A DNA stretch of 64,000 nucleotides, from contig JAJTHG010000017.1 of NCBI GenBank assembly GCA_021298835.1, forward strand, positions 1 to 64,000, written 5' to 3'. Under the pieces are notes generated by a model. It made no database searches and was not told the DNA's origin. It saw nothing but the letters and a program-made list of their open reading frames with translations. A program made the position numbers and the translations under genes. This document shows, one piece after another, positions 1 through 64,000 of this stretch. The stretch's first letter is position 1. The number at the start of each line of letters is the position of its first letter. This DNA comes from Gemmatimonadota bacterium (GTDB taxonomy: Bacteria; Gemmatimonadota; Gemmatimonadetes; Gemmatimonadales; Gemmatimonadaceae).

Positions 1-194
1 CCTTCGCGCCCCCCGTGACCTTTGGCGTGCAGGAGCGCCAGTGCCTCCCGCACGGCACGCTCCGGATACCGCTCACGCGCGATGGCCGCGCAGAACCGGA
101 CGCGATCCTCGCGCCGGCCGATGGATGGGCGACCGGCGGACCGAAGCGACGTCTGCACACGCTGCGCTGCGAGCCACTTGGCATGCTGCGTCAT
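1..194 (-). pseudogene. Partial reading frame, possibly the N-terminus of a transposase
   Basis: A minus-strand frame opens with ATG at 194, has a GAGG 5-6 bases upstream, and stays open off the left edge. It contains the stretch GRPSIGRREDRVRF, which resembles the start of IS30-type transposases (GRP-x-x-GRRE-x-R-x-x-FW), but the following residues do not follow that family well. It lies beside a clear IS3 remnant on the other strand, which makes a mobile-element origin more likely. The identification is weak; it could also be a small unrelated protein. Confidence 0.3.
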
Positions 195-234
195 CGAAAC
201 CTCGAGCGGAGGGGAGGTGTCTCGACGACCGATT

Positions 235-396
235 GCATCCACCCCGTACCGGGCGATCCGCTCCCCCAACCGCTGCCACGGCGTCGGCATCACCCGCAGC
301 GTCGGTCGCGGCGGCGACGCGCACGACCACGCGCTCGCCGAGACGATCAACGGGCGGTGCAAGAACGCGGTGATCCATCATCTCGGGCCACCGAGT
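235..396 (+). pseudogene. IS3-family transposase (OrfB) remnant, 3' part of the DDE core
   Basis: Reading from 235 in the frame of base 22, the translation contains ALAETINGRCKNAVIH preceded by GITRSVGRGGDAHDH. This matches the last catalytic block of IS3-family OrfB integrases (SVGSxGDSYDNALAETxNGLYKxEVIH); the GAG at 340-342 is the position of the catalytic glutamate. The upstream D-D part is missing, with no HSDRG block before it, and the frame downstream is not transposase-like. It is therefore a decayed fragment and not an active element. No terminal repeats were found. Confidence 0.65.
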
Positions 397-447
397 CTCG
401 GAAGGACCCGGGTCGATTCAGCGAGCAGCCGCACTCCGCTCCCGGCC

Positions 448-2850
448 CTACGCACAAGCCGGCAGCGCCGTAACCACGGCCCGCACCTCATCCCGGACGT
501 CCGTCCACCCGAGATCCTCGGCCGACTTGAGCGCCAAGCGCAAGAAGAACCGCGCCTGCCCCGGGTCGATCCGCCCAAGGTGCGGCGCGACGCCCAGGAT
601 CGCCGACAAGATCACGCGGGGATTCCCCGACGCGCCGACGGACTTGATCGCCTCGACCATCAGCTTGGCCGCGATCTGCGGGCGCCCAAGCTCCGCGAAG
701 ACCAGCGCCGCCTCGAGCTTGCCCTTCCACAGCGCATGCTGCTCGACGAGCGCCTGCACCTCCGCCTCGTCGTAGCCACCCTGCGGGCGGTGCATGGTCG
801 TGCCGATCGCGTACTGCACGAGGTTGCGAAGGTCCCGCGGCACCGCCGCCAGGACCGGCCGAAGCGCGGCTTGCAGGTTCGCGTGCGCCGGCGTGCTCCG
901 CTGGACCGACGTCTCGCCCTTGGCCACGCGATACCACACCATCGCCTCGGGCACCACCTCGAGCCGATGTCCGGCCAGCACCGCCTTCGCCATCAGCTCG
1001 TGATCTTCGTGGCCAACGCCCCACTGTTCATGAAAGCCCCCGAGCGCCAGGAACGTCGAGCGGCGGAACAGGGCGTTCGTGTCGCCGAACGTGTTCTGGA
1101 AGGCACCGACGGTCGGGCAGTCGCCAAGGAAGAGCACGCGGGAGTTCGCCGTCGTGCGGGGCCCGGGTGCCTCCCGGCTGTCGAACGTGTCGAGGAAGCA
1201 GGTGAGGATGTCGGCCCCCGTGCGCTGGGCGACGTCCACGAACGTGCTGACCTCGCCCGGCTTGGCCACGTTGTCGTCATCCATGAAGAGCAGGTACTCA
1301 CCCCGCGCCTCGCGTGCGGCGCGATTGCGCGCCGCCCCGGGGAACCGGTTATCCGGCTGGCGAAGCACGCGCCACCCACGAGGGGCGATGCGACGCTCGA
1401 GCTCGTCGAGGAAGCCCCGACTCTCGGCCGACGTGCTGCAATCGTCCACGACGATCAGTTCGAGGTTCGAGTAGTCCTGTGCCTCGACCGACGCCACCGC
1501 CTGCGCGAGGTAGTGCGGCCGGTTCCAGTGCGTGACGCACACCGAAACCAGCGGACGCGCGCGATCGGCCGGCAGCGCCGGGACGTCGGCGGCGCCGAGC
1601 ACCTGCGTCTCATGCCAGTTGACCCACGCCGCCTCGGTGGTCGCCGGGCTGCCGGCCTGGCGCGGCGGGCGGAGGCCGTGGACGGCCGCGTCGCGCAGGC
1701 GCGCCGCCAGCGCGGCGGGCCGCAGCGCGAAGCACGTGGTCGGCTGGTCGTCCGCCGCGATCATCTCGGGGATGCCGCCGGCGTCGCTGGCGATGAAGGG
1801 CAGCCGCGCCCCGAGGCACTCGAGCACGGTGTTCGGCAGGTTGTCCACGAGCGACGGGATCACGACGAGCCGTGGTCCGCCCTGCAGGTAATCCATGGCC
1901 CCGGGCTGGTCACGGTCGCTGATGATCGACCAGCGCCACGGCCAGCGGCGGGCGCGATCGGCGATGTAGTCCGTCGCGGGCCGGCCGTTGACGTCCACGG
2001 ACTTGCCGAGGAAGGTGACCGTGCAGTGGGCGACCGCCGGATCGTCGGCGAGCTGGTCGAGCGCGTCGCAGAAGAGCACGAGTCCCTTGCGGTGCTCGAG
2101 GCGGCCGAAGAAGACGAACTCGTTCGGTCGCACGTGGCCGTCACCATGGACGGTCGTCGGCCGCCGAGCGGTCGCCGGACGCACGTACTGCTCGACGTAC
2201 GTCCGGGGCGACAGCGTCCAACCCTGCTCGAGCATCCAGCGCAGGAGATACTGGCTCGGGCTGACGACGACGTCCGCCAGCCGCACGCTGGTCCGCTCCA
2301 TGTAGTCGCGCACGAGGTCTTCCGTCCCGTCCACCCACTCGGCGTTGCTCAGCTTGTGCCAGAGGGTCGGCCCGTGAGTGTGCACGCAGAGCAGCGTGTT
2401 GGCGAAGGCGAGTCCCTGTCGCTTCGCGAGCAGACTGAAGTACCCAGGCCCCACCCATTCCGAGAAATGGATGACGTCGAACGATTCCTTCCGAAGCCAG
2501 GCGAAGGCCTGGTAGCTCTGGATGCCGGCCAGCGACCACGTCATGGGGATCGTGCACGTCGCCGGCATGGGCACGAACCGGATGCCCTTCCGCGCGTAGC
2601 TGGCGACCCAGTGATCGAGGGTGCCGTTCTCGCACCACTGCCCACCGATGTACAACAGCGTGACCTCGTGTCCGGCGGCGGCCAGCGCCTCGCCGAGCGA
2701 GGTGAAGGCCGTGCCGACTCCGCCGTTCTTGACCGGTCCGACGAAGTCCTGGCTCGCGATGCAGATGCGGAGCTTGCGCGGCGTCGGCGCGCCGGCCCGT
2801 TGCGGCAGCGGCGGAAAGGACGCCGGCGTCGTCGCGCGGCTGGGATTCAT
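448..2850 (-). CDS. Two-domain glycosyltransferase (GT-B/GT4 plus GT2)
   Basis: This 800-residue protein starts at the ATG at 2850, which overlaps the stop of the upstream glycosyltransferase (ATGA). Residues about 27-400 form a GT-B fold enzyme of the GT4 type, with the N-terminal KNGGVGTAF glycine motif and a C-terminal E-x7-E-like block around residue 340 (TVLECLGARLPFIASDAGG). Residues about 430-650 are a second, GT2-type GT-A domain beginning RPLVSVCVTHWNR, with the metal-binding run MDDDN near residue 523. The last 150 residues look helical. Such double transferases typically add two successive sugars to a surface polysaccharide or glycoprotein glycan; the sugars cannot be inferred. It is the last gene of a three-gene minus-strand unit. 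Confidence 0.88.
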   Translation of the reverse strand: MNPSRATTPASFPPLPQRAGAPTPRKLRICIASQDFVGPVKNGGVGTAFTSLGEALAAAGHEVTLLYIGGQWCENGTLDHWVASYARKGIRFVPMPATCTIPMTWSLAGIQSYQAFAWLRKESFDVIHFSEWVGPGYFSLLAKRQGLAFANTLLCVHTHGPTLWHKLSNAEWVDGTEDLVRDYMERTSVRLADVVVSPSQYLLRWMLEQGWTLSPRTYVEQYVRPATARRPTTVHGDGHVRPNEFVFFGRLEHRKGLVLFCDALDQLADDPAVAHCTVTFLGKSVDVNGRPATDYIADRARRWPWRWSIISDRDQPGAMDYLQGGPRLVVIPSLVDNLPNTVLECLGARLPFIASDAGGIPEMIAADDQPTTCFALRPAALAARLRDAAVHGLRPPRQAGSPATTEAAWVNWHETQVLGAADVPALPADRARPLVSVCVTHWNRPHYLAQAVASVEAQDYSNLELIVVDDCSTSAESRGFLDELERRIAPRGWRVLRQPDNRFPGAARNRAAREARGEYLLFMDDDNVAKPGEVSTFVDVAQRTGADILTCFLDTFDSREAPGPRTTANSRVLFLGDCPTVGAFQNTFGDTNALFRRSTFLALGGFHEQWGVGHEDHELMAKAVLAGHRLEVVPEAMVWYRVAKGETSVQRSTPAHANLQAALRPVLAAVPRDLRNLVQYAIGTTMHRPQGGYDEAEVQALVEQHALWKGKLEAALVFAELGRPQIAAKLMVEAIKSVGASGNPRVILSAILGVAPHLGRIDPGQARFFLRLALKSAEDLGWTDVRDEVRAVVTALPACA

Positions 2851-4220
2851 GCGTGCACCAGTTCGGGTTCGGGTTCGGAACGGCGCGGTCGTGCGGCCGC
2901 GCCCGATGGCATGGCGGCGGGTGGATCGCCGGCGAAGATCGGTGTCCGCCAGACGCCCCACCGGTAGGCGTCACTCCCGCCGACGGACCGCACGGCGAGG
3001 CGCACCTCGTGCCGGCCCGACCGGCTCGCCGGCACCCGAATGGCCACGTCGTGCCAACGCCGGTCCGCCGCATCGTGAACGGGATCGAGCACGACCGCGT
3101 AGGCGACTCGCTCGTCAATGCGTACGCTGAATTCGCAGGGGCCGGCGCCCGGCTTGTCCCACGCGAGCGGATGGATCGTGATGGCCGTCCGGAACCAGCC
3201 GGCCATGCCGTGGGGGACGGTGAAGACGACGTCCACCGGGGACTGCGTCATCACAGCGCGGTCGCAGGCGTCGCCGAGCTCCACGTCCCACACCGCGACC
3301 CGATCGGCGTCGGCGGGCACGCGTACGGCGCGCGGCAATTCCCCGATGAGCGACGTCACCGCCGAGTGTCCGTCGGCCTCGGCCGGCTCGCCGGTGCCCG
3401 CGGATGAGATGATCCACGGCTGGTCCCGCGTGCGCAGCTTGACGTTCGCCGCGAACAAGTCGGCGGCGACGTCCTGCAATCGGGCGAGCCCCTGCGCCGC
3501 GACCTCCGGGGCGATCCCGGCCAGCTTGCGCAGGGTGGCGGCGCGGACGGCGTCCATGTGGCGGCCGTCACGGCTCATGCTGCTCGCATGCAACCGATAG
3601 AAGGCGCCAGGCTCGGGATCGAAGGCGGCGCGGTGCCCTGCGAGGGACAACCGCAGCCACAGGTCGTAGTCCGCGTAGCCACCGAGCGTCTCGTCGAATC
3701 CCCCGACCTCGCGCACGGCCGCGAGCCGCGCGAGCACCGCGTGGGGCGGGAAGTAGCCACCCTGCAGGAGCGCGGCGGTGAGGTCGCCCGACAGTTCGCG
3801 CGCCAGGTCTGCGATTCGGTACTGCTCGGGGACCGGGTCGCCGGCTTCGTCCACGGTCACGATCTCTCCGTACGCGAACCCCAGCGTGGGGTCCTCGTCG
3901 AGCAGGCGCAGCAGCCGGCCCGTACGCTCGGGCGCGAACCAGTCGTCTGCGTCGAGGAACGAGACGACGTCGCCGACCGCCAGTGCGAGGCCGGCGTTCC
4001 GCGCGGCCGGCAGGCCGCGGTTCGGCTGCCGCAGGAGTCGCACGCGCGGGTCGCCGGCGAACGGCGCGAGGGCGGCGGGCACGTCGTCGGGCGAGCCGTC
4101 ATCCACCACGATCGCCTCGACCGTCACGCCGGACTGGCCGAGCACGCTCTCCACCGCGCGCGCAACGAAGTGCGCCTGGCGATGGCACGGGATGATCACC
4201 GAAAGACGGGGCGGGTGCAT
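2847..4220 (-). CDS. GT2-family glycosyltransferase with C-terminal extension
   Basis: The protein has 457 residues. Residues 1-240 are a classical GT2 GT-A domain: LSVIIPCHRQ at the N-terminus, VVDDGSPDD, then the DADDWF metal-binding motif near residue 92 and a DYDLWLRL block near 180. The C-terminal half (about 265-457) is a beta-rich region of unknown role, perhaps a carbohydrate-binding domain. The start overlaps nothing and lies 14 bases after the upstream stop; its stop overlaps the next start by four bases, implying translational coupling. With its neighbours it probably acts in cell-surface glycan synthesis. Confidence 0.88.
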   Translation of the reverse strand: MHPPRLSVIIPCHRQAHFVARAVESVLGQSGVTVEAIVVDDGSPDDVPAALAPFAGDPRVRLLRQPNRGLPAARNAGLALAVGDVVSFLDADDWFAPERTGRLLRLLDEDPTLGFAYGEIVTVDEAGDPVPEQYRIADLARELSGDLTAALLQGGYFPPHAVLARLAAVREVGGFDETLGGYADYDLWLRLSLAGHRAAFDPEPGAFYRLHASSMSRDGRHMDAVRAATLRKLAGIAPEVAAQGLARLQDVAADLFAANVKLRTRDQPWIISSAGTGEPAEADGHSAVTSLIGELPRAVRVPADADRVAVWDVELGDACDRAVMTQSPVDVVFTVPHGMAGWFRTAITIHPLAWDKPGAGPCEFSVRIDERVAYAVVLDPVHDAADRRWHDVAIRVPASRSGRHEVRLAVRSVGGSDAYRWGVWRTPIFAGDPPAAMPSGAAARPRRSEPEPELVHA

Positions 4221-4234
4221 GCGGGGTCCGATGG

Positions 4235-6676
4235 TCAGTGACAGGTGGCGAACCAGAGATCGACGACGATCCGTCGCATCTCCTCCGGGGATGTCCGGTC
4301 AACGTGGGGCAGCATGAAGCAGGACTCGAGCCGATGCGCTGCCCGTTCTGCGGCGGCGGCGGGATCGCCGGCCAGTCCATCGAGGAGGTCGCCGATGGCC
4401 CGATACACCACGCCGCGGAGCGACACGTCGGTGGGCCGACCGGGCCGCAGCCGCGCCGGCACGCCCGCGCGTTCCGTGATGAGCCCGTTCTCGGCCACCA
4501 CCTGCGGCGGAGTCAGCCAACTGCCGACCCACCGGTCGAAGTGGTCGTCGTCGGCGACCGCCGCTGCGCCAAGCCGCGCTGCAAGCGAGTCGTCCAGCGC
4601 CGATCGTACGGCGTCCGCGACCGGTCGCACGTCGCCGGAACCCAGCGGATTCGCGCCGTAGTCGGGGACCGCCTTGAACGCATGGGCCCGCGCGATCAAC
4701 TCGACGTGCGGCACGGGGATCCCGGCGCCCGCTGCCATGGCGGCGACGCGCTCGGCCCGACGCCGATACGACGGATCGTACGCGTTCCAGCGGACGAGGT
4801 GCGCGTCGCCGACGGCGATCGCGGCCTTCACCAACTGGTTCGTCAGGTACCGCGGGTCTTCCGCGGAGACGTGCCACGTACCGTCACCGGTGCGGGCCCA
4901 GCGGACGCCGGAGAGTACGCCGGCCGTTCGATTCAGGAGCAGGATGATGGGCTCGTCGCGCGAGATCTCCGCCGCGGCGATCGGCGGCAGCCGGTCCACG
5001 ATGCCACGATCGCCGTGCAGGATCGTCGTGCCGTAGCGCGTGTCGAAGGCGAGGATGCTGACGGGGTGGGGCGGGCGCAGTGCGTCCGTCCATGCGATGT
5101 CCACGAAGTCGAGCCCGATCTCGCGCGCGAGGGCTTCGCCGAGGCCGGCCAGCGAACCGCGCACGTCGCGGTGATCCACCACCACGAGGTCGAAGTCGTT
5201 GACCGGCACCCAGCGGCCGTCGGCGGTGCGCTGCACGCCGCCTTCGCCGCGGCCGAACGAACCGGTCAACAGGATCGCCTCGACGGAGCCGCAGCGCGCG
5301 AGGATGGCGTTGACGACGCGCGCGAGATGGGCGCGCACGGCCGCCTCCGCCTCCGGTTCCGGTCGCGCGACGAGCCGGCGCGCGCCCGGCGCTGCCGATC
5401 GCGGGCGCGGCAGGGGGCGCGGCAGGGGGCGCGGCGAGCGGTCGCCCGCCGACAGCCCGATGCCGTGCAGCAGGAGCGGAAAGACGTCCGCCGGCTCCAC
5501 GGCGTCGAACGCGAGACCGGCGAGCTCCGGTTGGGCGCTGTCGAACAGCATGAAGGCGCCCTGGTTGTCCGGGAATCCGGGGTCGTAGCCGTGCATCCCG
5601 GCGATCGGCTGCCCGCCGCCCTGGAAGTAGTTCGGGAAGACGAGCACGCCCGGATCGCACAGGAAGATCGCCTCGGCGTTCCGGCGATCCATGCCGCCGA
5701 GGGACTCGCGGGCGAGCTCCTCCGGCGACATCAGGTGGCCGCCGCGTACGTCCGCGAGGCATGCCTCGATGCGCCGCCGGGCGTCGGCGTGGAAGAACCA
5801 CAGGCGCACCATCGTCGAGTCGAGGAAGCAGGCGTAGTCGATCCCGTGGCGCAGCCCGGTGCGCTCGAGCCGCGCAGCCACGTCGAGCGTTGCGGTCACC
5901 GGCACCATCCCGTGATCGCCGAAGAGCACGCCGTTGACGCGCGCGTATCGCCGCTGGAGTTCATCGAAGAGCCCGGCGACGAGTGCATCGGTCCGGGCGA
6001 TGGCGTCCAGCACCTGGCGCGAGGCCGGGCCGTGGGCATGCCCGATCGCGTCGAGCGCCTGGAGGTGGAGGGCCGCGAAACGATGGGTCGGGCGCAGCTG
6101 GTCGAGGAACTGGCGCACCAAGCCCGCGTCGGAGCGATCGCGCAGCGTGTTCGTGCCGGGCCAGAGGCACTCGGTCCACGGGATGCGCTGCTCGTCGAGG
6201 ATCGCGAAGAGGGACCGGTAGCCGACGCGGGGATCCCACGGGGCGTACTTCTCGACCGCATCGAAGAGCGGTGCCCGGTCCAGCGGCATCTCGAGCGTGC
6301 TCGCGTACAACTGCTCGAACCGGGACATGCGCTTGCGCGCCTCGGCCTCGACCCAGGCGCGCGAGCGCGGCAGCTCGAGCCCCGGCTTCGAGATCCACCG
6401 CGCCACCCCGAACGGCGACCGGTCCGGGTCGAGCGCGTACATGTTGGTGAAACCGTAGGCGGAGGCATCGAGGCCGCCGAAGTAACCGTGGCGAGGGACG
6501 AAGCCGAAGCACTCGCGCATGACGCCACAGGCGCTGCGGCGCGCCAAAGATGAAAGGAACGGCGCAGCGTCCACGTAGTCCACGCGCAGCGCGTCCACGA
6601 GCAGGAACAACGTGAGCGTCCCATCCGTCGGCGACGCGGCGCGCCACCAGACCGGGTCGGTCCGGGGGGCGATCAC
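4235..6676 (-). CDS. Alkaline-phosphatase-superfamily / nucleotidyltransferase fusion protein
   Basis: This is an 813-residue protein with a GTG start at 6676; no earlier ATG is available. Residues about 18-420 belong to the alkaline phosphatase/type I phosphodiesterase superfamily: LLVDALRVDYV (first metal aspartate), AIGHAHGPAS and FGDHGM are the expected metal-ligand motifs. Residues about 440-560 are a Pol-beta-type nucleotidyltransferase with GSFGRGEG at 472-479 and the paired acid motif DFD at 494-496. The rest is mostly helical and might be a HEPN-like or substrate-binding helical domain. It is the first gene of the unit with two glycosyltransferases, so a nucleotidyl- or phospho-modification of a surface glycan is plausible but unproven. 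No signal peptide is apparent. Confidence 0.8.
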   Translation of the reverse strand: MIAPRTDPVWWRAASPTDGTLTLFLLVDALRVDYVDAAPFLSSLARRSACGVMRECFGFVPRHGYFGGLDASAYGFTNMYALDPDRSPFGVARWISKPGLELPRSRAWVEAEARKRMSRFEQLYASTLEMPLDRAPLFDAVEKYAPWDPRVGYRSLFAILDEQRIPWTECLWPGTNTLRDRSDAGLVRQFLDQLRPTHRFAALHLQALDAIGHAHGPASRQVLDAIARTDALVAGLFDELQRRYARVNGVLFGDHGMVPVTATLDVAARLERTGLRHGIDYACFLDSTMVRLWFFHADARRRIEACLADVRGGHLMSPEELARESLGGMDRRNAEAIFLCDPGVLVFPNYFQGGGQPIAGMHGYDPGFPDNQGAFMLFDSAQPELAGLAFDAVEPADVFPLLLHGIGLSAGDRSPRPLPRPLPRPRSAAPGARRLVARPEPEAEAAVRAHLARVVNAILARCGSVEAILLTGSFGRGEGGVQRTADGRWVPVNDFDLVVVDHRDVRGSLAGLGEALAREIGLDFVDIAWTDALRPPHPVSILAFDTRYGTTILHGDRGIVDRLPPIAAAEISRDEPIILLLNRTAGVLSGVRWARTGDGTWHVSAEDPRYLTNQLVKAAIAVGDAHLVRWNAYDPSYRRRAERVAAMAAGAGIPVPHVELIARAHAFKAVPDYGANPLGSGDVRPVADAVRSALDDSLAARLGAAAVADDDHFDRWVGSWLTPPQVVAENGLITERAGVPARLRPGRPTDVSLRGVVYRAIGDLLDGLAGDPAAAAERAAHRLESCFMLPHVDRTSPEEMRRIVVDLWFATCH

Positions 6677-6980
6677 GTCGGTCCGTCCAGGCGTTCGCTG
6701 CCAGCGATGAAGCAGGGCAATTCGGATGACATGACGGGAGGGAAAGGAATGCCCGCTCGCTCGGCAGGGACTTCCGGCGAGGAGGTGGTCTCGGCATCCT
6801 CAAGGCAAGGGCTTTGCCACGGGACCCCTGCCCAGTGGTCGCCGGCCACCCCGACTCCTCGTGACGGGAGGGGTAGCCCCAGCTCCGATCGGCCTCGATG
6901 GCGGCCAATTGTGCCGCCTCAGGTCCCTCGATCGTATATAGGAAGCGCCTTCCGCCCGCCCCACCTCCGGACGACCCCGC
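6677..6980. other. Divergent intergenic region between glycan genes and flagellar regulator
   Basis: This 304-base non-coding stretch must hold promoters for both flanking units. A TATATA at 6935-6940 lies 41 bases before the regulator start and could be a -10 box; the only -35-like sequence (TTGTGC at 6909-6914) is 20 bases away, which is too far for a standard promoter. An imperfect inverted repeat (GGCAAGGGCTTTGCC, around 6813) resembles but does not match the spacing of the 15-bp palindromes found before the flagellar promoters. No sigma-54 box was found. Confidence 0.4.
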
Positions 6981-8624
6981 ATGGCCAACATCCTATATGT
7001 GGACGACGAGCCGTCCGTCGGCCTGATCCTCGAGGACACCCTCGAGCGGGCAGGTCACGCGACCGTCGGCGCGCGCAGCGTGCCCGAGGCGCTCCAGGTC
7101 CTCGCGCGCGGTGGCGTGGATCTGATCATCTCGGATTACCGGATGCCGGGCCTGACCGGGCTCGAGTTCCTCGCGTTGCTCCAGCGCGAGGGATACGACA
7201 TCCCGATGATCATGCTCACCGGCTACGCGTCGATCGAGCATGCCGTCGCGAGCATCAAGGCGGGGGCGGTGGACTACATCACCAAGCCCGTCCGTCCGCA
7301 GCAGCTGGAGCTCGCTGTCGAGCAGGCGCTCGAACTCGTGCGCCTGCGCCGGGAGAACGAGGCGCTCCGCCGCGAGGTCATGGAGTTCCGCAACGAGCGC
7401 CAGATCATCGGCGACTCGCTCCCCGTGCGCCGGATCCTGCAGACCGTCGCGATGGCCGCCCCCACGCGCGCGACCGTGCTGCTCCAGGGCGAGTCGGGCA
7501 CCGGCAAGGAGCTCTTCGCCCGCGCGATCCACGATGCCTCCGATCGCCGCGACAAGCCCTTCGTCAAGCTCAACTGCGCGGCCATGCCGGAGGGGCTGAT
7601 CGAGAGCTCGCTCTTCGGCCACGAGAAGGGGGCCTTCACCGGCGCGATCAAGCGGGTCGAGGGGGCGTTCGAGCGCGCGCACCGGGGCACCTTGCTGCTC
7701 GACGAGATCTCCGAGATGCGGCTCGACCTCCAGGCCAAGCTGCTGCGCGTGCTGCAGGAGCAGGAGTTCGAGCGCGTCGGGGGCACGTCGCCGATCAAGG
7801 TGGACGTACGCATCGTCGCGACGACGAACCGGAACCTCGCCGCCGAGTCGGCCAGCGGCCACTTCCGGCAGGACCTCTACTTCCGGCTCTCGGTCATCCC
7901 GATCCTGATCCCGCCGCTCCGGGACCGGCCCGAGGACATCCCGCTGCTGGCGTACCGCTTCGCGATGCGCACCGCGCAGGAAATCGGCAAGGACATCAAG
8001 GGGATCGCCCCGGACGCGATGGCGCTGCTGCAGCGCGCCCTCTGGCCCGGCAACGTGCGCGAACTGCAGCACGCCGTCGAGCGTGCGGTGATCCTGGCGG
8101 ACCAGCCGGTGCTGCAGGCCTTCCACTTCGACGCCCAGCGCTTCGGTCTCGCGGTGGATCACGACCCCTCGGCGCAGGTGGACCGCGCCGCGGTGGGATC
8201 GGGCGCCAACCGAAGCGGCGAGGCGCCTCGGCGTCCGCCGCCCCCCACCGTCGGGGCGGCGACGACCGCGCCCGACGTGCCGCTACCGCCACCGCCTGTC
8301 CCCCAACCCCGTCCGGCCCCCGTCGTGACCGCCGCGTCTGCGCCGGAGCCGGCCTTCGACATGGTCCCCAGAGCGGCGTTCCCGCCGTCCGCTGCGCCGG
8401 CGTCCTCGTCGCCCATGCCCTTCCCGGCGGCGGAGGTGCCCCCGGCGAGCCGCGAGCCGGACATCCTCGACCTGTCGCAGCTCGAGGCGATCGCCATCGA
8501 GAAGGCGCTTCGCACGACCGGTGGCAACCGCACGAAGGCGGCCGAGTTGCTCGGCATCTCCGTTCGCACGCTTCGAAACAAGCTGAACGGCCCGGGACGA
8601 GGGGGCGGCGAAGAGGACGAGTAG
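6981..8624 (+). CDS. Sigma-54-dependent NtrC-family response regulator, probable flagellar master regulator
   Basis: The 547-residue protein has the full three-part layout. The receiver domain (1-120) has acidic D8/D9, phospho-acceptor D52 and K102. The AAA+ domain (about 143-375) has Walker A GESGTGKE at 170-177 and the sigma-54 contact motif GAFTGA at 217-222. The C-terminal Fis-type helix-turn-helix reads GNRTKAAELLGISVRTLRNK. Between AAA+ and the DNA-binding domain lies an unusually long proline/alanine-rich linker (about 393-493). It sits directly upstream of the flagellar island, whose four transcription units each carry a sigma-54 promoter, so it most likely plays the role of FlbD/FlrC/FleQ-type activators. 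No dedicated sensor kinase lies next to it. Confidence 0.93.
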   Translation: MANILYVDDEPSVGLILEDTLERAGHATVGARSVPEALQVLARGGVDLIISDYRMPGLTGLEFLALLQREGYDIPMIMLTGYASIEHAVASIKAGAVDYITKPVRPQQLELAVEQALELVRLRRENEALRREVMEFRNERQIIGDSLPVRRILQTVAMAAPTRATVLLQGESGTGKELFARAIHDASDRRDKPFVKLNCAAMPEGLIESSLFGHEKGAFTGAIKRVEGAFERAHRGTLLLDEISEMRLDLQAKLLRVLQEQEFERVGGTSPIKVDVRIVATTNRNLAAESASGHFRQDLYFRLSVIPILIPPLRDRPEDIPLLAYRFAMRTAQEIGKDIKGIAPDAMALLQRALWPGNVRELQHAVERAVILADQPVLQAFHFDAQRFGLAVDHDPSAQVDRAAVGSGANRSGEAPRRPPPPTVGAATTAPDVPLPPPPVPQPRPAPVVTAASAPEPAFDMVPRAAFPPSAAPASSSPMPFPAAEVPPASREPDILDLSQLEAIAIEKALRTTGGNRTKAAELLGISVRTLRNKLNGPGRGGGEEDE

Positions 8625-8637
8625 GCACTTCGTGCCG
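8623..8637. promoter_or_regulatory. 15-bp palindrome, candidate enhancer site upstream of flgB promoter
   Basis: The sequence AGGCACTTCGTGCCG fits the pattern (C/A)GGCA-N5-TGCCG that also occurs before the other three sigma-54 promoters of the island. It is centred about 115 bases upstream of the -24 element at 8745, a normal distance for an NtrC-type enhancer site. It overlaps the stop of the regulator gene and could also act as a weak terminator hairpin, but there is no T tract. Confidence 0.55.
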
Positions 8638-8693
8638 GTTTCCTCGCCCGCCCCGACATGATCTCGGCGGCGGGCATTTTCTTCCGCATCGCC

Positions 8694-8712
8694 AAGTTCA
8701 TCGCAAGTTCAT
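8694..8712 (+). repeat. Direct repeat AAGTTCAT x2, 11-bp period
   Basis: Two copies of AAGTTCAT (8694-8701 and 8705-8712) lie one helical turn apart, 33 bases upstream of the sigma-54 -24 box. Helically phased repeats in this position often bind a regulator dimer, for example IHF or an auxiliary factor. No second occurrence before the other promoters was noticed, so function is uncertain. Confidence 0.3.
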
Positions 8713-8744
8713 GTAGCGCAATGACTTGGCCCCATTTGGCGATG

Positions 8745-8760
8745 TGGCACGGGGGGTGCT
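8745..8760 (+). promoter_or_regulatory. Sigma-54 (-24/-12) promoter of the flgB unit
   Basis: TGGCACGGGGGGTGCT matches the sigma-54 consensus TGGCAC-N5-TTGCT at all but one defined position, with GG and GC dinucleotides at the right spacing. The predicted start of transcription near 8770 lies before the flgB ATG at 8791 and rules out the longer TTG reading at 8761. It is preceded by a candidate enhancer palindrome at 8623. Confidence 0.85.
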
Positions 8761-8790
8761 TTGCGGGGGGTGTCCATCACCGGCCCTCTC

Positions 8791-9084
8791 ATGCCCTTCG
8801 GCTTCATCGAACGAGTGTCCAGCGCCCCCGGCTTGAAGGAGGGGCTGGACGTCAGCACGCAGCGGACGCGGATGATCGCCGATCGCGTGGCGCAGGCCTC
8901 GATGCAGCGTCCGGATGCCTTCGCGATCCCGGCGCCCGGCTCGAAGCCGGGCTCGCCCGAGGTGGGCGGCGTGGATCTGGAGGCCGAGATGGTCTCGCTG
9001 GCCGACGAGCAGCTGCGCTACGAGACGACCGCCAAGCTGCTCGAGAAGGCGTACGCGCGGCTCCGCTCCGTCATCAAGGACTGA
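8791..9084 (+). CDS. flgB: Flagellar proximal rod protein FlgB
   Basis: This 97-residue protein is shorter than the usual 115-140. The C-terminal part (VDLEAEMVSLADEQLRYETT, then KLLEKAYARLRSVIKD) is the conserved FlgB/FlgC C-terminal helix of the rod. The N-terminal rod motif is degenerate (DVSTQRTRMIADRVAQAS in place of L-x-x-R-x-x-x-x-x-x-NIAN). The ATG at 8791 was chosen because earlier starts fall inside the sigma-54 promoter. It is the first gene of the basal-body unit and is followed after six bases by flgC. Confidence 0.85.
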   Translation: MPFGFIERVSSAPGLKEGLDVSTQRTRMIADRVAQASMQRPDAFAIPAPGSKPGSPEVGGVDLEAEMVSLADEQLRYETTAKLLEKAYARLRSVIKD

Positions 9085-9090
9085 CGCGCG

Positions 9091-9654
9091 ATGAAGATCA
9101 CCTTCCCGAAGCTGCTGCCGGCGCTGCAGGACCAGCCGCTGGTCAAGCCGATGTTCCGTTCGCTCGGCATCGCCGCGAGCGGGCTCTCCGCCCAGCGGAC
9201 GCGACTCGAAGTGACGGCGCAGAACCTGGCGAACGCCGAGGTCACGCGCGGCCCCGACGGCAAGCCGTATGCGCGCCGCACCGTGAGCATGCAGGCCACG
9301 CCGCTCGAGCAGCGCGAGGGCGGCCCGGGGTTCCTGCCGCTGCCGCCGCTCGTCAGCCAGCCCGGCGAGATCGCCCCGGTCGCGCAGCCGACGCGGTTCA
9401 ACCTGGCCGCTCGCCATCCGGTCGAGGCCGCCAACGGCGTCACCGTGACGGGAATACGCGAGGACACCTCGGAGGGCCCGCTGGTCTACGACCCGGGACA
9501 CCCCGACGCCGACGCGAACGGCTACGTGCGCTACCCGAACGTCCGCGTGACCGACGAGATCGTCGAGCTCATGGACGCCCGACGCATCTACGAAGCGAAC
9601 GCCACCGTCTTCCAGAGCGCGAAGCAGATGCTCCGGAAGGCGCTCGACATCTGA
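9091..9654 (+). CDS. flgC: Flagellar proximal rod protein FlgC
   Basis: The protein has 187 residues. From residue 21 the sequence MFRSLGIAASGLSAQRTRLE followed by VTAQNLANAE is the classical FlgC N-terminal helix with its NLAN motif; the C-terminus (VELMDARRIYEANATVFQSA) is the matching rod/hook helix. The first 20 residues are an extension, so an alternative start is the ATG at 9151 (167 residues). The upstream start is kept because it leaves normal operon spacing behind flgB. It forms part of the rod inside the periplasm. Confidence 0.93.
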   Translation: MKITFPKLLPALQDQPLVKPMFRSLGIAASGLSAQRTRLEVTAQNLANAEVTRGPDGKPYARRTVSMQATPLEQREGGPGFLPLPPLVSQPGEIAPVAQPTRFNLAARHPVEAANGVTVTGIREDTSEGPLVYDPGHPDADANGYVRYPNVRVTDEIVELMDARRIYEANATVFQSAKQMLRKALDI

Positions 9655-9667
9655 CCGCCCGCCGCCC

Positions 9668-10054
9668 ATGAGCCCGATCAATCCGCTGCCGAACATCAGC
9701 CTCGCCTCGCCGACGGCGCTGGCCCCTGCGACCCGCGCGAGCGACGAGGCGGCCGCGGCGCGCCTCGAGCGGCCGGCCACGCCGACGCCGGCGCCCGCGC
9801 CGAGCCGGCCTCTGCGGCCGCTGCCGGCACCCGCGACGTCCGCACCGGCGGTGGCGGGGCGCGCGCTCGGCGCGGAGCCCCCGGCCGGGGTGGACCCGCA
9901 GCTCTGGAGCGTGCTCACCACCGAGGAGCGCACGCACTTCGCGAAGCTCTCGTCGCTCGGGCCCCTGACGTACGGGCGCGGGCTCTCGGCCCTCCGCGTC
10001 GCCGACGCGCCGCCGCCGGCGGCGCGCGGGGCCCGGCTCGACATCCGCGCCTGA
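9668..10054 (+). CDS. Unknown protein between flgC and fliE
   Basis: This 128-residue protein has an N-terminal half rich in alanine and proline (about 1-70) and so probably unstructured, followed by a compact conserved-looking part with DPQLWSVLTTEERTHFAKL and GPLTYGRG. There is no signal peptide or membrane segment. It lies in the flagellar operon, 13 bases after flgC and two before fliE, so a role in rod or export-gate assembly is likely, but the family was not recognised. Confidence 0.7.
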   Translation: MSPINPLPNISLASPTALAPATRASDEAAAARLERPATPTPAPAPSRPLRPLPAPATSAPAVAGRALGAEPPAGVDPQLWSVLTTEERTHFAKLSSLGPLTYGRGLSALRVADAPPPAARGARLDIRA

Positions 10055-10056
10055 CG

Positions 10057-10383
10057 ATGACCGCCCCCATCGCCGGCCTTGGCGGCCCGCCGCGCCCGCA
10101 GGAGGTCGCGGGCCTCGACGGTCCGAAGGCGATCCAGGTGCCCGTGCTGCGCGAAGCGCCCGGGACGTCGTTCGCCGACACGCTCAAGCAGACGCTCTCG
10201 CAGGTGACCGAACTCAGCGAGACCTCGCGCGACTACGTGCAGGCGTTCCTGCGGGGCGAGCCGGTGGAGCTGCACCAGGTGATGGCCGCGTCCGAGGAAG
10301 CCGGCATCGCGATCGACCTGCTGATCCAGGTGCGCAACAAGTTCCTCGAGGCGTACAAGACCGTCATGACCATGACCACGTAA
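10057..10383 (+). CDS. fliE: Flagellar MS-ring/rod junction protein FliE
   Basis: The 108-residue protein contains the FliE core: SFADTLKQTLSQVTELSETS, then a long helix, and the C-terminal motif LHQVMAASEEAGIAIDLLIQ and VRNKFLEAYKTVMTM. FliE links the MS ring (FliF) to the rod and is the first export substrate. Two bases separate it from the preceding gene's stop and four from fliF. Confidence 0.95.
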   Translation: MTAPIAGLGGPPRPQEVAGLDGPKAIQVPVLREAPGTSFADTLKQTLSQVTELSETSRDYVQAFLRGEPVELHQVMAASEEAGIAIDLLIQVRNKFLEAYKTVMTMTT

Positions 10384-10387
10384 GCCG

Positions 10388-12043
10388 ATGCCGCCCTTCG
10401 TCACCACCCTGATCGAGCGGATCGGCGGCCCGCGTCGCGCCCTGATCGCCCTCGCGGGCCTCGGCTCGGCCGTGGTCGTCCTGCTGCTGGCGAACTGGGC
10501 CGCGACGCCCACGATGGTGCCCGCGTACGCGAACCTCCCGGTCGAGCAGGCCGCGCGGCTCGACGACGAGCTCACCAAGGCCGCGATCCCGCACGAGCTC
10601 GTCAAGGGCGGCACCGAGATCCTGGTCGCCTCGACCGACATCGCCCGGTCGCAGGTCGCGCTGGCCAAGGCCGGCGTGCTCGGGCGCAAGACAGCGGGCT
10701 TCGAGCTCTTCGACCAGCAGTCGTGGGGGATGACCGACTTCACGCAGCGCATCCAGTACCGCCGGGCGCTCGAGGGCGAGCTCGAGGCGACGATCGGCGA
10801 GATGCGCGGCGTCGAGCGCGCCGAGGTGTCGCTCGCTCTGAACGAGACCGCGACCTACCGCCGGCCCACCGACACGCCGCCGCGCGCGAGCGTGGTCCTC
10901 GCGCTCACGAGCGGCACGACCCCGACGCCGGACGTCGTGCAGGGCATCCAGCACCTCGTGGCCTCGAGTGTCGGCGTCGTCACCGCCGAGCGCGTGGTGG
11001 TCCTCGACGACGTCGGCCGGATGCTCTCGCTGCCCGACGACGCCGCCGGCATCGCGGGCACCTCGAGCCGCCAGCAGGGCGTACAGAAGGAGGTCGAGCA
11101 TTCGCTCCGCGAGAAGGCGCAGGCAATCATGGACCGCGCCGTGGGGCCGGGCAACGCCACCGTGACCGTCACGGCCGCGATCAGCTTCGACAAGGTGCAG
11201 CGCACGTCGTCGGTCGTGGACCCCGACCGGCAGGCGATCAGCACGGAGCAGAAGGCGGAGATCGTCCCGGGCGCCGAGGGCGGCGCGGGCTCGACGAACG
11301 TGGCGACGGCTTTCGAGAACACGAAGACCGTGGAGACATTCGAAGGGGCGATCGGGAGCGTCCGCCGCCTCGACGTCGCGGTGCTCGTGAACCACAAGCT
11401 CGTGCCGCTGGTTGACTCGACCGCCGCCGCAGGTACCGCCGCCGCAGGTACCGCCGCCGCAGGCACGGCCGCTGCAGGCACGGCCGCCGCCGAGCGCGCC
11501 GACTCGACGGCGGCGCGCGACTCCGTCCTCGTGCCGGCGCCGAGATCGGCCGAGGAGCTGGCCAGTCTCGAGCGGCTCGTGCGCACCGCGGTCGGGGCGG
11601 ATTCCGCTCGTGGCGACCAGGTCTCGGTGGTCAACATGCCCTTCGCGCCGACCGTTCGCGCCGAAGCCGAGCCGGCGCCGTCACTCCTGGCCACGTTCGA
11701 GCGCTACCAGCGGCCGGCGCTGAGCGCGCTGGGGCTGCTGCTGGCGGCGGTGATCGGCGTCCTGACGCTGCGCGCCCTCAAGCCGCCGGTGCCGGTCGCC
11801 GCGCCGGCGAGCGCGCCGCCGCTCCTCGCGGCGGCAGCCACCGCCGCCGCCGCGTCGCCGGCCTCCACTCCGTTGCTCGAGGCCGGCGGTGGCGGCGGCG
11901 GCGCGGTCCTCGTGCAGAAGGCCGCCCCGACCTTCCGCGTGGAGGTCGGAAACACCGTCCTCCGCGACCAGACGGTGCAGGTGATCGAGAAGGACCCCGA
12001 CGATGCCGCGCGGCTCTTCCGCGTGTGGCTGCGGGAGGGCTGA
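10388..12043 (+). CDS. fliF: Flagellar MS-ring protein FliF
   Basis: The protein has 551 residues. The N-terminal membrane segment (about 17-40) is followed by the periplasmic ring-building motifs typical of secretin/YscJ-like proteins (AKAGVLGRKTAGFELFDQQS, YRRALEGELEATIGEM). A second membrane helix lies at about 440-462, and the short cytoplasmic tail ending PDDAARLFRVWLREG is the FliG-binding region. An alanine-threonine-glycine pentapeptide tandem repeat sits at about 345-364, before the second membrane helix. It forms the inner-membrane ring that holds the rotor and export gate. Confidence 0.97.
   Translation: MPPFVTTLIERIGGPRRALIALAGLGSAVVVLLLANWAATPTMVPAYANLPVEQAARLDDELTKAAIPHELVKGGTEILVASTDIARSQVALAKAGVLGRKTAGFELFDQQSWGMTDFTQRIQYRRALEGELEATIGEMRGVERAEVSLALNETATYRRPTDTPPRASVVLALTSGTTPTPDVVQGIQHLVASSVGVVTAERVVVLDDVGRMLSLPDDAAGIAGTSSRQQGVQKEVEHSLREKAQAIMDRAVGPGNATVTVTAAISFDKVQRTSSVVDPDRQAISTEQKAEIVPGAEGGAGSTNVATAFENTKTVETFEGAIGSVRRLDVAVLVNHKLVPLVDSTAAAGTAAAGTAAAGTAAAGTAAAERADSTAARDSVLVPAPRSAEELASLERLVRTAVGADSARGDQVSVVNMPFAPTVRAEAEPAPSLLATFERYQRPALSALGLLLAAVIGVLTLRALKPPVPVAAPASAPPLLAAAATAAAASPASTPLLEAGGGGGGAVLVQKAAPTFRVEVGNTVLRDQTVQVIEKDPDDAARLFRVWLREG
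11420..11479 (+). repeat. 15-bp in-frame tandem repeat in fliF
   Basis: Four copies of the 15-base unit ACCGCCGCCGCAGGT or close variants run from 11420 to 11479, with a partial fifth copy to about 11494. Each encodes the pentapeptide TAAAG. The unit length is a multiple of three, so copy-number changes would lengthen or shorten the FliF periplasmic linker without a frameshift. Confidence 0.9.
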
Positions 12044-12049
12044 GGACCC

Positions 12050-13093
12050 GTGACCGGCACCGCCCTCCAGCGCTACACCAGCGCCGACCCCGAGCACCTG
12101 ACGGGCCGGCAGAAGGTCGCGATCCTCTGCATGGTGCTCGGCTCCGAGCTGGCGGCGACCGTCACGGCCAAGCTCACCCCCGACGAGGGCGAGATGATCT
12201 CCCTCGAGATCGCGCGCATGGACGCGGTCAGCGGCGAGGTCATCGAGCAGACGCTGCAGGAGTGGCTGCAGCTCGCCTTCGCGATGGACAAGTACTCGGC
12301 GGGCGGCATGGACTACGCGCGCGAGGTGCTGGAGCGGGCCTTCGGCCCGGCGAAGGCGAAGGAGATGCTGCGCCGCATCCAGGACCAGCTGGCCGACAAG
12401 GCGGGCCTCACGCGCCTGCGCAAGGCCGACCCGCAGCAGCTCGGGACGATGTTCCGCAACGAGCATCCGCAGACGACGGCGCTCATTCTGGCGCACCTCG
12501 ACGCCTCGCAGACCGCGGCGGTGCTCAAGGAGCTGGGGGCGGAGACCGCGAGCGAGGTGGTCTATCGCATGGCGAAGATGGAGAAGGTCTCGCCCGACAT
12601 GCTGCAGCTCATCGAGCGCAGTCTCGGCAACGAGGCCGACTTCAACTTCTCGCAGGGGATGTCGCTCGCCGGCGGACCGGCCGCGGTGGCACAGGTGCTC
12701 AACCTCCTCGCCGGCTCCTACGAGAAGGAGCTGCTCGACGGCGTCTCGCAGAAGGACGCGAGCCTCTCCGAACAGATCCGGAACCTCATGTTCGTCTTCG
12801 AGGACCTCTCGAGCCTCGACGACAAGGCGCTGCAGCGCATCCTCCGCGAGGTGGACACGAAGCAGCTCGCGATGGCACTCAAGGCAGCGAGCGAGGAGCT
12901 CAAGGCCAAGCTCTTCAAGGGCATGTCGCAGCGCGCGCAGGCGGCACTCAAGGAGGAGATGGAGATGATGGGCCCGGTCCGCATGAGCGACGTCGAGTCG
13001 GCGCAGACCGGCATCGTCGGCCAGGTGCGGGCCCTCGAGGAAGCGGGCGAGATCGTACTGGGAGGCGGTGCCGATGACCTGGTCGTCCGCTAG
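12050..13093 (+). CDS. fliG: Flagellar rotor switch protein FliG
   Basis: The 347-residue protein has a GTG start. It has the N-terminal FliF-binding domain (TGRQKVAILCMVLGSELAA), the central EHPQTTALILAHL motif used for FliM contact, and the C-terminal torque domain with charged residues (LMFVFEDLSSLDDKALQRIL, VDTKQLAMALK). FliG forms the ring that interacts with the MotAB stator. Its 3' end overlaps the start of fliH by 20 bases. Confidence 0.97.
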   Translation: MTGTALQRYTSADPEHLTGRQKVAILCMVLGSELAATVTAKLTPDEGEMISLEIARMDAVSGEVIEQTLQEWLQLAFAMDKYSAGGMDYAREVLERAFGPAKAKEMLRRIQDQLADKAGLTRLRKADPQQLGTMFRNEHPQTTALILAHLDASQTAAVLKELGAETASEVVYRMAKMEKVSPDMLQLIERSLGNEADFNFSQGMSLAGGPAAVAQVLNLLAGSYEKELLDGVSQKDASLSEQIRNLMFVFEDLSSLDDKALQRILREVDTKQLAMALKAASEELKAKLFKGMSQRAQAALKEEMEMMGPVRMSDVESAQTGIVGQVRALEEAGEIVLGGGADDLVVR

Positions 13094-13757
13094 GCCCGGC
13101 GTCTGGGCCCCGGCCCCTGCCTCGGCGGTCCCGTCCCCCGCGGGCCACGCCCCGTGGGCGCCGGAGGACCTCGCGCGACGCCCGTCGCCGGTGCCGCCGC
13201 CGCCGGTGCTCGAGGATCCGGTGCCCGTGCCCGATCCCGATCCGCAGGAGGCGATGCTCGCCGAAGCGTACGCGCAGGGCTTCGAGAAGGGGCGACTCGA
13301 GGGCGAGCGCGGCGAGCAGGCCCGCCTGCGCACCGCGGTCGCCGCGGCGCAGGAGGCGCTCGACGCGCTGCGCGACGGCGAGCAGCGGTGGACGGGCACC
13401 ATCGAGGAGAACGTCTGCGCCCTCGCGGTCGCGATCGCGCGCCACGTGATCGGGCGCGAGGTCGAGGCCGACCGAGGCGTCGTCGCCGCCCACGTCCGCC
13501 GCGCGATCGGCGAGTTCGGCGTCGAGCGCGCGCTCCGCGTACGGGTGCACCCGCAGGACCTCGCCCTGCTGACCGGCCACGGCGCCGACGACGACCACGC
13601 CGACCGCCTCGGCGACGGGCGTGAGCTCCGGTGGGTCCCCGACGTCGGCGTCGAGCGCGGCGGCTGCGTCGTCGAGGGGCGCGAGCGGATCGTGGACGGG
13701 CGCGTGGACACCGCGCTCGAGCGGGTCTACCGCCGCCTGACCTACACCCATGCCTGA
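13074..13757 (+). CDS. fliH: Flagellar export ATPase regulator FliH
   Basis: The protein has 227 residues if translated from the ATG at 13074, chosen because GGAGG at 13061-13065 is eight bases upstream; the GTG at 13068 is too close to it. The N-terminus is proline-rich. The middle has the FliH helix with small-x3-small spacing (LAEAYAQGFEKGRLEGERG), and the C-terminal domain (ALAVAIARHVIGREVEADRG) is FliH/YscL-like. It tethers and restrains FliI and links it to the rotor ring. Confidence 0.9.
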   Translation: MTWSSARPGVWAPAPASAVPSPAGHAPWAPEDLARRPSPVPPPPVLEDPVPVPDPDPQEAMLAEAYAQGFEKGRLEGERGEQARLRTAVAAAQEALDALRDGEQRWTGTIEENVCALAVAIARHVIGREVEADRGVVAAHVRRAIGEFGVERALRVRVHPQDLALLTGHGADDDHADRLGDGRELRWVPDVGVERGGCVVEGRERIVDGRVDTALERVYRRLTYTHA

Positions 13758-15078
13758 CCCCGCCGCGCTCGAACGTCGCCTCGCCGACGTCCCGCGCTTC
13801 GCCACTCACGGGAAGGTGAAGCGCGTGACCGGCCTCGTCGTCGAGGCCACGGGCCTCGACATCGGCCTCGGCGATCTCTGCCGCATCACCTCCCAGGACG
13901 GCCAGTTCTCCGCGCTCGGCGAGGTGGTCGGCTTCCACGAGGGCGGCGTCCTCCTCATGCCGCTCGGCGAGCTCGACGGGTTGCATCCCGGCTCGTCCGT
14001 GCAGCCGCTCGGCCGATCGTTCACGGTGGACGTCGGCGAGGCGCTGCTGGGGCGCGTGCTCAACGGGCTCGGGCAACCGATCGACGGCGGGCCCCGGCTG
14101 ACGAACACCGAGAAGGTGCCGCTCTCCGCCGAGCCGCCCAGCCCGCTCACGCGGCAAGTGATCACCGAGCCGCTCGAGACCGGCGTCCGCGCCCTCGACG
14201 GCGTCCTCACCATCGGCCGCGGCCAGCGCGTCGGCATCTTCGCCGGCTCGGGCGTCGGCAAGAGCACCCTCCTCGGGATGATCGCCCGCAACGCGACGGC
14301 CGACGTCAACGTGATCGCCCTGATCGGCGAGCGAGGGCGCGAGGTACGCGACTTCATCGAGCACGCGCTCGGGCCCGAGGGCCTCGCCCGCTCGGTCGTC
14401 ATCGTCGCCACCAGCGACCAGGCCGCGCTCGTCCGCGCCCGCGGGGCGCTGCTCGCGACGGCGATCGCCGAGTGGTTCCGCGATCAGGGCAAGCAGGTGC
14501 TGCTGATGCTCGACTCGGTCAGCCGAGTCGCCTACGCGTGGCGGGACATCGGCCTCGCCGTCGGCGAGCCGCCGACGACGAAGGGATACCCGCCCTCCGT
14601 GTTCGCGAACCTGCCGCGCCTCCTCGAGCGCGCCGGCAACGGGCCAGTGGGCGGCATCACCGGCGTCTATACCGTGCTCGTGGAGGGCGACGACTTCAAC
14701 GAGCCGGTCGCCGACCAGGCCCGGTCGATCCTCGACGGCCACGTCGTGCTGACCCGCTCGCTCGCCGCCGCCGGCCATTTCCCGGCGATCGACGTGCTCG
14801 AGAGCAAGAGCCGCGTGCGCGACCAGCTGATCAACGAGCCCCATCGCGCCGCCGCCAACACGCTCACGCGCCTCGAGGCCGCCTACCGCGAAAAGGAGGA
14901 CCTGATCCTCGTCGGCGCCTACCAGAAGGGCACCGACCCGCAGGTGGACGCGGCGCTCCAGCTGCGGGAACCGATCCTCGGGTTCCTGCAGCAGCGCGCG
15001 GACCAGCCGACGGCGTTCGCCGACACCGTCACGTCGCTCGCGGCCCTCGCGCGCAACGCGCCCGCCCGACGCGGCTGA
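13750..15078 (+). CDS. fliI: Flagellum-specific export ATPase FliI
   Basis: The 442-residue protein is related to the F1-ATPase beta subunit. Walker A is FAGSGVGKST, with the phosphate-binding lysine at 171; the Walker B region is VLLMLDSVSRVAYAWRDIGL, preceded by ALIGERGREVRDF. It energises or regulates the flagellar type III export apparatus with FliH and FliJ. The start overlaps the end of fliH by eight bases. Confidence 0.98.
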   Translation: MPDPAALERRLADVPRFATHGKVKRVTGLVVEATGLDIGLGDLCRITSQDGQFSALGEVVGFHEGGVLLMPLGELDGLHPGSSVQPLGRSFTVDVGEALLGRVLNGLGQPIDGGPRLTNTEKVPLSAEPPSPLTRQVITEPLETGVRALDGVLTIGRGQRVGIFAGSGVGKSTLLGMIARNATADVNVIALIGERGREVRDFIEHALGPEGLARSVVIVATSDQAALVRARGALLATAIAEWFRDQGKQVLLMLDSVSRVAYAWRDIGLAVGEPPTTKGYPPSVFANLPRLLERAGNGPVGGITGVYTVLVEGDDFNEPVADQARSILDGHVVLTRSLAAAGHFPAIDVLESKSRVRDQLINEPHRAAANTLTRLEAAYREKEDLILVGAYQKGTDPQVDAALQLREPILGFLQQRADQPTAFADTVTSLAALARNAPARRG

Positions 15079-15080
15079 CG

Positions 15081-15533
15081 ATGGCGCGCCGCACGCGGTT
15101 CCGGCTCGAGCGCCTGCTCGAGCTCAAGGCCAGGCACGAGGAGGCGAGTGCCGTCCGCCTTGGCCTCGCGGAGGCCGACGCGCGCCGCGAGCGCGAGGCG
15201 GAGGTCGCCCTGCGCACCCTGCGGGACGCAGGGCGCGAAGACCTGCTGCCCGGCGGCGTGACGCGCGTCGGCGACCTCCGGCCGGTTGCAGAGCTGCTCG
15301 CGCGCGTGGACGAACGCCTCGACCGGCAGGCCGAGCGCGTCGCCGCCGCCGAGCGCACGGTGCACGACGCGCAGCGGCTACTGGTCCTCGCGCACCAGGA
15401 ACGACGCGTGCTCGATCGCCTGCGAGAGAAGCACGTCGAACGCGTCCGACTCGAAGCGGCGCAAGCGGACCAGAAGACCACGGACGACATCGCCGTGGCC
15501 CGCTTCCTGCGCTCAAGGCCCCTCGACCCATGA
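15081..15533 (+). CDS. fliJ: Flagellar export chaperone FliJ
   Basis: The 150-residue protein is almost entirely coiled coil, opening with RTRFRLERLLELKARHEEAS, the typical FliJ N-terminal helix. Position between fliI and a MotE/YlxF-like gene is the conserved location of fliJ. It forms the central stalk of the export ATPase and helps load substrates. Two bases separate it from fliI, and its stop overlaps the next start. Confidence 0.88.
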   Translation: MARRTRFRLERLLELKARHEEASAVRLGLAEADARREREAEVALRTLRDAGREDLLPGGVTRVGDLRPVAELLARVDERLDRQAERVAAAERTVHDAQRLLVLAHQERRVLDRLREKHVERVRLEAAQADQKTTDDIAVARFLRSRPLDP

Positions 15534-16135
15534 TGACCCGGATGATTCTTCCGTTCCTCGCTGCGTTCATGATCGCCGTCGCCGGCGGCTCGGCCCTCGC
15601 GCTCCTCAAGGCGAAGGACGCGCACAGCGCGGCCCTCCAGCGCTTCGCCGAGCTCAAGGCCAAGGCCGACAGCACGCGGCCGCCGACCGCCACGGCGGAC
15701 AGTGCGGGGCACGCCGCGCACGATTCGATCGCGCACGCCGCGCCGCCGGCGAGCGCGCCGGTGCCCGTCACCGTCCCTCCGCCGGGCAAGCCCGGGCCGA
15801 CGGCGCCTCCCGTGCCCTCGCCCGCCCCCGCACCGCCGCCCCGGGCCGACATGCCCGCCGCCCCGACCGGTGACGGCCGCGCGCCGACCCCCGTCGCCGA
15901 GGCGGCCCAGGCCGTCGGTGCCGAGAAGCGGCTGTCGAAGATCTTCGCCTCGATGGCGCCGAAGGACGCGGCCAAGGTGCTGCAGCAGATGGATGACGCC
16001 GACGTGCGCGTGATCCTCGGCCACCTCGGTCCGCGCCAGGCCGCGGCGGTACTCGGCAACTTCCCCCCCGCGCGTGCCGCGACGCTCAGCCAGCAGCAGC
16101 TCAAGGGGCCCGCCGTCCGAGGGGGGACGCCCTGA
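15530..16135 (+). CDS. MotE/YlxF-like membrane protein with MgtE_N-type domain
   Basis: This 201-residue protein has a membrane anchor at about 5-26, a charged segment, a long proline/alanine linker (about 60-130) and a C-terminal helical domain (LSKIFASMAPKDAAKVLQQM, then VRVILGHLGPRQAAAVLGNF) of the MgtE N-domain type seen in MotE and in Bacillus YlxF. The fliJ - this gene - fliK order is the same as fliJ-ylxF-fliK in Bacillus. In Rhizobium, MotE chaperones a motility protein in the periplasm; the role here is inferred from that and from position. Confidence 0.8.
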   Translation: MMTRMILPFLAAFMIAVAGGSALALLKAKDAHSAALQRFAELKAKADSTRPPTATADSAGHAAHDSIAHAAPPASAPVPVTVPPPGKPGPTAPPVPSPAPAPPPRADMPAAPTGDGRAPTPVAEAAQAVGAEKRLSKIFASMAPKDAAKVLQQMDDADVRVILGHLGPRQAAAVLGNFPPARAATLSQQQLKGPAVRGGTP

Positions 16136-17844
16136 TGGGCGATGCCGTCAGGGCCGTCGGGCCGACCGGCACCTCGCCGTCGAGCGCGCGGCGCGCCGAG
16201 CGCGCGCACGACTTCCGCGCGACCGAGGAGGCCGCGTCGCTGGCCGCGTCGCTGGCCGAGTCGCGCGCCACTGACGCCACCGGCTTCGACCTGCTCTTCG
16301 CGGCGCTGCGGGACGAACCCGCCGCGTCCTCGACCGGCGCGCTCGCGCCGCCCACGGCGTCCGCGCGGTCCGTGCGATCCGGGTCGGTGTCCTCCGCCGG
16401 CGCTCGCGCGGTGGAATCGGCCTCGTATGCGGTGCGCTGGGACTTCATGCGCGGCACGGGCGCCTCGTCGCGCACGTCGCCCGCGAGCCGGGTCACCCCG
16501 GCGTCGTCGGCACGGGTTACCCGCGCCGAGGCCGACGATGCCGAAGAGGCCGACGAAGCGGCATCGGCGGACGCGGCGACCCGTGCGGACGATGCCGCAG
16601 CGCACGACGAGGCGGTCGTACCGCCGGCCGCGGTCCTCCCGCCGGCAGCCGTCCCGCCCACCCCGCTGGCCGTCGTGCCGCCCGTCGCCACGTCGTCGCA
16701 CGACGCCGCCCTCGCCACCGTCCAGCCGGCCCTGCGGGACCGGCTCGAGCGCGTGATCGAACGCATGCAGCGTGAGTTCGGCCACGACGTCCGCGTCGTC
16801 GAGGGGCGTCGGTCGCAGGCTCGGCAGGACGCCTTGTACGCGCAGGGTCGCACCGCCCCGGGACCGGTGGTGACGTGGACCCGCGATTCGGCGCACCGCG
16901 ACGGCGCCGCAGTGGATGTCATGATCAACGGCGGCTACGACGACGCCGCGGCGTTCCGCACGCTCGCCCGCATCGCCGCCGAGGAAGGTTTGCGGACGCT
17001 CGGGCCGCGCGATCCCGGCCACCTCGAGGTGGCGACCGCGCCGGACGCCGGCCCCGCGAGGGGGACGGCCGCGATGCCGTCCCCGGTCGCCGTGGTCGCC
17101 CGCGTGGCGTCGCCGGCGCCGGTCGCCGCGCCCGCCGCCGCGTCCGCCGCCGTGGCGTCGCCGGCACCGGTCGCCCGCGTGGCATCCCTCGGCGGTCGAC
17201 CGGGCGCCGGGAACGCGAGCCGTGACCGCACGTCGGGTCTGGAGCGCGAGCGGATGGAGGAACTCGCGGCGCGACTGGCGCCGCCGCTCGCCACCGGTTC
17301 GACGGGCGAGGGCACCGCGACCGTCCCGGTGGGGCAGCCCCGCGTGGACCTCACCGCCCGCCTCGAGGCCATCGCGCGCGTCCGTGACGCGCAGGCTGCC
17401 CAACCGCTCGCTCGGCTGGTGATGGACGTGCCCGACGACCTCGGTGGCGTGGACCGGATCGCGGTCTCGCTGCGAGGTCAGCGACTCGACGCTGCGCTCG
17501 CGATCCAGGACCCGGCGACCGCCTCGCGCGTCGCCGACCGCGTCGCACGGCTCGCCGAGGCGCTGGGCGCCCGCGGCTACGAGGCGGGCACGCTGTCCGT
17601 GACGACGGCGCGCGGCATCGCCCCCGAGTCGCTGGACCTCGTGCGCCTCGGCGCGCAGGCGCTCGAGCGCGAGGGCACGCGGGGCGTCGCGTCCATCCTC
17701 CAGGACGTGGCCGGTGCCGGGCTGCGCGAGCGGCACGCCGCACCGGGCCGTCAGGACGACCCGTCCACCCCGTCACGCGAGCACGACCGGCGCAGCGGTG
17801 ACACGCCGCGTCGCCAGTCGCGCCGCGACCCCGGAGACCGCTGA
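16135..17844 (+). CDS. fliK: Hook-length control protein FliK with embedded M15-type peptidase domain
   Basis: The protein has 569 residues. Residues 1-195 are low-complexity, as usual for FliK rulers. Residues about 200-300 are an M15/VanY-like zinc peptidase: GRRSQARQDALYAQGR, then SAHRDGAAVDV and DPGHLEV, giving metal ligands H254, D261, H296 and catalytic D293. The spacing is that of T5-endolysin and CwlK-type L-alanyl-D-glutamate or D-Ala endopeptidases. Residues about 415-500 are the FliK C-terminal switch domain (VPDDLGGVDRIAVSLRGQRL). The gene lies between a motE-like gene and flgD, the normal fliK site. FliK is secreted through the export gate, so the peptidase would reach the periplasm. 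The neighbouring FlgJ lacks its own wall hydrolase domain. No stop or frame break separates the domains. Confidence 0.85.
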   Translation: MGDAVRAVGPTGTSPSSARRAERAHDFRATEEAASLAASLAESRATDATGFDLLFAALRDEPAASSTGALAPPTASARSVRSGSVSSAGARAVESASYAVRWDFMRGTGASSRTSPASRVTPASSARVTRAEADDAEEADEAASADAATRADDAAAHDEAVVPPAAVLPPAAVPPTPLAVVPPVATSSHDAALATVQPALRDRLERVIERMQREFGHDVRVVEGRRSQARQDALYAQGRTAPGPVVTWTRDSAHRDGAAVDVMINGGYDDAAAFRTLARIAAEEGLRTLGPRDPGHLEVATAPDAGPARGTAAMPSPVAVVARVASPAPVAAPAAASAAVASPAPVARVASLGGRPGAGNASRDRTSGLERERMEELAARLAPPLATGSTGEGTATVPVGQPRVDLTARLEAIARVRDAQAAQPLARLVMDVPDDLGGVDRIAVSLRGQRLDAALAIQDPATASRVADRVARLAEALGARGYEAGTLSVTTARGIAPESLDLVRLGAQALEREGTRGVASILQDVAGAGLRERHAAPGRQDDPSTPSREHDRRSGDTPRRQSRRDPGDR

Positions 17845-18510
17845 GTGACCGCACCCGTCATCCCGGCCGCCACCGCCGGGACCACCGCTGCCCCCGCAGG
17901 GCGCAATCCGAAGTCCGTTCTGGGGAAGGACGAGTTCCTGAAGCTGCTCGTCGCGCAGCTCAAGAACCAGGATCCCACCAACCCGATGGACGGCCAGCAG
18001 ATGGCCGCGCAGCTCGCGCAGTTCTCGAGCGTCGAGCAGCTCATCGCGATCAACGAGAAGCTCGGGGCGCAGGCGACCACCGACGACGCCACCGCGAAGG
18101 CGATCAGCAACTCGACGGCCATCGCCGCGATCGGCAAGACCGTCACGGCGCTCGGCAACCAGGTCGAGCTCCCGGCCGCCGATGCGCGCGTGCGCGGGAT
18201 CGTGCAGGGCACGGGGCAGGGTACGCTCTCGCTGCGCGACGCCAACGGCACGATCGTCGCCAGGCGCGACCTCGGCCTCGTGCGGGCCGGCGACCAGTCG
18301 TTCGCTCTTGGCGACCTCGCCGCCGGCCTTCCCGCAGGCACCTACACCTGGCAGCTCGACGTCCGCACCGCGCAGGGCGCGACGGTTCCCGTGACGCCGT
18401 TCATCACGGGCCGCGTCACCGGCGTCGAGTACGGTCCCGGCGGCGCGATGCTCGTCGCGGGCCGCCTCCGCATCCCCGTCGGCACCGTCGTGTCGCTCGG
18501 CACCCCGTAA
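17845..18510 (+). CDS. flgD: Hook-cap protein FlgD
   Basis: The 221-residue protein has a GTG start directly after the fliK stop. The N-terminal motif [20 protein letters not shown], followed by [20 protein letters not shown], is diagnostic of FlgD. The C-terminus carries the FlgD Ig-like and Tudor-like region ([20 protein letters not shown]). It forms the temporary cap under which FlgE hook subunits assemble. Confidence 0.96.
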
Positions 18511-18540
18511 CCGTCTCCCACTCCCGAGGTCCGTCCTTCC

Positions 18541-19926
18541 ATGATGCGTTCTCTCTTCTCCGGCGTGTCCGGCCTGCGGAACCACCAGTTCCGCATGGAC
18601 GTCATCGGCAACAACGTCGCCAACGTCAACACCGTGGCCTTCAAGTCGGGGCGCGTCGCCTTCAAGGAAGGGTTCGCCCAACTGCTGCAGGGCGCCACGC
18701 GCCCGCCCGGCGAGCAGGGCGGCACGAATCCGATCCAGATCGGCCTCGGCTCGGCGATCGGTTCGGTGGACACGCTCTTCGCGCAGGGCAACCTGGAGAC
18801 GACCGGCCTGAACACCGACGTCGCCATCCAGGGCGACGCGTTCTTCGTGATGCGCAAGGGTGCCCAGCAGTTCTACACGCGGTCGGGCAACTTCCAGCTC
18901 GACGCGCAGGGGCGGCTGGTCTCGCCGACCAACGGCTTCGTCGTCCAGGGCCGGATGGCGGTGGACGGCGTCCTGCAGGAGGGGATTACCGACATCTCGC
19001 TGCCGTTCGGCCAGAAGGTCTCGGCCCGCGCGACGACGACGACGCGCCTGACCGGCAATCTCGATTCGTCGGCTCCCGCCTTCTCCGGCCCGTTCAACGC
19101 GGCGAACCGCGCCCTTGCGACGAACCGCGACTCGTACCAGTCGGTGTCCATCGGCGTCCACGACGCCCTCGGCAACAAGACGGATCTGAAGATCTGGATG
19201 TGGAAGACCGCGGACAACCAGTGGGACTGGGAGGTGGACGAGACGAGCCTGCCGGCCGGCACGACGCTGGGGGCGAGCACGCCCGGTGACGCGAACGCCT
19301 CCCGCGGGCGGCTGACCTTCGATCCCGTCACCGGCCTGCTCTCCGGGTCGGTGACGACGGCGAACGATGCCGTGGCGTCGCCGACGTACGTCGGCACCGG
19401 CCCGCAGCCCGCGATCGTGCTCAACCACCCGGGCGGTACGTCGCAGTCGATCAGTCTCGACCTCGGCGCGGGTCCGGTCGGCGGGACGCTGGCGGGGAGC
19501 CTCAGCGGCATCACGCAGTTCGCCGGCGAGAACAACGCGGTGCTGCGCGACCAGGACGGCTTCCAGAGCGGCACGCTCCAGGACTTCACGATCGACCGCA
19601 CCGGCACGATCACGGGGTCGTTCACCAACGGCACGACGCTCACGCTCGGCCAGATCACGCTCGCCGACTTCAACAACCCGTCGGGCCTCCTTCGCGTCGG
19701 CGACAACATGTTCTCCGCCTCCAGCAACTCGGGGGGCGCGGTGCTGGGCTACGCGCTCTCGGGCTCGCAGTCGATGATCACCTCGGGTGCGCTCGAGATG
19801 TCGAATGTCGATCTCGCGCAGGAGTTCACCGCGATGATCGTCGCGCAGCGCGGATTCCAGGCGAACAGCCGCGTCATCACGAACTCCGACGAGATGCTCA
19901 GCGAGGTCGTGAACCTCAAGCGGTAG
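18541..19926 (+). CDS. flgE: Flagellar hook protein FlgE
   Basis: The 461-residue protein starts MMRSLFSGVSGLRNHQFRMD and has the VIGNNVANVNTVAFK motif of rod/hook proteins, followed by the D1/D2 domains (RSGNFQLDAQGRLV). The C-terminal helix is MSNVDLAQEFTAMIVAQRGF with QANSRVITNSDEMLSEV. It is the last gene before a non-coding gap holding a new sigma-54 promoter, so it closes the first transcription unit. Confidence 0.96.
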   Translation: MMRSLFSGVSGLRNHQFRMDVIGNNVANVNTVAFKSGRVAFKEGFAQLLQGATRPPGEQGGTNPIQIGLGSAIGSVDTLFAQGNLETTGLNTDVAIQGDAFFVMRKGAQQFYTRSGNFQLDAQGRLVSPTNGFVVQGRMAVDGVLQEGITDISLPFGQKVSARATTTTRLTGNLDSSAPAFSGPFNAANRALATNRDSYQSVSIGVHDALGNKTDLKIWMWKTADNQWDWEVDETSLPAGTTLGASTPGDANASRGRLTFDPVTGLLSGSVTTANDAVASPTYVGTGPQPAIVLNHPGGTSQSISLDLGAGPVGGTLAGSLSGITQFAGENNAVLRDQDGFQSGTLQDFTIDRTGTITGSFTNGTTLTLGQITLADFNNPSGLLRVGDNMFSASSNSGGAVLGYALSGSQSMITSGALEMSNVDLAQEFTAMIVAQRGFQANSRVITNSDEMLSEVVNLKR

Positions 19927-19944
19927 GCCGACCGCGGCGCGGTC

Positions 19945-19963
19945 GCCCGGCGGCACGCCGGGC
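19945..19963 (+). terminator. Hairpin after flgE, possible terminator
   Basis: GCCCGGCG and CGCCGGGC form a perfect eight-base-pair stem with a three-base loop 18 bases after the flgE stop. No T tract follows, so termination would need Rho or be partial. It is placed where the first flagellar unit would be expected to end. Confidence 0.4.
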
Positions 19964-20039
19964 GGGCCGCCGGCCCGATCGCGTCGGCGCGGCGTCGGCA
20001 CCGGGATCACCGGAGGTCGGCGCCGTTCGTGCGCCCAGG

Positions 20040-20054
20040 CGGCAGGAATTGCCG
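20040..20054. promoter_or_regulatory. 15-bp palindrome next to the fliL promoter
   Basis: CGGCAGGAATTGCCG fits the (C/A)GGCA-N5-TGCCG pattern shared by all four sigma-54 units. Unlike the other copies it lies only eight bases upstream of the -24 element, closer than enhancer sites normally are. It could mediate repression or a short-range effect. Confidence 0.55.
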
Positions 20055-20062
20055 TGTTCGTC

Positions 20063-20078
20063 TGGCACGACCCCTGCT
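20063..20078 (+). promoter_or_regulatory. Sigma-54 promoter of the fliL unit
   Basis: TGGCACGACCCCTGCT is a close match to TGGCAC-N5-TTGCT with the GG/GC pair correctly spaced. It lies 43 bases before the fliL ATG in a 194-base gap between two co-oriented flagellar genes. Confidence 0.87.
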
Positions 20079-20120
20079 TTTCCTCACGCGTGACCGACCA
20101 TTCCTGCCGCCTTCCCGACC

Positions 20121-20690
20121 ATGGCTGACCCGTCAACCGAAGCCCCCGCCGAACCGGCGCGCAAGGGCGCCCTCATTCCGATCCTCGCGGCCGTCTTCGT
20201 CGGCTTGGGGGCCGGCGGCGCCTCGGGCGCGATGTTCACCGGACCGATGCTCGCCAAGCGCGTCGTCCCCGCGGTCGATACGGCAAGCCTCGCCCTGCAG
20301 CTCGCCGCGGGCGGGATGCATGCCGACACGGCCACCGCCGCACCCGCGAGCGAAGGCAAGGACGGGGAACCGGGCGCCGCGATCCCGCCGGTGCCGATCC
20401 ACCTGCTCGACAACATCGTCATGAATCCCTCGGGGTCGAACGGCCAGCGCTTCCTGCTGCTGTCGGTGGCCTACGAGCTCGCCGACGCGATGGGCGTCGA
20501 GAAGATGAAGCAGCGCGACGCCGAGATCCGCGACCTCGTGCAGCGCGTCGTCGGCCGTCGCACCATCGACCAGCTCGGCGACCTGCAGCAGCGCGACCTC
20601 CTGAAGGCCGACGTCGCCAAGGCCACGGAGGACGTGATCGGCCCGAAGACCGTGAAGAAGGTCTTCTTTCCCCAGTTCGTGATTCAGTGA
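20121..20690 (+). CDS. fliL: Flagellar basal-body protein FliL
   Basis: The 189-residue protein has one N-terminal membrane helix (about 13-36), then a low-complexity linker and the FliL periplasmic domain (PVPIHLLDNIVMNPSGSNGQ, RFLLLSVAYELAD, ending KKVFFPQFVIQ). FliL surrounds the stator and supports torque. It is the first gene of the second unit. Confidence 0.93.
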   Translation: MADPSTEAPAEPARKGALIPILAAVFVGLGAGGASGAMFTGPMLAKRVVPAVDTASLALQLAAGGMHADTATAAPASEGKDGEPGAAIPPVPIHLLDNIVMNPSGSNGQRFLLLSVAYELADAMGVEKMKQRDAEIRDLVQRVVGRRTIDQLGDLQQRDLLKADVAKATEDVIGPKTVKKVFFPQFVIQ

Positions 20691-20700
20691 GGCGCCCCGC

Positions 20701-21708
20701 GTGACCGGCGTGCCGGTGCCCAATACGGACCTCGACGAGCTGCTCGCCGGGTCGACGGCGCCGACGCGCTCGTCCACCGCGGTGCGCGCCGACGACATCC
20801 AGCTGTACGACTTCCGGCGTCCCTTCCGCGTCTCGAAGGAGCGCATGCGCACGCTCGAGGCGATGTACGAGCGCATGGTGCGCTCCCTCGAGGGCTGGCT
20901 CATCAGTCGGGTGCGGGGGCAGGTCGAGCTGCGCCTGCAGAGCATCGAGCAGTTCTCCTTCGGGGAGTTCACCCTGTCGCTGCCGACGCCCTGCGCCTCC
21001 TACACCTTCGACATCCACGACACCGGCGGCCAGCAGGGCGTCGTGGACGTGGGGCACGAGTTCGCGTTCTTCCTCGTCGATCGGCTCTTCGGCGGCTCCG
21101 GCGTCTCGACCTCGCTGGACCGGGCGCTCTCCCCGATCGAGCGCATGGCGGTCCGCACCGTGGTCGACCGCATCACGAACCTCGTCGCCGAGATCTGGCG
21201 CGACTACGTGCCGCTGGAGCTGACGCTCTCCGGCTTCGAGTCGTTCCCCGACATCCTGCAGGTCGCCAGCCGGGAGGACCCGGTGCTGGTCGCCAACATC
21301 GAGTGCACCTCCGGCAGCATGCGCTCGCTGATCCTGGTGCTCCTGCCCTTCGCGGTGCTCGAGAAGTTCTTCAACTCCGGCGACCAGCGGGGGCGCCTGT
21401 CCGAGGCGATGGTCCCCGATCGCGAGCGCGAGGCCAACCGCGAGCTCACCGAGTCGCAGCTCCGCTCGACCGGCGTGGACGTGGCCGTGCGCCTCCCGAC
21501 CTTCCACCTGCCGATGCGCTCCCTGCTCGAGATTCCCGTCGGCGCGGTGCTCACGACCGGCATCCCGGCCGACGCATCGGCCCACGTCTTCATCGGCTCG
21601 CAGCAGCGCTTCACGGCGGCCCTCGGGCGCGTGAAGGCGAACCTCGCCGCGCAGATCCTCGACCCCATCACCGCCGGCATCCCCGGCTCCCCAAGGCAAA
21701 CCCCGTGA
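20701..21708 (+). CDS. fliM: Flagellar switch protein FliM
   Basis: The 335-residue protein has a GTG start. The N-terminus contains NTDLDELLAG, the counterpart of the CheY-binding peptide, then LYDFRRPFRVSKERM that opens the CheC-like middle domain, and a C-terminal SpoA-type domain. It couples phosphorylated CheY to rotor reversal. Its stop overlaps the fliN start (GTGA). Confidence 0.97.
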   Translation: MTGVPVPNTDLDELLAGSTAPTRSSTAVRADDIQLYDFRRPFRVSKERMRTLEAMYERMVRSLEGWLISRVRGQVELRLQSIEQFSFGEFTLSLPTPCASYTFDIHDTGGQQGVVDVGHEFAFFLVDRLFGGSGVSTSLDRALSPIERMAVRTVVDRITNLVAEIWRDYVPLELTLSGFESFPDILQVASREDPVLVANIECTSGSMRSLILVLLPFAVLEKFFNSGDQRGRLSEAMVPDREREANRELTESQLRSTGVDVAVRLPTFHLPMRSLLEIPVGAVLTTGIPADASAHVFIGSQQRFTAALGRVKANLAAQILDPITAGIPGSPRQTP

Positions 21709-22082
21709 ATCCCGCCGAGATCGACGCCCTCGTCACCCAGGCGCAGGCCGGCCAGCAGACCGCCGCCCCCCGCGATGCGACGGCCCCCGCGTTCACCGAG
21801 TTCGCCGCCGGCGTCCCGGCGGCCACCGGTGAGGCGCCGCTCGCGATGCTGCTCGACCTGACCCTGCCCGTCTCGATCGAGCTCGGGCGCTCCCGCATGA
21901 CGGTGCAGGAGATCCTCCGCCTCGGACGCGGCTCGGTGATCCAGCTCGACCGGCTCGCCGGTGAACCGATCGACATCTACGTCGGTGACCGCCGCTTCGC
22001 CGAGGGCGAGGTGGTCGTGCTCGGCGAGCACTTCGGCGTGCGCGTCACGCGCATCCTCAACACGCACCCGGTCACCGCCTGA
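21705..22082 (+). CDS. fliN: Flagellar switch protein FliN
   Basis: The 125-residue protein has a GTG start overlapping the fliM stop. The C-terminal SpoA domain is clear: LLDLTLPVSIELGRSRMTVQ, EILRLGRGSVIQLDRLAGEP and VVVLGEHFGVRVTRI. It forms the lower C ring and binds FliH during export. Confidence 0.96.
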   Translation: MNPAEIDALVTQAQAGQQTAAPRDATAPAFTEFAAGVPAATGEAPLAMLLDLTLPVSIELGRSRMTVQEILRLGRGSVIQLDRLAGEPIDIYVGDRRFAEGEVVVLGEHFGVRVTRILNTHPVTA

Positions 22083-23626
22083 TGTCCGTGCTCCTCACGG
22101 GCCTCGCGGGCCCGCTCGCGCTGGTCGTGGGGCTCGTCTTCGTCGCCGCCGCCGCGTGGCGGCGCCTCCGCGGCGGCGTCGGCCATGGTACCCGCCAGGC
22201 CCCGCCGATGGAGCTGGTCCAGCGGCTGGCCATCGGGCCCAAACAGGGGATCGCCCTCGTCCGCATCGAGGGTCGGCTCTATGCCGTCGGGTCGGGCGAG
22301 GGGCTCAGCATCACCCCGATCGGCCCGGCCGGTCCGCGGGCCCATGCCGCGGACGCCTCGGCCGTCGTGCCGCTCGATGCCTTCGGCTCCGCCGACGGCC
22401 GTCCGGCCCGGGGCGCGGCCGGGCGGTCGTCCGCTGCGCGGTCGGCCGTGCCCGCCCCCGCGACGCGATCGGCGGCGACGTCCGTCAGCGCGGCGGCGAC
22501 CATCCGCACCGGCGCCGCCCCACGCGCCACCACCGCCCTCGACGCCAACGGCGACGTGCGACTGTCGGTGGCGCCGAGCCTCCGGCGTGACCTGCAGGAC
22601 GTGTTGCGGACGGCCCTGCGCAGCGCGACCACGCTCGGCGCGCTGCTGTCGCTCGGGCTCTCGCCCGCCGCGGCCCAGCGTCCGGCGGGACCCGGACCCG
22701 TGCCGCAGGTCGTGACGCCGCCCCAGGTGCCGCCCCAGGCGCCGCCCGGGCCCGCCGCGACCGCGGTACGGGCCGCGACGCCTGCCGGGGCCGTGACCGC
22801 CGCGACCGCCGCACGGGCCGCCGGTCCTGCAGCGGCCCCGGGGGCCACCACCGCCCCGACGACGACGCCCGCGACCCAGCCGGCGAGCAAGGCCCCCGCG
22901 CCGCTTTCCGCGATGCAGACCACCGAGCAGGTCATCCAGCGGCTCGCCCCGCAGATGGACCTCTCGGTCGGCGGGACGCCGGGGAAGTCGGACGGCCTGC
23001 GGATGAGCGGCACGGTGGGCGTGGTCGTGATGATGGGGCTGCTGACCCTGCTGCCCACGCTGCTGCTCCTGATGACGGGCTTCGCCCGCATCCTGATCGT
23101 GCTCGGCTTCGTGCGGCAGGCGATCGGCGCGCAGAGCGCCCCGCCGACGCAACTGCTCGCCGCGCTCGCCCTGCTGCTCACCGGGTTCGTCATGGCCCCC
23201 ACCCTCGACGAGGCGAACCGCACGGCGCTGCAGCCGTGGCTGGCGGGGCAGATGGAGCAGGCCGAGATGATGGAGGCGGCGGTGAAGCCGTTCCGCACCT
23301 TCATGCTCCGGCAGACGCGCGACAAGGACATCGAGACGTTCCTCGAGCTCAGCCGTTCGCCCGTGCCGGCGACGCCGGAGGAGATCCCGCTGGTGGTACT
23401 CGCCAGCGCGTTCACCACGAGCGAGTTGCGCACGGCCTTCCAGATGGGCTTCGCGATCTTCCTGCCGTTCATCGTGGTGGACATGGTGGTCAGCTCGGTG
23501 CTGATGTCCATGGGCATGTACATGCTGCCACCGGCCATGATCGCGCTGCCGTTCAAGCTGCTCCTCTTCGTGCTCGTCGACGGGTGGACGCTGGTGGTGC
23601 AGTCGCTCGTGCAGTCGTTCCGCTGA
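22082..23626 (+). CDS. fliP: FliO-FliP fusion, flagellar export gate protein
   Basis: This is one 514-residue frame. Residues 1-115 look like FliO: a membrane helix (7-25), then QRLAIGPKQGIALVRIEGRL. Residues 115-275 are a low-complexity linker containing a signal-peptide-like segment at 174-199 that begins at an internal GTG (22601) with AGGA upstream. Residues about 275-514 are FliP, with its multiple membrane helices (RILIVLGFVRQAIGAQ, TSELRTAFQMGFAIFLPFIV). FliO and FliP are normally separate genes in this position. Either a fusion is made and processed, or FliP is also started internally at 22601. The ATG overlaps the fliN stop. Confidence 0.92.
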   Translation: MSVLLTGLAGPLALVVGLVFVAAAAWRRLRGGVGHGTRQAPPMELVQRLAIGPKQGIALVRIEGRLYAVGSGEGLSITPIGPAGPRAHAADASAVVPLDAFGSADGRPARGAAGRSSAARSAVPAPATRSAATSVSAAATIRTGAAPRATTALDANGDVRLSVAPSLRRDLQDVLRTALRSATTLGALLSLGLSPAAAQRPAGPGPVPQVVTPPQVPPQAPPGPAATAVRAATPAGAVTAATAARAAGPAAAPGATTAPTTTPATQPASKAPAPLSAMQTTEQVIQRLAPQMDLSVGGTPGKSDGLRMSGTVGVVVMMGLLTLLPTLLLLMTGFARILIVLGFVRQAIGAQSAPPTQLLAALALLLTGFVMAPTLDEANRTALQPWLAGQMEQAEMMEAAVKPFRTFMLRQTRDKDIETFLELSRSPVPATPEEIPLVVLASAFTTSELRTAFQMGFAIFLPFIVVDMVVSSVLMSMGMYMLPPAMIALPFKLLLFVLVDGWTLVVQSLVQSFR

Positions 23627-23647
23627 TCCGGAGGCGGACGAGCGCAC

Positions 23648-23672
23648 ACGGGAGGCCCCTCGGGCCTCCCGT
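23648..23672 (+). terminator. Strong hairpin after fliOP
   Basis: An 11-base-pair perfect stem (ACGGGAGGCCC / GGGCCTCCCGT) with loop CTC lies 22 bases after the fliP stop and is followed by a weakly T-rich stretch (TCGCGTTTCGG). It probably ends the second flagellar unit. Confidence 0.75.
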
Positions 23673-23680
23673 TCGCGTTT

Positions 23681-23695
23681 CGGCAAGTCTTGCCG
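23681..23695. promoter_or_regulatory. 15-bp palindrome, candidate enhancer site upstream of fliQ promoter
   Basis: CGGCAAGTCTTGCCG matches (C/A)GGCA-N5-TGCCG and is extended by one pair (CGGCAA/TTGCCG). It is centred about 142 bases upstream of the sigma-54 -24 element at 23830, a typical enhancer distance. Confidence 0.6.
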
Positions 23696-23829
23696 AGGGT
23701 CCTACCAGCCGGTTCGGGCGCTGGATGGGACGACGATAGGCGGCAGGACTTTCCGCCCACGGTCGCAGACGCCTGGGATGGGCAATATGTAACTCATTGC
23801 ATGGAAACAACTTGTGCGATTCCGTCGGA

Positions 23830-23845
23830 TGGCATCCCTCCTGCT
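23830..23845 (+). promoter_or_regulatory. Sigma-54 promoter of the fliQ unit
   Basis: TGGCATCCCTCCTGCT fits the -24/-12 pattern (GG and GC correctly spaced; two mismatches to TGGCAC-N5-TTGCT). It lies 38 bases before the fliQ ATG in the 257-base gap following a terminator. Confidence 0.75.
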
Positions 23846-23883
23846 ACTGGGGCGGGTGCACCCTTCACCCTCCGACACCTCCC

Positions 23884-24153
23884 ATGTCCGAAGCCCTCAT
23901 CGTCGATCTCGCCCGCAAGGCGCTCACGATGACCCTCATGCTCAGCGCGCCGATGCTGCTGGTTGCGCTGGTCATCGGGTTGGCGGTCGGCATCCTGCAG
24001 TCGGTCACCCAGATCCAGGAACAGACGCTCACGTACGTCCCCAAGCTCGTGGGGATCTCGGTCGTCTTTCTCCTGGCGTTGCCGTGGATGATGCAGCTGA
24101 CGGTGAAGTACACCGTCGAGCTGTTCCGCAGCCTGCCGACCCTGATCGGCTGA
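23884..24153 (+). CDS. fliQ: Flagellar export protein FliQ
   Basis: The 89-residue protein, the normal FliQ length, has two membrane helices. MSEALIVDLARKALTMTLML and the central VTQIQEQTLTYVPKL are family hallmarks. An upstream in-frame ATG at 23797 was rejected because it precedes the promoter. It is part of the FliPQR export gate. Confidence 0.96.
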   Translation: MSEALIVDLARKALTMTLMLSAPMLLVALVIGLAVGILQSVTQIQEQTLTYVPKLVGISVVFLLALPWMMQLTVKYTVELFRSLPTLIG

Positions 24154-24154
24154 C

Positions 24155-24943
24155 ATGCCGACGTTCGACGCGATCTTCGCGCCCGGCGGCGGCGAGTCCG
24201 TGGCCCTGGTGCTGTGTCGGCTGACGGGGCTCTTCCTGCTGGCGCCGACCTTCACGTCGAAGCAGGTGCCCCCGCCGTTCACGGTTGCCCTGCTCGTGCT
24301 CTTCACGGCGCTTGCGTGGCCGGCGGCCCGCGCGTCGGCCCCCGGGGCGCTGACGCTCGCGCCGACCGCCGTGCTCGGCGAGGTGCTCGTTGGTATGGCG
24401 CTGGGCCTGCCCGTGGCGCTGCTGCTCGGCGCGGCCGAGATGGCCGGGGAGCTGATCGGTACCGCGTCGGGGCTCGCCGGTGCCGCATCGATCGATCCCG
24501 TCACCTTCCAGCAGACGCCGACGATGGGGACGTTCCTGCGCCTCGTCGTGCTGACGCTGCTCCTGACGCTCGACCTGCACCTCGTGCTGCTCGACGGCCT
24601 CGCCGCGAGCTTCGCCGCGGTACCGCTCGGCGCCGCCCGGCACCTCGAGGCGGGCGCCGCCGCGATGGCGCAGGCCGCCGCCGGCCTGTTCGTCGCCGGC
24701 CTCCGTCTGGCGGCGCCGGTGCTCGTCGCGCTGCTGGTGCTCAACGTCGCGCTCGGGCTGGTCGCGCGCGCCGCGCCGCAACTGCAGGTCATGGCGGTGG
24801 CCTTCCCGCTCCAGGCCGGTCTCGGGCTGGTGGTGCTCGGTACGGCACTGCCGTTCGTGGCCGGTTCGCTCGCTGGCTGGACCGCCGGTGCGGACGCCTT
24901 GGTGGACCGCGTCGTCTCGGCCCTTCAGACGGGAGGCCACTGA
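24155..24943 (+). CDS. fliR: Flagellar export protein FliR
   Basis: The 262-residue protein has about six membrane helices. The N-terminal CRLTGLFLLAPTFTSKQVPP and the later GELIGTASGLAGAASIDPVT segment are typical of FliR/SpaR/YscT. One base separates it from the fliQ stop, and two separate its stop from the flhB start. Confidence 0.95.
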   Translation: MPTFDAIFAPGGGESVALVLCRLTGLFLLAPTFTSKQVPPPFTVALLVLFTALAWPAARASAPGALTLAPTAVLGEVLVGMALGLPVALLLGAAEMAGELIGTASGLAGAASIDPVTFQQTPTMGTFLRLVVLTLLLTLDLHLVLLDGLAASFAAVPLGAARHLEAGAAAMAQAAAGLFVAGLRLAAPVLVALLVLNVALGLVARAAPQLQVMAVAFPLQAGLGLVVLGTALPFVAGSLAGWTAGADALVDRVVSALQTGGH

Positions 24944-24945
24944 CG

Positions 24946-26040
24946 ATGGCCGAGGGCGAGAGCGGCGAGAAGACCGAAGCGGCCACCCCGCGCAAGCGCG
25001 AGGAGGCGATCGAGCAGGGCAACATCTGGAAGTCGCAGGAGCTGACGTCGGCCGCGGCGATCCTCGGGTCGCTGGTCACGGTCGCCGCGATGGGCCCTGG
25101 CCTGGCGGAGTTTCTCCGGGCCACGATGGGCGAGTCGCTCGGCGCGCTCGGGTCCCTCGCCGAGGGGCCGGGCGCGGTCGTCGGGCTCTTCGAGGACGTC
25201 GCGCGCCGGGCGCTCGCCAAGATCACCGCGCTGATCACCGCACTCGCGGCTGGTGCGGTGCTGGTCGCCGCGGTGCAGGCCAAGGGTACCTTCACGCTCG
25301 CCCCGCTGGAGCCGAAGTGGGAGCGGCTCGACCCGGTCGCGGGGCTCAAGCGCCTCGCCCCCTCGGGGCGGATGCTGGTGGAGCTCCTGAAGCAGTTCGC
25401 GAAGTTCGGCATCATCGGCGCGGCCGTCTGGCACGTCCTCGGGGAGTCGCTCCCTCTGACCGGCGCGCTCGCCCAGCAGGATCCGCGGTTGGCCGCGCAG
25501 CTGGCCGGCGACGCGGTGGTCCGACTGCTCGCCACGGCCGGTGTCGCCTTCCTCGCGCTCGCCGCCGCCGACGTCGTCTGGCAGCGGTTCGACTACGAGC
25601 AGAACCTCAAGATGACCAAGCAGGAGGTCAAGCAGGAGGTCAAGGCGAGCGAGGGCGACGGCATGCTCAAGGCCCGCCGGCGGGCGCTCGGCCGCGCGCG
25701 CGTGCGCCAGCAGATGCTCGCCAAGGTGCCGCAGGCGACCGTCGTCATCGTCAACCCGACGCACCTCGCGATCGCGCTGCAGTACGATCCCCTCGTCGCA
25801 CCGGCACCGATCGTCGTGGCGCTCGGCCAGCGGAAGGTCGCCGAGCGCATCAAGCAGCTCGCGCTCGAGTCGGGCGTACCGATCGTCGAGAACCGGCCGC
25901 TGGCGCGCGCGATGATCAAGGCCTGCCAGGTGGGGATGATGATCCCGGCCGAGCTCTACACCGCTGTCGCCGAGATCCTTGCCTTCGTGTACCGCCAGCG
26001 CACCGCCGGCCGCGGCTGGCGCGGGAGCGCCGTCGCGTGA
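24946..26040 (+). CDS. flhB: Flagellar export switch protein FlhB
   Basis: The 364-residue protein opens GEKTEAATPRKREEAIEQGN, the usual FlhB N-terminus, and has four membrane helices. The C-terminal cytoplasmic domain contains the autocleavage motif NPTH at 270-273, at which FlhB cuts itself to switch from rod/hook to filament substrates after the signal from FliK. Its stop overlaps the flhA GTG. Confidence 0.97.
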   Translation: MAEGESGEKTEAATPRKREEAIEQGNIWKSQELTSAAAILGSLVTVAAMGPGLAEFLRATMGESLGALGSLAEGPGAVVGLFEDVARRALAKITALITALAAGAVLVAAVQAKGTFTLAPLEPKWERLDPVAGLKRLAPSGRMLVELLKQFAKFGIIGAAVWHVLGESLPLTGALAQQDPRLAAQLAGDAVVRLLATAGVAFLALAAADVVWQRFDYEQNLKMTKQEVKQEVKASEGDGMLKARRRALGRARVRQQMLAKVPQATVVIVNPTHLAIALQYDPLVAPAPIVVALGQRKVAERIKQLALESGVPIVENRPLARAMIKACQVGMMIPAELYTAVAEILAFVYRQRTAGRGWRGSAVA

Positions 26041-28118
26041 CCGCCGCCGCCCTCCCGATCACGATCGAGTCGCGCGGCGACCGGCGCGCCGAGATCGGCG
26101 TCGCCCTCGGCATCGTCTTCGTCATCGCGCTGCTGGTCGTGCCGCTCCCCCCGGTGCTGCTCGACCTCTTCCTCGCGGCCAGCATCGGCCTGTCGCTGAC
26201 GGTGCTCCTGGTGGCCCTGAACGCGAAGGACGGGCTCGAGTTCAGCTCGTTCCCGCTGCTGCTGCTCGTCCTGACGCTCTTCCGGCTGGCGCTCAACGTC
26301 GCCTCGACGCGCCTGATCCTCGCCGACGGCCACGCGGGGGCGGTCATCCAGGCCTTCGGCCGCTTCGTCATCGGTGGCAACTACGCGGTCGGGATCGTGC
26401 TGTTCCTGATCCTGGTCGCGATCAACTTCATCGTCATCACGAAGGGTGCCGGGCGTGTCGCCGAGGTTGCGGCGCGCTTCACCCTCGACGCGATGCCCGG
26501 CAAGCAGATGGCGATCGACGCCGACCTGTCGTCCGGGCTGATCGACGAGGGCGAGGCCCGGCGGCGGCGCCAGGCCGTCGCGCGCGAGGCCGACTTCTAC
26601 GGTGCGATGGACGGCGCCTCGAAGTTCGTGAAGGGCGACGCGATCGCCGCGGTGCTCATCACCGCCATCAACATCCTGGGCGGCATCTTCATCGGCGTCG
26701 TCCAGAAGGGCATGGCGTTCGGCGAGGCGGCCTCGACCTACACGATCCTCACCGTCGGCGAGGGGCTCGTCTCGCAGGTGCCGGCGCTCGTCGTCTCGGT
26801 CGCCGCGGGCATCATGGTCACCCGCGCGACCGAGTCGTCGCGCATCGGGGTCATCCTCGTCCGCCAGCTCGGCGCCCAGCCGCGCGCGCTCTACATCGCC
26901 GCCGGCGTGCTCGTGTCGTTCGGCCTCGTGCCGGGCCTGCCCGCGCTGCCGTTCCTCGCGCTCGGCACCACCTTCGCCCTCCTCGGCCGTTCGGCGGCCG
27001 CCGCCGGTGAGCGTACGGCTGCGGCGGCGGCCGCCGAGTCCGCCTCCTCGGCGGCCGTGGCCCCCGCGGTGAGCGACGACCCGATGCAGGACCTCCTGCA
27101 GCTCGACCCGATCGAGCTCGAAGTCGGCTACGCGCTGATCGGCCTGGTGGACGAGAAGCAGGGCGGCGACCTCCTCGAGCGGATCGGCCTCCTGCGGAAG
27201 CAGGCGGCGCTGGAGCTCGGCATGCTGATCCCCCAGATCCGCATCCGCGACGACATCCGCCTACCGGCGAACGAGTACGTCATCAAGCTGCGCGGTGCCG
27301 AGATCGCCCGCGCCGAGGTCATGCCGCGCTTCCTCCTCGCGCTCGACACGGGCAGCGTCATGCAGCCGGTCGAGGGGATGGCCACGGTGGACCCCAGCTT
27401 CGGCATGCCCGCGCGCTGGATCGCGCCGGTCCGCAAGGCCGAGGCCGAGGCCAACGGCTACGTCGTCGTCGAGCCGACGACGATGGTCGCCACGCACCTC
27501 ATGGAGACCATGAAGGGCCATGCCGCCGACCTCCTCGGCCGGCAGGACGTGCAGCAGATGGTCGAGGCGCTCAAGCGGACGCATCCGGCCCTCGTCGAGG
27601 AACTCATCCCTGCGAAGGTCTCGCTCGCCCTGCTGCACCGCGTGCTCCAGCGCCTGCTCCGCGAGCGGGTGCCGATCCGCGACCTCGTCTCGATCCTCGA
27701 GGCCCTCGGCGACGCCGCGGACCTCACGAAGGATCCCGAGGCCCTCACCGAGCACGTGCGCCGGGCCCTCGGCAACGTCATCGCGCGGCTGTTCATGGAC
27801 GCCGACGGCGCCATCCGCGCGATCACCATGGGCGCGCGCCTCGAGGCGTCGCTCATGACCCTCTTCTCGCCGCGCGCCGGCGGGGCCGGCGCGCTGCTTG
27901 GCCCGGACCAGCTCGCCGGCCTCCTGCGCGACCTCGGCACGATGGCCGCCTCGTACGGCGCCGACGGGCGCGCGGTGCCGCTGATCGTCCCCCCGTCTCT
28001 CCGCGTCGGCGTGCGCCGCCTCGTCGAGCCCGTGCTGCCGGCGCTGCCGGTCGTCTCGCTCGCCGAACTGCCCGCCGCCGTCACGCTCAACTCCATCGCC
28101 ACCTGGGACCTCGCCTGA
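26037..28118 (+). CDS. flhA: Flagellar export gate protein FlhA
   Basis: The 693-residue protein has a GTG start overlapping the flhB stop. About eight membrane helices in the first 330 residues include the FHIPEP-family signature region (FPLLLLVLTLFRLALNVAST). The C-terminal cytoplasmic docking platform begins after an alanine-rich linker (DPMQDLLQLDPIELEVGYAL). It forms the nonameric export ring. Its stop overlaps the flhF start. Confidence 0.97.
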   Translation: MTAAALPITIESRGDRRAEIGVALGIVFVIALLVVPLPPVLLDLFLAASIGLSLTVLLVALNAKDGLEFSSFPLLLLVLTLFRLALNVASTRLILADGHAGAVIQAFGRFVIGGNYAVGIVLFLILVAINFIVITKGAGRVAEVAARFTLDAMPGKQMAIDADLSSGLIDEGEARRRRQAVAREADFYGAMDGASKFVKGDAIAAVLITAINILGGIFIGVVQKGMAFGEAASTYTILTVGEGLVSQVPALVVSVAAGIMVTRATESSRIGVILVRQLGAQPRALYIAAGVLVSFGLVPGLPALPFLALGTTFALLGRSAAAAGERTAAAAAAESASSAAVAPAVSDDPMQDLLQLDPIELEVGYALIGLVDEKQGGDLLERIGLLRKQAALELGMLIPQIRIRDDIRLPANEYVIKLRGAEIARAEVMPRFLLALDTGSVMQPVEGMATVDPSFGMPARWIAPVRKAEAEANGYVVVEPTTMVATHLMETMKGHAADLLGRQDVQQMVEALKRTHPALVEELIPAKVSLALLHRVLQRLLRERVPIRDLVSILEALGDAADLTKDPEALTEHVRRALGNVIARLFMDADGAIRAITMGARLEASLMTLFSPRAGGAGALLGPDQLAGLLRDLGTMAASYGADGRAVPLIVPPSLRVGVRRLVEPVLPALPVVSLAELPAAVTLNSIATWDLA

Positions 28119-28963
28119 TGCGACTCGAAACCCTCCGCGGCACGACCTGGTCGGCCGTCTTCGCCTCCGCCCGTCGCGCGATCGGCGACGACGTCATGAT
28201 CGTCCGCACGCAGTCGCTGCGCGGCGCCGACGGCTCCGTCTTCCTCGAGGTGCAGGCCGCCGCCGCGCGCGACCTCGACGCCTTTCGCCGCCGCCTCGAG
28301 CCGCGCCCCGCGCCCGCCGTGCGCGCGAAGGGGCGGCCCTACACGATCGCGCTCGTCGGCCCCACGGGGGCGGGCAAGACCACGACGCTCGCCAAGCTCG
28401 CCGTCCACCCGACGGCGTTCGGGGGGCGGCGCGTCGGGTTCGTCTCGCTCGACACCTACCGCGCCGGGGCGCTGGAGCAGCTGCAGGCGTACGCCGACGT
28501 CGCCGGGATCCCGCTCGAGGTCGTGCACGACGCGCGCGACGTGGATGCCGCGAAACAGCGCCTCGCCGCGTGCGACGTCGTGCTGATCGACACCCCGGGC
28601 CGCGGCCCCCGCACCGCGACCGCGGACCGCGCCTGGCGCCAGCTGCTCGCGCGCCTCGCGCCCGACGAGGTGCATCTCGTCGTGCCGGCCACGCTCCGGC
28701 TCGACCTCGTGGCCGCCGCCCGTGATGCCTTCGCGGCCGGCGAGGCCACGCACCTGCTGGTCACCAAGTGCGACGAGACCCCGGAGGACACCGGCCTCGC
28801 CGACCTCGCGCTGCACCTCGACCTGCCGCTTCGCTGGATCACCGACGGCCAGGACGTGCCCACGGACCTGCATCCCGGCTCTTCGCGCGTGCTCGCCTCT
28901 CTCGGCCGCCTGTCCGCAGCGGCCGCGCCCGACCGGGCCCTCGCCACGATGGCCGCCTCGTGA
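28118..28963 (+). CDS. flhF: SRP-type GTPase FlhF (short form)
   Basis: The 281-residue protein is well below the usual 360-480. The N-terminal B domain is reduced to about 60 residues. The GTPase part is complete: G1 GPTGAGKTTT near residue 81, SLDTYRAGALEQL, G3 DTPGRG and G4 TKCDE (normally TKLDE). FlhF sets the site of flagellar assembly, mostly at the pole, and works with FlhG. It overlaps both neighbours. Confidence 0.92.
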   Translation: MRLETLRGTTWSAVFASARRAIGDDVMIVRTQSLRGADGSVFLEVQAAAARDLDAFRRRLEPRPAPAVRAKGRPYTIALVGPTGAGKTTTLAKLAVHPTAFGGRRVGFVSLDTYRAGALEQLQAYADVAGIPLEVVHDARDVDAAKQRLAACDVVLIDTPGRGPRTATADRAWRQLLARLAPDEVHLVVPATLRLDLVAAARDAFAAGEATHLLVTKCDETPEDTGLADLALHLDLPLRWITDGQDVPTDLHPGSSRVLASLGRLSAAAAPDRALATMAAS

Positions 28964-29787
28964 ACCGCCAAGCCGATCTCCTCCGCCGCTTCATCGGCGG
29001 TCCCGTCCCGGCGCCGGCCGCGCCGACCCGCGGCCACCTCGTCGCGATCGGCTCCGGCAAGGGTGGCACCGGGGCGTCCCTCCTCACCGCGCTCCTCGCG
29101 CTCGGCACCGCCGCCGCCGGGGCCCGCACGCTGCTGGTCGACGCCGACCTGGCGTTCGGAATCCAGCACCGCCTCTTCGGCCTCGGGGAGACCCCGGGGC
29201 TCGCTGCGCTGGCCGGCGAGGCGGACGCCGAGGCGCTCTGCACGCCGCTGACGACCGACCTGGACCTCCTCGCCGGCGGCGGGGCGCGCTCCCCCATCAG
29301 CGACCTCGAGTACCGCACCCTCCTGCGGCGCGCCTCGGCGTGCTTCGGCGCGTACGACCTCGTCCTCGTGGACGCGGGATCGCGCCTCGAGACGGCGCTC
29401 CGCATCATCGGCGCCGGCGCCGCCCGCCTCGTAGTCGTTGCGACGCCGGAGCCGATCGCCGCGGCGGCGGGCTACGCGCTCATCAAGGCGGTCCACGCAC
29501 GGCATCCCGGCGTCCCCACCGACCTCGTCGTCAACCGCGAGGACGGTCCGTCCGCGCGCCGCACGGCGGACGAGATCGCGGCGGCCGCGAAGACCTGGCT
29601 GGGGCGCCGCGTCTCCTGCCTCGCGGCCCTTCCCGAGGACGCGGCGCTGCGCGCCGCCCTTGGCGCCGGCTTCGTGTTGCCCGATGCCGCCGCGGGATCC
29701 CCGGTCGCCGACCTGCTGCAGACCGTGGCCCCCACCTTGCTCTCCTTGCATGCCGGTGCGGAACGCCCGGCAGTTCGTTCCGCCTGA
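28960..29787 (+). CDS. flhG: FlhG/YlxH-like MinD-type ATPase lacking the Walker lysine
   Basis: The protein has 275 residues from the GTG at 28960, which overlaps the flhF stop. It is MinD/ParA-like: the deviant P-loop reads GSGKGGTGAS (31-40), with signature lysine K34 present but alanine at 39 where ParA-family proteins have the catalytic lysine. DADLAFG and LVLVDAGSRLE follow as the A' and B motifs. FlhG normally limits flagellar number through FlhF and FliMN. The alanine substitution may impair ATP binding or hydrolysis. Position after flhF supports the name. Confidence 0.88.
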   Translation: MNRQADLLRRFIGGPVPAPAAPTRGHLVAIGSGKGGTGASLLTALLALGTAAAGARTLLVDADLAFGIQHRLFGLGETPGLAALAGEADAEALCTPLTTDLDLLAGGGARSPISDLEYRTLLRRASACFGAYDLVLVDAGSRLETALRIIGAGAARLVVVATPEPIAAAAGYALIKAVHARHPGVPTDLVVNREDGPSARRTADEIAAAAKTWLGRRVSCLAALPEDAALRAALGAGFVLPDAAAGSPVADLLQTVAPTLLSLHAGAERPAVRSA

Positions 29788-30569
29788 TGCCTCCCTCCGA
29801 GATGTCGACGATGACCGCTCCTTCCCTCTGGCGCCGCTGCGCTGACGGCGACGAGACCGCCCGGCAGCAACTCCTCACCGAGCACATCGGCCTCGTGCAC
29901 TTCGTGGCGCGGCAGGTCGCGCGCGGCCTCGCCGCCGAGGTCGACTTCGACGACCTCGTCTCGGCCGGCGCGCTCGGGCTGATGCACGCGCTCGAGGCGT
30001 TCGATCCCGCGCGCGGCCTCGCGTTCAGCACGTTCGCCGCCCCGCGGATCCGCGGCGCGATCCTCGACGACCTGCGCCGGCAGGACCACGTGCCGCGCTC
30101 GGTGCGCCGCAAGTCGCGCGAGATCGGTCAGGCCCGCGAACTGCTCACGCGCACACTCGGCCGCGCCCCCGACGACCGCGAAGTCGCGAAACAGCTCGGC
30201 GTGGACATGGCGACGCTATGGAAGTGGCAGGCGGACGTCGAAGGCGCCGTTCGCGTGCCGATCGACCGCTCGCCGCGCGACGACGACGGGCGCGGCCCCT
30301 CGCCGATCGAGGCGATGGCGGACGACGAGGCCCCCGGCATCGACGAACAGGTCAACCTCGGGCAGGAAATCGACCTGCTGCGCGAGGCGATCCTCCAACT
30401 CAAGGAACAGGAGCGGCTCGTGCTCTCGCTCTACTACTTCGAGGAGCTCAAGCTCCACGAGATCGCGACCATGATCAACCTCACCGAGTCGCGCGTCTCG
30501 CAGATCCGGTCGAAGGCGATCCTGCGTCTCCGCGAGAAGCTCGGTGCCGTCCGGGGGACCGCCGCATGA
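29787..30569 (+). CDS. fliA: Flagellar sigma factor FliA (sigma-28)
   Basis: The protein has 260 residues from the ATG at 29787, which overlaps the flhG stop; ATGs at 29802 and 29811 are alternatives. Region 2 has DDLVSAGALGLMHALEAFDP and FSTFAAPRIRGAILDDLR. The PRSVRRKSREI block follows, and region 4 is LHEIATMINLTESRVSQIR. This is the sigma-28 form without a sigma-70 N-terminus. It should drive late genes such as motAB, where a GCCGATAC box is found, and flagellin, which is outside the window. No flgM is visible. Confidence 0.94.
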   Translation: MPPSEMSTMTAPSLWRRCADGDETARQQLLTEHIGLVHFVARQVARGLAAEVDFDDLVSAGALGLMHALEAFDPARGLAFSTFAAPRIRGAILDDLRRQDHVPRSVRRKSREIGQARELLTRTLGRAPDDREVAKQLGVDMATLWKWQADVEGAVRVPIDRSPRDDDGRGPSPIEAMADDEAPGIDEQVNLGQEIDLLREAILQLKEQERLVLSLYYFEELKLHEIATMINLTESRVSQIRSKAILRLREKLGAVRGTAA

Positions 30570-30967
30570 ATCGCGTCGCCCTCGTCGCCCTCGCCCTCAC
30601 CGGCCTCACGGCCGGCGCGCTCGGTGCCGACACGCTCGGCCCGCGCGCCGGGCGCCTGGCATCGCTCGACCCGATGCTGCTGCTCACGCTGGCCGCGATC
30701 GCCCTCGGGCTGACCGCGCTGATCGTCCACGCCACGCGCCGTCCCGTCGTCAGGCCGGTCGCCCCCGCCGGGGAGTTCATCCGCCGGCGCGTGCAGGGCC
30801 TCGCGGCCGACGGCGCCGCCCCCGACCGCATCGCCCGCGACACCGGCCTGCCGCGCGACGTGGTCCTGATGGCGCTCCGGGCGGAGGACGCGGCCGCGCG
30901 CCCGGCAGCAACTGCCGCATCCCCGGACAAGGCCCCGCGCTCGGCGCGCTCGGCTCGGCGCGCATAA
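30566..30967 (+). CDS. Small membrane protein with helix-turn-helix-like tail, SwrB-like by position
   Basis: The 133-residue protein has an ATG overlapping the fliA stop. Hydrophobic segments lie at about 4-21 and 37-56, and residues 74-106 form a short helix-turn-helix-like unit (LAADGAAPDRIARDTGLPRD). Bacillus SwrB (YlxL), also encoded just downstream of the motility sigma factor, has the same plan of a membrane anchor plus such a C-terminal unit and promotes export-gate maturation. Homology is inferred from architecture and position only. Its 3' end contains one of the shared 15-bp palindromes. Confidence 0.7.
   Translation: MNRVALVALALTGLTAGALGADTLGPRAGRLASLDPMLLLTLAAIALGLTALIVHATRRPVVRPVAPAGEFIRRRVQGLAADGAAPDRIARDTGLPRDVVLMALRAEDAAARPAATAASPDKAPRSARSARRA
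30903..30917. promoter_or_regulatory. 15-bp palindrome, candidate enhancer site upstream of flgF promoter
   Basis: CGGCAGCAACTGCCG is a perfect (C/A)GGCA-N5-TGCCG match inside the 3' end of the preceding coding sequence. It is centred about 95 bases upstream of the sigma-54 -24 box at 31005. Confidence 0.55.
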
Positions 30968-31004
30968 AGCATTGCAGGGCAAGCAGTTACGCGCAATTGA
31001 CCCG

Positions 31005-31020
31005 CGGCACGCCGGTTGCT
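31005..31020 (+). promoter_or_regulatory. Sigma-54 promoter of the flgF unit
   Basis: CGGCACGCCGGTTGCT matches TGGCAC-N5-TTGCT at every defined position except the first. It ends 36 bases before the flgF ATG, in an 89-base gap. Confidence 0.85.
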
Positions 31021-31056
31021 TCTGCGTAAAGGCGTCCCCCCCCTCTTCCCGAGTCC

Positions 31057-31806
31057 ATGATTCCCCCGACGATTCCTCCCAATGGCATGAGCGCCGCGAA
31101 GGCCGCGCTCCGGTACTGGGAGCGTCGCCAGGAGGTCGTGGCGAACAACCTCGCGAACGTCTCGACCGACGGCTTCAAGGCCGAGCGCGCGTTCGCGCGC
31201 CTCGAGGACGGCGCGACGCCGGTCGCCCAGACCGCCACCGACCTCGGCACCGGGACACTGCGCGCCACCGGCAACCCACTCGACGTCGCGCTCGGCGGCG
31301 AGGGGTTCGTGGTGGTCCGGACGACGACCGGCGAGCGCTGGTCGCGCGCCGGATCCCTGCAACTGAACGCGGCCCGCGAACTGGTGGACCAGAACGGGAA
31401 CCCGGTCCTCGGCAGCGACGGGCCGATCGTCGTGCCGGACGGCATCGCCGGCGTCGAGATCGACCGGCGTGGCGTCGTACGCTCGGCGCCCCAGGCGGAC
31501 CGCCTCGGGCGCTTCGACGGTGAGCGTGCGGTCTTCGGCACCCTGCGGCTCGAGACCGCGCCCCGCGGGACATCGATCGCCCACGAGGGCGATCAGTACT
31601 TCCTGCCCACCACGGACAAGCGGCCGCTCGACGCCGCCACCCGCGACGTGCGCCAGGGCTTCGTCGAGGACAGCAACGTCAGCCCGACGCAGGCCCTCGT
31701 GGAAATGATCACCATCCAGCGCCACTTCGCCTTCGCCCAGAAGGCCCTCAGCACCCTCGATGACGCGCGCGGCAAGGCCGTCAACGACCTCGGCAAGCCC
31801 GTCTAA
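31057..31806 (+). CDS. flgF: Flagellar rod protein FlgF
   Basis: The 249-residue protein has the rod/hook N-terminal helix with EVVANNLANVSTDGFKAERA and the C-terminal helix VSPTQALVEMITIQRHFAFA. It is followed by flgG, as in most flagellar clusters. An alternative start at 31087 (MSAAKAALRYWERR) would fit the family alignment better; the ATG at 31057 is kept. Confidence 0.92.
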   Translation: MIPPTIPPNGMSAAKAALRYWERRQEVVANNLANVSTDGFKAERAFARLEDGATPVAQTATDLGTGTLRATGNPLDVALGGEGFVVVRTTTGERWSRAGSLQLNAARELVDQNGNPVLGSDGPIVVPDGIAGVEIDRRGVVRSAPQADRLGRFDGERAVFGTLRLETAPRGTSIAHEGDQYFLPTTDKRPLDAATRDVRQGFVEDSNVSPTQALVEMITIQRHFAFAQKALSTLDDARGKAVNDLGKPV

Positions 31807-31818
31807 CCGGACCGCCCC

Positions 31819-32604
31819 ATGGATCCCGCCCTCCGCACCTCCGCCTCCGGCATGGCCGCGCAGCAGCTGCGCTCCGAGGTCATCGCCAACAACCTCGCCA
31901 ACGTCAACACGACCGGCTTCAAGCGGAGCCGGCCGCAGTTCGAGGACCTCCTCTACCAGACGATCCAGAGCGGCGGCGTCATCGAGACGCGCGACGCGCG
32001 CGCGACGCCGGCGATCCAGGTCGGCCGCGGCGTGCACGTCGCCGCCGTGCAGCGGCAGCACGCGCAGGGGACGCTGGAGGCGACCGGCCGACCGCTCGAC
32101 CTTGCGATCGAGGGGGACGGCTTCTTCCAGGTGCAGCTGCCCTCGGGCGAGCTCGCCTACACCCGCGACGGCGGCTTCCAGATCTCCGACCAGGGCGTGC
32201 TCGTCACCAACGGCGGCTACGGCCTCGTGCCGTCGGTGCGCGTGCCCAACGACGTCACTGACCTCGCCATCTCGAAGAGCGGGGTGGTCACGGCCAACCG
32301 GGGCGAGGGCAGCACCATCGAGCTCGGGCGCATCGAGCTCGCCCGCTTCGCGAACCCGGCGGGCCTGCTCACGCTCGGCGAGAACCTGTACCGGCAGACC
32401 CCGGCCAGCGGCCAGCCCGTGCTCGGCATGCCCCAGGATCAGGGCTTCGGCCGGCTCGTGCAGGGGAGCCTCGAGGGATCCAACGTCGAGATCGTCAACG
32501 AAATGGTGGACATGATCTCCGCGATGCGCGCCTACGAGATCAACTCGAAGGCGATCAAGAATGCCGACGAGATGTCCGGCATGATGAGCCAGCTCCTGCG
32601 GTGA
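31819..32604 (+). CDS. flgG: Flagellar distal rod protein FlgG
   Basis: The 261-residue protein, the standard FlgG length, has MDPALRTSASGMAAQQLRSE and VIANNLANVNTTGFKRSRPQ at the N-terminus, TRDGGFQISDQGVLV in the middle and SNVEIVNEMVDMISAMRAYE at the C-terminus. Its stop overlaps the flgA start. Confidence 0.97.
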   Translation: MDPALRTSASGMAAQQLRSEVIANNLANVNTTGFKRSRPQFEDLLYQTIQSGGVIETRDARATPAIQVGRGVHVAAVQRQHAQGTLEATGRPLDLAIEGDGFFQVQLPSGELAYTRDGGFQISDQGVLVTNGGYGLVPSVRVPNDVTDLAISKSGVVTANRGEGSTIELGRIELARFANPAGLLTLGENLYRQTPASGQPVLGMPQDQGFGRLVQGSLEGSNVEIVNEMVDMISAMRAYEINSKAIKNADEMSGMMSQLLR

Positions 32605-33056
32605 GGCGCGTCGCCATGGCCGCCGCTGCCCTCGCTGCCGCCCTCGCCGCCGCGGCGGCGCCGCGGGCCCTCCCCGCGCAGGACCCGTCCCCGCCCACCG
32701 TGCCCGTCGCGGCGCGGGTGATCCCGCGAGGGCGCATTCTCTCGACCGACGACATCGTCGAGCAACCGGCGAATCCCGGCGGCCGGCCGCTCGCGCGCCG
32801 CCCCGCTGCGGGGTGGGTGGCGCGACGCCTCATCGCCGTCGGCGAGCCACTGCGCGAGCCCTCCGTCACGCCTCCGATGAACCTGATGCCGGGTGACAGC
32901 GTGGACGCGGTGCGCACCGCCGGCGGCCTCACGCTCGCCCTCCGGGCCACCGCGCTGCAGGGTGCCGCGATCGGCGACCAGGTGGCCGTGCGGGTTGACG
33001 CGAAGCGCCGCTTCGTCGGCACCCTCGCCGGGCCCCGCCTCGTGGTGCTCCCGTGA
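32601..33056 (+). CDS. flgA: P-ring assembly chaperone FlgA
   Basis: The 151-residue protein has a GTG start and a signal peptide (about 1-27, cleaved after LPAQ). It carries an SAF domain: AARVIPRGRILSTDDIVEQP, RRLIAVGEPLREPSV and a C-terminal GDQVAVRVDAKRRFVGT. It assists FlgI polymerisation in the periplasm. It is shorter than enteric FlgA (about 219) but normal for many phyla. Confidence 0.92.
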   Translation: MRRVAMAAAALAAALAAAAAPRALPAQDPSPPTVPVAARVIPRGRILSTDDIVEQPANPGGRPLARRPAAGWVARRLIAVGEPLREPSVTPPMNLMPGDSVDAVRTAGGLTLALRATALQGAAIGDQVAVRVDAKRRFVGTLAGPRLVVLP

Positions 33057-33724
33057 CGCGCCGGCCTCGCCATGGCCGCCGCCTGCGCGGCGTCATCCAG
33101 CCCGCGCTGCTCTGCCTGCTGGCCTTCCCCCTCTCGGCCCAGACGACCGAGGAGACCGCCGAGGACTCGGTCGCGGCGCCTGCCCCGGCGCCTGTGCCGG
33201 CGCCTGTGCCGCGTGGTCGCCAGTCGTGGATCGGCGACCGCCGCGCGTTCACCGTCGGCGACGTGCTGACCGTGATGGTGGACGAGTTCACGCTCGCCTC
33301 GGCCAACCTGGGCAACGTCAACACCAACAACCGCCGGAACACGAAGGACGCCGGCATCACCATCCGCACCCCCTCGCCGGCCGCGTCGGGCTCGGTGGGC
33401 TTCAACGCCACCGACAACAACGAGCAGAACCAGCGCGGCGAGGCGGTGAGGCAGAACCGCTTCCAGAGCGAGATGACGGTGCGCGTCGTCGAGGTCCTCG
33501 GCGGCGGCGTGCTGCGCGTCGAGGGCCGCAAGATCCTCAACGTTGACAGGAACACACAGGAAGTCGTCATGTCCGGCTTCGTCCGGCCGCAGGACATCGG
33601 CCCGTTCAACCAGGTGGATTCCTGGCGGGTCGGTGAGCTCCGGCTCGACTACAAGGCCACCGGGCAGCTCGGCAAACCGAAGCAGGGTGTGCTCGGTCGT
33701 GTCGCCGGGTGGATCTGGCCGTGA
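33053..33724 (+). CDS. flgH: L-ring protein FlgH, without a lipobox
   Basis: The 223-residue protein has a GTG start overlapping the flgA stop. After a signal peptide (about 1-30, PLSAQ) come WIGDRRAFTVGDVLTVMVDE, RQNRFQSEMTVRVVEVLGGG and VEGRKILNV, typical of FlgH. FlgH is usually a lipoprotein; here the only N-terminal cysteine (residue 21) is inside the hydrophobic core and is not preceded by a lipobox, so the protein may not be acylated. Confidence 0.95.
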   Translation: MTRRPRHGRRLRGVIQPALLCLLAFPLSAQTTEETAEDSVAAPAPAPVPAPVPRGRQSWIGDRRAFTVGDVLTVMVDEFTLASANLGNVNTNNRRNTKDAGITIRTPSPAASGSVGFNATDNNEQNQRGEAVRQNRFQSEMTVRVVEVLGGGVLRVEGRKILNVDRNTQEVVMSGFVRPQDIGPFNQVDSWRVGELRLDYKATGQLGKPKQGVLGRVAGWIWP

Positions 33725-34806
33725 TCTACCGCGTACACTGCCCCCGGCAACGCCGCGCGCGCCAGCGCATCGTGCTCTGGCTCACGCTCGGTGCCTTCCT
33801 CCTTGGCCTGCTGCTGCCCCGCGACGCGCGCGCGCAGGATCCGCGCATCCGCGACCTCACGCTGCAGCAGGGGGCGGCACCGGTGCGGCTGGTCGGTTAC
33901 GGCCTCGTCGTGGGCCTCGACGGCACCGGCGACCGCGCCATGGCCGGCCGCGGGATGGGCCAGACGGTGCTCTCGATCGCCAACCTGCTGCGCCGCTTCC
34001 AGGTCGAGGTGCCGGCCGAGGTGCTGCAGCCGCGGAACGTCGCGGCCGTGATGGTCACCGCCGAGGTCTCGCCCTTCCTGCGCGCGGGCGGCCGGTTCGA
34101 CGTCTCCGTCGCCTCGCTCGGCGACGCGCGCTCGCTCAAGGGCGGCGTCCTCTTCGTGACGCCGCTCCTCGCCGACGTCGGCGGGCCGGCCGTGGCGAGC
34201 GCGCAGGGCCCGATGCTGCTCAGCGACGGCTCGTCGCCGCGCGACCTGACCGGCCCGGTCGAGACGTCCGGCCGCATTCCGCAGGGCGGCATGATCGAGC
34301 TCGACCTCCCGCGCCCGACGCTCGCCGACGACAGCAAGCTGCTCCTGCGCGAACCCGACCTCGCGACCGCCTCGCGCATCGCCTCGGTCATCGACTCGGT
34401 CATCGGCAAGGGCACGGCGACCGTCGAGGACGACGGCGCGGTCGCGCTCGCCATCACCGCGTCCGGGACCGAGCGCGCCGCGACCCTCGCCCGCATCCGT
34501 TCGCTGCGCGTGCGGCCCGAGCGCGCGGCCCGGGTGGTCATCGACGGCCGCGACGGCACCATTGTCGCCGGCGGCGATCTGGTGCTCTCCGAGGCGCTCG
34601 TGTCGCACGGCCCCGTGACGCTCACGATCGGCCAGCCCGCCGACAGTACCGCCACCCGCGGCGACGTCCGCCTGCCCAACGGCGTGTCCGTCCAGCGCGT
34701 GGCCTCGGCGCTGCACGCGGTCCAGGTGACGCCGGGCGAAATCGCCGCGATCTTCGCCTCCCTCAAGGAAGTGGGGGCGCTGGCGGCCGAGGTGATCGTC
34801 CGATGA
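33721..34806 (+). CDS. flgI: P-ring protein FlgI
   Basis: The protein has 361 residues from the GTG at 33721 (overlapping the flgH stop; 33709 is an alternative). A signal peptide ends near DARAQ, then RIRDLTLQQGAAPVRLVGYG, LVVGLDGTGDR and LQPRNVAAVMVTAEVSPFLR mark FlgI. It builds the periplasmic bushing around the rod. The stop overlaps the flgJ ATG. Confidence 0.97.
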   Translation: MIYRVHCPRQRRARQRIVLWLTLGAFLLGLLLPRDARAQDPRIRDLTLQQGAAPVRLVGYGLVVGLDGTGDRAMAGRGMGQTVLSIANLLRRFQVEVPAEVLQPRNVAAVMVTAEVSPFLRAGGRFDVSVASLGDARSLKGGVLFVTPLLADVGGPAVASAQGPMLLSDGSSPRDLTGPVETSGRIPQGGMIELDLPRPTLADDSKLLLREPDLATASRIASVIDSVIGKGTATVEDDGAVALAITASGTERAATLARIRSLRVRPERAARVVIDGRDGTIVAGGDLVLSEALVSHGPVTLTIGQPADSTATRGDVRLPNGVSVQRVASALHAVQVTPGEIAAIFASLKEVGALAAEVIVR

Positions 34807-35108
34807 CCCTGCGTCCCGCCGCCGGCGCGCCGCCCCTCGCGGCCCTCGCGCCCGACCGCGACGCGCGTCTGCGCGAGACCGCGGTCCAGCTCGAGGGGAT
34901 GTTCGTCACCCAACTCTATCAGGCCATGCGGACCACAGTGCCGGACGACGGCCTCATCGCCGGCGGATCGGGCGCGGCGATGTTCACCGGCCTGCTCGAC
35001 GAGCATCTCGCGGCCCGGACCCCGGAGCGCTGGGGCGGACACGGCCTCGCCGACGCGCTCGTGCGGCAGCTTCGCGGACTCGCCCCCGCGCCGGAGGCGC
35101 AGCCGTGA
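34803..35108 (+). CDS. flgJ: Rod-capping protein FlgJ, rod-binding domain only
   Basis: The 101-residue protein corresponds to the N-terminal rod-binding domain: LRETAVQLEGMFVTQLYQAM, then GGSGAAMFTGLLDEHLA. The C-terminal glucosaminidase domain of gamma-proteobacterial FlgJ (total about 310 residues) is absent. A separate peptidoglycan hydrolase is therefore needed for rod passage; the M15 domain in FliK is a candidate. It overlaps flgI and flgN by four bases each. Confidence 0.93.
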   Translation: MTLRPAAGAPPLAALAPDRDARLRETAVQLEGMFVTQLYQAMRTTVPDDGLIAGGSGAAMFTGLLDEHLAARTPERWGGHGLADALVRQLRGLAPAPEAQP

Positions 35109-35671
35109 CGGAGCCGATGCCCGCGCCCGCCGCCGACAGCCACGCGCTGCCGCTTCGCCCCGAGGGGGCGCGCCGGCCGGTCGCCACGCCGTCCATGCTG
35201 AACGCCCTCGCCGACGCGATCACGACGGAGACCCGGCTCCTCGACGAGCTCGCGCAGATCATGCAGCGCCAGCGCGCGGCCGTGGCGCAGGACGACATCG
35301 ACCAGGTCGACGACTCCGTGTACGCGACCCACCGCGTGCTGCTCACGCTCGGCGAGGCGCGCCGCCGCCGCCGGTCCCTCAACCGGCTGATCTCGGACAA
35401 CGACGAGCTCGCCATCCGCGAGCTCGAGGCGCTGCTCGGGGGTGCGCTGCCCGCGGCACTGCAGCAGGCGCGGGTCGCGCTCCGGACGTCGGCCGAGACC
35501 CTGACGCGCGAGGTGGACACGAACCGCCGCGTGCTGCGGCAGGCGATGACGGCCGGAGATGCCTACGTGCGTACCCTGCTCGGCGTCGAGGCCCCGGTGG
35601 CGTCCGCCTACGGCCGCGCCCCCGCGCCCGAGCCCCGCGCCGGCGGGCTCCTCGTCGACCGTCGGGGCTGA
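35105..35671 (+). CDS. flgN: Hook-filament junction chaperone FlgN
   Basis: The 188-residue protein has a GTG start. Its helical FlgN-type core is SMLNALADAITTETRLLDEL, AQIMQRQRAAVAQDDID and two more helices; its ends are low-complexity. It lies immediately before flgK, its expected client. Sequence recognition is moderate, context strong. Confidence 0.85.
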   Translation: MTEPMPAPAADSHALPLRPEGARRPVATPSMLNALADAITTETRLLDELAQIMQRQRAAVAQDDIDQVDDSVYATHRVLLTLGEARRRRRSLNRLISDNDELAIRELEALLGGALPAALQQARVALRTSAETLTREVDTNRRVLRQAMTAGDAYVRTLLGVEAPVASAYGRAPAPEPRAGGLLVDRRG

Positions 35672-35674
35672 CTC

Positions 35675-37213
35675 GTGAGCGGCACCTTCGGCGGCATCCT
35701 CTCGGTCGCGCGCTCGGCGCTCCGCGCGCAGCAGTACGCGATCGAGGTCGCGTCGCAGAACATCGCCAACGCGCAGACCGAGGGGTACACGCGGACGCGT
35801 GCGGTGCTCAGCCCGCTGCCGGTCCGCCACCTGCCCTATGGCGTCATCGGCACCGGTGTGGCCCTCACCGACGTCGCGCGCGTGCGCGACGTGCTGCTCG
35901 ACGCGGCCTACCGGCGCGAGGCGGCCTCCGCCTCGTTGCACGAGGCGCGGGCCGGCGTGCTCACCCGCGTCGAGACGCTCTTCGCCGAGCCGAGCGACGC
36001 GAGCCTCGGCGCGGCCCTCGACCGCTTCACCGACGCGTGGAGCGACCTCGCCAACGCGCCCGCGAGCGTGCCGGCCCGGCAGGTCGTGGCGCAGCGCGGC
36101 CAGCAGGTCGCCCAGTGGCTCAACGGCGCCGACGCGCGGCTCACGCAGTTCCAGGCCGGGACGTACGCGCGGCTCGAGGAGCAGGTGGGCCGGATGAACC
36201 AGCTGTTCCGCCAGATCGCCGACCTCAACGGTCAGATCGTCCCGATGGAGTCCAACGGCGCGACCGCGGCCCCGCTGCGCGACCAGCGCGACCGCATGCT
36301 CGACGAGCTCGCGACGATGGCCGGTGCCGAGGCCCTCGAGAACAGCGATGGCAGCGTGAACGTGATCGTCGCCGGTCAGACGATGGTGGACCAGACACGG
36401 GCCAGCACCTTCAACGCGCCCAGCCTCGTCAATGGCACCGCGCGTCTCACGCTCGGGTTGTCGAGCGAGCCCGTGTCCGTGCGCACCGGCTCGGTGGCGG
36501 GCCTGCTCGAGACCTACAACACCGACGTGCCGGGCCTGCGCGCCGAACTCGACCGCATCGCCACCGCCCTCGTGCACGGCGTCAATCGCTGGCATCGCAC
36601 CGGGCACACCCCGGCCGGCGACGCGCAGAACGCCGCCGGCGAGGCGTACGATCCCGCCACGCCGGCGGCCCTGCGGGGCTCGCGCATCGACTTCTTCGCC
36701 TCGCCGGCCGGCACGGTACCGGGCGTGACGCCCACCGTCACCGCGCGCGACATCCGCCTGTCCGATGCGGTGCTGGCGGACGTGAACGTCGTGGCCGCCG
36801 GTCGGGGGGGATGGAACGGCACTGCCGTCGTCGCCCAGCCGGGCGACAACAGCATCGCGGTGGCGATCGCCGGCCTGCGCACCGCGACGACCTTCCCCGA
36901 CGATACCCACGCCGGCACCACGGACCCCCCGGCGCAGGTGGGGCTGCCGGGGCTCGGCGGCCGCTCCGTCGCCGACGCCTGGCGCTCCACGGTCACCACG
37001 CTCGGCCTCGGCGTGTCGGACGCGACGGCCGACCAGGAGGCCGGTGACGCCCTGCGCCAGCAGGCGGACCAGCGCCGCCAGGCGGTCTCGGCGGTGAGCA
37101 TCGACGAGGAGCTGATCGGCCTCACGAAGGCGCAGCAGTCGTATCAGGCCGCTGCGCGGGTGATCGCCGTCGTGCAGGAGATGACGGCGGACCTCATGAG
37201 CCTCGTACGGTAG
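35675..37213 (+). CDS. flgK: Hook-filament junction protein FlgK
   Basis: The 512-residue protein has a GTG start. The N-terminal region is LSVARSALRAQQYAIEVASQ with NIANAQTEGYTRTRAVLSPL, and the C-terminal helix is VSIDEELIGLTKAQQSYQAA with ARVIAVVQEMTADLMSLV. It is the first hook-associated protein. flgL, which normally follows, is not in the window. Confidence 0.96.
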   Translation: MSGTFGGILSVARSALRAQQYAIEVASQNIANAQTEGYTRTRAVLSPLPVRHLPYGVIGTGVALTDVARVRDVLLDAAYRREAASASLHEARAGVLTRVETLFAEPSDASLGAALDRFTDAWSDLANAPASVPARQVVAQRGQQVAQWLNGADARLTQFQAGTYARLEEQVGRMNQLFRQIADLNGQIVPMESNGATAAPLRDQRDRMLDELATMAGAEALENSDGSVNVIVAGQTMVDQTRASTFNAPSLVNGTARLTLGLSSEPVSVRTGSVAGLLETYNTDVPGLRAELDRIATALVHGVNRWHRTGHTPAGDAQNAAGEAYDPATPAALRGSRIDFFASPAGTVPGVTPTVTARDIRLSDAVLADVNVVAAGRGGWNGTAVVAQPGDNSIAVAIAGLRTATTFPDDTHAGTTDPPAQVGLPGLGGRSVADAWRSTVTTLGLGVSDATADQEAGDALRQQADQRRQAVSAVSIDEELIGLTKAQQSYQAAARVIAVVQEMTADLMSLVR

Positions 37214-37223
37214 GGGGCACCGC

Positions 37224-37517
37224 GTGCTCATCCTGAGCCGTCGCGAGGGCGACGCGATCCTGCTCGACGGTGGCATCAAGATCGTCGTCCTCGCCTGCGA
37301 CCGGCGCGGCGTGCGGATCGGCATCGAGGCACCGCCCGAGGTGACCATCGTGCGCGGCGAGATCGTCGCGCAGGTCGAGGACGCCACGCGCAAGGCGACC
37401 GCCTCGGCCGCCTCGGCCGCGGCGCTCCTCGGCGCCCCCGGCGCGGCGCGCCCCGCCCCGCTCGCGGCGGCGGCCCCGGCTACGCCCGCGCCCGAGCCCG
37501 CGCCCGGAGCGCCGTGA
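37224..37517 (+). CDS. csrA: Carbon storage regulator CsrA with long tail
   Basis: The 97-residue protein has a GTG start. Residues 1-55 are a clear CsrA: LILSRREGDAILLDGGIKIV, VRIGIEAPPEVTIVRGEIV. The rest is an alanine/proline-rich tail absent from the usual 60-75 residue CsrA. CsrA blocks translation of target mRNAs such as flagellin, and is typically countered by FliW, whose gene is not seen here. It overlaps the convergent kinase-like gene by 38 bases. Confidence 0.93.
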   Translation: MLILSRREGDAILLDGGIKIVVLACDRRGVRIGIEAPPEVTIVRGEIVAQVEDATRKATASAASAAALLGAPGAARPAPLAAAAPATPAPEPAPGAP

Positions 37518-38118
37518 GCGTCGGCAGGCGCAGGCGATAGCCCGCTTCCGCCGTCCAGACGAGGGCGCCGTCGTCGCCCATCAGGTGCGCCGCGACGGCG
37601 GCCAGCGCGTCACCGCTGCCGGGGGCGTCGAGGGGCGAGCCGGCCGACGTGCCGATGCCGAACGTCACCGCCGCGTCGTCATGGGTCACGTCGAGCGACA
37701 GCCCGCCCCCGGCGTCACCCACCGCGACGAGCAGCAGGAGCAGCGCATGCTGCAGCGCCAGCGGCCGGCACCGCAGGGGCGGTACCCCTCCCAGCGGGAC
37801 GGCGCGGACGGCGGCGTCCCGGAACTCGGCGATGCACCCGACGAGCGCCAACACGTCCGGCACGACGTCGTCCGCCATGACCGGCTCGGCCGGCGCGTGC
37901 GGGGCGCGCGGCAGGAGGCGCATGAGGCGGAGCAGGGTTCCCAGCCGACCCACCTCGTCGTCCAAGCGCGTGAGCAGGCCGTGATCGACGCCGTCGCGCA
38001 ACTCGACGACGGCGGCCAAGGCGGCCGTCCGGTTGCTCAGGTCGTGGTTGAGGCCACGCTGGACGCGCTCGGCCGTGGCCAGCCACGTCGCCGCCGGCAG
38101 GTCAGGCCGCTCGTCCAC
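37480..38118 (-). CDS. Histidine-kinase-like protein with degenerate ATPase domain
   Basis: The protein has 212 residues from a GTG at 38118; a longer reading from 38208 would run through the motA promoter. It has an H-box-like helix, GLNHDLSNRTAALAAVVELR (histidine near residue 25), a second helix ELRDGVDHGLLTRLDDEVG, and a C-terminal region resembling a HATPase fold but without a recognisable N- or G-box. There is no sensor domain. It could be a phosphotransfer protein or cytoplasmic kinase for the regulator at 6981, but this is inference from the locus. Confidence 0.6.
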   Translation of the reverse strand: MDERPDLPAATWLATAERVQRGLNHDLSNRTAALAAVVELRDGVDHGLLTRLDDEVGRLGTLLRLMRLLPRAPHAPAEPVMADDVVPDVLALVGCIAEFRDAAVRAVPLGGVPPLRCRPLALQHALLLLLVAVGDAGGGLSLDVTHDDAAVTFGIGTSAGSPLDAPGSGDALAAVAAHLMGDDGALVWTAEAGYRLRLPTLTALRARARARA

Positions 38119-38142
38119 CAGCCCTCCATCGGCCCCGCGGGC

Positions 38143-38170
38143 TGAACCCCGGGCGGGGAGCGGCCGATAC
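38143..38170 (+). promoter_or_regulatory. Sigma-28 (FliA)-like promoter before motA
   Basis: GCCGATAC at 38163-38170 matches the sigma-28 -10 consensus GCCGATAA at seven of eight positions. Upstream TGAACCCC (38143-38150) is a weak -35 at spacing 12 (consensus TAAAGTTT, spacing 11). Transcription would begin near 38177, 58 bases before the motA start. The fliA gene is in the same island. Confidence 0.5.
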
Positions 38171-38234
38171 TGGGGACATCCCGGGCCGCCCCGCACGGCG
38201 ACCCGCACGTCCGTCCACGTCCGCCTTCTCCCCC

Positions 38235-39092
38235 GTGTTCCTGATCATCGGCATCGTCGTCGTATTCGGCAGCGTCATCGGCGGCTACGTGATGCACCAC
38301 GGGAAGATCGCGGTGCTGATGCAGCCGAACGAGTTCCTCATCATCGGGGGTGCCTCGCTCGGCGCGATGATCGTCGCCAATCCCCCGGCGGTGCTCAAGG
38401 GGGTGGTCAGCGGCGTCATGGGGCTCCTCAAGCCTAACCCCTTCGGCAACCGGGCCTACGGGGAGCTGCTGCAGGTGCTGTACGACGTCTTCCAGAAGGC
38501 CCGCAAGGACGGGCTGGTGGGGCTCGAGTCGCACATCGAGGAGCCGAGCAAGTCGGACATCTTCGGCAAGTACCCGTCGTTCCTGGCGAACCACCACGCC
38601 GTGCACCTGCTCTGCGACACGCTGAAGGTGCTGCTCACCGGGGCGGTCGAGGACCACCACCTGTCCGACATCCTCGATGCCGACCTCGAGCAGCACCACC
38701 ACGAGGCGATGCAGGTGCCGCAGGCGATCACCACGGCCGGCGACGCGATGCCGGGCTTCGGCATCGTGGCCGCGGTCCTCGGGGTGGTCATCACGATGGG
38801 CTCGATCGGGGGCGCGGCGAGCGAGCTGGGCGAGAAGATCGCGGCGGCGCTCGTGGGCACCTTTCTCGGGATCCTGCTGGCGTACGGCATCTTCGGGCCC
38901 GTGGCCAAGGCGATCGAGGGGCGGATCGCCACCGAGCACGCGTATCTCCTGTGCATCAAGACGGCGCTGCTCTCGTTCGCGCGCGGCGACTCGCCGATGA
39001 CGGCCGTGGAGTTCGCGCGGCGCAACATCGAGCCCCACGAGCGGCCGAGCTTCAGCGACCTCGAGCAACTGACCCGCAAGAGGGCGGCCTGA
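38235..39092 (+). CDS. motA: Flagellar stator protein MotA
   Basis: The 285-residue protein has a GTG start and four membrane helices: the first two at about 1-55 (FLIIGIVVVFGSVIGGYVMH) and the last two at 165-230 (GFGIVAAVLGVVITMGSIGG). The charged cytoplasmic loop includes the FliG-contact region (NRAYGELLQVLYDVFQKARK). With MotB it forms the proton channel. One base separates its stop from motB. Confidence 0.96.
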   Translation: MFLIIGIVVVFGSVIGGYVMHHGKIAVLMQPNEFLIIGGASLGAMIVANPPAVLKGVVSGVMGLLKPNPFGNRAYGELLQVLYDVFQKARKDGLVGLESHIEEPSKSDIFGKYPSFLANHHAVHLLCDTLKVLLTGAVEDHHLSDILDADLEQHHHEAMQVPQAITTAGDAMPGFGIVAAVLGVVITMGSIGGAASELGEKIAAALVGTFLGILLAYGIFGPVAKAIEGRIATEHAYLLCIKTALLSFARGDSPMTAVEFARRNIEPHERPSFSDLEQLTRKRAA

Positions 39093-39093
39093 C

Positions 39094-39918
39094 GTGCCGG
39101 GCAAGGACAAGCACAAGCGCCCGATCGTCATCAAGAAGGTCAAGAAGGGCGGCCACGGCGGTCACCACGGCGGGTCGTGGAAGGTCGCCTACGCCGACTT
39201 CGTCACCGCGATGATGGCGTTCTTCATGGTGCTCTGGATCCTCGGCATGGAGCAGAGTCTCAAGGACGCGATCGAGGGCTACTTCTCCAATCCGGTCGGC
39301 TTCAAGCGGGGCTACTCCACCGGGCAGAACATCCTGTCGTCGGGCAACTCGCCGGCGCAGGTGCGGAAGCCGCCGATCCGGATGATCGTGCGCGCCGCCG
39401 AGGAGCAGCGGTTCGGCCAGGTGGAGGAGCGCCTCAACGCGGCCGTCTCGGCGGCGCGGGCCCGGCTCGAGAACACGATCATCGAGGTCACCCGGACAGA
39501 GCAGGGGTTGCGGATCGAACTGATGGAGAGCGGCGAGGAGGAGACGTTCTTCGCGCGCGGCTCGAGCACGATGCGGCCGCCCCTCGTGCTGGCCTTGCAG
39601 CTCGTCGCCATGGAGTTGACGGAGCTCTCGAACCCCGTCGTCGTCGAGGGTCATACCGACGGCACGGCCTTCGGCGACGGGACGCGGACGAACTGGGAGC
39701 TCTCGGCCGACCGCGCCAACGCGGCTCGGCGGGTGCTCGAGGCGGCCGGGATCTCGCCGCTCCGCATCTCGGAGGTGCGCGGGTACGCCGACAAGCGGCT
39801 GCGGGTGCCGGAGAATCCCCTGGCGCCGCAGAACCGCCGCATCTCGCTCCTGCTGCCCTTCACGCACGTCCCCGAGCCGTCGCCGGCCGCCACCGACAGC
39901 ACCGCCTCCGTGAGCTGA
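39094..39918 (+). CDS. motB: Flagellar stator protein MotB
   Basis: The 274-residue protein has a GTG start. After a basic, glycine/histidine-rich N-terminus, the single membrane helix holds the proton-binding aspartate D35 (YADFVTAMMAFFMVLWI). The periplasmic OmpA-like peptidoglycan-binding domain contains VVVEGHTDGTAFGDGTRTNW and LSADRANAARRVLEAAGI. It anchors the stator to the cell wall. Confidence 0.96.
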   Translation: MPGKDKHKRPIVIKKVKKGGHGGHHGGSWKVAYADFVTAMMAFFMVLWILGMEQSLKDAIEGYFSNPVGFKRGYSTGQNILSSGNSPAQVRKPPIRMIVRAAEEQRFGQVEERLNAAVSAARARLENTIIEVTRTEQGLRIELMESGEEETFFARGSSTMRPPLVLALQLVAMELTELSNPVVVEGHTDGTAFGDGTRTNWELSADRANAARRVLEAAGISPLRISEVRGYADKRLRVPENPLAPQNRRISLLLPFTHVPEPSPAATDSTASVS

Positions 39919-39925
39919 GCCTCGG

Positions 39926-39946
39926 CGCGCACGCGCCCCGTGCGCG
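39926..39946 (+). terminator. Hairpin after motB
   Basis: CGCGCACG and CGTGCGCG form an eight-base-pair stem with a five-base loop, starting eight bases after the motB stop. No T tract follows. It is placed to close the motAB transcript; the next 235 bases to 40180 hold no recognisable gene. Confidence 0.45.
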
Positions 39947-40180
39947 GGTGCGGTGCAGGAAGCGGTGATGCGGGCCACGCTCCGCGCTTCGGGGGCCCGA
40001 TCCGCGAGCGCGCGCACCGGCCATGACGACGAGCGGCACCACCGTCCACTACGATTCCGCTCCGCGAGCGCCGGGCCAGGGCATCCGAGCGGCGCACGCG
40101 CTCACCTGCCGTGCCTCGCGCGCGTACCCGCAAGCCGGTCGCTTGCCGTCTGCACCGAGCACCCCGCGCCTCGCCCGGCC

Positions 40181-40197
40181 GCCGCACCCGGTGCGGC
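40181..40197 (-). terminator. Hairpin after the EAL-HDOD gene
   Basis: GCCGCAC-CCG-GTGCGGC is a seven-base-pair perfect stem with a three-base loop, nine bases downstream of the minus-strand stop at 40206. There is no T run on the minus strand. Confidence 0.4.
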
Positions 40198-40205
40198 ACC
40201 AGGCC

Positions 40206-41465
40206 TCAGGTCGTGCGGATGACCTGCTCGAGCGCCCAGTGCTCCGCCTCGGTGTACGTGCCGAGCAGGTTGTCGCGCGTCAGCCCCAGCGCCTCGGCCT
40301 TGAGGTCCACGTCGCTCCAGTCGCCCCGCTCGAAGCTCTCCGCGAGCTTGAGCATCACCGCATACGGCCCGACGCCCTTCGTGAGCGCGCTCGCCACCGC
40401 GGGGGCGAGCCCCAGCGGCGCGATCGCCTCCTCCATCGGCACGTCCAGCAGCGCGTCGAGCAGCGAGAACAGCCCGACGATGAAGAACACGCCGTCGTCG
40501 TCGCGCCCCAGCACCTGCGCTGCCCGCTCCGCGAAGCGGCCGCGACGCATCGCGACCAGCGCCATCTCGCGCGACGTGCCGTCCCCGGTCACCAGCGACG
40601 ACACCAGCAGCAGCGACACCCATCGGGCGAGCGACTTCCGACCCAGCATCCGCAGAGCGTGCTCGAGCGACGTCACCCCGCTCCCGCCCATCGCCGCCGT
40701 GTTCACCAGCTGCAGCAGCTTGTACGGCATCGCCGCGTCGCTGCCCAGCGTAGCCGCGATCTGCGTGTCGTGGATCCGTTCGTCCCGCAACTGCTGCACG
40801 AGCCGCATCGCGGCGAGCTGCCCCGCCGGCAGCACCTTCTTGGCGACCAGCTGCGGCCGGGAGTAGTAGTAGCCCTGGAACAGCGTGAAGCCCGCCGCCA
40901 TGCACTGGTCGCGCTCCTCGCGCGTCTCCACGCGCTCGGCGAGCAGCGTCTTCCCCGTGCCGCGGAAGAGCGACCCCAGTTCGGCGATGCGGTCGGCCCC
41001 GAGGCCGAGCACGTCAACCTTGAGGTAGGACGCGAACGGCACCAGCCGCGCCGTCCCGGCCGAGAGCACCATGTCGTCGAGCGCCACCTTCCAGCCGCGC
41101 TCGTGCATCCGCTGGACCTCGTCAACGAGCTGGTCGTCCACCACGACGGTCTCGAGCACCTCGATGACGACCCCGTCCTTGGGCAGCAGCTCGTAGACCC
41201 GCTCCTTGATGAGGTCGGCCGTGAAGTTGACCCACGCGGGGTAACCGCCGGTCAACTGCGACAGCCCGAGGCCCACGACCGAGCGCAGCACGGTCTCGGT
41301 GGACATGGACCGGTCGCTCACGCCCGACGTCGGCGCCCCCGAGGCGGTCACGTCGTTGCGATACAGCAGCTCGTAGCCGGCCAGCTGGTTCTCGACGCCG
41401 AAGATCGGCTGTCGCGCCACGAAGACCGGGACGCTTGCCTGACCGGAAGTCGGTTCCGACTGCAC
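40206..41465 (-). CDS. EAL-HDOD signalling protein, probably not a phosphodiesterase
   Basis: The protein has 419 residues from the GTG at 41465, one base overlapping the upstream stop. Residues about 12-205 are an EAL domain in the YuxH/CdgJ style: VFVARQPIFGVENQLAGYEL, with ELL in place of the EAL triad, and LAERVETREERDQCMAAGFT-LFQGYYYSRP. Residues about 210-400 are an HDOD domain (AAMPYKLLQLVNTAAMG, LEHALRMLGRKSLARWVSLL). Proteins of this layout are often c-di-GMP-independent regulators of motility or stress (known for Vibrio CdgJ). It lies beside the flagellar island but on the other strand. Confidence 0.88.
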   Translation of the reverse strand: MQSEPTSGQASVPVFVARQPIFGVENQLAGYELLYRNDVTASGAPTSGVSDRSMSTETVLRSVVGLGLSQLTGGYPAWVNFTADLIKERVYELLPKDGVVIEVLETVVVDDQLVDEVQRMHERGWKVALDDMVLSAGTARLVPFASYLKVDVLGLGADRIAELGSLFRGTGKTLLAERVETREERDQCMAAGFTLFQGYYYSRPQLVAKKVLPAGQLAAMRLVQQLRDERIHDTQIAATLGSDAAMPYKLLQLVNTAAMGGSGVTSLEHALRMLGRKSLARWVSLLLVSSLVTGDGTSREMALVAMRRGRFAERAAQVLGRDDDGVFFIVGLFSLLDALLDVPMEEAIAPLGLAPAVASALTKGVGPYAVMLKLAESFERGDWSDVDLKAEALGLTRDNLLGTYTEAEHWALEQVIRTT

Positions 41466-42169
41466 TAGAGCGCCCACGGGCCGCTTTCCGAATCGTCGCT
41501 TTCGCGCCACCCGCGCACCGACTCGCCTGCCGGCGGCACCGCCCGCACCCGCGACAGCCACTGGTCGGCACGGCGCCGATAATGGAGCTCGAGTTGGGGA
41601 TACATGTCCGACGAGACCTCCACGAACCGGGCGGCATCCAACGGCTCGCCGCCGTGGGCGTCGCGGAGCTCGTCCGTCAGGTCGGGCCACCGGGTATGGG
41701 CGAGCTGGGCGGTGTCGATCAGCTGGATCAACCGCCACAGCGCGAGCGGCCGTGCCGAGGTCCGGGGTGCGAATCGCCACCGGGTCCTGTACTCGTCCAC
41801 CACGCGATACCGGTACCGCCCCGCGCGACGACGGGCCCGCACGCTCACCACGTCGCGGGTCACGTTGTCCAACGTCACCCGGGCGATCTCCACCTCGCCC
41901 GGCAGGTAGTCCGGCAGGAACTCGCCCCCTAGCCATTGCGGGTGCACGCGGCCGAGGATCCCCAGGGAGCGCTCGGAGGCCGTCTCGGCCCATGTCGCCG
42001 GATCGAGCCCGGGACCGGCCTTGCCGCTGAGGATGTCGCGCAGCAGCCGACGCCGCAGGTCTCCCTTCACGTTCAGCAGGAGCGCTGCCGTTGGCGAGGG
42101 CACGTCGCGGTAGTCGACGGGGGCGAACTCGAAGTCAATGCGGGTGGACACATCGGTTAGTGTCGGCAC
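41465..42169 (-). CDS. Unknown protein coupled to the EAL-HDOD gene
   Basis: The 234-residue protein has a GTG start; a second GTG at 42151 is possible. No signal peptide or membrane segment is visible. The sequence is rich in arginine and aromatic residues (RRRAGRYRYRVVDEYRTRWR) and no domain was recognised. Its stop overlaps the start of the EAL-HDOD gene, so the two are probably translated together. The start region overlaps the divergent helicase gene's upstream area. Confidence 0.7.
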   Translation of the reverse strand: MPTLTDVSTRIDFEFAPVDYRDVPSPTAALLLNVKGDLRRRLLRDILSGKAGPGLDPATWAETASERSLGILGRVHPQWLGGEFLPDYLPGEVEIARVTLDNVTRDVVSVRARRRAGRYRYRVVDEYRTRWRFAPRTSARPLALWRLIQLIDTAQLAHTRWPDLTDELRDAHGGEPLDAARFVEVSSDMYPQLELHYRRRADQWLSRVRAVPPAGESVRGWRESDDSESGPWAL

Positions 42170-42227
42170 GAGCCGTCATCGAATGAGTCCCCCGCGTCAC
42201 ATCCTCGGCGGTATCGTTCCACGCGTC

Positions 42228-45200
42228 ATGCGCCGTCCCGCCGACCCCGTCCTTCGCCCCTTCCACCCGGGGATCCGCGCCTGGTTTCGCGACTGCGTCG
42301 GCCGGCCGTCCGATCCGCAGCGGCAGGGGTGGCCCGTCGTGGCTCGGGGCGACGACGCCCTGATCGTCGCCCCCACCGGTTCCGGCAAGACGCTCGCCGC
42401 CTTCCTCGCCGGCATCGATCGCCTCGTCCGTCAGGGCCTCGAGGCCCCGCTGCCGAACGCCGTGCACCTCCTGTACGTGAGTCCCCTCAAGGCGCTCGCG
42501 AACGACGTGCGCGTGAACCTGCAGGCACCGCTCGACGCACTGCGCCGCCGATTCGCCGCGGCCGGTGACCCGTTTCCCGACATACGCATCGCCGTCCGTT
42601 CCGGCGACACGCCGGCCCGCGACCGCCGGCGGATGCTGCGCACGGCGCCCCACATCCTGGTCACCACCCCCGAGTCGCTGCACATCCTGCTGACGACGGC
42701 GCAGCAGGCGGGCCTCTTCTCCGCGCTCCAGGCCGTGATCGTGGACGAAGTCCATGCGATGGCCGGCACCAAGCGTGGCGCGCACCTTGCCCTTACGCTC
42801 GAGCGGCTGGTCGCCCGGGTCGGGCGTCCGGTGCAGCGCATCGGGCTGTCGGCCACCGTCGCCCCGGCGGCGGAGGCCGCGCATTGGCTGGTCGGGGCCG
42901 ATGCGAGCGGCGCCCCGCGGCCGGTGACGCTCGTCGCGTGCGGCACGCGCCGGCCGGCCGAGCTGGTGGTGCGCTCCCCCGTGCCGGACCTGAGCCACGT
43001 CGAGGGATCGGTCTGGCCGGACGTGATCCGCCTCGTCCTCGGCGTGGTCCGGGCGGGGCGCACGACGCTCGTCTTCGTGAACAACCGCGGGCTCGCCGAG
43101 CGCCTCGCCGCGCAGCTCAATGCGACGGCGCACGAGACGCTGGTTCATCCCTATCACGGGTCGCTCGACCGAGAACGGCGCCTCCTCCTCGAGCAGGCCC
43201 TCAAGCGCGGAGAGGTGAAGGGGCTCGTCACGACGAGCGCGCTGGAACTCGGCATCGACATCGGGAGCGTGGACCAGGTCGTGCAGGTCCAGAGCCCCGC
43301 GCGCGTCTCGGCCGCCCTGCAGCGCCTCGGGCGCGCCGGCCACCGGCTGGACGAGGTGAGCCGCGCCGTCTTCGTGCCGACGCATCTGAGCGACGCCCTC
43401 GAGATGCTCGCGGTCGTCGAGGCCGCCCGCGCCGGCGACGTCGAGGCGCTCGATGTGCCCGCCAACGCGCTGGACGTCCTCGCACAGGTGCTGGTGGCCA
43501 TGGTCGCGCTCGAGGCCCGCCCGGCCGACGAACTGTTCGCCGCCGTGCGCGGCGCGTGGAACTACCGGCACCTGCCGCGCGCCGCCTTCGACGAAGTCCT
43601 GGCGATGCTCGCCGGCAAGTACCCGGCGGAGGTTGCCGCCGAGCTCTCGCCGCGCCTCGCGCGGGATCGCGCGGGCGGCCTCGTCACCCCGCTGCCCGGC
43701 GCGCGGCTCGCCGCCGTCCTCAACGGCGGTACCATCCCCGACCGCGGCACCTACAAGGCGGTGCTCGCCGACGGCGGCGTCCTCGGGGAGCTCGACGAGG
43801 AGTTCGTGTTCGAGTCGCGCGTCGGGGACGCCTTCCGGCTGGGGGCCTCGACGTTCCGCATCGCCGCGATCGAGCACGCGAGGGTGATCGTGAACCCCGC
43901 ACCGGGCGCGGCCGCGCGGGTCCCCTTCTGGCACGGCGACTACGGGGGGCGTCCCGCGACGCTGGCCGCACGCATCGGCGCGCTCACGCGCGCGCTCACA
44001 CGCACGCTCACGCGCACGCTGGCCGCCGCGTCCGACGACGCGGCGCGCGACGCGCTCGCCGGGCGGCTGGGGGCCGACCGGCCCCTCGTGGATGCACTGC
44101 ACGGATGGATCGACCGCCAGCGCGCCCTCGCCGGTGTCGTGCCGGACGACCGCACCCTGCTGCTCGAGCAGCACCGCGACGAGACGGGGGCGCTGCGCCT
44201 CGTGCTGCACGCGCCGTTCGGAGTGCGCGTCACCGCGCCGTGGGCGCTCGCCCTCGCGCAGCGGCTGCGCGAGCGCCTCGGTGCCGATGTAGTGCCCGTG
44301 GCCATCAACGAGGGCCTGATGCTGCGGCTGCCGGACCTGCGCGGCGATGCGCCGGCGGCGTCGGTGGCGACGCTCGCCGCCGACGAGGCGGAACGACGCG
44401 TCACCGACGAAGTCGGCGCGACCGCGCTCTTCGGCGCCCGCTTCCGCATGAATGCCGCACGGGCGCTCGTCCTCCCGCGCTCGACCCCTGGCCGCCGGCT
44501 GCCCCTGTGGATGCAGCGGCTCAAGGCGCAGGACCTGCTCGAGTCGGTGCGGCGGGAGCCGTCGTTCCCGCTCCTCGTCGAAACGTACCGCGACGTGCTG
44601 CAGGACGCCTTCGACCTGCCGGCGCTGCGGGGCATCCTCGGCGACGTCGCCAGCGGGGCCCGCCGCATCGAGGTGCGGATCCTCGAGCAGCCGTCGCCGT
44701 TCGCGTCGGCCTACGCCTTCCAGTTCGTGCAGGACCGCATGTACGCCGACGACGCGCCACGGCGCGTCGTCGGCGGGGGCGATGCGCTGGGACTCGATCA
44801 CGCGCTGCTGGGCGAATTGCTGGGGCGTCCCGCGTCGGACGAGGGCCTCGGACCCGCACTGGACGCGGTCCTCGCCGCGCGCCGGGGCACGGCCACGCGA
44901 CGGCGCGCGCGCACCGCCGACGAACTCGCGGTGCTCGTGGCGCGCGTGGGCGACTGCACCCCTGCGGAGCTGGAGGCGCGGCTCGCGGCACCCGTCGAGC
45001 GGCGGGGCGATCCCGTCGCCGAGCTGCTCGCGGACGGGCGCGCGTCGTGGGTGGAACTGCCCGGCGCCGTCGTCGAGCCGCGGCGCTTCGTCCTCGCCGC
45101 CGATCGCGGACGGTACGCCGACGCCTTCGGCCCGCGCGTGGGTGCGGTGCGCCCGCGCGGGATCGCCCGCGCCGAGGTCGTCGTACGATGGCTCGCCCTC

Positions 45201-46688
45201 GCCGGACCGGTCACCGTCGGGGACGTCGTGGCACGCTACGGCATGGACTCGGCCGTCGCGGAGGCGCTGCTGCGCCAGCGAGAGCAGGCCGACGCGCTGG
45301 TCCGGCTCGTGATCCCGCCCGACCGGGACACGCCGCGCTGGTGCGCGCGGCGTCCCCTCGAAGCGGCGTGGCGTCGCGCCCTCGGCCGGCTGCGGCGGGA
45401 CGTGGAACCCGTGTCGCTGGTGGCGTACGCGGCGATGCTCCCGCGATGGCAGCAGGTCGGCGATGACGCGACGTCGCCCGCCCGGGCCCGCGAGGTGTTC
45501 CGCCAGCTCGACGGCTGCCCGCGGCCGGCCGGGGCCTGGCTCGCCGAGATCCTCCCGGCACGCCTCGGCGCGGGCGGCGCGGCGGCGCTCACGCAGGCCC
45601 TCGGGGCCGGGGTGCTCGCGTGGATCGGGAGTCCGCGGACTGCAGCGACACCGATCGCGCTCGAGGACGTGCGGCTCGTCGCGCGTGGCGCGGCGGCGCC
45701 GTGGATGCCCCCAGCGGAACCGGCCGCCGATGCGGAGCTCGACGACGACGCGCTGGCGCTGCTGGCCGCGCTTCGCGAGGGCGGTGCCGCGTTCGCCGAC
45801 GACCTGCTCCGCGCCACGGGGCTGGGCGCCGACCGGGTGCAGGGCGCCCTCGCGCGGCTGGCCGCCCGCGGGCTGGTGACGAGCGACAGCGCCGATGGCC
45901 TCGCCGCCGCGGCCGCCTGGCGGGCCGCGGCCCGCCCCGTCGCCGGCGCCGGTGCGCGCGGCCACGGGACGCGACGCTGGCAGCGTCCGGATCGCCTCGG
46001 ACCGGGGTGGAGCGGGCGCTGGTCGCTGGCGCAGGTGCCGGGCGTGCGCGGGCCCGGCCCGTCGGCGCACGACGCGGCCGAGCACGTCGCCCGTACGCTG
46101 CTCGCCCGCTACGGCATAGTGTCGCGCGAATGGTGGCGCCGTGACCGCCCTGCCGTGCCGTGGCGGGACGGGGCCCGTGCGCTGATGCGACTCGCCTTCC
46201 GCGGCGACGCGGTGCGCGGCTGGTTCGTGCGCGGCCTCCACGCCACGCAGTTCGCGCACCCGGCGGCGGTGGATGCCCTGCGCGCGGCGCCGGACGGCGT
46301 GCTGCGCATCCTCGGCGCGAGCGATCCCGCCAACGTGCGCGCGCTCCCGCTCGACGCGGCGACCTGGCAGCCCTGCGAGCGGCCGCGCGGCGCCGGCGCG
46401 GCGCTCGCGGTGCGAGACGGCGCCGTGCTGGCCGCGATCGAGGCCGGCGGCACTCGGCTGCGCGTCGCCGCGGATGCGGCGGCGTCCGACGTGACGGCGG
46501 CCGTCGCGGCGCTCGCGCGGTGGACGCTCGGACGGCAGGCCCGGCATGGCCGCAGCCGCGACCTCGTGCTCGCGCGCGTGGACGACGTCGCGCCGCGCGA
46601 GCACCCGGCCTGCGCGGCACTCGTCGCCGCCGGTTGGCGGCCCGCGGGCCGGACGATGCGCTGGCCCGCGCCGGTGGGCTCGGCGTGA
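42228..46688 (+). CDS. lhr: Lhr-family large ATP-dependent helicase
   Basis: The protein has about 1486 residues from the ATG at 42228 (42183 is an alternative). The superfamily 2 helicase core has motif I APTGSGKTLAAF near residue 48, motif II IVDEVHAM near 173, motif III LSATV near 208 and motif VI QRLGRAGHR. The length and long C-terminal Lhr-type winged-helix and DUF4145-like extension (to the end) match bacterial full-length Lhr. These are 3'-5' DNA/RNA helicases linked to repair. A small tandem repeat (LTRALTRTLTRTL) lies near residue 590. It is transcribed alone and convergent with dctA. Confidence 0.93.
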   Translation: MRRPADPVLRPFHPGIRAWFRDCVGRPSDPQRQGWPVVARGDDALIVAPTGSGKTLAAFLAGIDRLVRQGLEAPLPNAVHLLYVSPLKALANDVRVNLQAPLDALRRRFAAAGDPFPDIRIAVRSGDTPARDRRRMLRTAPHILVTTPESLHILLTTAQQAGLFSALQAVIVDEVHAMAGTKRGAHLALTLERLVARVGRPVQRIGLSATVAPAAEAAHWLVGADASGAPRPVTLVACGTRRPAELVVRSPVPDLSHVEGSVWPDVIRLVLGVVRAGRTTLVFVNNRGLAERLAAQLNATAHETLVHPYHGSLDRERRLLLEQALKRGEVKGLVTTSALELGIDIGSVDQVVQVQSPARVSAALQRLGRAGHRLDEVSRAVFVPTHLSDALEMLAVVEAARAGDVEALDVPANALDVLAQVLVAMVALEARPADELFAAVRGAWNYRHLPRAAFDEVLAMLAGKYPAEVAAELSPRLARDRAGGLVTPLPGARLAAVLNGGTIPDRGTYKAVLADGGVLGELDEEFVFESRVGDAFRLGASTFRIAAIEHARVIVNPAPGAAARVPFWHGDYGGRPATLAARIGALTRALTRTLTRTLAAASDDAARDALAGRLGADRPLVDALHGWIDRQRALAGVVPDDRTLLLEQHRDETGALRLVLHAPFGVRVTAPWALALAQRLRERLGADVVPVAINEGLMLRLPDLRGDAPAASVATLAADEAERRVTDEVGATALFGARFRMNAARALVLPRSTPGRRLPLWMQRLKAQDLLESVRREPSFPLLVETYRDVLQDAFDLPALRGILGDVASGARRIEVRILEQPSPFASAYAFQFVQDRMYADDAPRRVVGGGDALGLDHALLGELLGRPASDEGLGPALDAVLAARRGTATRRRARTADELAVLVARVGDCTPAELEARLAAPVERRGDPVAELLADGRASWVELPGAVVEPRRFVLAADRGRYADAFGPRVGAVRPRGIARAEVVVRWLALAGPVTVGDVVARYGMDSAVAEALLRQREQADALVRLVIPPDRDTPRWCARRPLEAAWRRALGRLRRDVEPVSLVAYAAMLPRWQQVGDDATSPARAREVFRQLDGCPRPAGAWLAEILPARLGAGGAAALTQALGAGVLAWIGSPRTAATPIALEDVRLVARGAAAPWMPPAEPAADAELDDDALALLAALREGGAAFADDLLRATGLGADRVQGALARLAARGLVTSDSADGLAAAAAWRAAARPVAGAGARGHGTRRWQRPDRLGPGWSGRWSLAQVPGVRGPGPSAHDAAEHVARTLLARYGIVSREWWRRDRPAVPWRDGARALMRLAFRGDAVRGWFVRGLHATQFAHPAAVDALRAAPDGVLRILGASDPANVRALPLDAATWQPCERPRGAGAALAVRDGAVLAAIEAGGTRLRVAADAAASDVTAAVAALARWTLGRQARHGRSRDLVLARVDDVAPREHPACAALVAAGWRPAGRTMRWPAPVGSA

Positions 46689-46715
46689 CCGGACGCCGGC
46701 CGACGCGCCGCCCGT

Positions 46716-46730
46716 GGGGGATCAGCCCCC
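46716..46730. terminator. Hairpin between convergent lhr and dctA
   Basis: GGGGG and CCCCC with a five-base loop lie in the 33-base gap, overlapping the dctA stop. It could serve both strands; the stem is short and no T tract is present. Confidence 0.4.
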
Positions 46731-48038
46731 CCGCGCCTCCGCGTCCGCCAGCGTCCGCTTGAGGTCGTCGAACTGCCCCTCGCTTCGTGCCACCACCAGC
46801 GTCGCCACCGCGTTGCCGATGAGGTTGGTGATCGCGCGTGCCTCGCTCATGAAGCGGTCCACCCCGAGGAGCAGCGCCAGCCCCTCCAGCGGCACGGTGC
46901 GCGTCGCCGCCAGCGTCGAGGCGAGCACGACGAAGCCCGAGCCGGTCACCCCCGCCGCCCCCTTCGAGGTGATCATCAGCACGCCGAGGATCCCGAGCTG
47001 CTGCCCGATCGACAGGGGAACGTCGAACACCTGCGCGATGAACACCACCGCCATCGAGAGGTAGATGCTCGTGCCGTCGAGGTTGAAGGAGTATCCCGCC
47101 GGGATGACGAGCCCGACGACCGGTTTCGCCGCGCCGTAGCGCTCGAGCTTCACCAGCATGCGTGGCAGCGCCGCCTCGCTCGAGCTCGTCCCCAGCACCA
47201 GCAGCAGTTCGTCGCGGAGGTAGCGCAGCAGCGGCAGCAGCCGGAAGCCGAACCAGCGGCAGACGAGCCCCAGCACCCCGAAGATGAAGACCGCCATCGT
47301 CAGGTACACGTCGAGCATCAGCCGCCCGAGCGGCAACAACGCCGAGAGGCCGAAGGAGCCGACCGTGTAGGCCATCGCGCCGAACGCGCCGATGGGCGCC
47401 ACGCGCATGACGAGCGCCACGACGCGGAAGAACCCCTCCTGCAGCTGCTCGAGGCCGCCGACCACGCCGGCCACCCGCTCGCCGAGTCCCGCGAGCGCCA
47501 CGCCGAAGAGCACGGCGAAGAACACGATCTGCAGGATCTCGCCCTCGGCGAACGCGCCGACGACGCTGGTGGGCACAACGTGGCTCAGGAACTCGCCGAT
47601 GCCCTTCGCCTCCCGGCCGGCGTTCGCGTACGCCGAGATGTCCCCCTTGGCCAGCGCGCCGGCGTCGAGCCCGGCGCCCGGCTGCGTGACGTTCACCACG
47701 ACGAGCCCGATCGCGAGCGCGATCGTCGTGACGACCTCGAAGTACACCAGCGCCTTGAGCCCGACGCGGCCCACCGTGCCCAGGTCGCGCAGCGACGCGA
47801 TGCCGAGCACGATCGTGAGGAAGACCACCGGCCCGATCACCATGCGCACGAGGCGCACGAACGTGTCGCCGACGAGCCGCATCTGCTTCGCCGTCTCCGG
47901 CGCCGTCGCGCCGAGCAGCACGCCGACCGCGATCGCCACCAGCACCTGCACCGTCAGGTTGCCGGCCCAGCGACGCCAGCCCGTCGGGGGCGGCGCGGAC
48001 CCGGCGGCCGACGCGGCCGCCGGATCAGGCGGCCGCAT
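46722..48038 (-). CDS. Dicarboxylate/amino-acid:cation symporter (DAACS family)
   Basis: The 438-residue protein has eight or nine membrane helices ([20 protein letters not shown] at the first). The family's serine-rich loop ([20 protein letters not shown]) and the substrate-site region [20 protein letters not shown] are present. It imports C4-dicarboxylates or glutamate/aspartate with protons or sodium; the DctA and GltP members cannot be separated by eye. It overlaps the upstream MFS gene by 14 bases. Confidence 0.93.
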
Positions 48039-49569
48039 CGACCAGTGGTTCCGGGGTCGGCGACGGTGGCCCGCCGCGCGGTGCCGCGCGCCGGGCGCTC
48101 ATCTCCGCCGGCAACTGCAGGACCGCGACGATCCCGAGCAGGGTGATCGCCGCGCTGATCGCGTAGAGGCGCGACAGCCCCGACGTCACCGCCAGCTGGC
48201 CGGCGGCGTCGAGCGCCACGGATGCGGCCGCCCCCTCGGCTGGCGGCGCGAGGGCCGCCCCGACGCGTGCCGAGAAGACCGAGTCCAGCAGACCGAGGCC
48301 GGTCACCTGCCCGAGGCCGCGGGCGAACGTCACCGCCGCCGTCGCCGTGCCGATCTTCCGGAACGGCACGGCGTTCTGCACGCCGATCGTCAGCAGGGGC
48401 AGCGTCGGCCCCATCGCGAGCCCGATCACGAAGAGGAGCGCGGAGATCACGCGCACCGGCGTCGTCGGGGAGAGCACCAGCGCCATCGCCGCGAACGCGA
48501 GGCCGAGGGCCATCAGGGCACCGAGAACGAGCCCGCGCATGTGCGTGACCCGCGCCGCGAGCTGCCCGCCCGCCGCGCTGCCGAGCACGATCCCGAAGGT
48601 GAGCGGGAGCATCGCGAGCCCCGCCTCGGTCGCGGACGCGCCGCGCACGTTGACGAGGAACAGCGGCACGAATGTCGGTCCCGCCAGGAAGCTCGTCCCG
48701 AGGATGAACGACGCGGCGTTCACCACACCGAACGTCCGCTCCCGGTACATGGCGAAGTCGACGATCGGGTCGTCGCTGCGGCGCTCGACCCGCCAGAACA
48801 GGACCGCCCCGGCGACCGCGGTCGCCAGCAGCGTCAGGATCGCCGGGGATGTCCACGACAGGCCGGGCTGGCCGGGGACCACGCGTACCCGTCCGAACGA
48901 CAGCGCCACCAGCAGCGGGATCACCGCCACCATGAGCAACCCCACGCCCGGCCAGTCCACGCGCCCGCGAGGACCGTCGCGCAACAGGACGGGCATCTTC
49001 GTCGCGATCATCGTCACTGCCGCGAGCCCGACCGGCACGTTGATGAAGAACACCCAGTGCCACGAGAGCGCGTCGGTGATCGCCCCGCCCACCACCGGTC
49101 CGAGCACGCTCGACACCCCGAAGGTGGCCGAGATCAGCCCGCCGTACTTCGCCCGCTCCGCCGGCGGGAAGAGGTCGCCGATCACCGAGAAGGCGCTCGT
49201 GAACAGCGAGGCGGCCCCGAGGCCCTGTACGAAGCGGAATGTCACCAGCGACCACGTCCCCCACGCGAGGCCGCACAGCACCGAGCCCGCGAGGAAGATC
49301 CCGATGCCCGTCAGGAGCACGCGCTTGCGGCCCCAGAGGTCCGACAGCTTCCCCCACACCGGCACCATGACGACGTTCGCCACGAGGTACGCGGTGGTGA
49401 TCCACGCGTACAGCGCCGTCGGGATGTGGAAGTCGCGCTGGATCGCCGGGCCAGCGGTGGCCACGACGGTCTGGTCGAGTGCCGCGAGCAGCAGGCCCAG
49501 CATGGCCCCGACCAGCGTGTAGAGCTTGTCGCGGCGCGGCAGCGACCAGCCCGGATTCTCCTCCATCAC
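48025..49569 (-). CDS. DHA2-family MFS multidrug exporter (EmrB/QacA-like)
   Basis: The 514-residue protein has 14 predicted membrane helices. The N-terminal [19 protein letters not shown] matches the D1 motif of the DHA2 family, [19 protein letters not shown] is motif A, and [20 protein letters not shown] is motif C. It likely exports toxic compounds with proton antiport. It is third in a minus-strand run with two small unknown genes upstream. Confidence 0.9.
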
Positions 49570-49632
49570 GGCAAACTAACGCCGACCCGCGACCCGACGT
49601 TCCGCCGACGGGGTCCGACGATCGGGCGTCGG

Positions 49633-50262
49633 TCAGCCGGCGGGCGTCGCCGGCACGAAGCGTCCGTCGCTCTGCACGAAGCCCACGAGCGCCCCCTGGC
49701 CCTGGTGGCCCGACAGCCGCCGGCGGAGCACCGTCTCCTCGTACTCGGCGCGGTACGTCGTGCGGCCGTCGCGCGACGTGAAGGCCTCGATCGCGAGGGT
49801 GGCGCCATGGGTCTTCGCGATCGCCCCGGCCCCGGCGATGCACCGCGGCAGGTCGGGGGCGCTGACGGTCCGCGTCGCCCACGAGGGCAGGGGCTCCGGC
49901 GACCCCGTGAGGGCGGACCGGATCCCGGCACCAGAGGCACCGACGATGGCGGCCAGCCAACCGGCGACCTTGAGCTGCCCCGGCACGCCCAGCAACCGCT
50001 GCAGCAACCCCGGGGCCGCGTCCGCCCCCAGCAGGGCCACCTCGCGCCCGCCGACCGACAGCCGGAGTCCGAGGCCCAGCCGCGAGCACAGGTCGTGCGC
50101 CCTGCCGAGTCCCCCCGGAGCCGCCATCGCCGCGCGGAGCAGTGCCTCGGCCACCCCCAGCGACGGGGCCTCGACGACGAGCGCGCTTCCAACGTTGCGC
50201 GCCGTCGCCGTCCCCGCCGCCGTCTCGATCGTGAACTCGGCCGTCACGGCCGGCCGAGCCAT
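49633..50262 (-). CDS. Unknown protein
   Basis: The 209-residue protein shows no signal peptide; one mildly hydrophobic stretch (VAGWLAAIVGASGAGI, near residue 100) is seen. It has a GHQGQGALVGFV segment near the C-terminus and no recognised domain. Four bases separate it from the upstream 65-residue gene, so the two are probably in one transcript with the transporters downstream. Confidence 0.65.
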   Translation of the reverse strand: MARPAVTAEFTIETAAGTATARNVGSALVVEAPSLGVAEALLRAAMAAPGGLGRAHDLCSRLGLGLRLSVGGREVALLGADAAPGLLQRLLGVPGQLKVAGWLAAIVGASGAGIRSALTGSPEPLPSWATRTVSAPDLPRCIAGAGAIAKTHGATLAIEAFTSRDGRTTYRAEYEETVLRRRLSGHQGQGALVGFVQSDGRFVPATPAG

Positions 50263-50266
50263 GCGC

Positions 50267-50464
50267 TCAGTCCCGTGCCGAGTGGATGCGCATCTTGCCC
50301 TTGAGCTTGTACCACGCGTGCGGCGTATCCTCGCCCGTCGTCACGGGCACCCAGACCATCATGTCGTCGAACTCGATGACCGTGTCGTGCTTGGTCATCT
50401 CCTTGAACATGTCGGCGAGGAGCTCGGGCCAGTCGCTGTGGACCTTCTTGTCGTCGATGGGCAT
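50267..50464 (-). CDS. Small conserved-looking protein
   Basis: The protein has 65 residues from the ATG at 50464; the longer frame to 50521 adds a low-complexity N-terminus and was not used. MPIDDKKVHSDWPELLADMF followed by KEMTKHDTVIEFDDMMVWVP has natural composition and a beta-rich C-terminus (HAWYKLKGKMRIHSARD). Function is unknown. It is first in a run of four minus-strand genes. Confidence 0.6.
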   Translation of the reverse strand: MPIDDKKVHSDWPELLADMFKEMTKHDTVIEFDDMMVWVPVTTGEDTPHAWYKLKGKMRIHSARD

Positions 50465-50566
50465 GGGCGCGGAGGCTGTGAGGGACACCGGTGGGGGACG
50501 CTTGAGCCTAATGCCCCGCACAAGAGGAGGTCACGACCGGGTCGCGGCCGGCACCGGCGGCGGCGG

Positions 50567-50622
50567 CGACCCGGGCGCGGCGACCCGGGCGCGGCGTCCC
50601 GGGCGCGGCGTCCCGGGCGCGG
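50567..50622. repeat. 14-bp tandem repeat, four copies
   Basis: Four head-to-tail copies of CG(A/T)CCCGGGCGCGG run from 50567 to 50622, with CCCGGG palindromes in each. They lie in the non-coding gap between the small-protein gene and the oligopeptidase stop. They could form alternative hairpins acting as a transcription barrier, or be simple slippage. Confidence 0.85.
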
Positions 50623-50662
50623 CGTCCCACCAGTGGCCCGGCCGGCGCGCGCGACCGCGGCG

Positions 50663-52789
50663 CTACTGCGCGACGCCCCCCAGCCCGACGCTGTTGAGCA
50701 TCCACGCGAACCGGAACGCCGTCTCCTTGAGGCGATCATACCGCCCCGACGCCCCGCCGTGGCCCGCCCCCATGTTGGTCCTGAGCAGCAGGTCGTTCCG
50801 GTCGGTCTTCATCGTCCGGAGTTTGGCCACCCACTTCGCGGGCTCCCAGTAGGCCACCTGGCTGTCGTTGAGCCCGGTGGTGACGAGCATCTGCGGATAC
50901 GCCTTCGCCGCGACGTTGTCGTACGGCGAGTAGCTCAGCATGTAGCGGTATTCCTCGGCCTTCGCCGGGTTCCCCCACTGCTCCCACTCCTGCGCCGTCA
51001 GCGGGATCGACGCGTCGGCCATCGTGTTGATGACGTCCACGAACGGCACGTCGGCCACGACCGCGTGGAAGAGGTCCGGCCGGAAGTTCACCACCGCCCC
51101 CATCAGGAGCCCGCCGGCCGATCCGCCGTTGATGACGAGCTTGTCCTTGCGCGTGTACTTGAGCCGGATCAGTCCTTCGGCGACGTCGATGAAGTCGAAG
51201 AACGTGTTCTTCTTCCGGAGCATCTTGCCGTCATCGTACCACCGTCGCCCCATCTCGCTGCCGCCGCGGATGTGCGCCAGCGCGTAGATCATCCCGCGAT
51301 CCACCAGCGAGAAGCGCGCGCTCGAGAACGTCGCCTCCTGCGTCGCGCCGTACGAGCCGTAGGCGTAGAGCAGCAGGGGATTCGTCCCGTCGAGCACGGT
51401 GCCCTTCCGCATGAGGACGGACACCGGCACCGAGGCGCCGTCGCGCGCCTTGACCATGAGCCGACGCACCTCGTATCGCGAGGCGTCCCAGCCCCCCAGC
51501 ACCTCCTCGCGCTTCCGGAGCTCGGCCTGTCGCGTCCCCATGTCGTAGTCGTACACGCTCGGCGGCGTCACGAAGCTCGAGTAGGTGTAACGCATCGTGC
51601 GGGTGGCATACTCCGGGTTCGCGGCCGGGAACACCCCGTACGCCGCCTCGGGCATCGTCACGTGGTGCCACGCCTTCGTCGCCCGGTCCACCACGCGCAG
51701 CCGCCGGAGTCCGCCGACGCGCTCGGCCACCACAGCGAAGTCCTTGAACGTGTCCACGCCCTCGACGAAGGCGTCGGCTCGCGTCGGCAGCCAGATCGGT
51801 GCCGTCGCGAGGTCGCCTCCGGCGTCGGGCAGCTCGACGACCTTGAAGTTCGTCGCCCCGCCCTGATTGGTCGCCACCAGCCAGCGGTCGCCCCAGTGCA
51901 CCGCGCTGTGCTCCACCCCGGGCTGCCGGGGCAGCAGGACGCGGGCCGGTTCCATCGGGCGGTCCGCCGGGATCACCCGCGTCTCCGCCGACGTGTAGCT
52001 CGCGCTCGTGATCTGGACGTACGCGCCGCTCTTCGTGCGGCTCACGTCCACACTGAAGAGCACGTCGTCGTCCCGGTACACCTCCGTGTCCTGCGCCACC
52101 GGCGTCCCGAGCACGTGGCGCCAGACGGCGTTCGCGCGGTTGGCGCCGTCGGCCTTCTGGTAGAACAGCGTACGGTTGTCATTCGCCCACGCGAGGCCCT
52201 CGATGAGGTTCGCGATCGTCTCCGGCAGCCACTCCCCCGTCTGCGTGTCCTTCACCCGCAGCGTGAAGTGGCGCAAGGCCACCGTGTCCTCGAGGACCGC
52301 CACGTAGCGGCCGTCGGGTGACGTGCTCACCCCGCCGAGCGAGTGGAAGGCCTTCCCGGCCGCGAGCTCGTTCTGGTCGAGATACACCTCTTCCGGCGCC
52401 GCGAGCGATCCGCGCCGGCGGGCGAGGGCGGGGTACTGCTTCCCCTCGTACGTCTTCGCGTAGTACCAGTAGCCGTCGCGGAAGACCGGCACCGAGAGGT
52501 CCGTCTGCTTGGTGCGCGAGAGCATCTCCTGATACACCCGGTCCGCCAGCGGCTTGAGCGCGGCCGTCCTGGCCTCGGTGTACGCGTTCTCGGCCTCAAG
52601 GTACCGGATGACCGCGGGGTCCTCGCGGTTGCGCAGCCAGTGCCAGTCGTCCCGCCGGACGTCCCCGTGCAAGGTATCGACGTGCGGCCGGCGTTCCGCC
52701 ATCGGGGGCGTCTGGGCGTCGAGCATCGCGGCGAGGAGCGCGGTGAGGAGCGCGGTGAGGAGCGCGGTGAGCAGCAGGGTCAGTCGCAT
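50663..52789 (-). CDS. Secreted S9 prolyl-oligopeptidase-family peptidase (oligopeptidase B type)
   Basis: The protein has 708 residues from the ATG at 52789. A signal peptide is present whose core is a TALL repeat, cleaved near LDAQ. A beta-propeller domain (about 35-430) is followed by an alpha/beta-hydrolase domain with nucleophile motif GGSAGG and catalytic histidine in GAGHGGASGRY. WHWLRNREDPAVIRYLEAEN near the N-terminus is typical of the family. It cleaves short peptides after basic residues or proline, probably in the periplasm. It is transcribed alone. Confidence 0.9.
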   Translation of the reverse strand: MRLTLLLTALLTALLTALLAAMLDAQTPPMAERRPHVDTLHGDVRRDDWHWLRNREDPAVIRYLEAENAYTEARTAALKPLADRVYQEMLSRTKQTDLSVPVFRDGYWYYAKTYEGKQYPALARRRGSLAAPEEVYLDQNELAAGKAFHSLGGVSTSPDGRYVAVLEDTVALRHFTLRVKDTQTGEWLPETIANLIEGLAWANDNRTLFYQKADGANRANAVWRHVLGTPVAQDTEVYRDDDVLFSVDVSRTKSGAYVQITSASYTSAETRVIPADRPMEPARVLLPRQPGVEHSAVHWGDRWLVATNQGGATNFKVVELPDAGGDLATAPIWLPTRADAFVEGVDTFKDFAVVAERVGGLRRLRVVDRATKAWHHVTMPEAAYGVFPAANPEYATRTMRYTYSSFVTPPSVYDYDMGTRQAELRKREEVLGGWDASRYEVRRLMVKARDGASVPVSVLMRKGTVLDGTNPLLLYAYGSYGATQEATFSSARFSLVDRGMIYALAHIRGGSEMGRRWYDDGKMLRKKNTFFDFIDVAEGLIRLKYTRKDKLVINGGSAGGLLMGAVVNFRPDLFHAVVADVPFVDVINTMADASIPLTAQEWEQWGNPAKAEEYRYMLSYSPYDNVAAKAYPQMLVTTGLNDSQVAYWEPAKWVAKLRTMKTDRNDLLLRTNMGAGHGGASGRYDRLKETAFRFAWMLNSVGLGGVAQ
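52733..52780 (-). repeat. 12-bp repeat in the oligopeptidase signal peptide
   Basis: Three perfect copies of GAGGAGCGCGGT (plus strand 52733-52768) and a degenerate fourth encode the signal-peptide core TALL-TALL-TALL. Copy-number changes would keep frame but alter the hydrophobic core length and so secretion efficiency. Confidence 0.85.
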
Positions 52790-52856
52790 GGGGACGGGGA
52801 GAGGAGCGCGTGGCGCTTCGCGCGCGACGGGCCGTGATCCGCCGCCAGACGCGAAA

Positions 52857-52882
52857 GGCGCGTCGGGCCGGCCCGACGCGCC
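52857..52882 (-). terminator. Strong hairpin after metK
   Basis: A perfect 26-base palindrome (GGCGCGTCGGGCC and its complement) gives an 11-base-pair stem with a GGCC loop, 26 bases after the metK stop. On the minus strand it is followed by a short TTTC. It separates metK from the oligopeptidase gene. Confidence 0.8.
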
Positions 52883-52908
52883 CCACATGTATAACCCCGC
52901 GCCCGTGC

Positions 52909-54006
52909 CTACGCCTTCGCCGCCTGCTCCCACGGCAACGACGGCTTGCCGAAGTGCCCGTAGTTCGTCGTCTCGCGGTAGATCGGCCGCTTGAGGTCGA
53001 GCGTCTCGATGATCGCGTTCGGCGTGAAGCTGAACCCGCGCACCAGTTCCTCGGCGGCCCGCGCGTCCCCCGTGCCGAACGTGTCCACACGCACCGACAC
53101 GGGCTCGGCCCGGCCGATCGCGTAGCCCACCTGCACCTCGGCCTTCTTCGCCAGCTTGGCCTCCACCACGCGGCGCGCGGCGTAGCGGCAGAAGTAGGCC
53201 CCCGACCGGTCCACCTTCGTCGGGTCCTTGCCCGAGAAGGCCCCGCCGCCGTGCCGACCTGCGCCGCCGTACGAGTCCACGATGATCTTGCGGCCGGTCA
53301 CCCCCGCGTCCGCCGAGGGCCCTCCCTCGACGAACGAGCCGGTCGGGTTCACCAGCACCTCGATCGTCGGGTTCCACCACGGCCCGAGCACCTTCGGCGC
53401 CAATTGCGCCGCGACGTACTCGCGGATCTGCTCCTGCTTCGCCGTGGCCGAGTGCTGCGTCGAGACGAGGACCGTCCGTACCGCCACCGGCACGTTCCCG
53501 TCGTATTCCACCGAGACCTGCGTCTTCGCGTCCGGGCGGAGGAAGTCCACGATCCGGTGCTTGCGGTCGTACGCCAGCTGGCGCGAGAGCGCGTGCGCGA
53601 GCTGGATCGGCAGCGGCATCAGTTCGGGCGTCTCGTCGGTCGCGTAGCCGAACATGATCCCCTGGTCGCCGGCGCCGCCGGGGTTCACGCCCTGCGCGAT
53701 CTCCGGGCTCTGCTTCGAGAGGATCTCGGTGATGTGCACGTCCTCGGCGTTGAACGCCTCGGCGCGGTCGATGTAGCCGATCTCGCGGATCGCCTGGCGC
53801 GCGACGGCGACGTGGTCCACCGTCCCCGACGAGGTGATCTCGCCCGCCAGCACCAGGTTGCCGCTCTTGGCCAGCACCTCGCACGCGACCCGCGCGTGCG
53901 CATCCTGCACGAGGTAGGCGTCGAGAATCGAGTCGGCGATGAAGTCGCAGACCTTGTCGGGATGTCCCTCGGACACCGACTCGGACGTGAAGATGTAACG
54001 GCTCAC
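52909..54006 (-). CDS. metK: S-adenosylmethionine synthetase
   Basis: The protein has 365 residues. The GTG at 54006 was chosen over the ATG at 54027 because GAGGGG lies about seven bases before it. The ATP-binding N-terminus SEGHPDKVCDFIADSILDAY and both signatures are intact: GAGDQGIMFGYATDE and GGGAFSGKDPTKVDRSGAY. It makes SAM from methionine and ATP in the cytoplasm. The 180-base gap to the divergent gene holds a TATAAG (plus strand) that may serve that neighbour; no clear SAM riboswitch was found. Confidence 0.98.
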   Translation of the reverse strand: MSRYIFTSESVSEGHPDKVCDFIADSILDAYLVQDAHARVACEVLAKSGNLVLAGEITSSGTVDHVAVARQAIREIGYIDRAEAFNAEDVHITEILSKQSPEIAQGVNPGGAGDQGIMFGYATDETPELMPLPIQLAHALSRQLAYDRKHRIVDFLRPDAKTQVSVEYDGNVPVAVRTVLVSTQHSATAKQEQIREYVAAQLAPKVLGPWWNPTIEVLVNPTGSFVEGGPSADAGVTGRKIIVDSYGGAGRHGGGAFSGKDPTKVDRSGAYFCRYAARRVVEAKLAKKAEVQVGYAIGRAEPVSVRVDTFGTGDARAAEELVRGFSFTPNAIIETLDLKRPIYRETTNYGHFGKPSLPWEQAAKA

Positions 54007-54186
54007 GAAAGCCCCTCGGGGGCGCATGCCTTAGACGGTTGGGGCAGGGTCCACGCGCCGCCCGTCAAGGCGTCAAATCACGGCACGCGACGCTATAAGG
54101 TGGCTCCGGGCATTTCATCCGTCAAGCCGGATACAAGGATGGAGCAGGACCCTCGACCAGTCTGCCGCCGACCATAACTTTGAGGG

Positions 54187-56211
54187 GTGCCACCACTCAC
54201 TGCCGTCGTCACGCCGCGCTGCACGCTGCTGCTCCTGCTCGCCGCCCCGGCGACGCTCCTCGCCCAGCCCGCCCGCCGCGCGATCGTCGTCTCCTACGAC
54301 TCGTTCAACGAGGCCCGGGTGGCCGGCCTCCTCGGCGATGCCGTCCCCACGTTCCGCGCGATGACCCGCGAGGCCGCGTGCACCGACGGGGCGCGCCCGA
54401 TGTTCCCCTCGCTGACCGCGGCCAGTCACGCGGCAATCTGGACCGGCGCCTGGGGCAACGTGAACGGGATCGCCGGCAACCGGCTCATGCTGCCCGCCTC
54501 CGACTCGGGCTCGGTCCTCGCCACCGGTGACGGTTTCCGGTTCGAGAACCTGAACGCCGAGCCGGCGTGGATCACGTTCGCCCGACAGGGGCGGCGCGTC
54601 GTCGGGCTGCACGTCACGCAAGCGCCGAACGTGCCGGGGTACCCGTGGCGCGCCGATCGCGAAGCCATGCGGGCCGCCGCCGCCGATGCACTCGCCCGTC
54701 CCGGGACGTGGGTCCTCAACGGCTACAACGACAAGATCGCCGAGGCGCGCGTCCTCACCGAGGCCGACCTGCCGCCACGCCCCGCCGGGTCGTGGGCCGC
54801 ACTCCGCCGACTCCCCGAGACGTCTCGCCCCCTGCACGAACTGGCATGGACCATCGGGCGCGATTCCGCGTTTGCCCTCGTCGTCGCGACCGGACCGACC
54901 GCTGATCGCCTCTATGTTTCGCTCGGCACCCGCGACCTCGCGCGGGCCGTCGAAGTGCGCGCCCTCGAGGCCGCGCCGGCCGGTGCCGCCGAGCCGCTGG
55001 CCCGCCACTTCTCGGCCCCGCTCGCCGTGCACGTCGGGGCGGGCCGCGGCTTCGTCCGCTGGCGGCTCTTCGCCCTCGCGGCCGACGGCGCGCGCTTCAC
55101 CCTGTTCCAGCCCGAGGTGAACGTCGTCAGCGCGAACCGGCCCGACGTCGCCGACGCCCACGATCTGGCCGTCGAGGGCTTCCACGGCAACGGCGCTGGC
55201 TTTCTCTGGATGCGCGGTCGACTCGGCCCCACCTATCGCGCGGGCGGCGACGGTACCGCCGAGCGCCGGTATCTCGAAACCGTCGAGCTCTCGGTGCAGA
55301 GCAGTCTGCGGGGGACCGAGTGGGCGTGGAAGCACGGGCGCCCCGATGCCCTCTTCACCTACTTGAGCGTCGGTGACGCCGTCGATCACGACGTTTGGGG
55401 AGACGCCTGGCCGGCTCCCGATGTCGCCCACGACACCGTCCGCGTCCGCCGCGCGCGCGAGGTGCGCGCCGCCGTCTGGGCGCTCGCCGACCGGCACCTC
55501 GCGCACCTGCACCGCCTCGTCCGCACGCAGCCCGGTACCGCGATCTTCGTGACCGGCGACCACGGGATGCGTGCCACGTGGAAGCGCCTGCGCGTCAATG
55601 TCGTGCTCGCGGACGCCGGGTTGCTCGTGCTCGACACCGTCATCAACCGGAATGGCGCGCGGACCGACACGCTCGTGCGGATCAACCCGAAGTACTCACA
55701 GGTCGTCAGTCCGACGGGCTACTGGCTCACCGCGAATACCACTGGCCGAGGCGGACTGGTCCCAGCCGACAGAGCCGAGGCCCTCCTCGAGGCCGCCGCC
55801 GACGCCCTGCGGCAGGTGCGGGACATCGACGGTGCCCCGGTGGTCACGGGCGTGCGCCGGCCGGTCAGCGAGGATTCGCTCGGGCTCGGCGGTCCTGCCG
55901 GCGGCGACCTCTACTGGGATGTCCGGGACGGCTGGGGTGTCTCCGCCGACGTCCGTGGCCCCGCCTTCGGCGCCGACCGCGACCCGAGCGGGGCGCACGG
56001 CTTCACCAGCACCGACTTCGACATGCAGACGGCGTTCTGCGCATGGGGACCCGGAATTCCCGCCGGGCGCCATGCGGATGGGCGGATCATCGACGTGATG
56101 CCCACGGTCGCGGAATGGTTGCGGGCAGCCCCGCCGGCGGACGCGCGCGGAACCTCGCAACTGCGGCGATTCCTCGGCGTCGCGGAACGCTCGCGGCGGT
56201 CGCGTCGGTAG
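54187..56211 (+). CDS. Secreted alkaline-phosphatase-superfamily phosphodiesterase
   Basis: The 674-residue protein has a GTG start and a signal peptide (about 1-27, LLAQP). Metal and nucleophile motifs are VVSYDSFNE, FPSLTAASHAAIWTG (threonine nucleophile), SVGDAVDHDVWGD and VTGDHGMR. This is the ectonucleotide pyrophosphatase/type I phosphodiesterase branch. It probably cleaves phosphodiesters or nucleotides in the periplasm; the substrate is unknown. It is related in domain, but not closely in sequence, to the fusion protein at 4235-6676. Confidence 0.85.
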   Translation: MPPLTAVVTPRCTLLLLLAAPATLLAQPARRAIVVSYDSFNEARVAGLLGDAVPTFRAMTREAACTDGARPMFPSLTAASHAAIWTGAWGNVNGIAGNRLMLPASDSGSVLATGDGFRFENLNAEPAWITFARQGRRVVGLHVTQAPNVPGYPWRADREAMRAAAADALARPGTWVLNGYNDKIAEARVLTEADLPPRPAGSWAALRRLPETSRPLHELAWTIGRDSAFALVVATGPTADRLYVSLGTRDLARAVEVRALEAAPAGAAEPLARHFSAPLAVHVGAGRGFVRWRLFALAADGARFTLFQPEVNVVSANRPDVADAHDLAVEGFHGNGAGFLWMRGRLGPTYRAGGDGTAERRYLETVELSVQSSLRGTEWAWKHGRPDALFTYLSVGDAVDHDVWGDAWPAPDVAHDTVRVRRAREVRAAVWALADRHLAHLHRLVRTQPGTAIFVTGDHGMRATWKRLRVNVVLADAGLLVLDTVINRNGARTDTLVRINPKYSQVVSPTGYWLTANTTGRGGLVPADRAEALLEAAADALRQVRDIDGAPVVTGVRRPVSEDSLGLGGPAGGDLYWDVRDGWGVSADVRGPAFGADRDPSGAHGFTSTDFDMQTAFCAWGPGIPAGRHADGRIIDVMPTVAEWLRAAPPADARGTSQLRRFLGVAERSRRSRR

Positions 56212-56218
56212 GTCCGGC

Positions 56219-56797
56219 ATGCGTCCTCGCCTCTGCATCCTTGCCGGCGCGGTCGGCATCCCGCTCTGGTGCGCCGCGCTGGCCGCCCAATCCCCCGCTC
56301 CCCCGCGCCGGGCGGCGTTGAGTATCGGGCTCGCCGGGGGGCGGTACGAGTATGACGCCTCGGGCACGGGCATGGCCAACAACGTCGGGGTGACTGTCGG
56401 TTGGCACCGAACGCCGCGCTGGCTAGACGTCGAGTCGCGGCTGACCTTCAGCCGCTTTCGGCAGCAGAGTGGCATCTTCACCTTCGACCCGATGCAGGGT
56501 TTTCTGGAGGGGGGACCACGGGCGCTGACGCTCACCCACCTCGAGCACCAGATCGCCTTGATCGCACCATGGATGGGGTTGCGGCCCTATGTCGGCCTGC
56601 TCCTTGGCACGTCGCTGGCCACCGGCGAGCGCGATTACGAATTCCCCCTCGGTTCGAGCATCGGCGCGTCCATGGGCCTCCGCCTGCAGGGCGACACCGG
56701 CCCGAACGTGGGCACCGGGCTCCGCGTGCGGGTGCTCGATCACATCGGGATGTTCGCCGCCGAAGTCACCTTCGACGTCCGCTTCCCCATCCGGTGA
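56219..56797 (+). CDS. Small outer-membrane-type beta protein
   Basis: The 192-residue protein has a signal peptide (about 1-24, ALAAQ). The rest shows alternating hydrophobic strands with aromatic ends (SIGLAGGRYEYDASGTGMAN, VGVTVGWHRTPRWLDVESRL) and ends FPIR, compatible with an eight-stranded barrel. The family was not recognised. Seven bases follow the phosphodiesterase stop, and the 3' end overlaps the convergent antiporter gene by 32 bases. Confidence 0.7.
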   Translation: MRPRLCILAGAVGIPLWCAALAAQSPAPPRRAALSIGLAGGRYEYDASGTGMANNVGVTVGWHRTPRWLDVESRLTFSRFRQQSGIFTFDPMQGFLEGGPRALTLTHLEHQIALIAPWMGLRPYVGLLLGTSLATGERDYEFPLGSSIGASMGLRLQGDTGPNVGTGLRVRVLDHIGMFAAEVTFDVRFPIR

Positions 56798-58184
56798 CGA
56801 CCGCGACCCCCAGCACCGCCACCAGCCCCCACGCGTAGGCGTTCCACCGTCCCACCTCCCACGGCGAGAGTGCCGGCATCGCTGCGGCGCCGCGCGTGAC
56901 GCCGGCCGCGAGGATCGGCGGCAGGAAGTACGGCAGGACGAACGGCCACGTGCACACCGCAAGATCGAGCAGGTTCGCGCGCCGGTAGCCGCCGATTCCC
57001 GCAGCTTCGCCGCGCCGCCGGGCCACGTCCCCCACGGCCAGGATGGCGACGACGCTGTGCATCGTCAGGAGCGCCGCGGCGCTCACCATGGCGACGATCC
57101 CGCCCTCCGCCGCACGTGCCGACGGCGCCTCGCCTGCGCCCCCTCTGGCCGCGATCCGCTCGAGCACCCCGCTCCGGCGCAGCGGCCCCACCAGCGCCAT
57201 GAGCAGCAGCGTGAAGACGCTCACGCCCACGCCACGCTGCAGTCCGTCGAGTACGAGTCCCTTGGCGCCGAAGGCCGACCGATCCACCGACACCACCTGC
57301 GCGGGCGTCAAGAGCCCGAGGCCCAGCGCGATCGCCAGCGAGGCGGCGACGCCCGCCATGAGGCCCTCGACCAGATGGCGTCCGCGCAGCAGCAGCACGA
57401 TCACCAGCGTGGGGGCCGCGAGCATGGCCAGCGCCGCCGGTCGCGCGTTCGTGGGGGCCGCCGTCGCGGGGGCGCCGTTTCCTCCGCCGAAGGCCGCGAG
57501 GACGAGCAGCGCCGCGCCACCCGCTGCCAGTGCGTACGGGAGGCGCGCCCGCACCGTCCCCGCGATGTCCACGCCCTGCGTGCCACTCGACGCGATCGTC
57601 GTGTCGCTGATCGGCGAGAGCGAATCGCCGAACGTCGCGCCGGCGAGGATCGCGCCGGCCAAGGGGCCCGGCGCCGCCTCCGCCCCGGCGCCTGCGGGAT
57701 ACAGGAGCGGCCCGCAGAGGAGGATCGTCCCGAAGCTCGTCCCGGTGGCGGTGCTCACGAGGGCGCACACCAGCATCGCCGCCGCCACGTATCCTCCGCC
57801 GCGCACCCCGACCGCCCGCGCCGACTCGGTCAGGGCCGGTACGACGCCGCTCGCACCGAGCACGCTCGCGATCACGCCGCTCAGCAGCCACGCCACCAGC
57901 ATCACCGCCACCAGCCGGTCGCTCATCCCGTCGAGCATCGCCTCGGCGTAGGCGGTGCGGTCCGTCGCGAGTGCGAGCCCCGTCCCCAGGGCGAGCACCA
58001 GCACCGGCCAGAAGCCGCGCTCGTCCGGCGCCCCGGCGAGCGCCAGTGCGGCGACGCCTGCCACGAATACGACGAAGGGCGCCAGCGCCCCCGCCATGCC
58101 ACCGCGAAACGTCAGGACCTCGCCGGGTGTCGTCACGCGCGCAAGCTCGCCCCGCGCCGCCGCGCGCGCTACGCTTGTGGCCAT
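56766..58184 (-). CDS. NhaC-type Na+/H+ antiporter
   Basis: The protein has 472 residues from the ATG at 58184; a GTG at 58136 is possible and would clear the divergent gene. It has about 11 membrane helices. SSGTQGVDIAGTVR, ATGTSFGTILLCGPLLYP and GATFGDSLSPISDTTIASS are typical of the NhaC family ion path. It exchanges protons for sodium or an organic substrate. Its ATG lies on the same CATG as the ATG of the divergent gene. Confidence 0.87.
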   Translation of the reverse strand: MATSVARAAARGELARVTTPGEVLTFRGGMAGALAPFVVFVAGVAALALAGAPDERGFWPVLVLALGTGLALATDRTAYAEAMLDGMSDRLVAVMLVAWLLSGVIASVLGASGVVPALTESARAVGVRGGGYVAAAMLVCALVSTATGTSFGTILLCGPLLYPAGAGAEAAPGPLAGAILAGATFGDSLSPISDTTIASSGTQGVDIAGTVRARLPYALAAGGAALLVLAAFGGGNGAPATAAPTNARPAALAMLAAPTLVIVLLLRGRHLVEGLMAGVAASLAIALGLGLLTPAQVVSVDRSAFGAKGLVLDGLQRGVGVSVFTLLLMALVGPLRRSGVLERIAARGGAGEAPSARAAEGGIVAMVSAAALLTMHSVVAILAVGDVARRRGEAAGIGGYRRANLLDLAVCTWPFVLPYFLPPILAAGVTRGAAAMPALSPWEVGRWNAYAWGLVAVLGVAVVTGWGSGRRR

Positions 58185-58557
58185 GCCGAACGACCGCCCC
58201 GGCCCCGTCCCCGACGACGCCTTCACGCTCTACGACCTCCGCGTCGAGACCGTCGCCGGTCCGCAGCCGATGGTCTGCAACCACCCGGTCGGCAGCTGGT
58301 TCGAGCTGTCGGGCGAGAACCTGTCGTTCCCGCCGGGCCAGACGTTTCCGCTCTATCCGCTCGCGGCGATCCTCCCCCTCCTGCCGGCCAAGCAGCGCCC
58401 GACGGATCCCAACGACTGGATGACCACCGACGCCGAGATCGCCTGCCCCGATCCCCATTGCGGCGGGCGGTTCCGCATCACGCGCACCGGGATGACGACG
58501 TTCCGGCACGGCGAGGTGACGCGCGTGCCGCTGCCGGGCGGGACCTCGCGGCCGTGA
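58183..58557 (+). CDS. TIGR04076-like protein
   Basis: The 124-residue protein shows FTLYDLRVETVAG, CNHPVGSWFELSGENLSFPP, PLYPLAAILPLLPAKQR and CPDPHCGGRFRI. The layout (YDL-x-V-E start, a VG-F-L-block and a CPDP-x-C motif) fits the TIGR04076 family, often found next to aldo/keto reductases. Function is unknown; the cysteines could bind metal. The stop overlaps the next start. Confidence 0.75.
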   Translation: MPNDRPGPVPDDAFTLYDLRVETVAGPQPMVCNHPVGSWFELSGENLSFPPGQTFPLYPLAAILPLLPAKQRPTDPNDWMTTDAEIACPDPHCGGRFRITRTGMTTFRHGEVTRVPLPGGTSRP

Positions 58558-59609
58558 CGTCCCCCCCCGGCATCCCGACGTTCCCGCTTGGTGGGGCCTA
58601 CGCCTGCCCGCGGCTCATCAAGGGCGGGTGGCAGCTTGCCGGCGGCCACGGGGCGATCGATCGCGAACGGGCGATCGAGGACTCCCTCGCCTACGCCGAG
58701 GCGGGCATCACGGCGTTCGACTGCGCCGACATCTACACGGGCGTCGAGGCCCTGCTCGGCGAGGTGCGGCGCCGCTGGGCGACCGCGCATCCCGACGCGT
58801 CGCCGCTCCGGGTGCACACGAAGTGCGTTCCCGACCTGGCCGCCCTGCCCACGCTCCGGGCGGCCGACGTCCACGCGCTGGTGGACCGCTCGCGCGAGCG
58901 ACTGGGGCAGTCCACGCTCGACCTCGTGCAGTTCCACTGGTGGGACTTCGCGATCCCGGGGTTCGAGGCGGCGGTGCAGGCGCTCGACACCTGCCGGCGC
59001 GACGGTCGCCTGCGGTTGGTGGGCCTGACGAACACCGACGCGGCGCATCTCGGCCGCGTGCTGGCCCTGGGCGTCCCCGTGGCCTCGAACCAGGTGCAGG
59101 TCTCGCTGCTCGATCGCCGCGCGCTGCGCGAGCAGGCCGGGTTGTGCGCCGAACACGGGATCGCCCTTCTGGCCTACGGCACGTTGGCGGGCGGATTCTT
59201 CCACGAACGATGGCTCGGCGCGGCCGACCCGGCGCCCGACTTCGAGAACCGATCACTCGTGAAGTACCGGCTGATCATCGAGGAGTGCGGCGGGTGGCAC
59301 GCCTTTCAGGCGCTGCTCGTGATCCTCGCCGGGATCGCTGCGCGTCACGCCACGACGATCGGCACCGTGGCAGTGGCGTGGGCGCTCGCCCAGCCGGCCG
59401 TGGGGGCGGCGATCGTCGGTTCACGAAACGCGACGCACCTCGCGGAGACGCGTCGCATCGCGACGGTGCGGCTTGGCCCGGCCGACCTCGCCGACCTCGA
59501 GCCGTGGCTCGCCGCGCACCCCGGCCCGCAGGGTCCTGTCTACGGGCTGGAGCGGGATCGCACGGGGCGGCACGGCAGCATCATGCGCTACAACCTCAAC
59601 CGCGGGTGA
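58554..59609 (+). CDS. Aldo/keto reductase
   Basis: The 351-residue protein has a GTG start overlapping the previous stop. It is an AKR-type TIM barrel with GGWQLAGGHGAIDRERAIED, FDCADIYTGVEALLGEV (catalytic aspartate and tyrosine), the HTK lysine in VHTKCVPDL and histidine in VQFHWWDF; GTLAGGFFHERWLG is the cofactor region. It is a NADPH-dependent carbonyl reductase of unknown substrate, probably working with the TIGR04076-like protein. Confidence 0.9.
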   Translation: MTSPPGIPTFPLGGAYACPRLIKGGWQLAGGHGAIDRERAIEDSLAYAEAGITAFDCADIYTGVEALLGEVRRRWATAHPDASPLRVHTKCVPDLAALPTLRAADVHALVDRSRERLGQSTLDLVQFHWWDFAIPGFEAAVQALDTCRRDGRLRLVGLTNTDAAHLGRVLALGVPVASNQVQVSLLDRRALREQAGLCAEHGIALLAYGTLAGGFFHERWLGAADPAPDFENRSLVKYRLIIEECGGWHAFQALLVILAGIAARHATTIGTVAVAWALAQPAVGAAIVGSRNATHLAETRRIATVRLGPADLADLEPWLAAHPGPQGPVYGLERDRTGRHGSIMRYNLNRG

Positions 59610-59612
59610 CCC

Positions 59613-62600
59613 CTACCGCGGCGGTCGCTGCTGCGGCCGGTTCTGACCGCCGCCGCCGCCGAAGCCACCGAACGGATTCCTGAGGTTGTTCGGCACCTTC
59701 GCCCACTGCGCCGGCGTCATCACCGCTTCCGCTTCCTTGAGCGTCGCGGCGAACATGCTCCGCACGCGGTCGATCTCAGGGCGGATCTCGCGGAAGACGA
59801 GCGACGGATCGGGGTTGTTGCCGAGCTTCTGGATCTTCTCGCGGATCTGCTTGCCGAGCGCGTCGTTGCGGGCGATGAGGGAATCGTTGACGACCTGAAG
59901 CTTCTGGATCTGCACCGAGTCGAGGCCGAGCGAGTCGCGCAGCTCGATCATGCGGCCGATCGGGCTCGCCTGGCGGGCCGCACCGGTGTTCACGCCGCCG
60001 CCCCCGAGGCCGCCGAACATGGCCGCCATGCCCCCGCCGGGCCCGCCGCCGCCGCCGCCCCCGCCCCCGCCCCCGCCGAAGCCACCGCCGAAGCGCTCCG
60101 CGATCGTGTTGGTGCCGTAGGTGAAGCGGGCGTTGAGTCCGATCTGGAAGGGTTGGAAGAAGGCGCGCGAGAACGCCGCCGCGTTGCCGAACCGTTCGTT
60201 GACCTCATAGACGTAGCGCTGGGTCGCCTGGTCGAAGCCGCGCACGTACAGCAGCGTGTTGTCGCTGCGCTGTGGCTGGCCCCAGCCCTTGAGGTTGTTG
60301 ACGCCGTTGACGGCCTGGTCGAGCCCGGCCAGCGGGTTCTGGATCACGAACGAGATCGCCAGCCGGCGCGCGAGGCCCAGCATGTCGGGCTTCCAGTTCA
60401 CCTGCAGGTTGAGCGTGGGGAACCAGGGGTCCTCGCACGAGTTGCGGCCGGCGATGCGTCCGAGCTGCGACTCGACGCACCGACGCGCCTTCGGGCTGGC
60501 GTTGGCCAGCACGCGACGCATCCCTGCGGCGATCACCGGGTCGGTGCCCGCCGCGTTCGGGTCGAACAGGAACGCTCGGTCGTTGCGCGCGCCGTCACCG
60601 TTGATGTCGCCGCCGACCAGCGGCGTGAAGGGGGCGCCGCTCTGCAGCCCGGTGATGGCGGTGAGCTCCCACGACGGTGTCACCGGCCAGGTGATGGTGC
60701 CGATGAAGTTGTGGCGCCGCTCGTTGCTGGAGCGCGTCAGGGGCTGGACGTTGGGGTTGCTCGCCGTCGTCGGGCCGGCGAAGCCGATCAGCGGCGGCCC
60801 CTGGTCGAAGGACGACTGGTCGAGCACCCGCTGCCAGGTGTACGACAGGTTGAGGACGATCCCGGCCCCGGTGAAGGCGTTGACCCCGGCGGTGACTTGC
60901 GACGTGCGCGACATCAAGCCCGAGCTGACGGCGTACACCGAGCCGAGGGTCGCGGATTGCCGGGAGGCCAGGAGCGGCACGACGCCGGTGAGCGGCTGGA
61001 TCGTCGAGGCCGGCGCGAACACCGGCCGGCCCCCCTCGTTGCCGAGGGCGAACTGCGCCGTCGTGTTCAGGTTGGCGTCGGTGACTCCGTAGAGGTGGCG
61101 CCCCAGCGCGTACTGGGCGTCGAGGCTGGCCGTCCAGCGCTCCCAGAAGCGTCGCGTGACGCCGAGCGACGCCCGCCACGTCTGCTGCGAGCGGAAGCCG
61201 TCCTGAAACGCGACGACCTGCGGCTGGTTCTGCCGGAAGATCGGCGGGGCGGTGCCGTTGCAGCTCGTCGGGATCTGGTCGAGCCCCGAGACGACGCGGT
61301 TCCAATCGACGATCGGCACCGCGGGCCCGGCGCAGAAGAGCAGGGAGTCGGCGCCGCCGACGCCCGAGAACTGCTGCGCGCTCGAGAAGAGCAGCGACGG
61401 CGTCAGCCCGCGGAAGCCCCCCACGCCGCCGCGGAAGAACCACGTCGGCGGTCCCCCCTCGTTGGCCGTGAAGTACGAGAAGCCCACCCGCGGCAGCACC
61501 GTCACCTCGGTGGGAAACCGGTCGGTGCGCAGCCCGAAGAGCGAGTCCACCGCGCGGTTGTATCCCGGGGCGTCGGTGTAGGCGGAGCCCTCGAGGCGGG
61601 CGCCGTAGGTCAGCTGGAAGTTGCGCGATGCCCGCCACGTGTCGCCGAGGTACACCGCGGCGTTGAGCGTCGAACCCGCGCCGAGCTGCGGCCGCAGCGC
61701 CCGCTGGTAGGAGATCGGCTGGTTGAGCACGAAGTCCTGCAGCGTGTTGTACGTGTAGCTGCCGAAGCGGTTGAACGACACTTCCTGGTCGAACGCCTGC
61801 CAGTTGACGAGCGCGCCGAGCTTGACGCGGTGACTGCCGTCCCCGGGAATCCACGAGAGTTCGTTCGTCCCCTCGACGCCCCGGTTGCTCCCGTTCTGGG
61901 GCAGGCGCGGGTTGGCGCCGAAAGTGAGCGTGTTCACGCCGACCGAGCCGTCGTCGAGCGCGCTCTGCACCCGCACTCGGCCCTCGGGGAAGTTCACGTA
62001 GGGGTCCTGCGTACGCTGACCGCTGCTGTAGAACACCTTCGCCTCGTTGACGAAGGTCGAGAAGCGCGACGTCAGCGTCGTCTGCACGCCGCCGCTGGTG
62101 TTCCCCGAGTTGCCGCCGTGCACCGGGACCGAGAAGGTCCCGATGCCGGTCGCGTCGGCGTCGAGCCGCGTGAGGTTGGGCCGGATCGTGAGCGTGTGGT
62201 CGTCGGAGAGGTTCCAGTCGAACCGGCCGATGAACGTCAGGTTGCTGTTCGTCGCCTGTCCCGGGATGGCGCCGATCGTGGCCGGGATGCCGTACGTCCC
62301 GAGCTGCCCGAGAAACCGGTTGACCGAGTCGCGGTTCATCCCGAGCCGATCGAGCGTCAGCGGGTCCTGCACCGCGTTGGTCACCGTCGCGAGGGGCCGC
62401 GCCGACTGCGTGAGGAGCAGCGACCCGAACCAGAACATCCGGTCCTCGATCAGTGGTCCGCCGACGCCGGCCGAGATCGTGCTCGACGTCACGCCGGCGC
62501 CGAACGGGCCCTGCACGTCTGGCCGCCACTGCAGCGCGGGATTCCGGTACTGCGACGACATGCTCCACTGCAGCGCATTCGTGCCGCTGCGCGTGGTCGT

Positions 62601-63344
62601 CGCGATCTGCCCGCCCGAGAACTGGCCGCGGGCGATGTCGTAGGTGTTGGTGATCACCCGTGTCCCACGCACCGCCTCCTGCGGCAGTTGGGCCGAGCCG
62701 AAGGTGATACCGTCGAGCGTGAGGTTGTTCCCCGTGGTGCGCTGGCCGGCGACGTTGAAGCCCGCCGCCGACGAGTCGCTGCCCCCCTGCGCCACGACGC
62801 CCGGCGTGATGGCCGCGAGCGCGTTGAGGTCGTTCTGCTCCACCGGGAGGCGGGAGGCCTGCTCGGTGCTGAACCCGCGCTGCGACTCGCCGGGCGTCGG
62901 CTGGTTGGCGCCACCCTGGCCCCCGCCGCGGTTGCCGGTCACGCGCACCGCGGCGATCTGCTGCGCGGCGCGCGTCACGCCCCCCATCCGCACGTCGGTG
63001 AGGATGCGGTCCTCGTCGGCCTGCTTCTGCGCCTGCACCGTGCGCGGCGGGTAGCCGATCGCGTTGACCGTGATGCGGTACTGCCCGCCGCCATCGGGGA
63101 AGAGGATCGTGTAGCGGCCGTCGGTGCCCGTCGTCCGCGCGCGGGCCACGCCCGTCTCGACCGACCGTGCCGTGACACGGGCGTTGGGGATCGGCTTGCC
63201 CGTCGAGTCGGTCACCCGGCCCTGCAGGATGTCCGTGGTGCTGCCGATCTGTGCGTGCGCCGGCATGGCACCTCCGAGGGCGACGACGGCGGCGGCGGCG
63301 ATGGCGATGGTGCGAAGCGGGGCGAAGCTGAGCGACACGCGCAT
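59613..63344 (-). CDS. TonB-dependent receptor with C-terminal Spy/CpxP-like extension
   Basis: The protein has 1243 residues. A signal peptide (about 1-31, AHAQ) is followed by a carboxypeptidase-regulatory-like domain (about 36-120, LQGRVTDSTGKPIPNARVTA) and a plug domain (about 150-260, GFNVAGQRTTGNNLTLDGIT). A beta-barrel runs to FQIGLNARFTYG, close to Oar-type receptors. A glycine-rich linker (about 1085-1127) leads to residues 1128-1220, a helical extension with two LTxxQ-like motifs (LGLDSVQIQKLQVVNDSLI, VMTPAQWAKV) as in Spy/CpxP. The ligand is unknown. Confidence 0.9.
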   Translation of the reverse strand: MRVSLSFAPLRTIAIAAAAVVALGGAMPAHAQIGSTTDILQGRVTDSTGKPIPNARVTARSVETGVARARTTGTDGRYTILFPDGGGQYRITVNAIGYPPRTVQAQKQADEDRILTDVRMGGVTRAAQQIAAVRVTGNRGGGQGGANQPTPGESQRGFSTEQASRLPVEQNDLNALAAITPGVVAQGGSDSSAAGFNVAGQRTTGNNLTLDGITFGSAQLPQEAVRGTRVITNTYDIARGQFSGGQIATTTRSGTNALQWSMSSQYRNPALQWRPDVQGPFGAGVTSSTISAGVGGPLIEDRMFWFGSLLLTQSARPLATVTNAVQDPLTLDRLGMNRDSVNRFLGQLGTYGIPATIGAIPGQATNSNLTFIGRFDWNLSDDHTLTIRPNLTRLDADATGIGTFSVPVHGGNSGNTSGGVQTTLTSRFSTFVNEAKVFYSSGQRTQDPYVNFPEGRVRVQSALDDGSVGVNTLTFGANPRLPQNGSNRGVEGTNELSWIPGDGSHRVKLGALVNWQAFDQEVSFNRFGSYTYNTLQDFVLNQPISYQRALRPQLGAGSTLNAAVYLGDTWRASRNFQLTYGARLEGSAYTDAPGYNRAVDSLFGLRTDRFPTEVTVLPRVGFSYFTANEGGPPTWFFRGGVGGFRGLTPSLLFSSAQQFSGVGGADSLLFCAGPAVPIVDWNRVVSGLDQIPTSCNGTAPPIFRQNQPQVVAFQDGFRSQQTWRASLGVTRRFWERWTASLDAQYALGRHLYGVTDANLNTTAQFALGNEGGRPVFAPASTIQPLTGVVPLLASRQSATLGSVYAVSSGLMSRTSQVTAGVNAFTGAGIVLNLSYTWQRVLDQSSFDQGPPLIGFAGPTTASNPNVQPLTRSSNERRHNFIGTITWPVTPSWELTAITGLQSGAPFTPLVGGDINGDGARNDRAFLFDPNAAGTDPVIAAGMRRVLANASPKARRCVESQLGRIAGRNSCEDPWFPTLNLQVNWKPDMLGLARRLAISFVIQNPLAGLDQAVNGVNNLKGWGQPQRSDNTLLYVRGFDQATQRYVYEVNERFGNAAAFSRAFFQPFQIGLNARFTYGTNTIAERFGGGFGGGGGGGGGGGGPGGGMAAMFGGLGGGGVNTGAARQASPIGRMIELRDSLGLDSVQIQKLQVVNDSLIARNDALGKQIREKIQKLGNNPDPSLVFREIRPEIDRVRSMFAATLKEAEAVMTPAQWAKVPNNLRNPFGGFGGGGGQNRPQQRPPR
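60004..60083 (-). repeat. Poly-glycine codon tract in the receptor gene
   Basis: A run of GGN codons encodes the glycine-rich linker between the receptor barrel and the Spy-like domain (including a stretch of about twelve glycines). It is prone to in-frame length change. Confidence 0.8.
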
Positions 63345-63436
63345 GGCGGGAAGGACCGGTACTGGACGGCGACCCGGTCGCGCACGCGCACGAGCCCGGG
63401 AGGGCGGCCGGCGGTTCGCGGAGGGAGGGTGGCGCT

Positions 63437-63450
63437 TCCCATACGGGAAC
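63437..63450. promoter_or_regulatory. Short inverted repeat in the divergent gap
   Basis: TTCCCATACGGGAA is a ten-base palindrome with a four-base centre in the 126-base gap between the receptor and the following NAD(P)-binding gene. It could be an operator; no second copy was seen. Confidence 0.3.
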
Positions 63451-63470
63451 GCACGTGGGAACGTTGGGAG

Positions 63471-64000
63471 ATGAGCGATCCAGGTACGACTTCCGTTTCC
63501 ACCGAACAGGTGCATTTCGTCGCCGGGGCCACCGGCTACACGGGGCGCGGGGTCGTAGCGGCCCTGCGCCGTCGTGGCCACCTCACGTGGGCGCACGTGC
63601 GCCCGGACAACCGCGGGCTCGAGCGCTGGACGACCTTCTTCGCGGAGCAGGGGGCGGGGGTCGAGTCGGTGGCCTGGACCCCCGAGGCGATCGGGGCCTC
63701 GCTGGCCCGCATCCGCCCGACGCACGTGTGGAGTCTGCTCGGCACCACGCGCGCCCGCGCCGACCGCGACACCGGCTCGGCCGTCCCCGAGACCTACGAG
63801 GCGGTGGATTGGGGACTCTCGAAGTGCCTGCTCGATGCCGCCGTCGCCGCCGGTTCGAGCCCCGTATTCGTCTATCTGAGCGCGCAGGGGGTGCCCGAGC
63901 GCGGCGGCAACGACTACCTCGCCGTCCGCCGGCGGATGGAGCACGCCGTCCGTGCCAGCGGCCTCCCGTTCGTGCTCGCGCGCCCGGCGTTCATCAGCGG
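63471..64000 (+). CDS. NAD(P)-binding epimerase/reductase, truncated by the window
   Basis: An open frame from the ATG at 63471 runs off the right edge (at least 176 residues). GATGYTGRGVV near residue 20 is the Rossmann G-x-x-G-x-x-G motif; YLSAQGV and the later RPAF are typical of atypical SDR/NmrA-like or epimerase proteins. GGGAG directly precedes the ATG. The rest of the gene is outside the window. Confidence 0.75.
   Translation, partial: MSDPGTTSVSTEQVHFVAGATGYTGRGVVAALRRRGHLTWAHVRPDNRGLERWTTFFAEQGAGVESVAWTPEAIGASLARIRPTHVWSLLGTTRARADRDTGSAVPETYEAVDWGLSKCLLDAAVAAGSSPVFVYLSAQGVPERGGNDYLAVRRRMEHAVRASGLPFVLARPAFIS

Follow-up and report, generated by a model that had tools for sequence, protein, structure and literature searches.

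To our knowledge, FlgJ-type and SltF-type lineages are the only ones for which it has been worked out how a growing flagellum cuts through the cell wall without lysis. The opening is needed for the rod, i.e., prior to hook measurement. The fliK locus of a Gemmatimonadota bacterium (contig JAJTHG010000017.1) raises the question of whether the hook-length ruler can itself carry a wall-cutting enzyme, since a sequence-only reading of the window (the whole stretch of 64,000 nucleotides that was analyzed) had proposed that an M15-type zinc peptidase domain is embedded in its FliK.

The fusion is encoded by a single uninterrupted open reading frame of 569 amino acids (Table 1), which rules out the possibility, raised earlier, that a frameshift had joined two genes. 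The motifs quoted for it and the residue numbers H254, D261, D293, and H296 were exact. The gene lies in the standard order fliI-fliJ-motE-fliK-flgD-flgE, which is the same in the window and in related genomes, and its flagellar neighbors comprise fliI, fliJ, a motE-like gene, flgD, flgE, fliL, and fliM. The Flg_hook match of the window protein scores 22.7 bits, below the Pfam cut-off of 29.8, and the same model matches 15 of the 17 members of its family, with a best E value of 1.1e-9. When the C-terminal part was modeled with AlphaFold2, the two best fold matches in the PDB were the substrate-specificity domain of PscP (5cuk) and Salmonella FliK (2rrl), at modest E values of 0.003 to 0.007. 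The Flg_hook matches, the fold matches, and synteny thus bear out the proposed switch domain at the C terminus. Inspection by eye revealed no obvious Sec signal in the N terminus. The window protein is a genuine FliK that carries an embedded M15 domain with all of the catalytic-site residues.

Table 1. Positions of the fliK-M15 fusion, its parts, and marker genes in the window
Feature	Coordinates	Strand	Evidence or remark
motE-like gene upstream of fliK, synteny marker	15530..16135	+	Weak FliG_M/MgtE_N matches; other genomes have homologues in this position
fliK-M15 fusion gene	16135..17844	+	Intact ORF; Flg_hook aa 433-492, M15 ~aa 193-300
Low-complexity N terminus (aa 1-192), which presumably holds the export signal and ruler part	16135..16710	+	Sequence; inferred from FliK biology
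M15-type L-Ala-D-Glu endopeptidase-like domain aa 193-300	16711..17034	+	PHROGs, PDB profile match, AF2, Foldseek
H254, predicted Zn ligand	16894..16896	+	H in 74/75 homologues, Q in one
D261, predicted Zn ligand	16915..16917	+	75/75 homologues
D293, predicted catalytic acid/base	17011..17013	+	75/75; role by analogy with M15C enzymes
H296, predicted Zn ligand	17020..17022	+	75/75 homologues
Degenerate (Val-Ala-x)n linker element, VAVVARVAS ... VARVAS	17086..17187	+	Strong tandem form in 57/65 relatives
FliK C-terminal substrate-specificity switch (T3S4) domain, modeled aa 398-506	17326..17652	+	Flg_hook E 8.8e-5; AF2 pLDDT 81.7; fold matches 5cuk, 2rrl
flgD, synteny marker	17845..18510	+	Pfam FlgD E 2e-24
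flgJ, 101 aa, rod-binding domain only, without hydrolase domain	34803..35108	+	Pfam Rod-binding E 1.2e-11

The embedded domain was confirmed by PHROGs, profile, and structural comparisons. PHROGs endolysin families match approximately residues 191 to 317 (phrog_6523, E = 3.5e-16; phrog_465, E = 1.9e-13; phrog_2649, E = 8.9e-13) and do so in all 17 members of the first family alignment, and a profile of the M15 domain finds Ply500 (2vo9, E = 3.1e-11) and LysB4 (6akv, E = 4e-11) among PDB sequences. An AlphaFold2 model built with a 75-sequence alignment has the M15 fold that had been anticipated (pLDDT of 91.3, pTM of 0.81). Its best PDB match by Foldseek is again Ply500 (2vo9, E = 3.6e-8, TM score of 0.77 on the query), followed in order by LysB4, LysECD7, VanXY, Serratia ChiX, LdcB, T5 endolysin, VanY, and VanX, with Hedgehog as a more distant match; the whole set corresponds to the LAS/M15 superfamily. 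Endolysins and M15 peptidases make up most of the top-ranking named matches in a viral structure library. The FliK domain is shorter than Ply500.

The window protein matches neither PF08291 nor PF13539, the two Pfam models that had been suggested for checking the domain. No curated M15 family cut-off is reached, since VanY (PF02557) is below threshold with an E value of 0.055, M15_3 and M15_4 give no match, and the NCBIfam matches of the domain, to vanXY, are weak; among the 17 family members, VanY matches four and Peptidase_M15_3 matches one. Because Pfam and NCBIfam alone are too weak, the identity of the domain rests on the fold prediction and PHROGs, which place it as a divergent branch of M15. 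The strength of these matches is far beyond chance, and the nearest relatives by both sequence and fold are the phage L-Ala-D-Glu endopeptidases (Ply500, LysB4, and T5).

The predicted active site is retained across the fusions. In 75 aligned fused homologues, H254 is kept in 74, and D261, D293, and H296 are kept in all 75, which agrees with the proposal that orthologues would share the H/D/H residues; R226, R230, W248, and S252 are likewise each present in 75/75. The lone fusion that has Q in place of H254 (L062:3974-4318) is either a natural mutant or an assembly error. In a scan of 84,980 species genomes, relatives were picked out by motifs that overlap R230/Q231/L234 and D293/G295/H296, and conservation at these positions is therefore inflated in that set; the same residues appear in the two sets that are free of this bias, namely, the 17-member family set, found with the whole FliK protein as the query, and the phylum profile search. 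Within the 17 members, no other part of the protein is nearly as well conserved as the M15 domain, whose Zn-site residues, S-x-H-x2-G-x-A-x-D ... D-x-G-H-x-E, are invariant. In close pairs, the M15 domain has a lower dN/dS than the switch domain (e.g., 0.004/0.16 versus 0.015/0.15), so purifying selection on these pairs is stronger on the former. Values over all pairs were set aside because they are saturated in genes of such high GC content, and close pairs alone were used.

The nearest sequences outside FliK are phage endolysins and their prophage or cellular relatives, at 38 to 51% identity. In a tree of M15 domains, the FliK domains and four free-standing proteins from family f6 are separated from the phage endolysins with moderate branch support (87/85), with the four f6 proteins sitting on a very long branch among the FliK domains. 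The FliK domain is likely a domesticated phage lysin; the tree leaves donor and direction undecided because the f6 proteins attach by such a long branch. These f6 proteins (L294-L297) are encoded in genomes without FliP, in frames of 373 to 446 amino acids, and carry a DPGHVY motif. The same profile search also found an M15 protein in genome G604 (L312) that adjoins a TssM/IcmF-like type VI secretion gene and is likely a TagX-like enzyme.

A second element accompanies the domain. In 57/65 fusions, a tandem (Val-Ala-x)n run lies between the M15 and switch domains, with n of 3 to 8 and x mostly R, Q, G, or S, whereas only 0.04 would be expected from shuffled sequences. It usually lies 13 to 60 residues after the M15 domain and never precedes it. 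The window FliK has a weaker form. The run is absent from four FliKs of family f2 that lack M15 and from the decayed FliK of G025 (see below), such that, as judged by co-occurrence, it seems to go together with the enzyme domain.

The search of related genomes that had been suggested showed that the fusion is recurrent. When a fusion-type domain was defined by E < 1e-38, it was found in 65 of 81 FliP-positive genomes and in 0 of 216 FliP-negative genomes among 297 Gemmatimonadota (Fisher P = 1e-50, phylogeny ignored); all 65 genomes with the domain have FliP. Most of the genomes surveyed are metagenome-assembled genomes (MAGs). The scan of 84,980 species genomes recovered 70 domain-encoding loci labeled or placed as Gemmatimonadota, and every intact one whose contig extends as far as the switch domain is a FliK fusion. 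Among these 70 loci, one is labeled Planctomycetota (L095/L302) and one Candidatus Kuenenia (L042); both MAG contigs look like Gemmatimonadota contigs that were mislabeled or mis-binned. The Planctomycetota-labeled copy has an in-frame TAG inside its M15 domain. The fusion was found in none of 349 sampled Pseudomonadota genomes, and 149 genomes from the phylum of the Planctomycetota-labeled MAG contain none besides that MAG's own, mis-binned-looking contig. Divergent fusions may exist outside the Gemmatimonadota.

The 16 FliP-positive genomes without the fusion-type domain are G025, seven members of family f2, five of f11, and G185, G202, and G216. The last three were rejected as losses, since their contigs end before or at fliK, i.e., they reflect assembly gaps. 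For four of the seven f2 genomes a FliK is assembled, and all four lack M15. In G025 (f1), the FliK (L153:4833-6554, minus strand) has a recognizable but decayed M15 domain that has lost its Zn ligands, while the flagellar genes remain; its congener G112 has an intact domain, making G025 a natural loss-of-enzyme case. Since the f2 FliKs and the decayed G025 copy keep the switch domain, one carrier appears to bear two functions, ruler and peptidase, that can be separated.

The hydrolases carried by FlgJ have a complementary, albeit not absolute, distribution. The sequence-only reading had noted that FlgJ in the window lacks a hydrolase domain, and this was borne out: the protein has the rod-binding domain only, as do the other FlgJs inspected in the fusion-bearing group. 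GH73 was rejected as an alternative hydrolase, as no GH73 domain was found in any of the 80 flagellated Gemmatimonadota genomes scanned. In the five genomes of the deep sister lineage f11, FlgJ instead carries a C-terminal SLT transglycosylase domain (L161, L165, L174, L179, and L184; Pfam E values of 7.3e-30 and 8e-31 in the two tested), unlike the FlgJ-GH73 of proteobacteria, and M15 of this type is absent. The carriers thus clearly alternate inside one phylum, with FlgJ-SLT in f11 and FliK-M15 elsewhere. The alternation is not absolute because family f2 has neither: its clusters (L138, L139, L140, L144, and L185-L194) are flagellated, Pfam found no hydrolase domain in four f2 FliKs and one FlgJ, and no extra hydrolase gene was recognized in the gene calls of the clusters from G055, G051, G053, and G140. 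The job is therefore either dispensable in f2 or done by another enzyme.

Several known systems resemble parts of this arrangement. In beta- and gammaproteobacteria, FlgJ is a rod cap fused to a GH73 glucosaminidase (PMC4752226, PMC8517470), and it shares with FliK-M15 the principle of a rod/hook-class export substrate with a fused peptidoglycan hydrolase that is exported to open the cell's own wall. Here, in contrast, the carrier is FliK, the enzyme is an M15-type peptidase rather than a glycosidase, and FlgJ is a single-domain protein. SltF and BB0259 are separate flagellar lytic transglycosylases that work with single-domain FlgJ (PMC8517470) and are likewise a solution where FlgJ has no hydrolase domain; they are distinct, glycan-cutting proteins, whereas the enzyme here is part of FliK and would cut peptides, and BB0259 further differs in having a predicted lipoprotein signal. 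In Acinetobacter, TagX, a Ply500/CwlK-like L,D-endopeptidase that cuts between L-Ala and D-Glu, is required for biogenesis of the type VI secretion system and needed for it to cross the producer's own wall (PMC5061870). TagX is therefore a precedent for a Ply500/CwlK-like enzyme that lets a trans-envelope machine through the producer's wall, although it is a membrane-anchored, dedicated enzyme of that system and is not fused to an exported ruler.

The phage M15 endolysins (Ply500, 2vo9; LysB4, 6akv; T5, 2mxz; PHROG 6523, 465, and 2649) have the same fold as FliK-M15 and share its Zn-site motif, SxHxxGxAxD ... DxxH, and the region QGRTxPGxVVT. Unlike them, the FliK domain sits in a flagellar ruler, is vertically kept in one phylum, and has no holin or cell-wall-binding context. 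With the FliK/PscP switch (T3S4) proteins, the window FliK shares the C-terminal fold and gene neighborhood, but it also carries an enzyme-type domain. We found no description in the open-license literature of a FliK with an M15, peptidase, or peptidoglycan hydrolase domain, including in Gemmatimonas or Gemmatimonadetes. Since fused flagellar hydrolases are already known from FlgJ, what is new here is the carrier, FliK, and the enzyme class.

Taken together, our analyses indicate that FliK-M15 is probably exported through the flagellar gate and opens the peptidoglycan for the rod. In the mechanism that we propose, an M15 peptidase derived from a phage endolysin would have been inserted between the low-complexity N terminus and the switch domain of FliK. 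The protein would pass the flagellar type III gate unfolded, and copies secreted while the rod is still periplasmic would refold there and bind zinc. The refolded domain would cut the L-Ala-D-Glu bond, or a similar bond of the peptide stem, at the growing rod tip and so open the wall. FliK-M15 would thereby replace the glycan-cutting domain that FlgJ elsewhere carries or recruits, and the C-terminal domain would retain its usual role as the hook-length switch. In Salmonella, secretion of FliK is continuous while the rod and the hook are built, and beta-lactamase fused to FliK shows periplasmic activity, which is highest in mutants that stop short of the outer membrane (PMC13344023); an enzyme carried on FliK can therefore enter the periplasm during the rod stage and regain its fold there. 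For FliK-M15, catalysis, the bond that is cut, delivery to the periplasm, and its timing are what we infer, and the view that the flagellar gate delivers an active enzyme that cuts the wall has good, if indirect, support. The sequence-only reading had gone further and coupled hook-length sensing to wall opening. This coupling is unsupported because the rod crosses the wall before the hook is measured and because f2 and G025 show that the two functions can be separated.

The domain might instead have another bond specificity, such as that of a D,D- or L,D-carboxypeptidase of the VanXY/VanY type, and remodel, rather than open, the wall where the basal body sits, for instance to anchor the P-ring or stator. 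We consider this unlikely, although worth keeping in mind: the structures of VanXY, VanY, and LdcB are the next fold matches and the weak NCBIfam matches are to vanXY, whereas the closest proteins in both sequence and fold are L-Ala-D-Glu endopeptidases. That the M15 domain is a catalytically idle folded module serving ruler mechanics, by slowing export, contacting the hook cap, or setting length, strikes us as quite improbable. Folded parts do occur in other rulers, both folding and the rate of export matter for FliK function (PMC13344023), and the conserved (VAx)n linker suggests an additional structural constraint; an idle module, however, would hardly account for Zn ligands and a non-ligand catalytic residue, D293, that are kept in 74 to 75 of 75 homologues, nor for its absence or decay in FliKs that retain the switch domain.

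An active enzyme could also act outside the cell or at a later time, with shed FliK attacking the walls of neighbors or released muropeptides, or with the domain trimming the wall that surrounds the mature hook-basal body. In Salmonella, FliK is released from the cell after the hook has emerged. This exit and the associated secretion data (PMC13344023), together with the phage-lysin type of the domain, lend this explanation some plausibility, but we give it little credence, as FliK-M15 has no cell-binding domain, few molecules are available per flagellum, and no immunity-like partner was noticed beside fliK. A role in assembly is instead suggested by the co-distribution with a FlgJ that lacks a hydrolase and by f11, where FlgJ-SLT is the alternative. 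Finally, both Pfam matches of the window protein are below cut-off, as they might be if the resemblance were due to chance or to an artefact such as two wrongly joined genes. The high-confidence fold and the profile E values refute this explanation, and the same fusion recurs in dozens of independent assemblies, single-contig genomes included, so that its probability is vanishingly small.

On balance, we lean toward regarding FliK-M15 as the first secretion-system ruler that is itself an enzyme, in which a domesticated phage endolysin domain would cut the wall for the rod. The function would have moved between carriers in one phylum, with a FlgJ-transglycosylase in f11, a FliK-peptidase in the Gemmatimonadaceae and relatives, and neither in f2, and with a co-occurring (Val-Ala-x)n linker. 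The idea is testable, since cultured Gemmatimonas hosts probably exist. It appears that an entire clade opens the wall by a different chemistry, cleaving peptides rather than glycans, and with the ruler as a different carrier. If this is true, rulers of type III secretion systems can deliver enzymes in nature, and the Gemmatimonadota would represent a natural experiment in swapping flagellar hydrolases.
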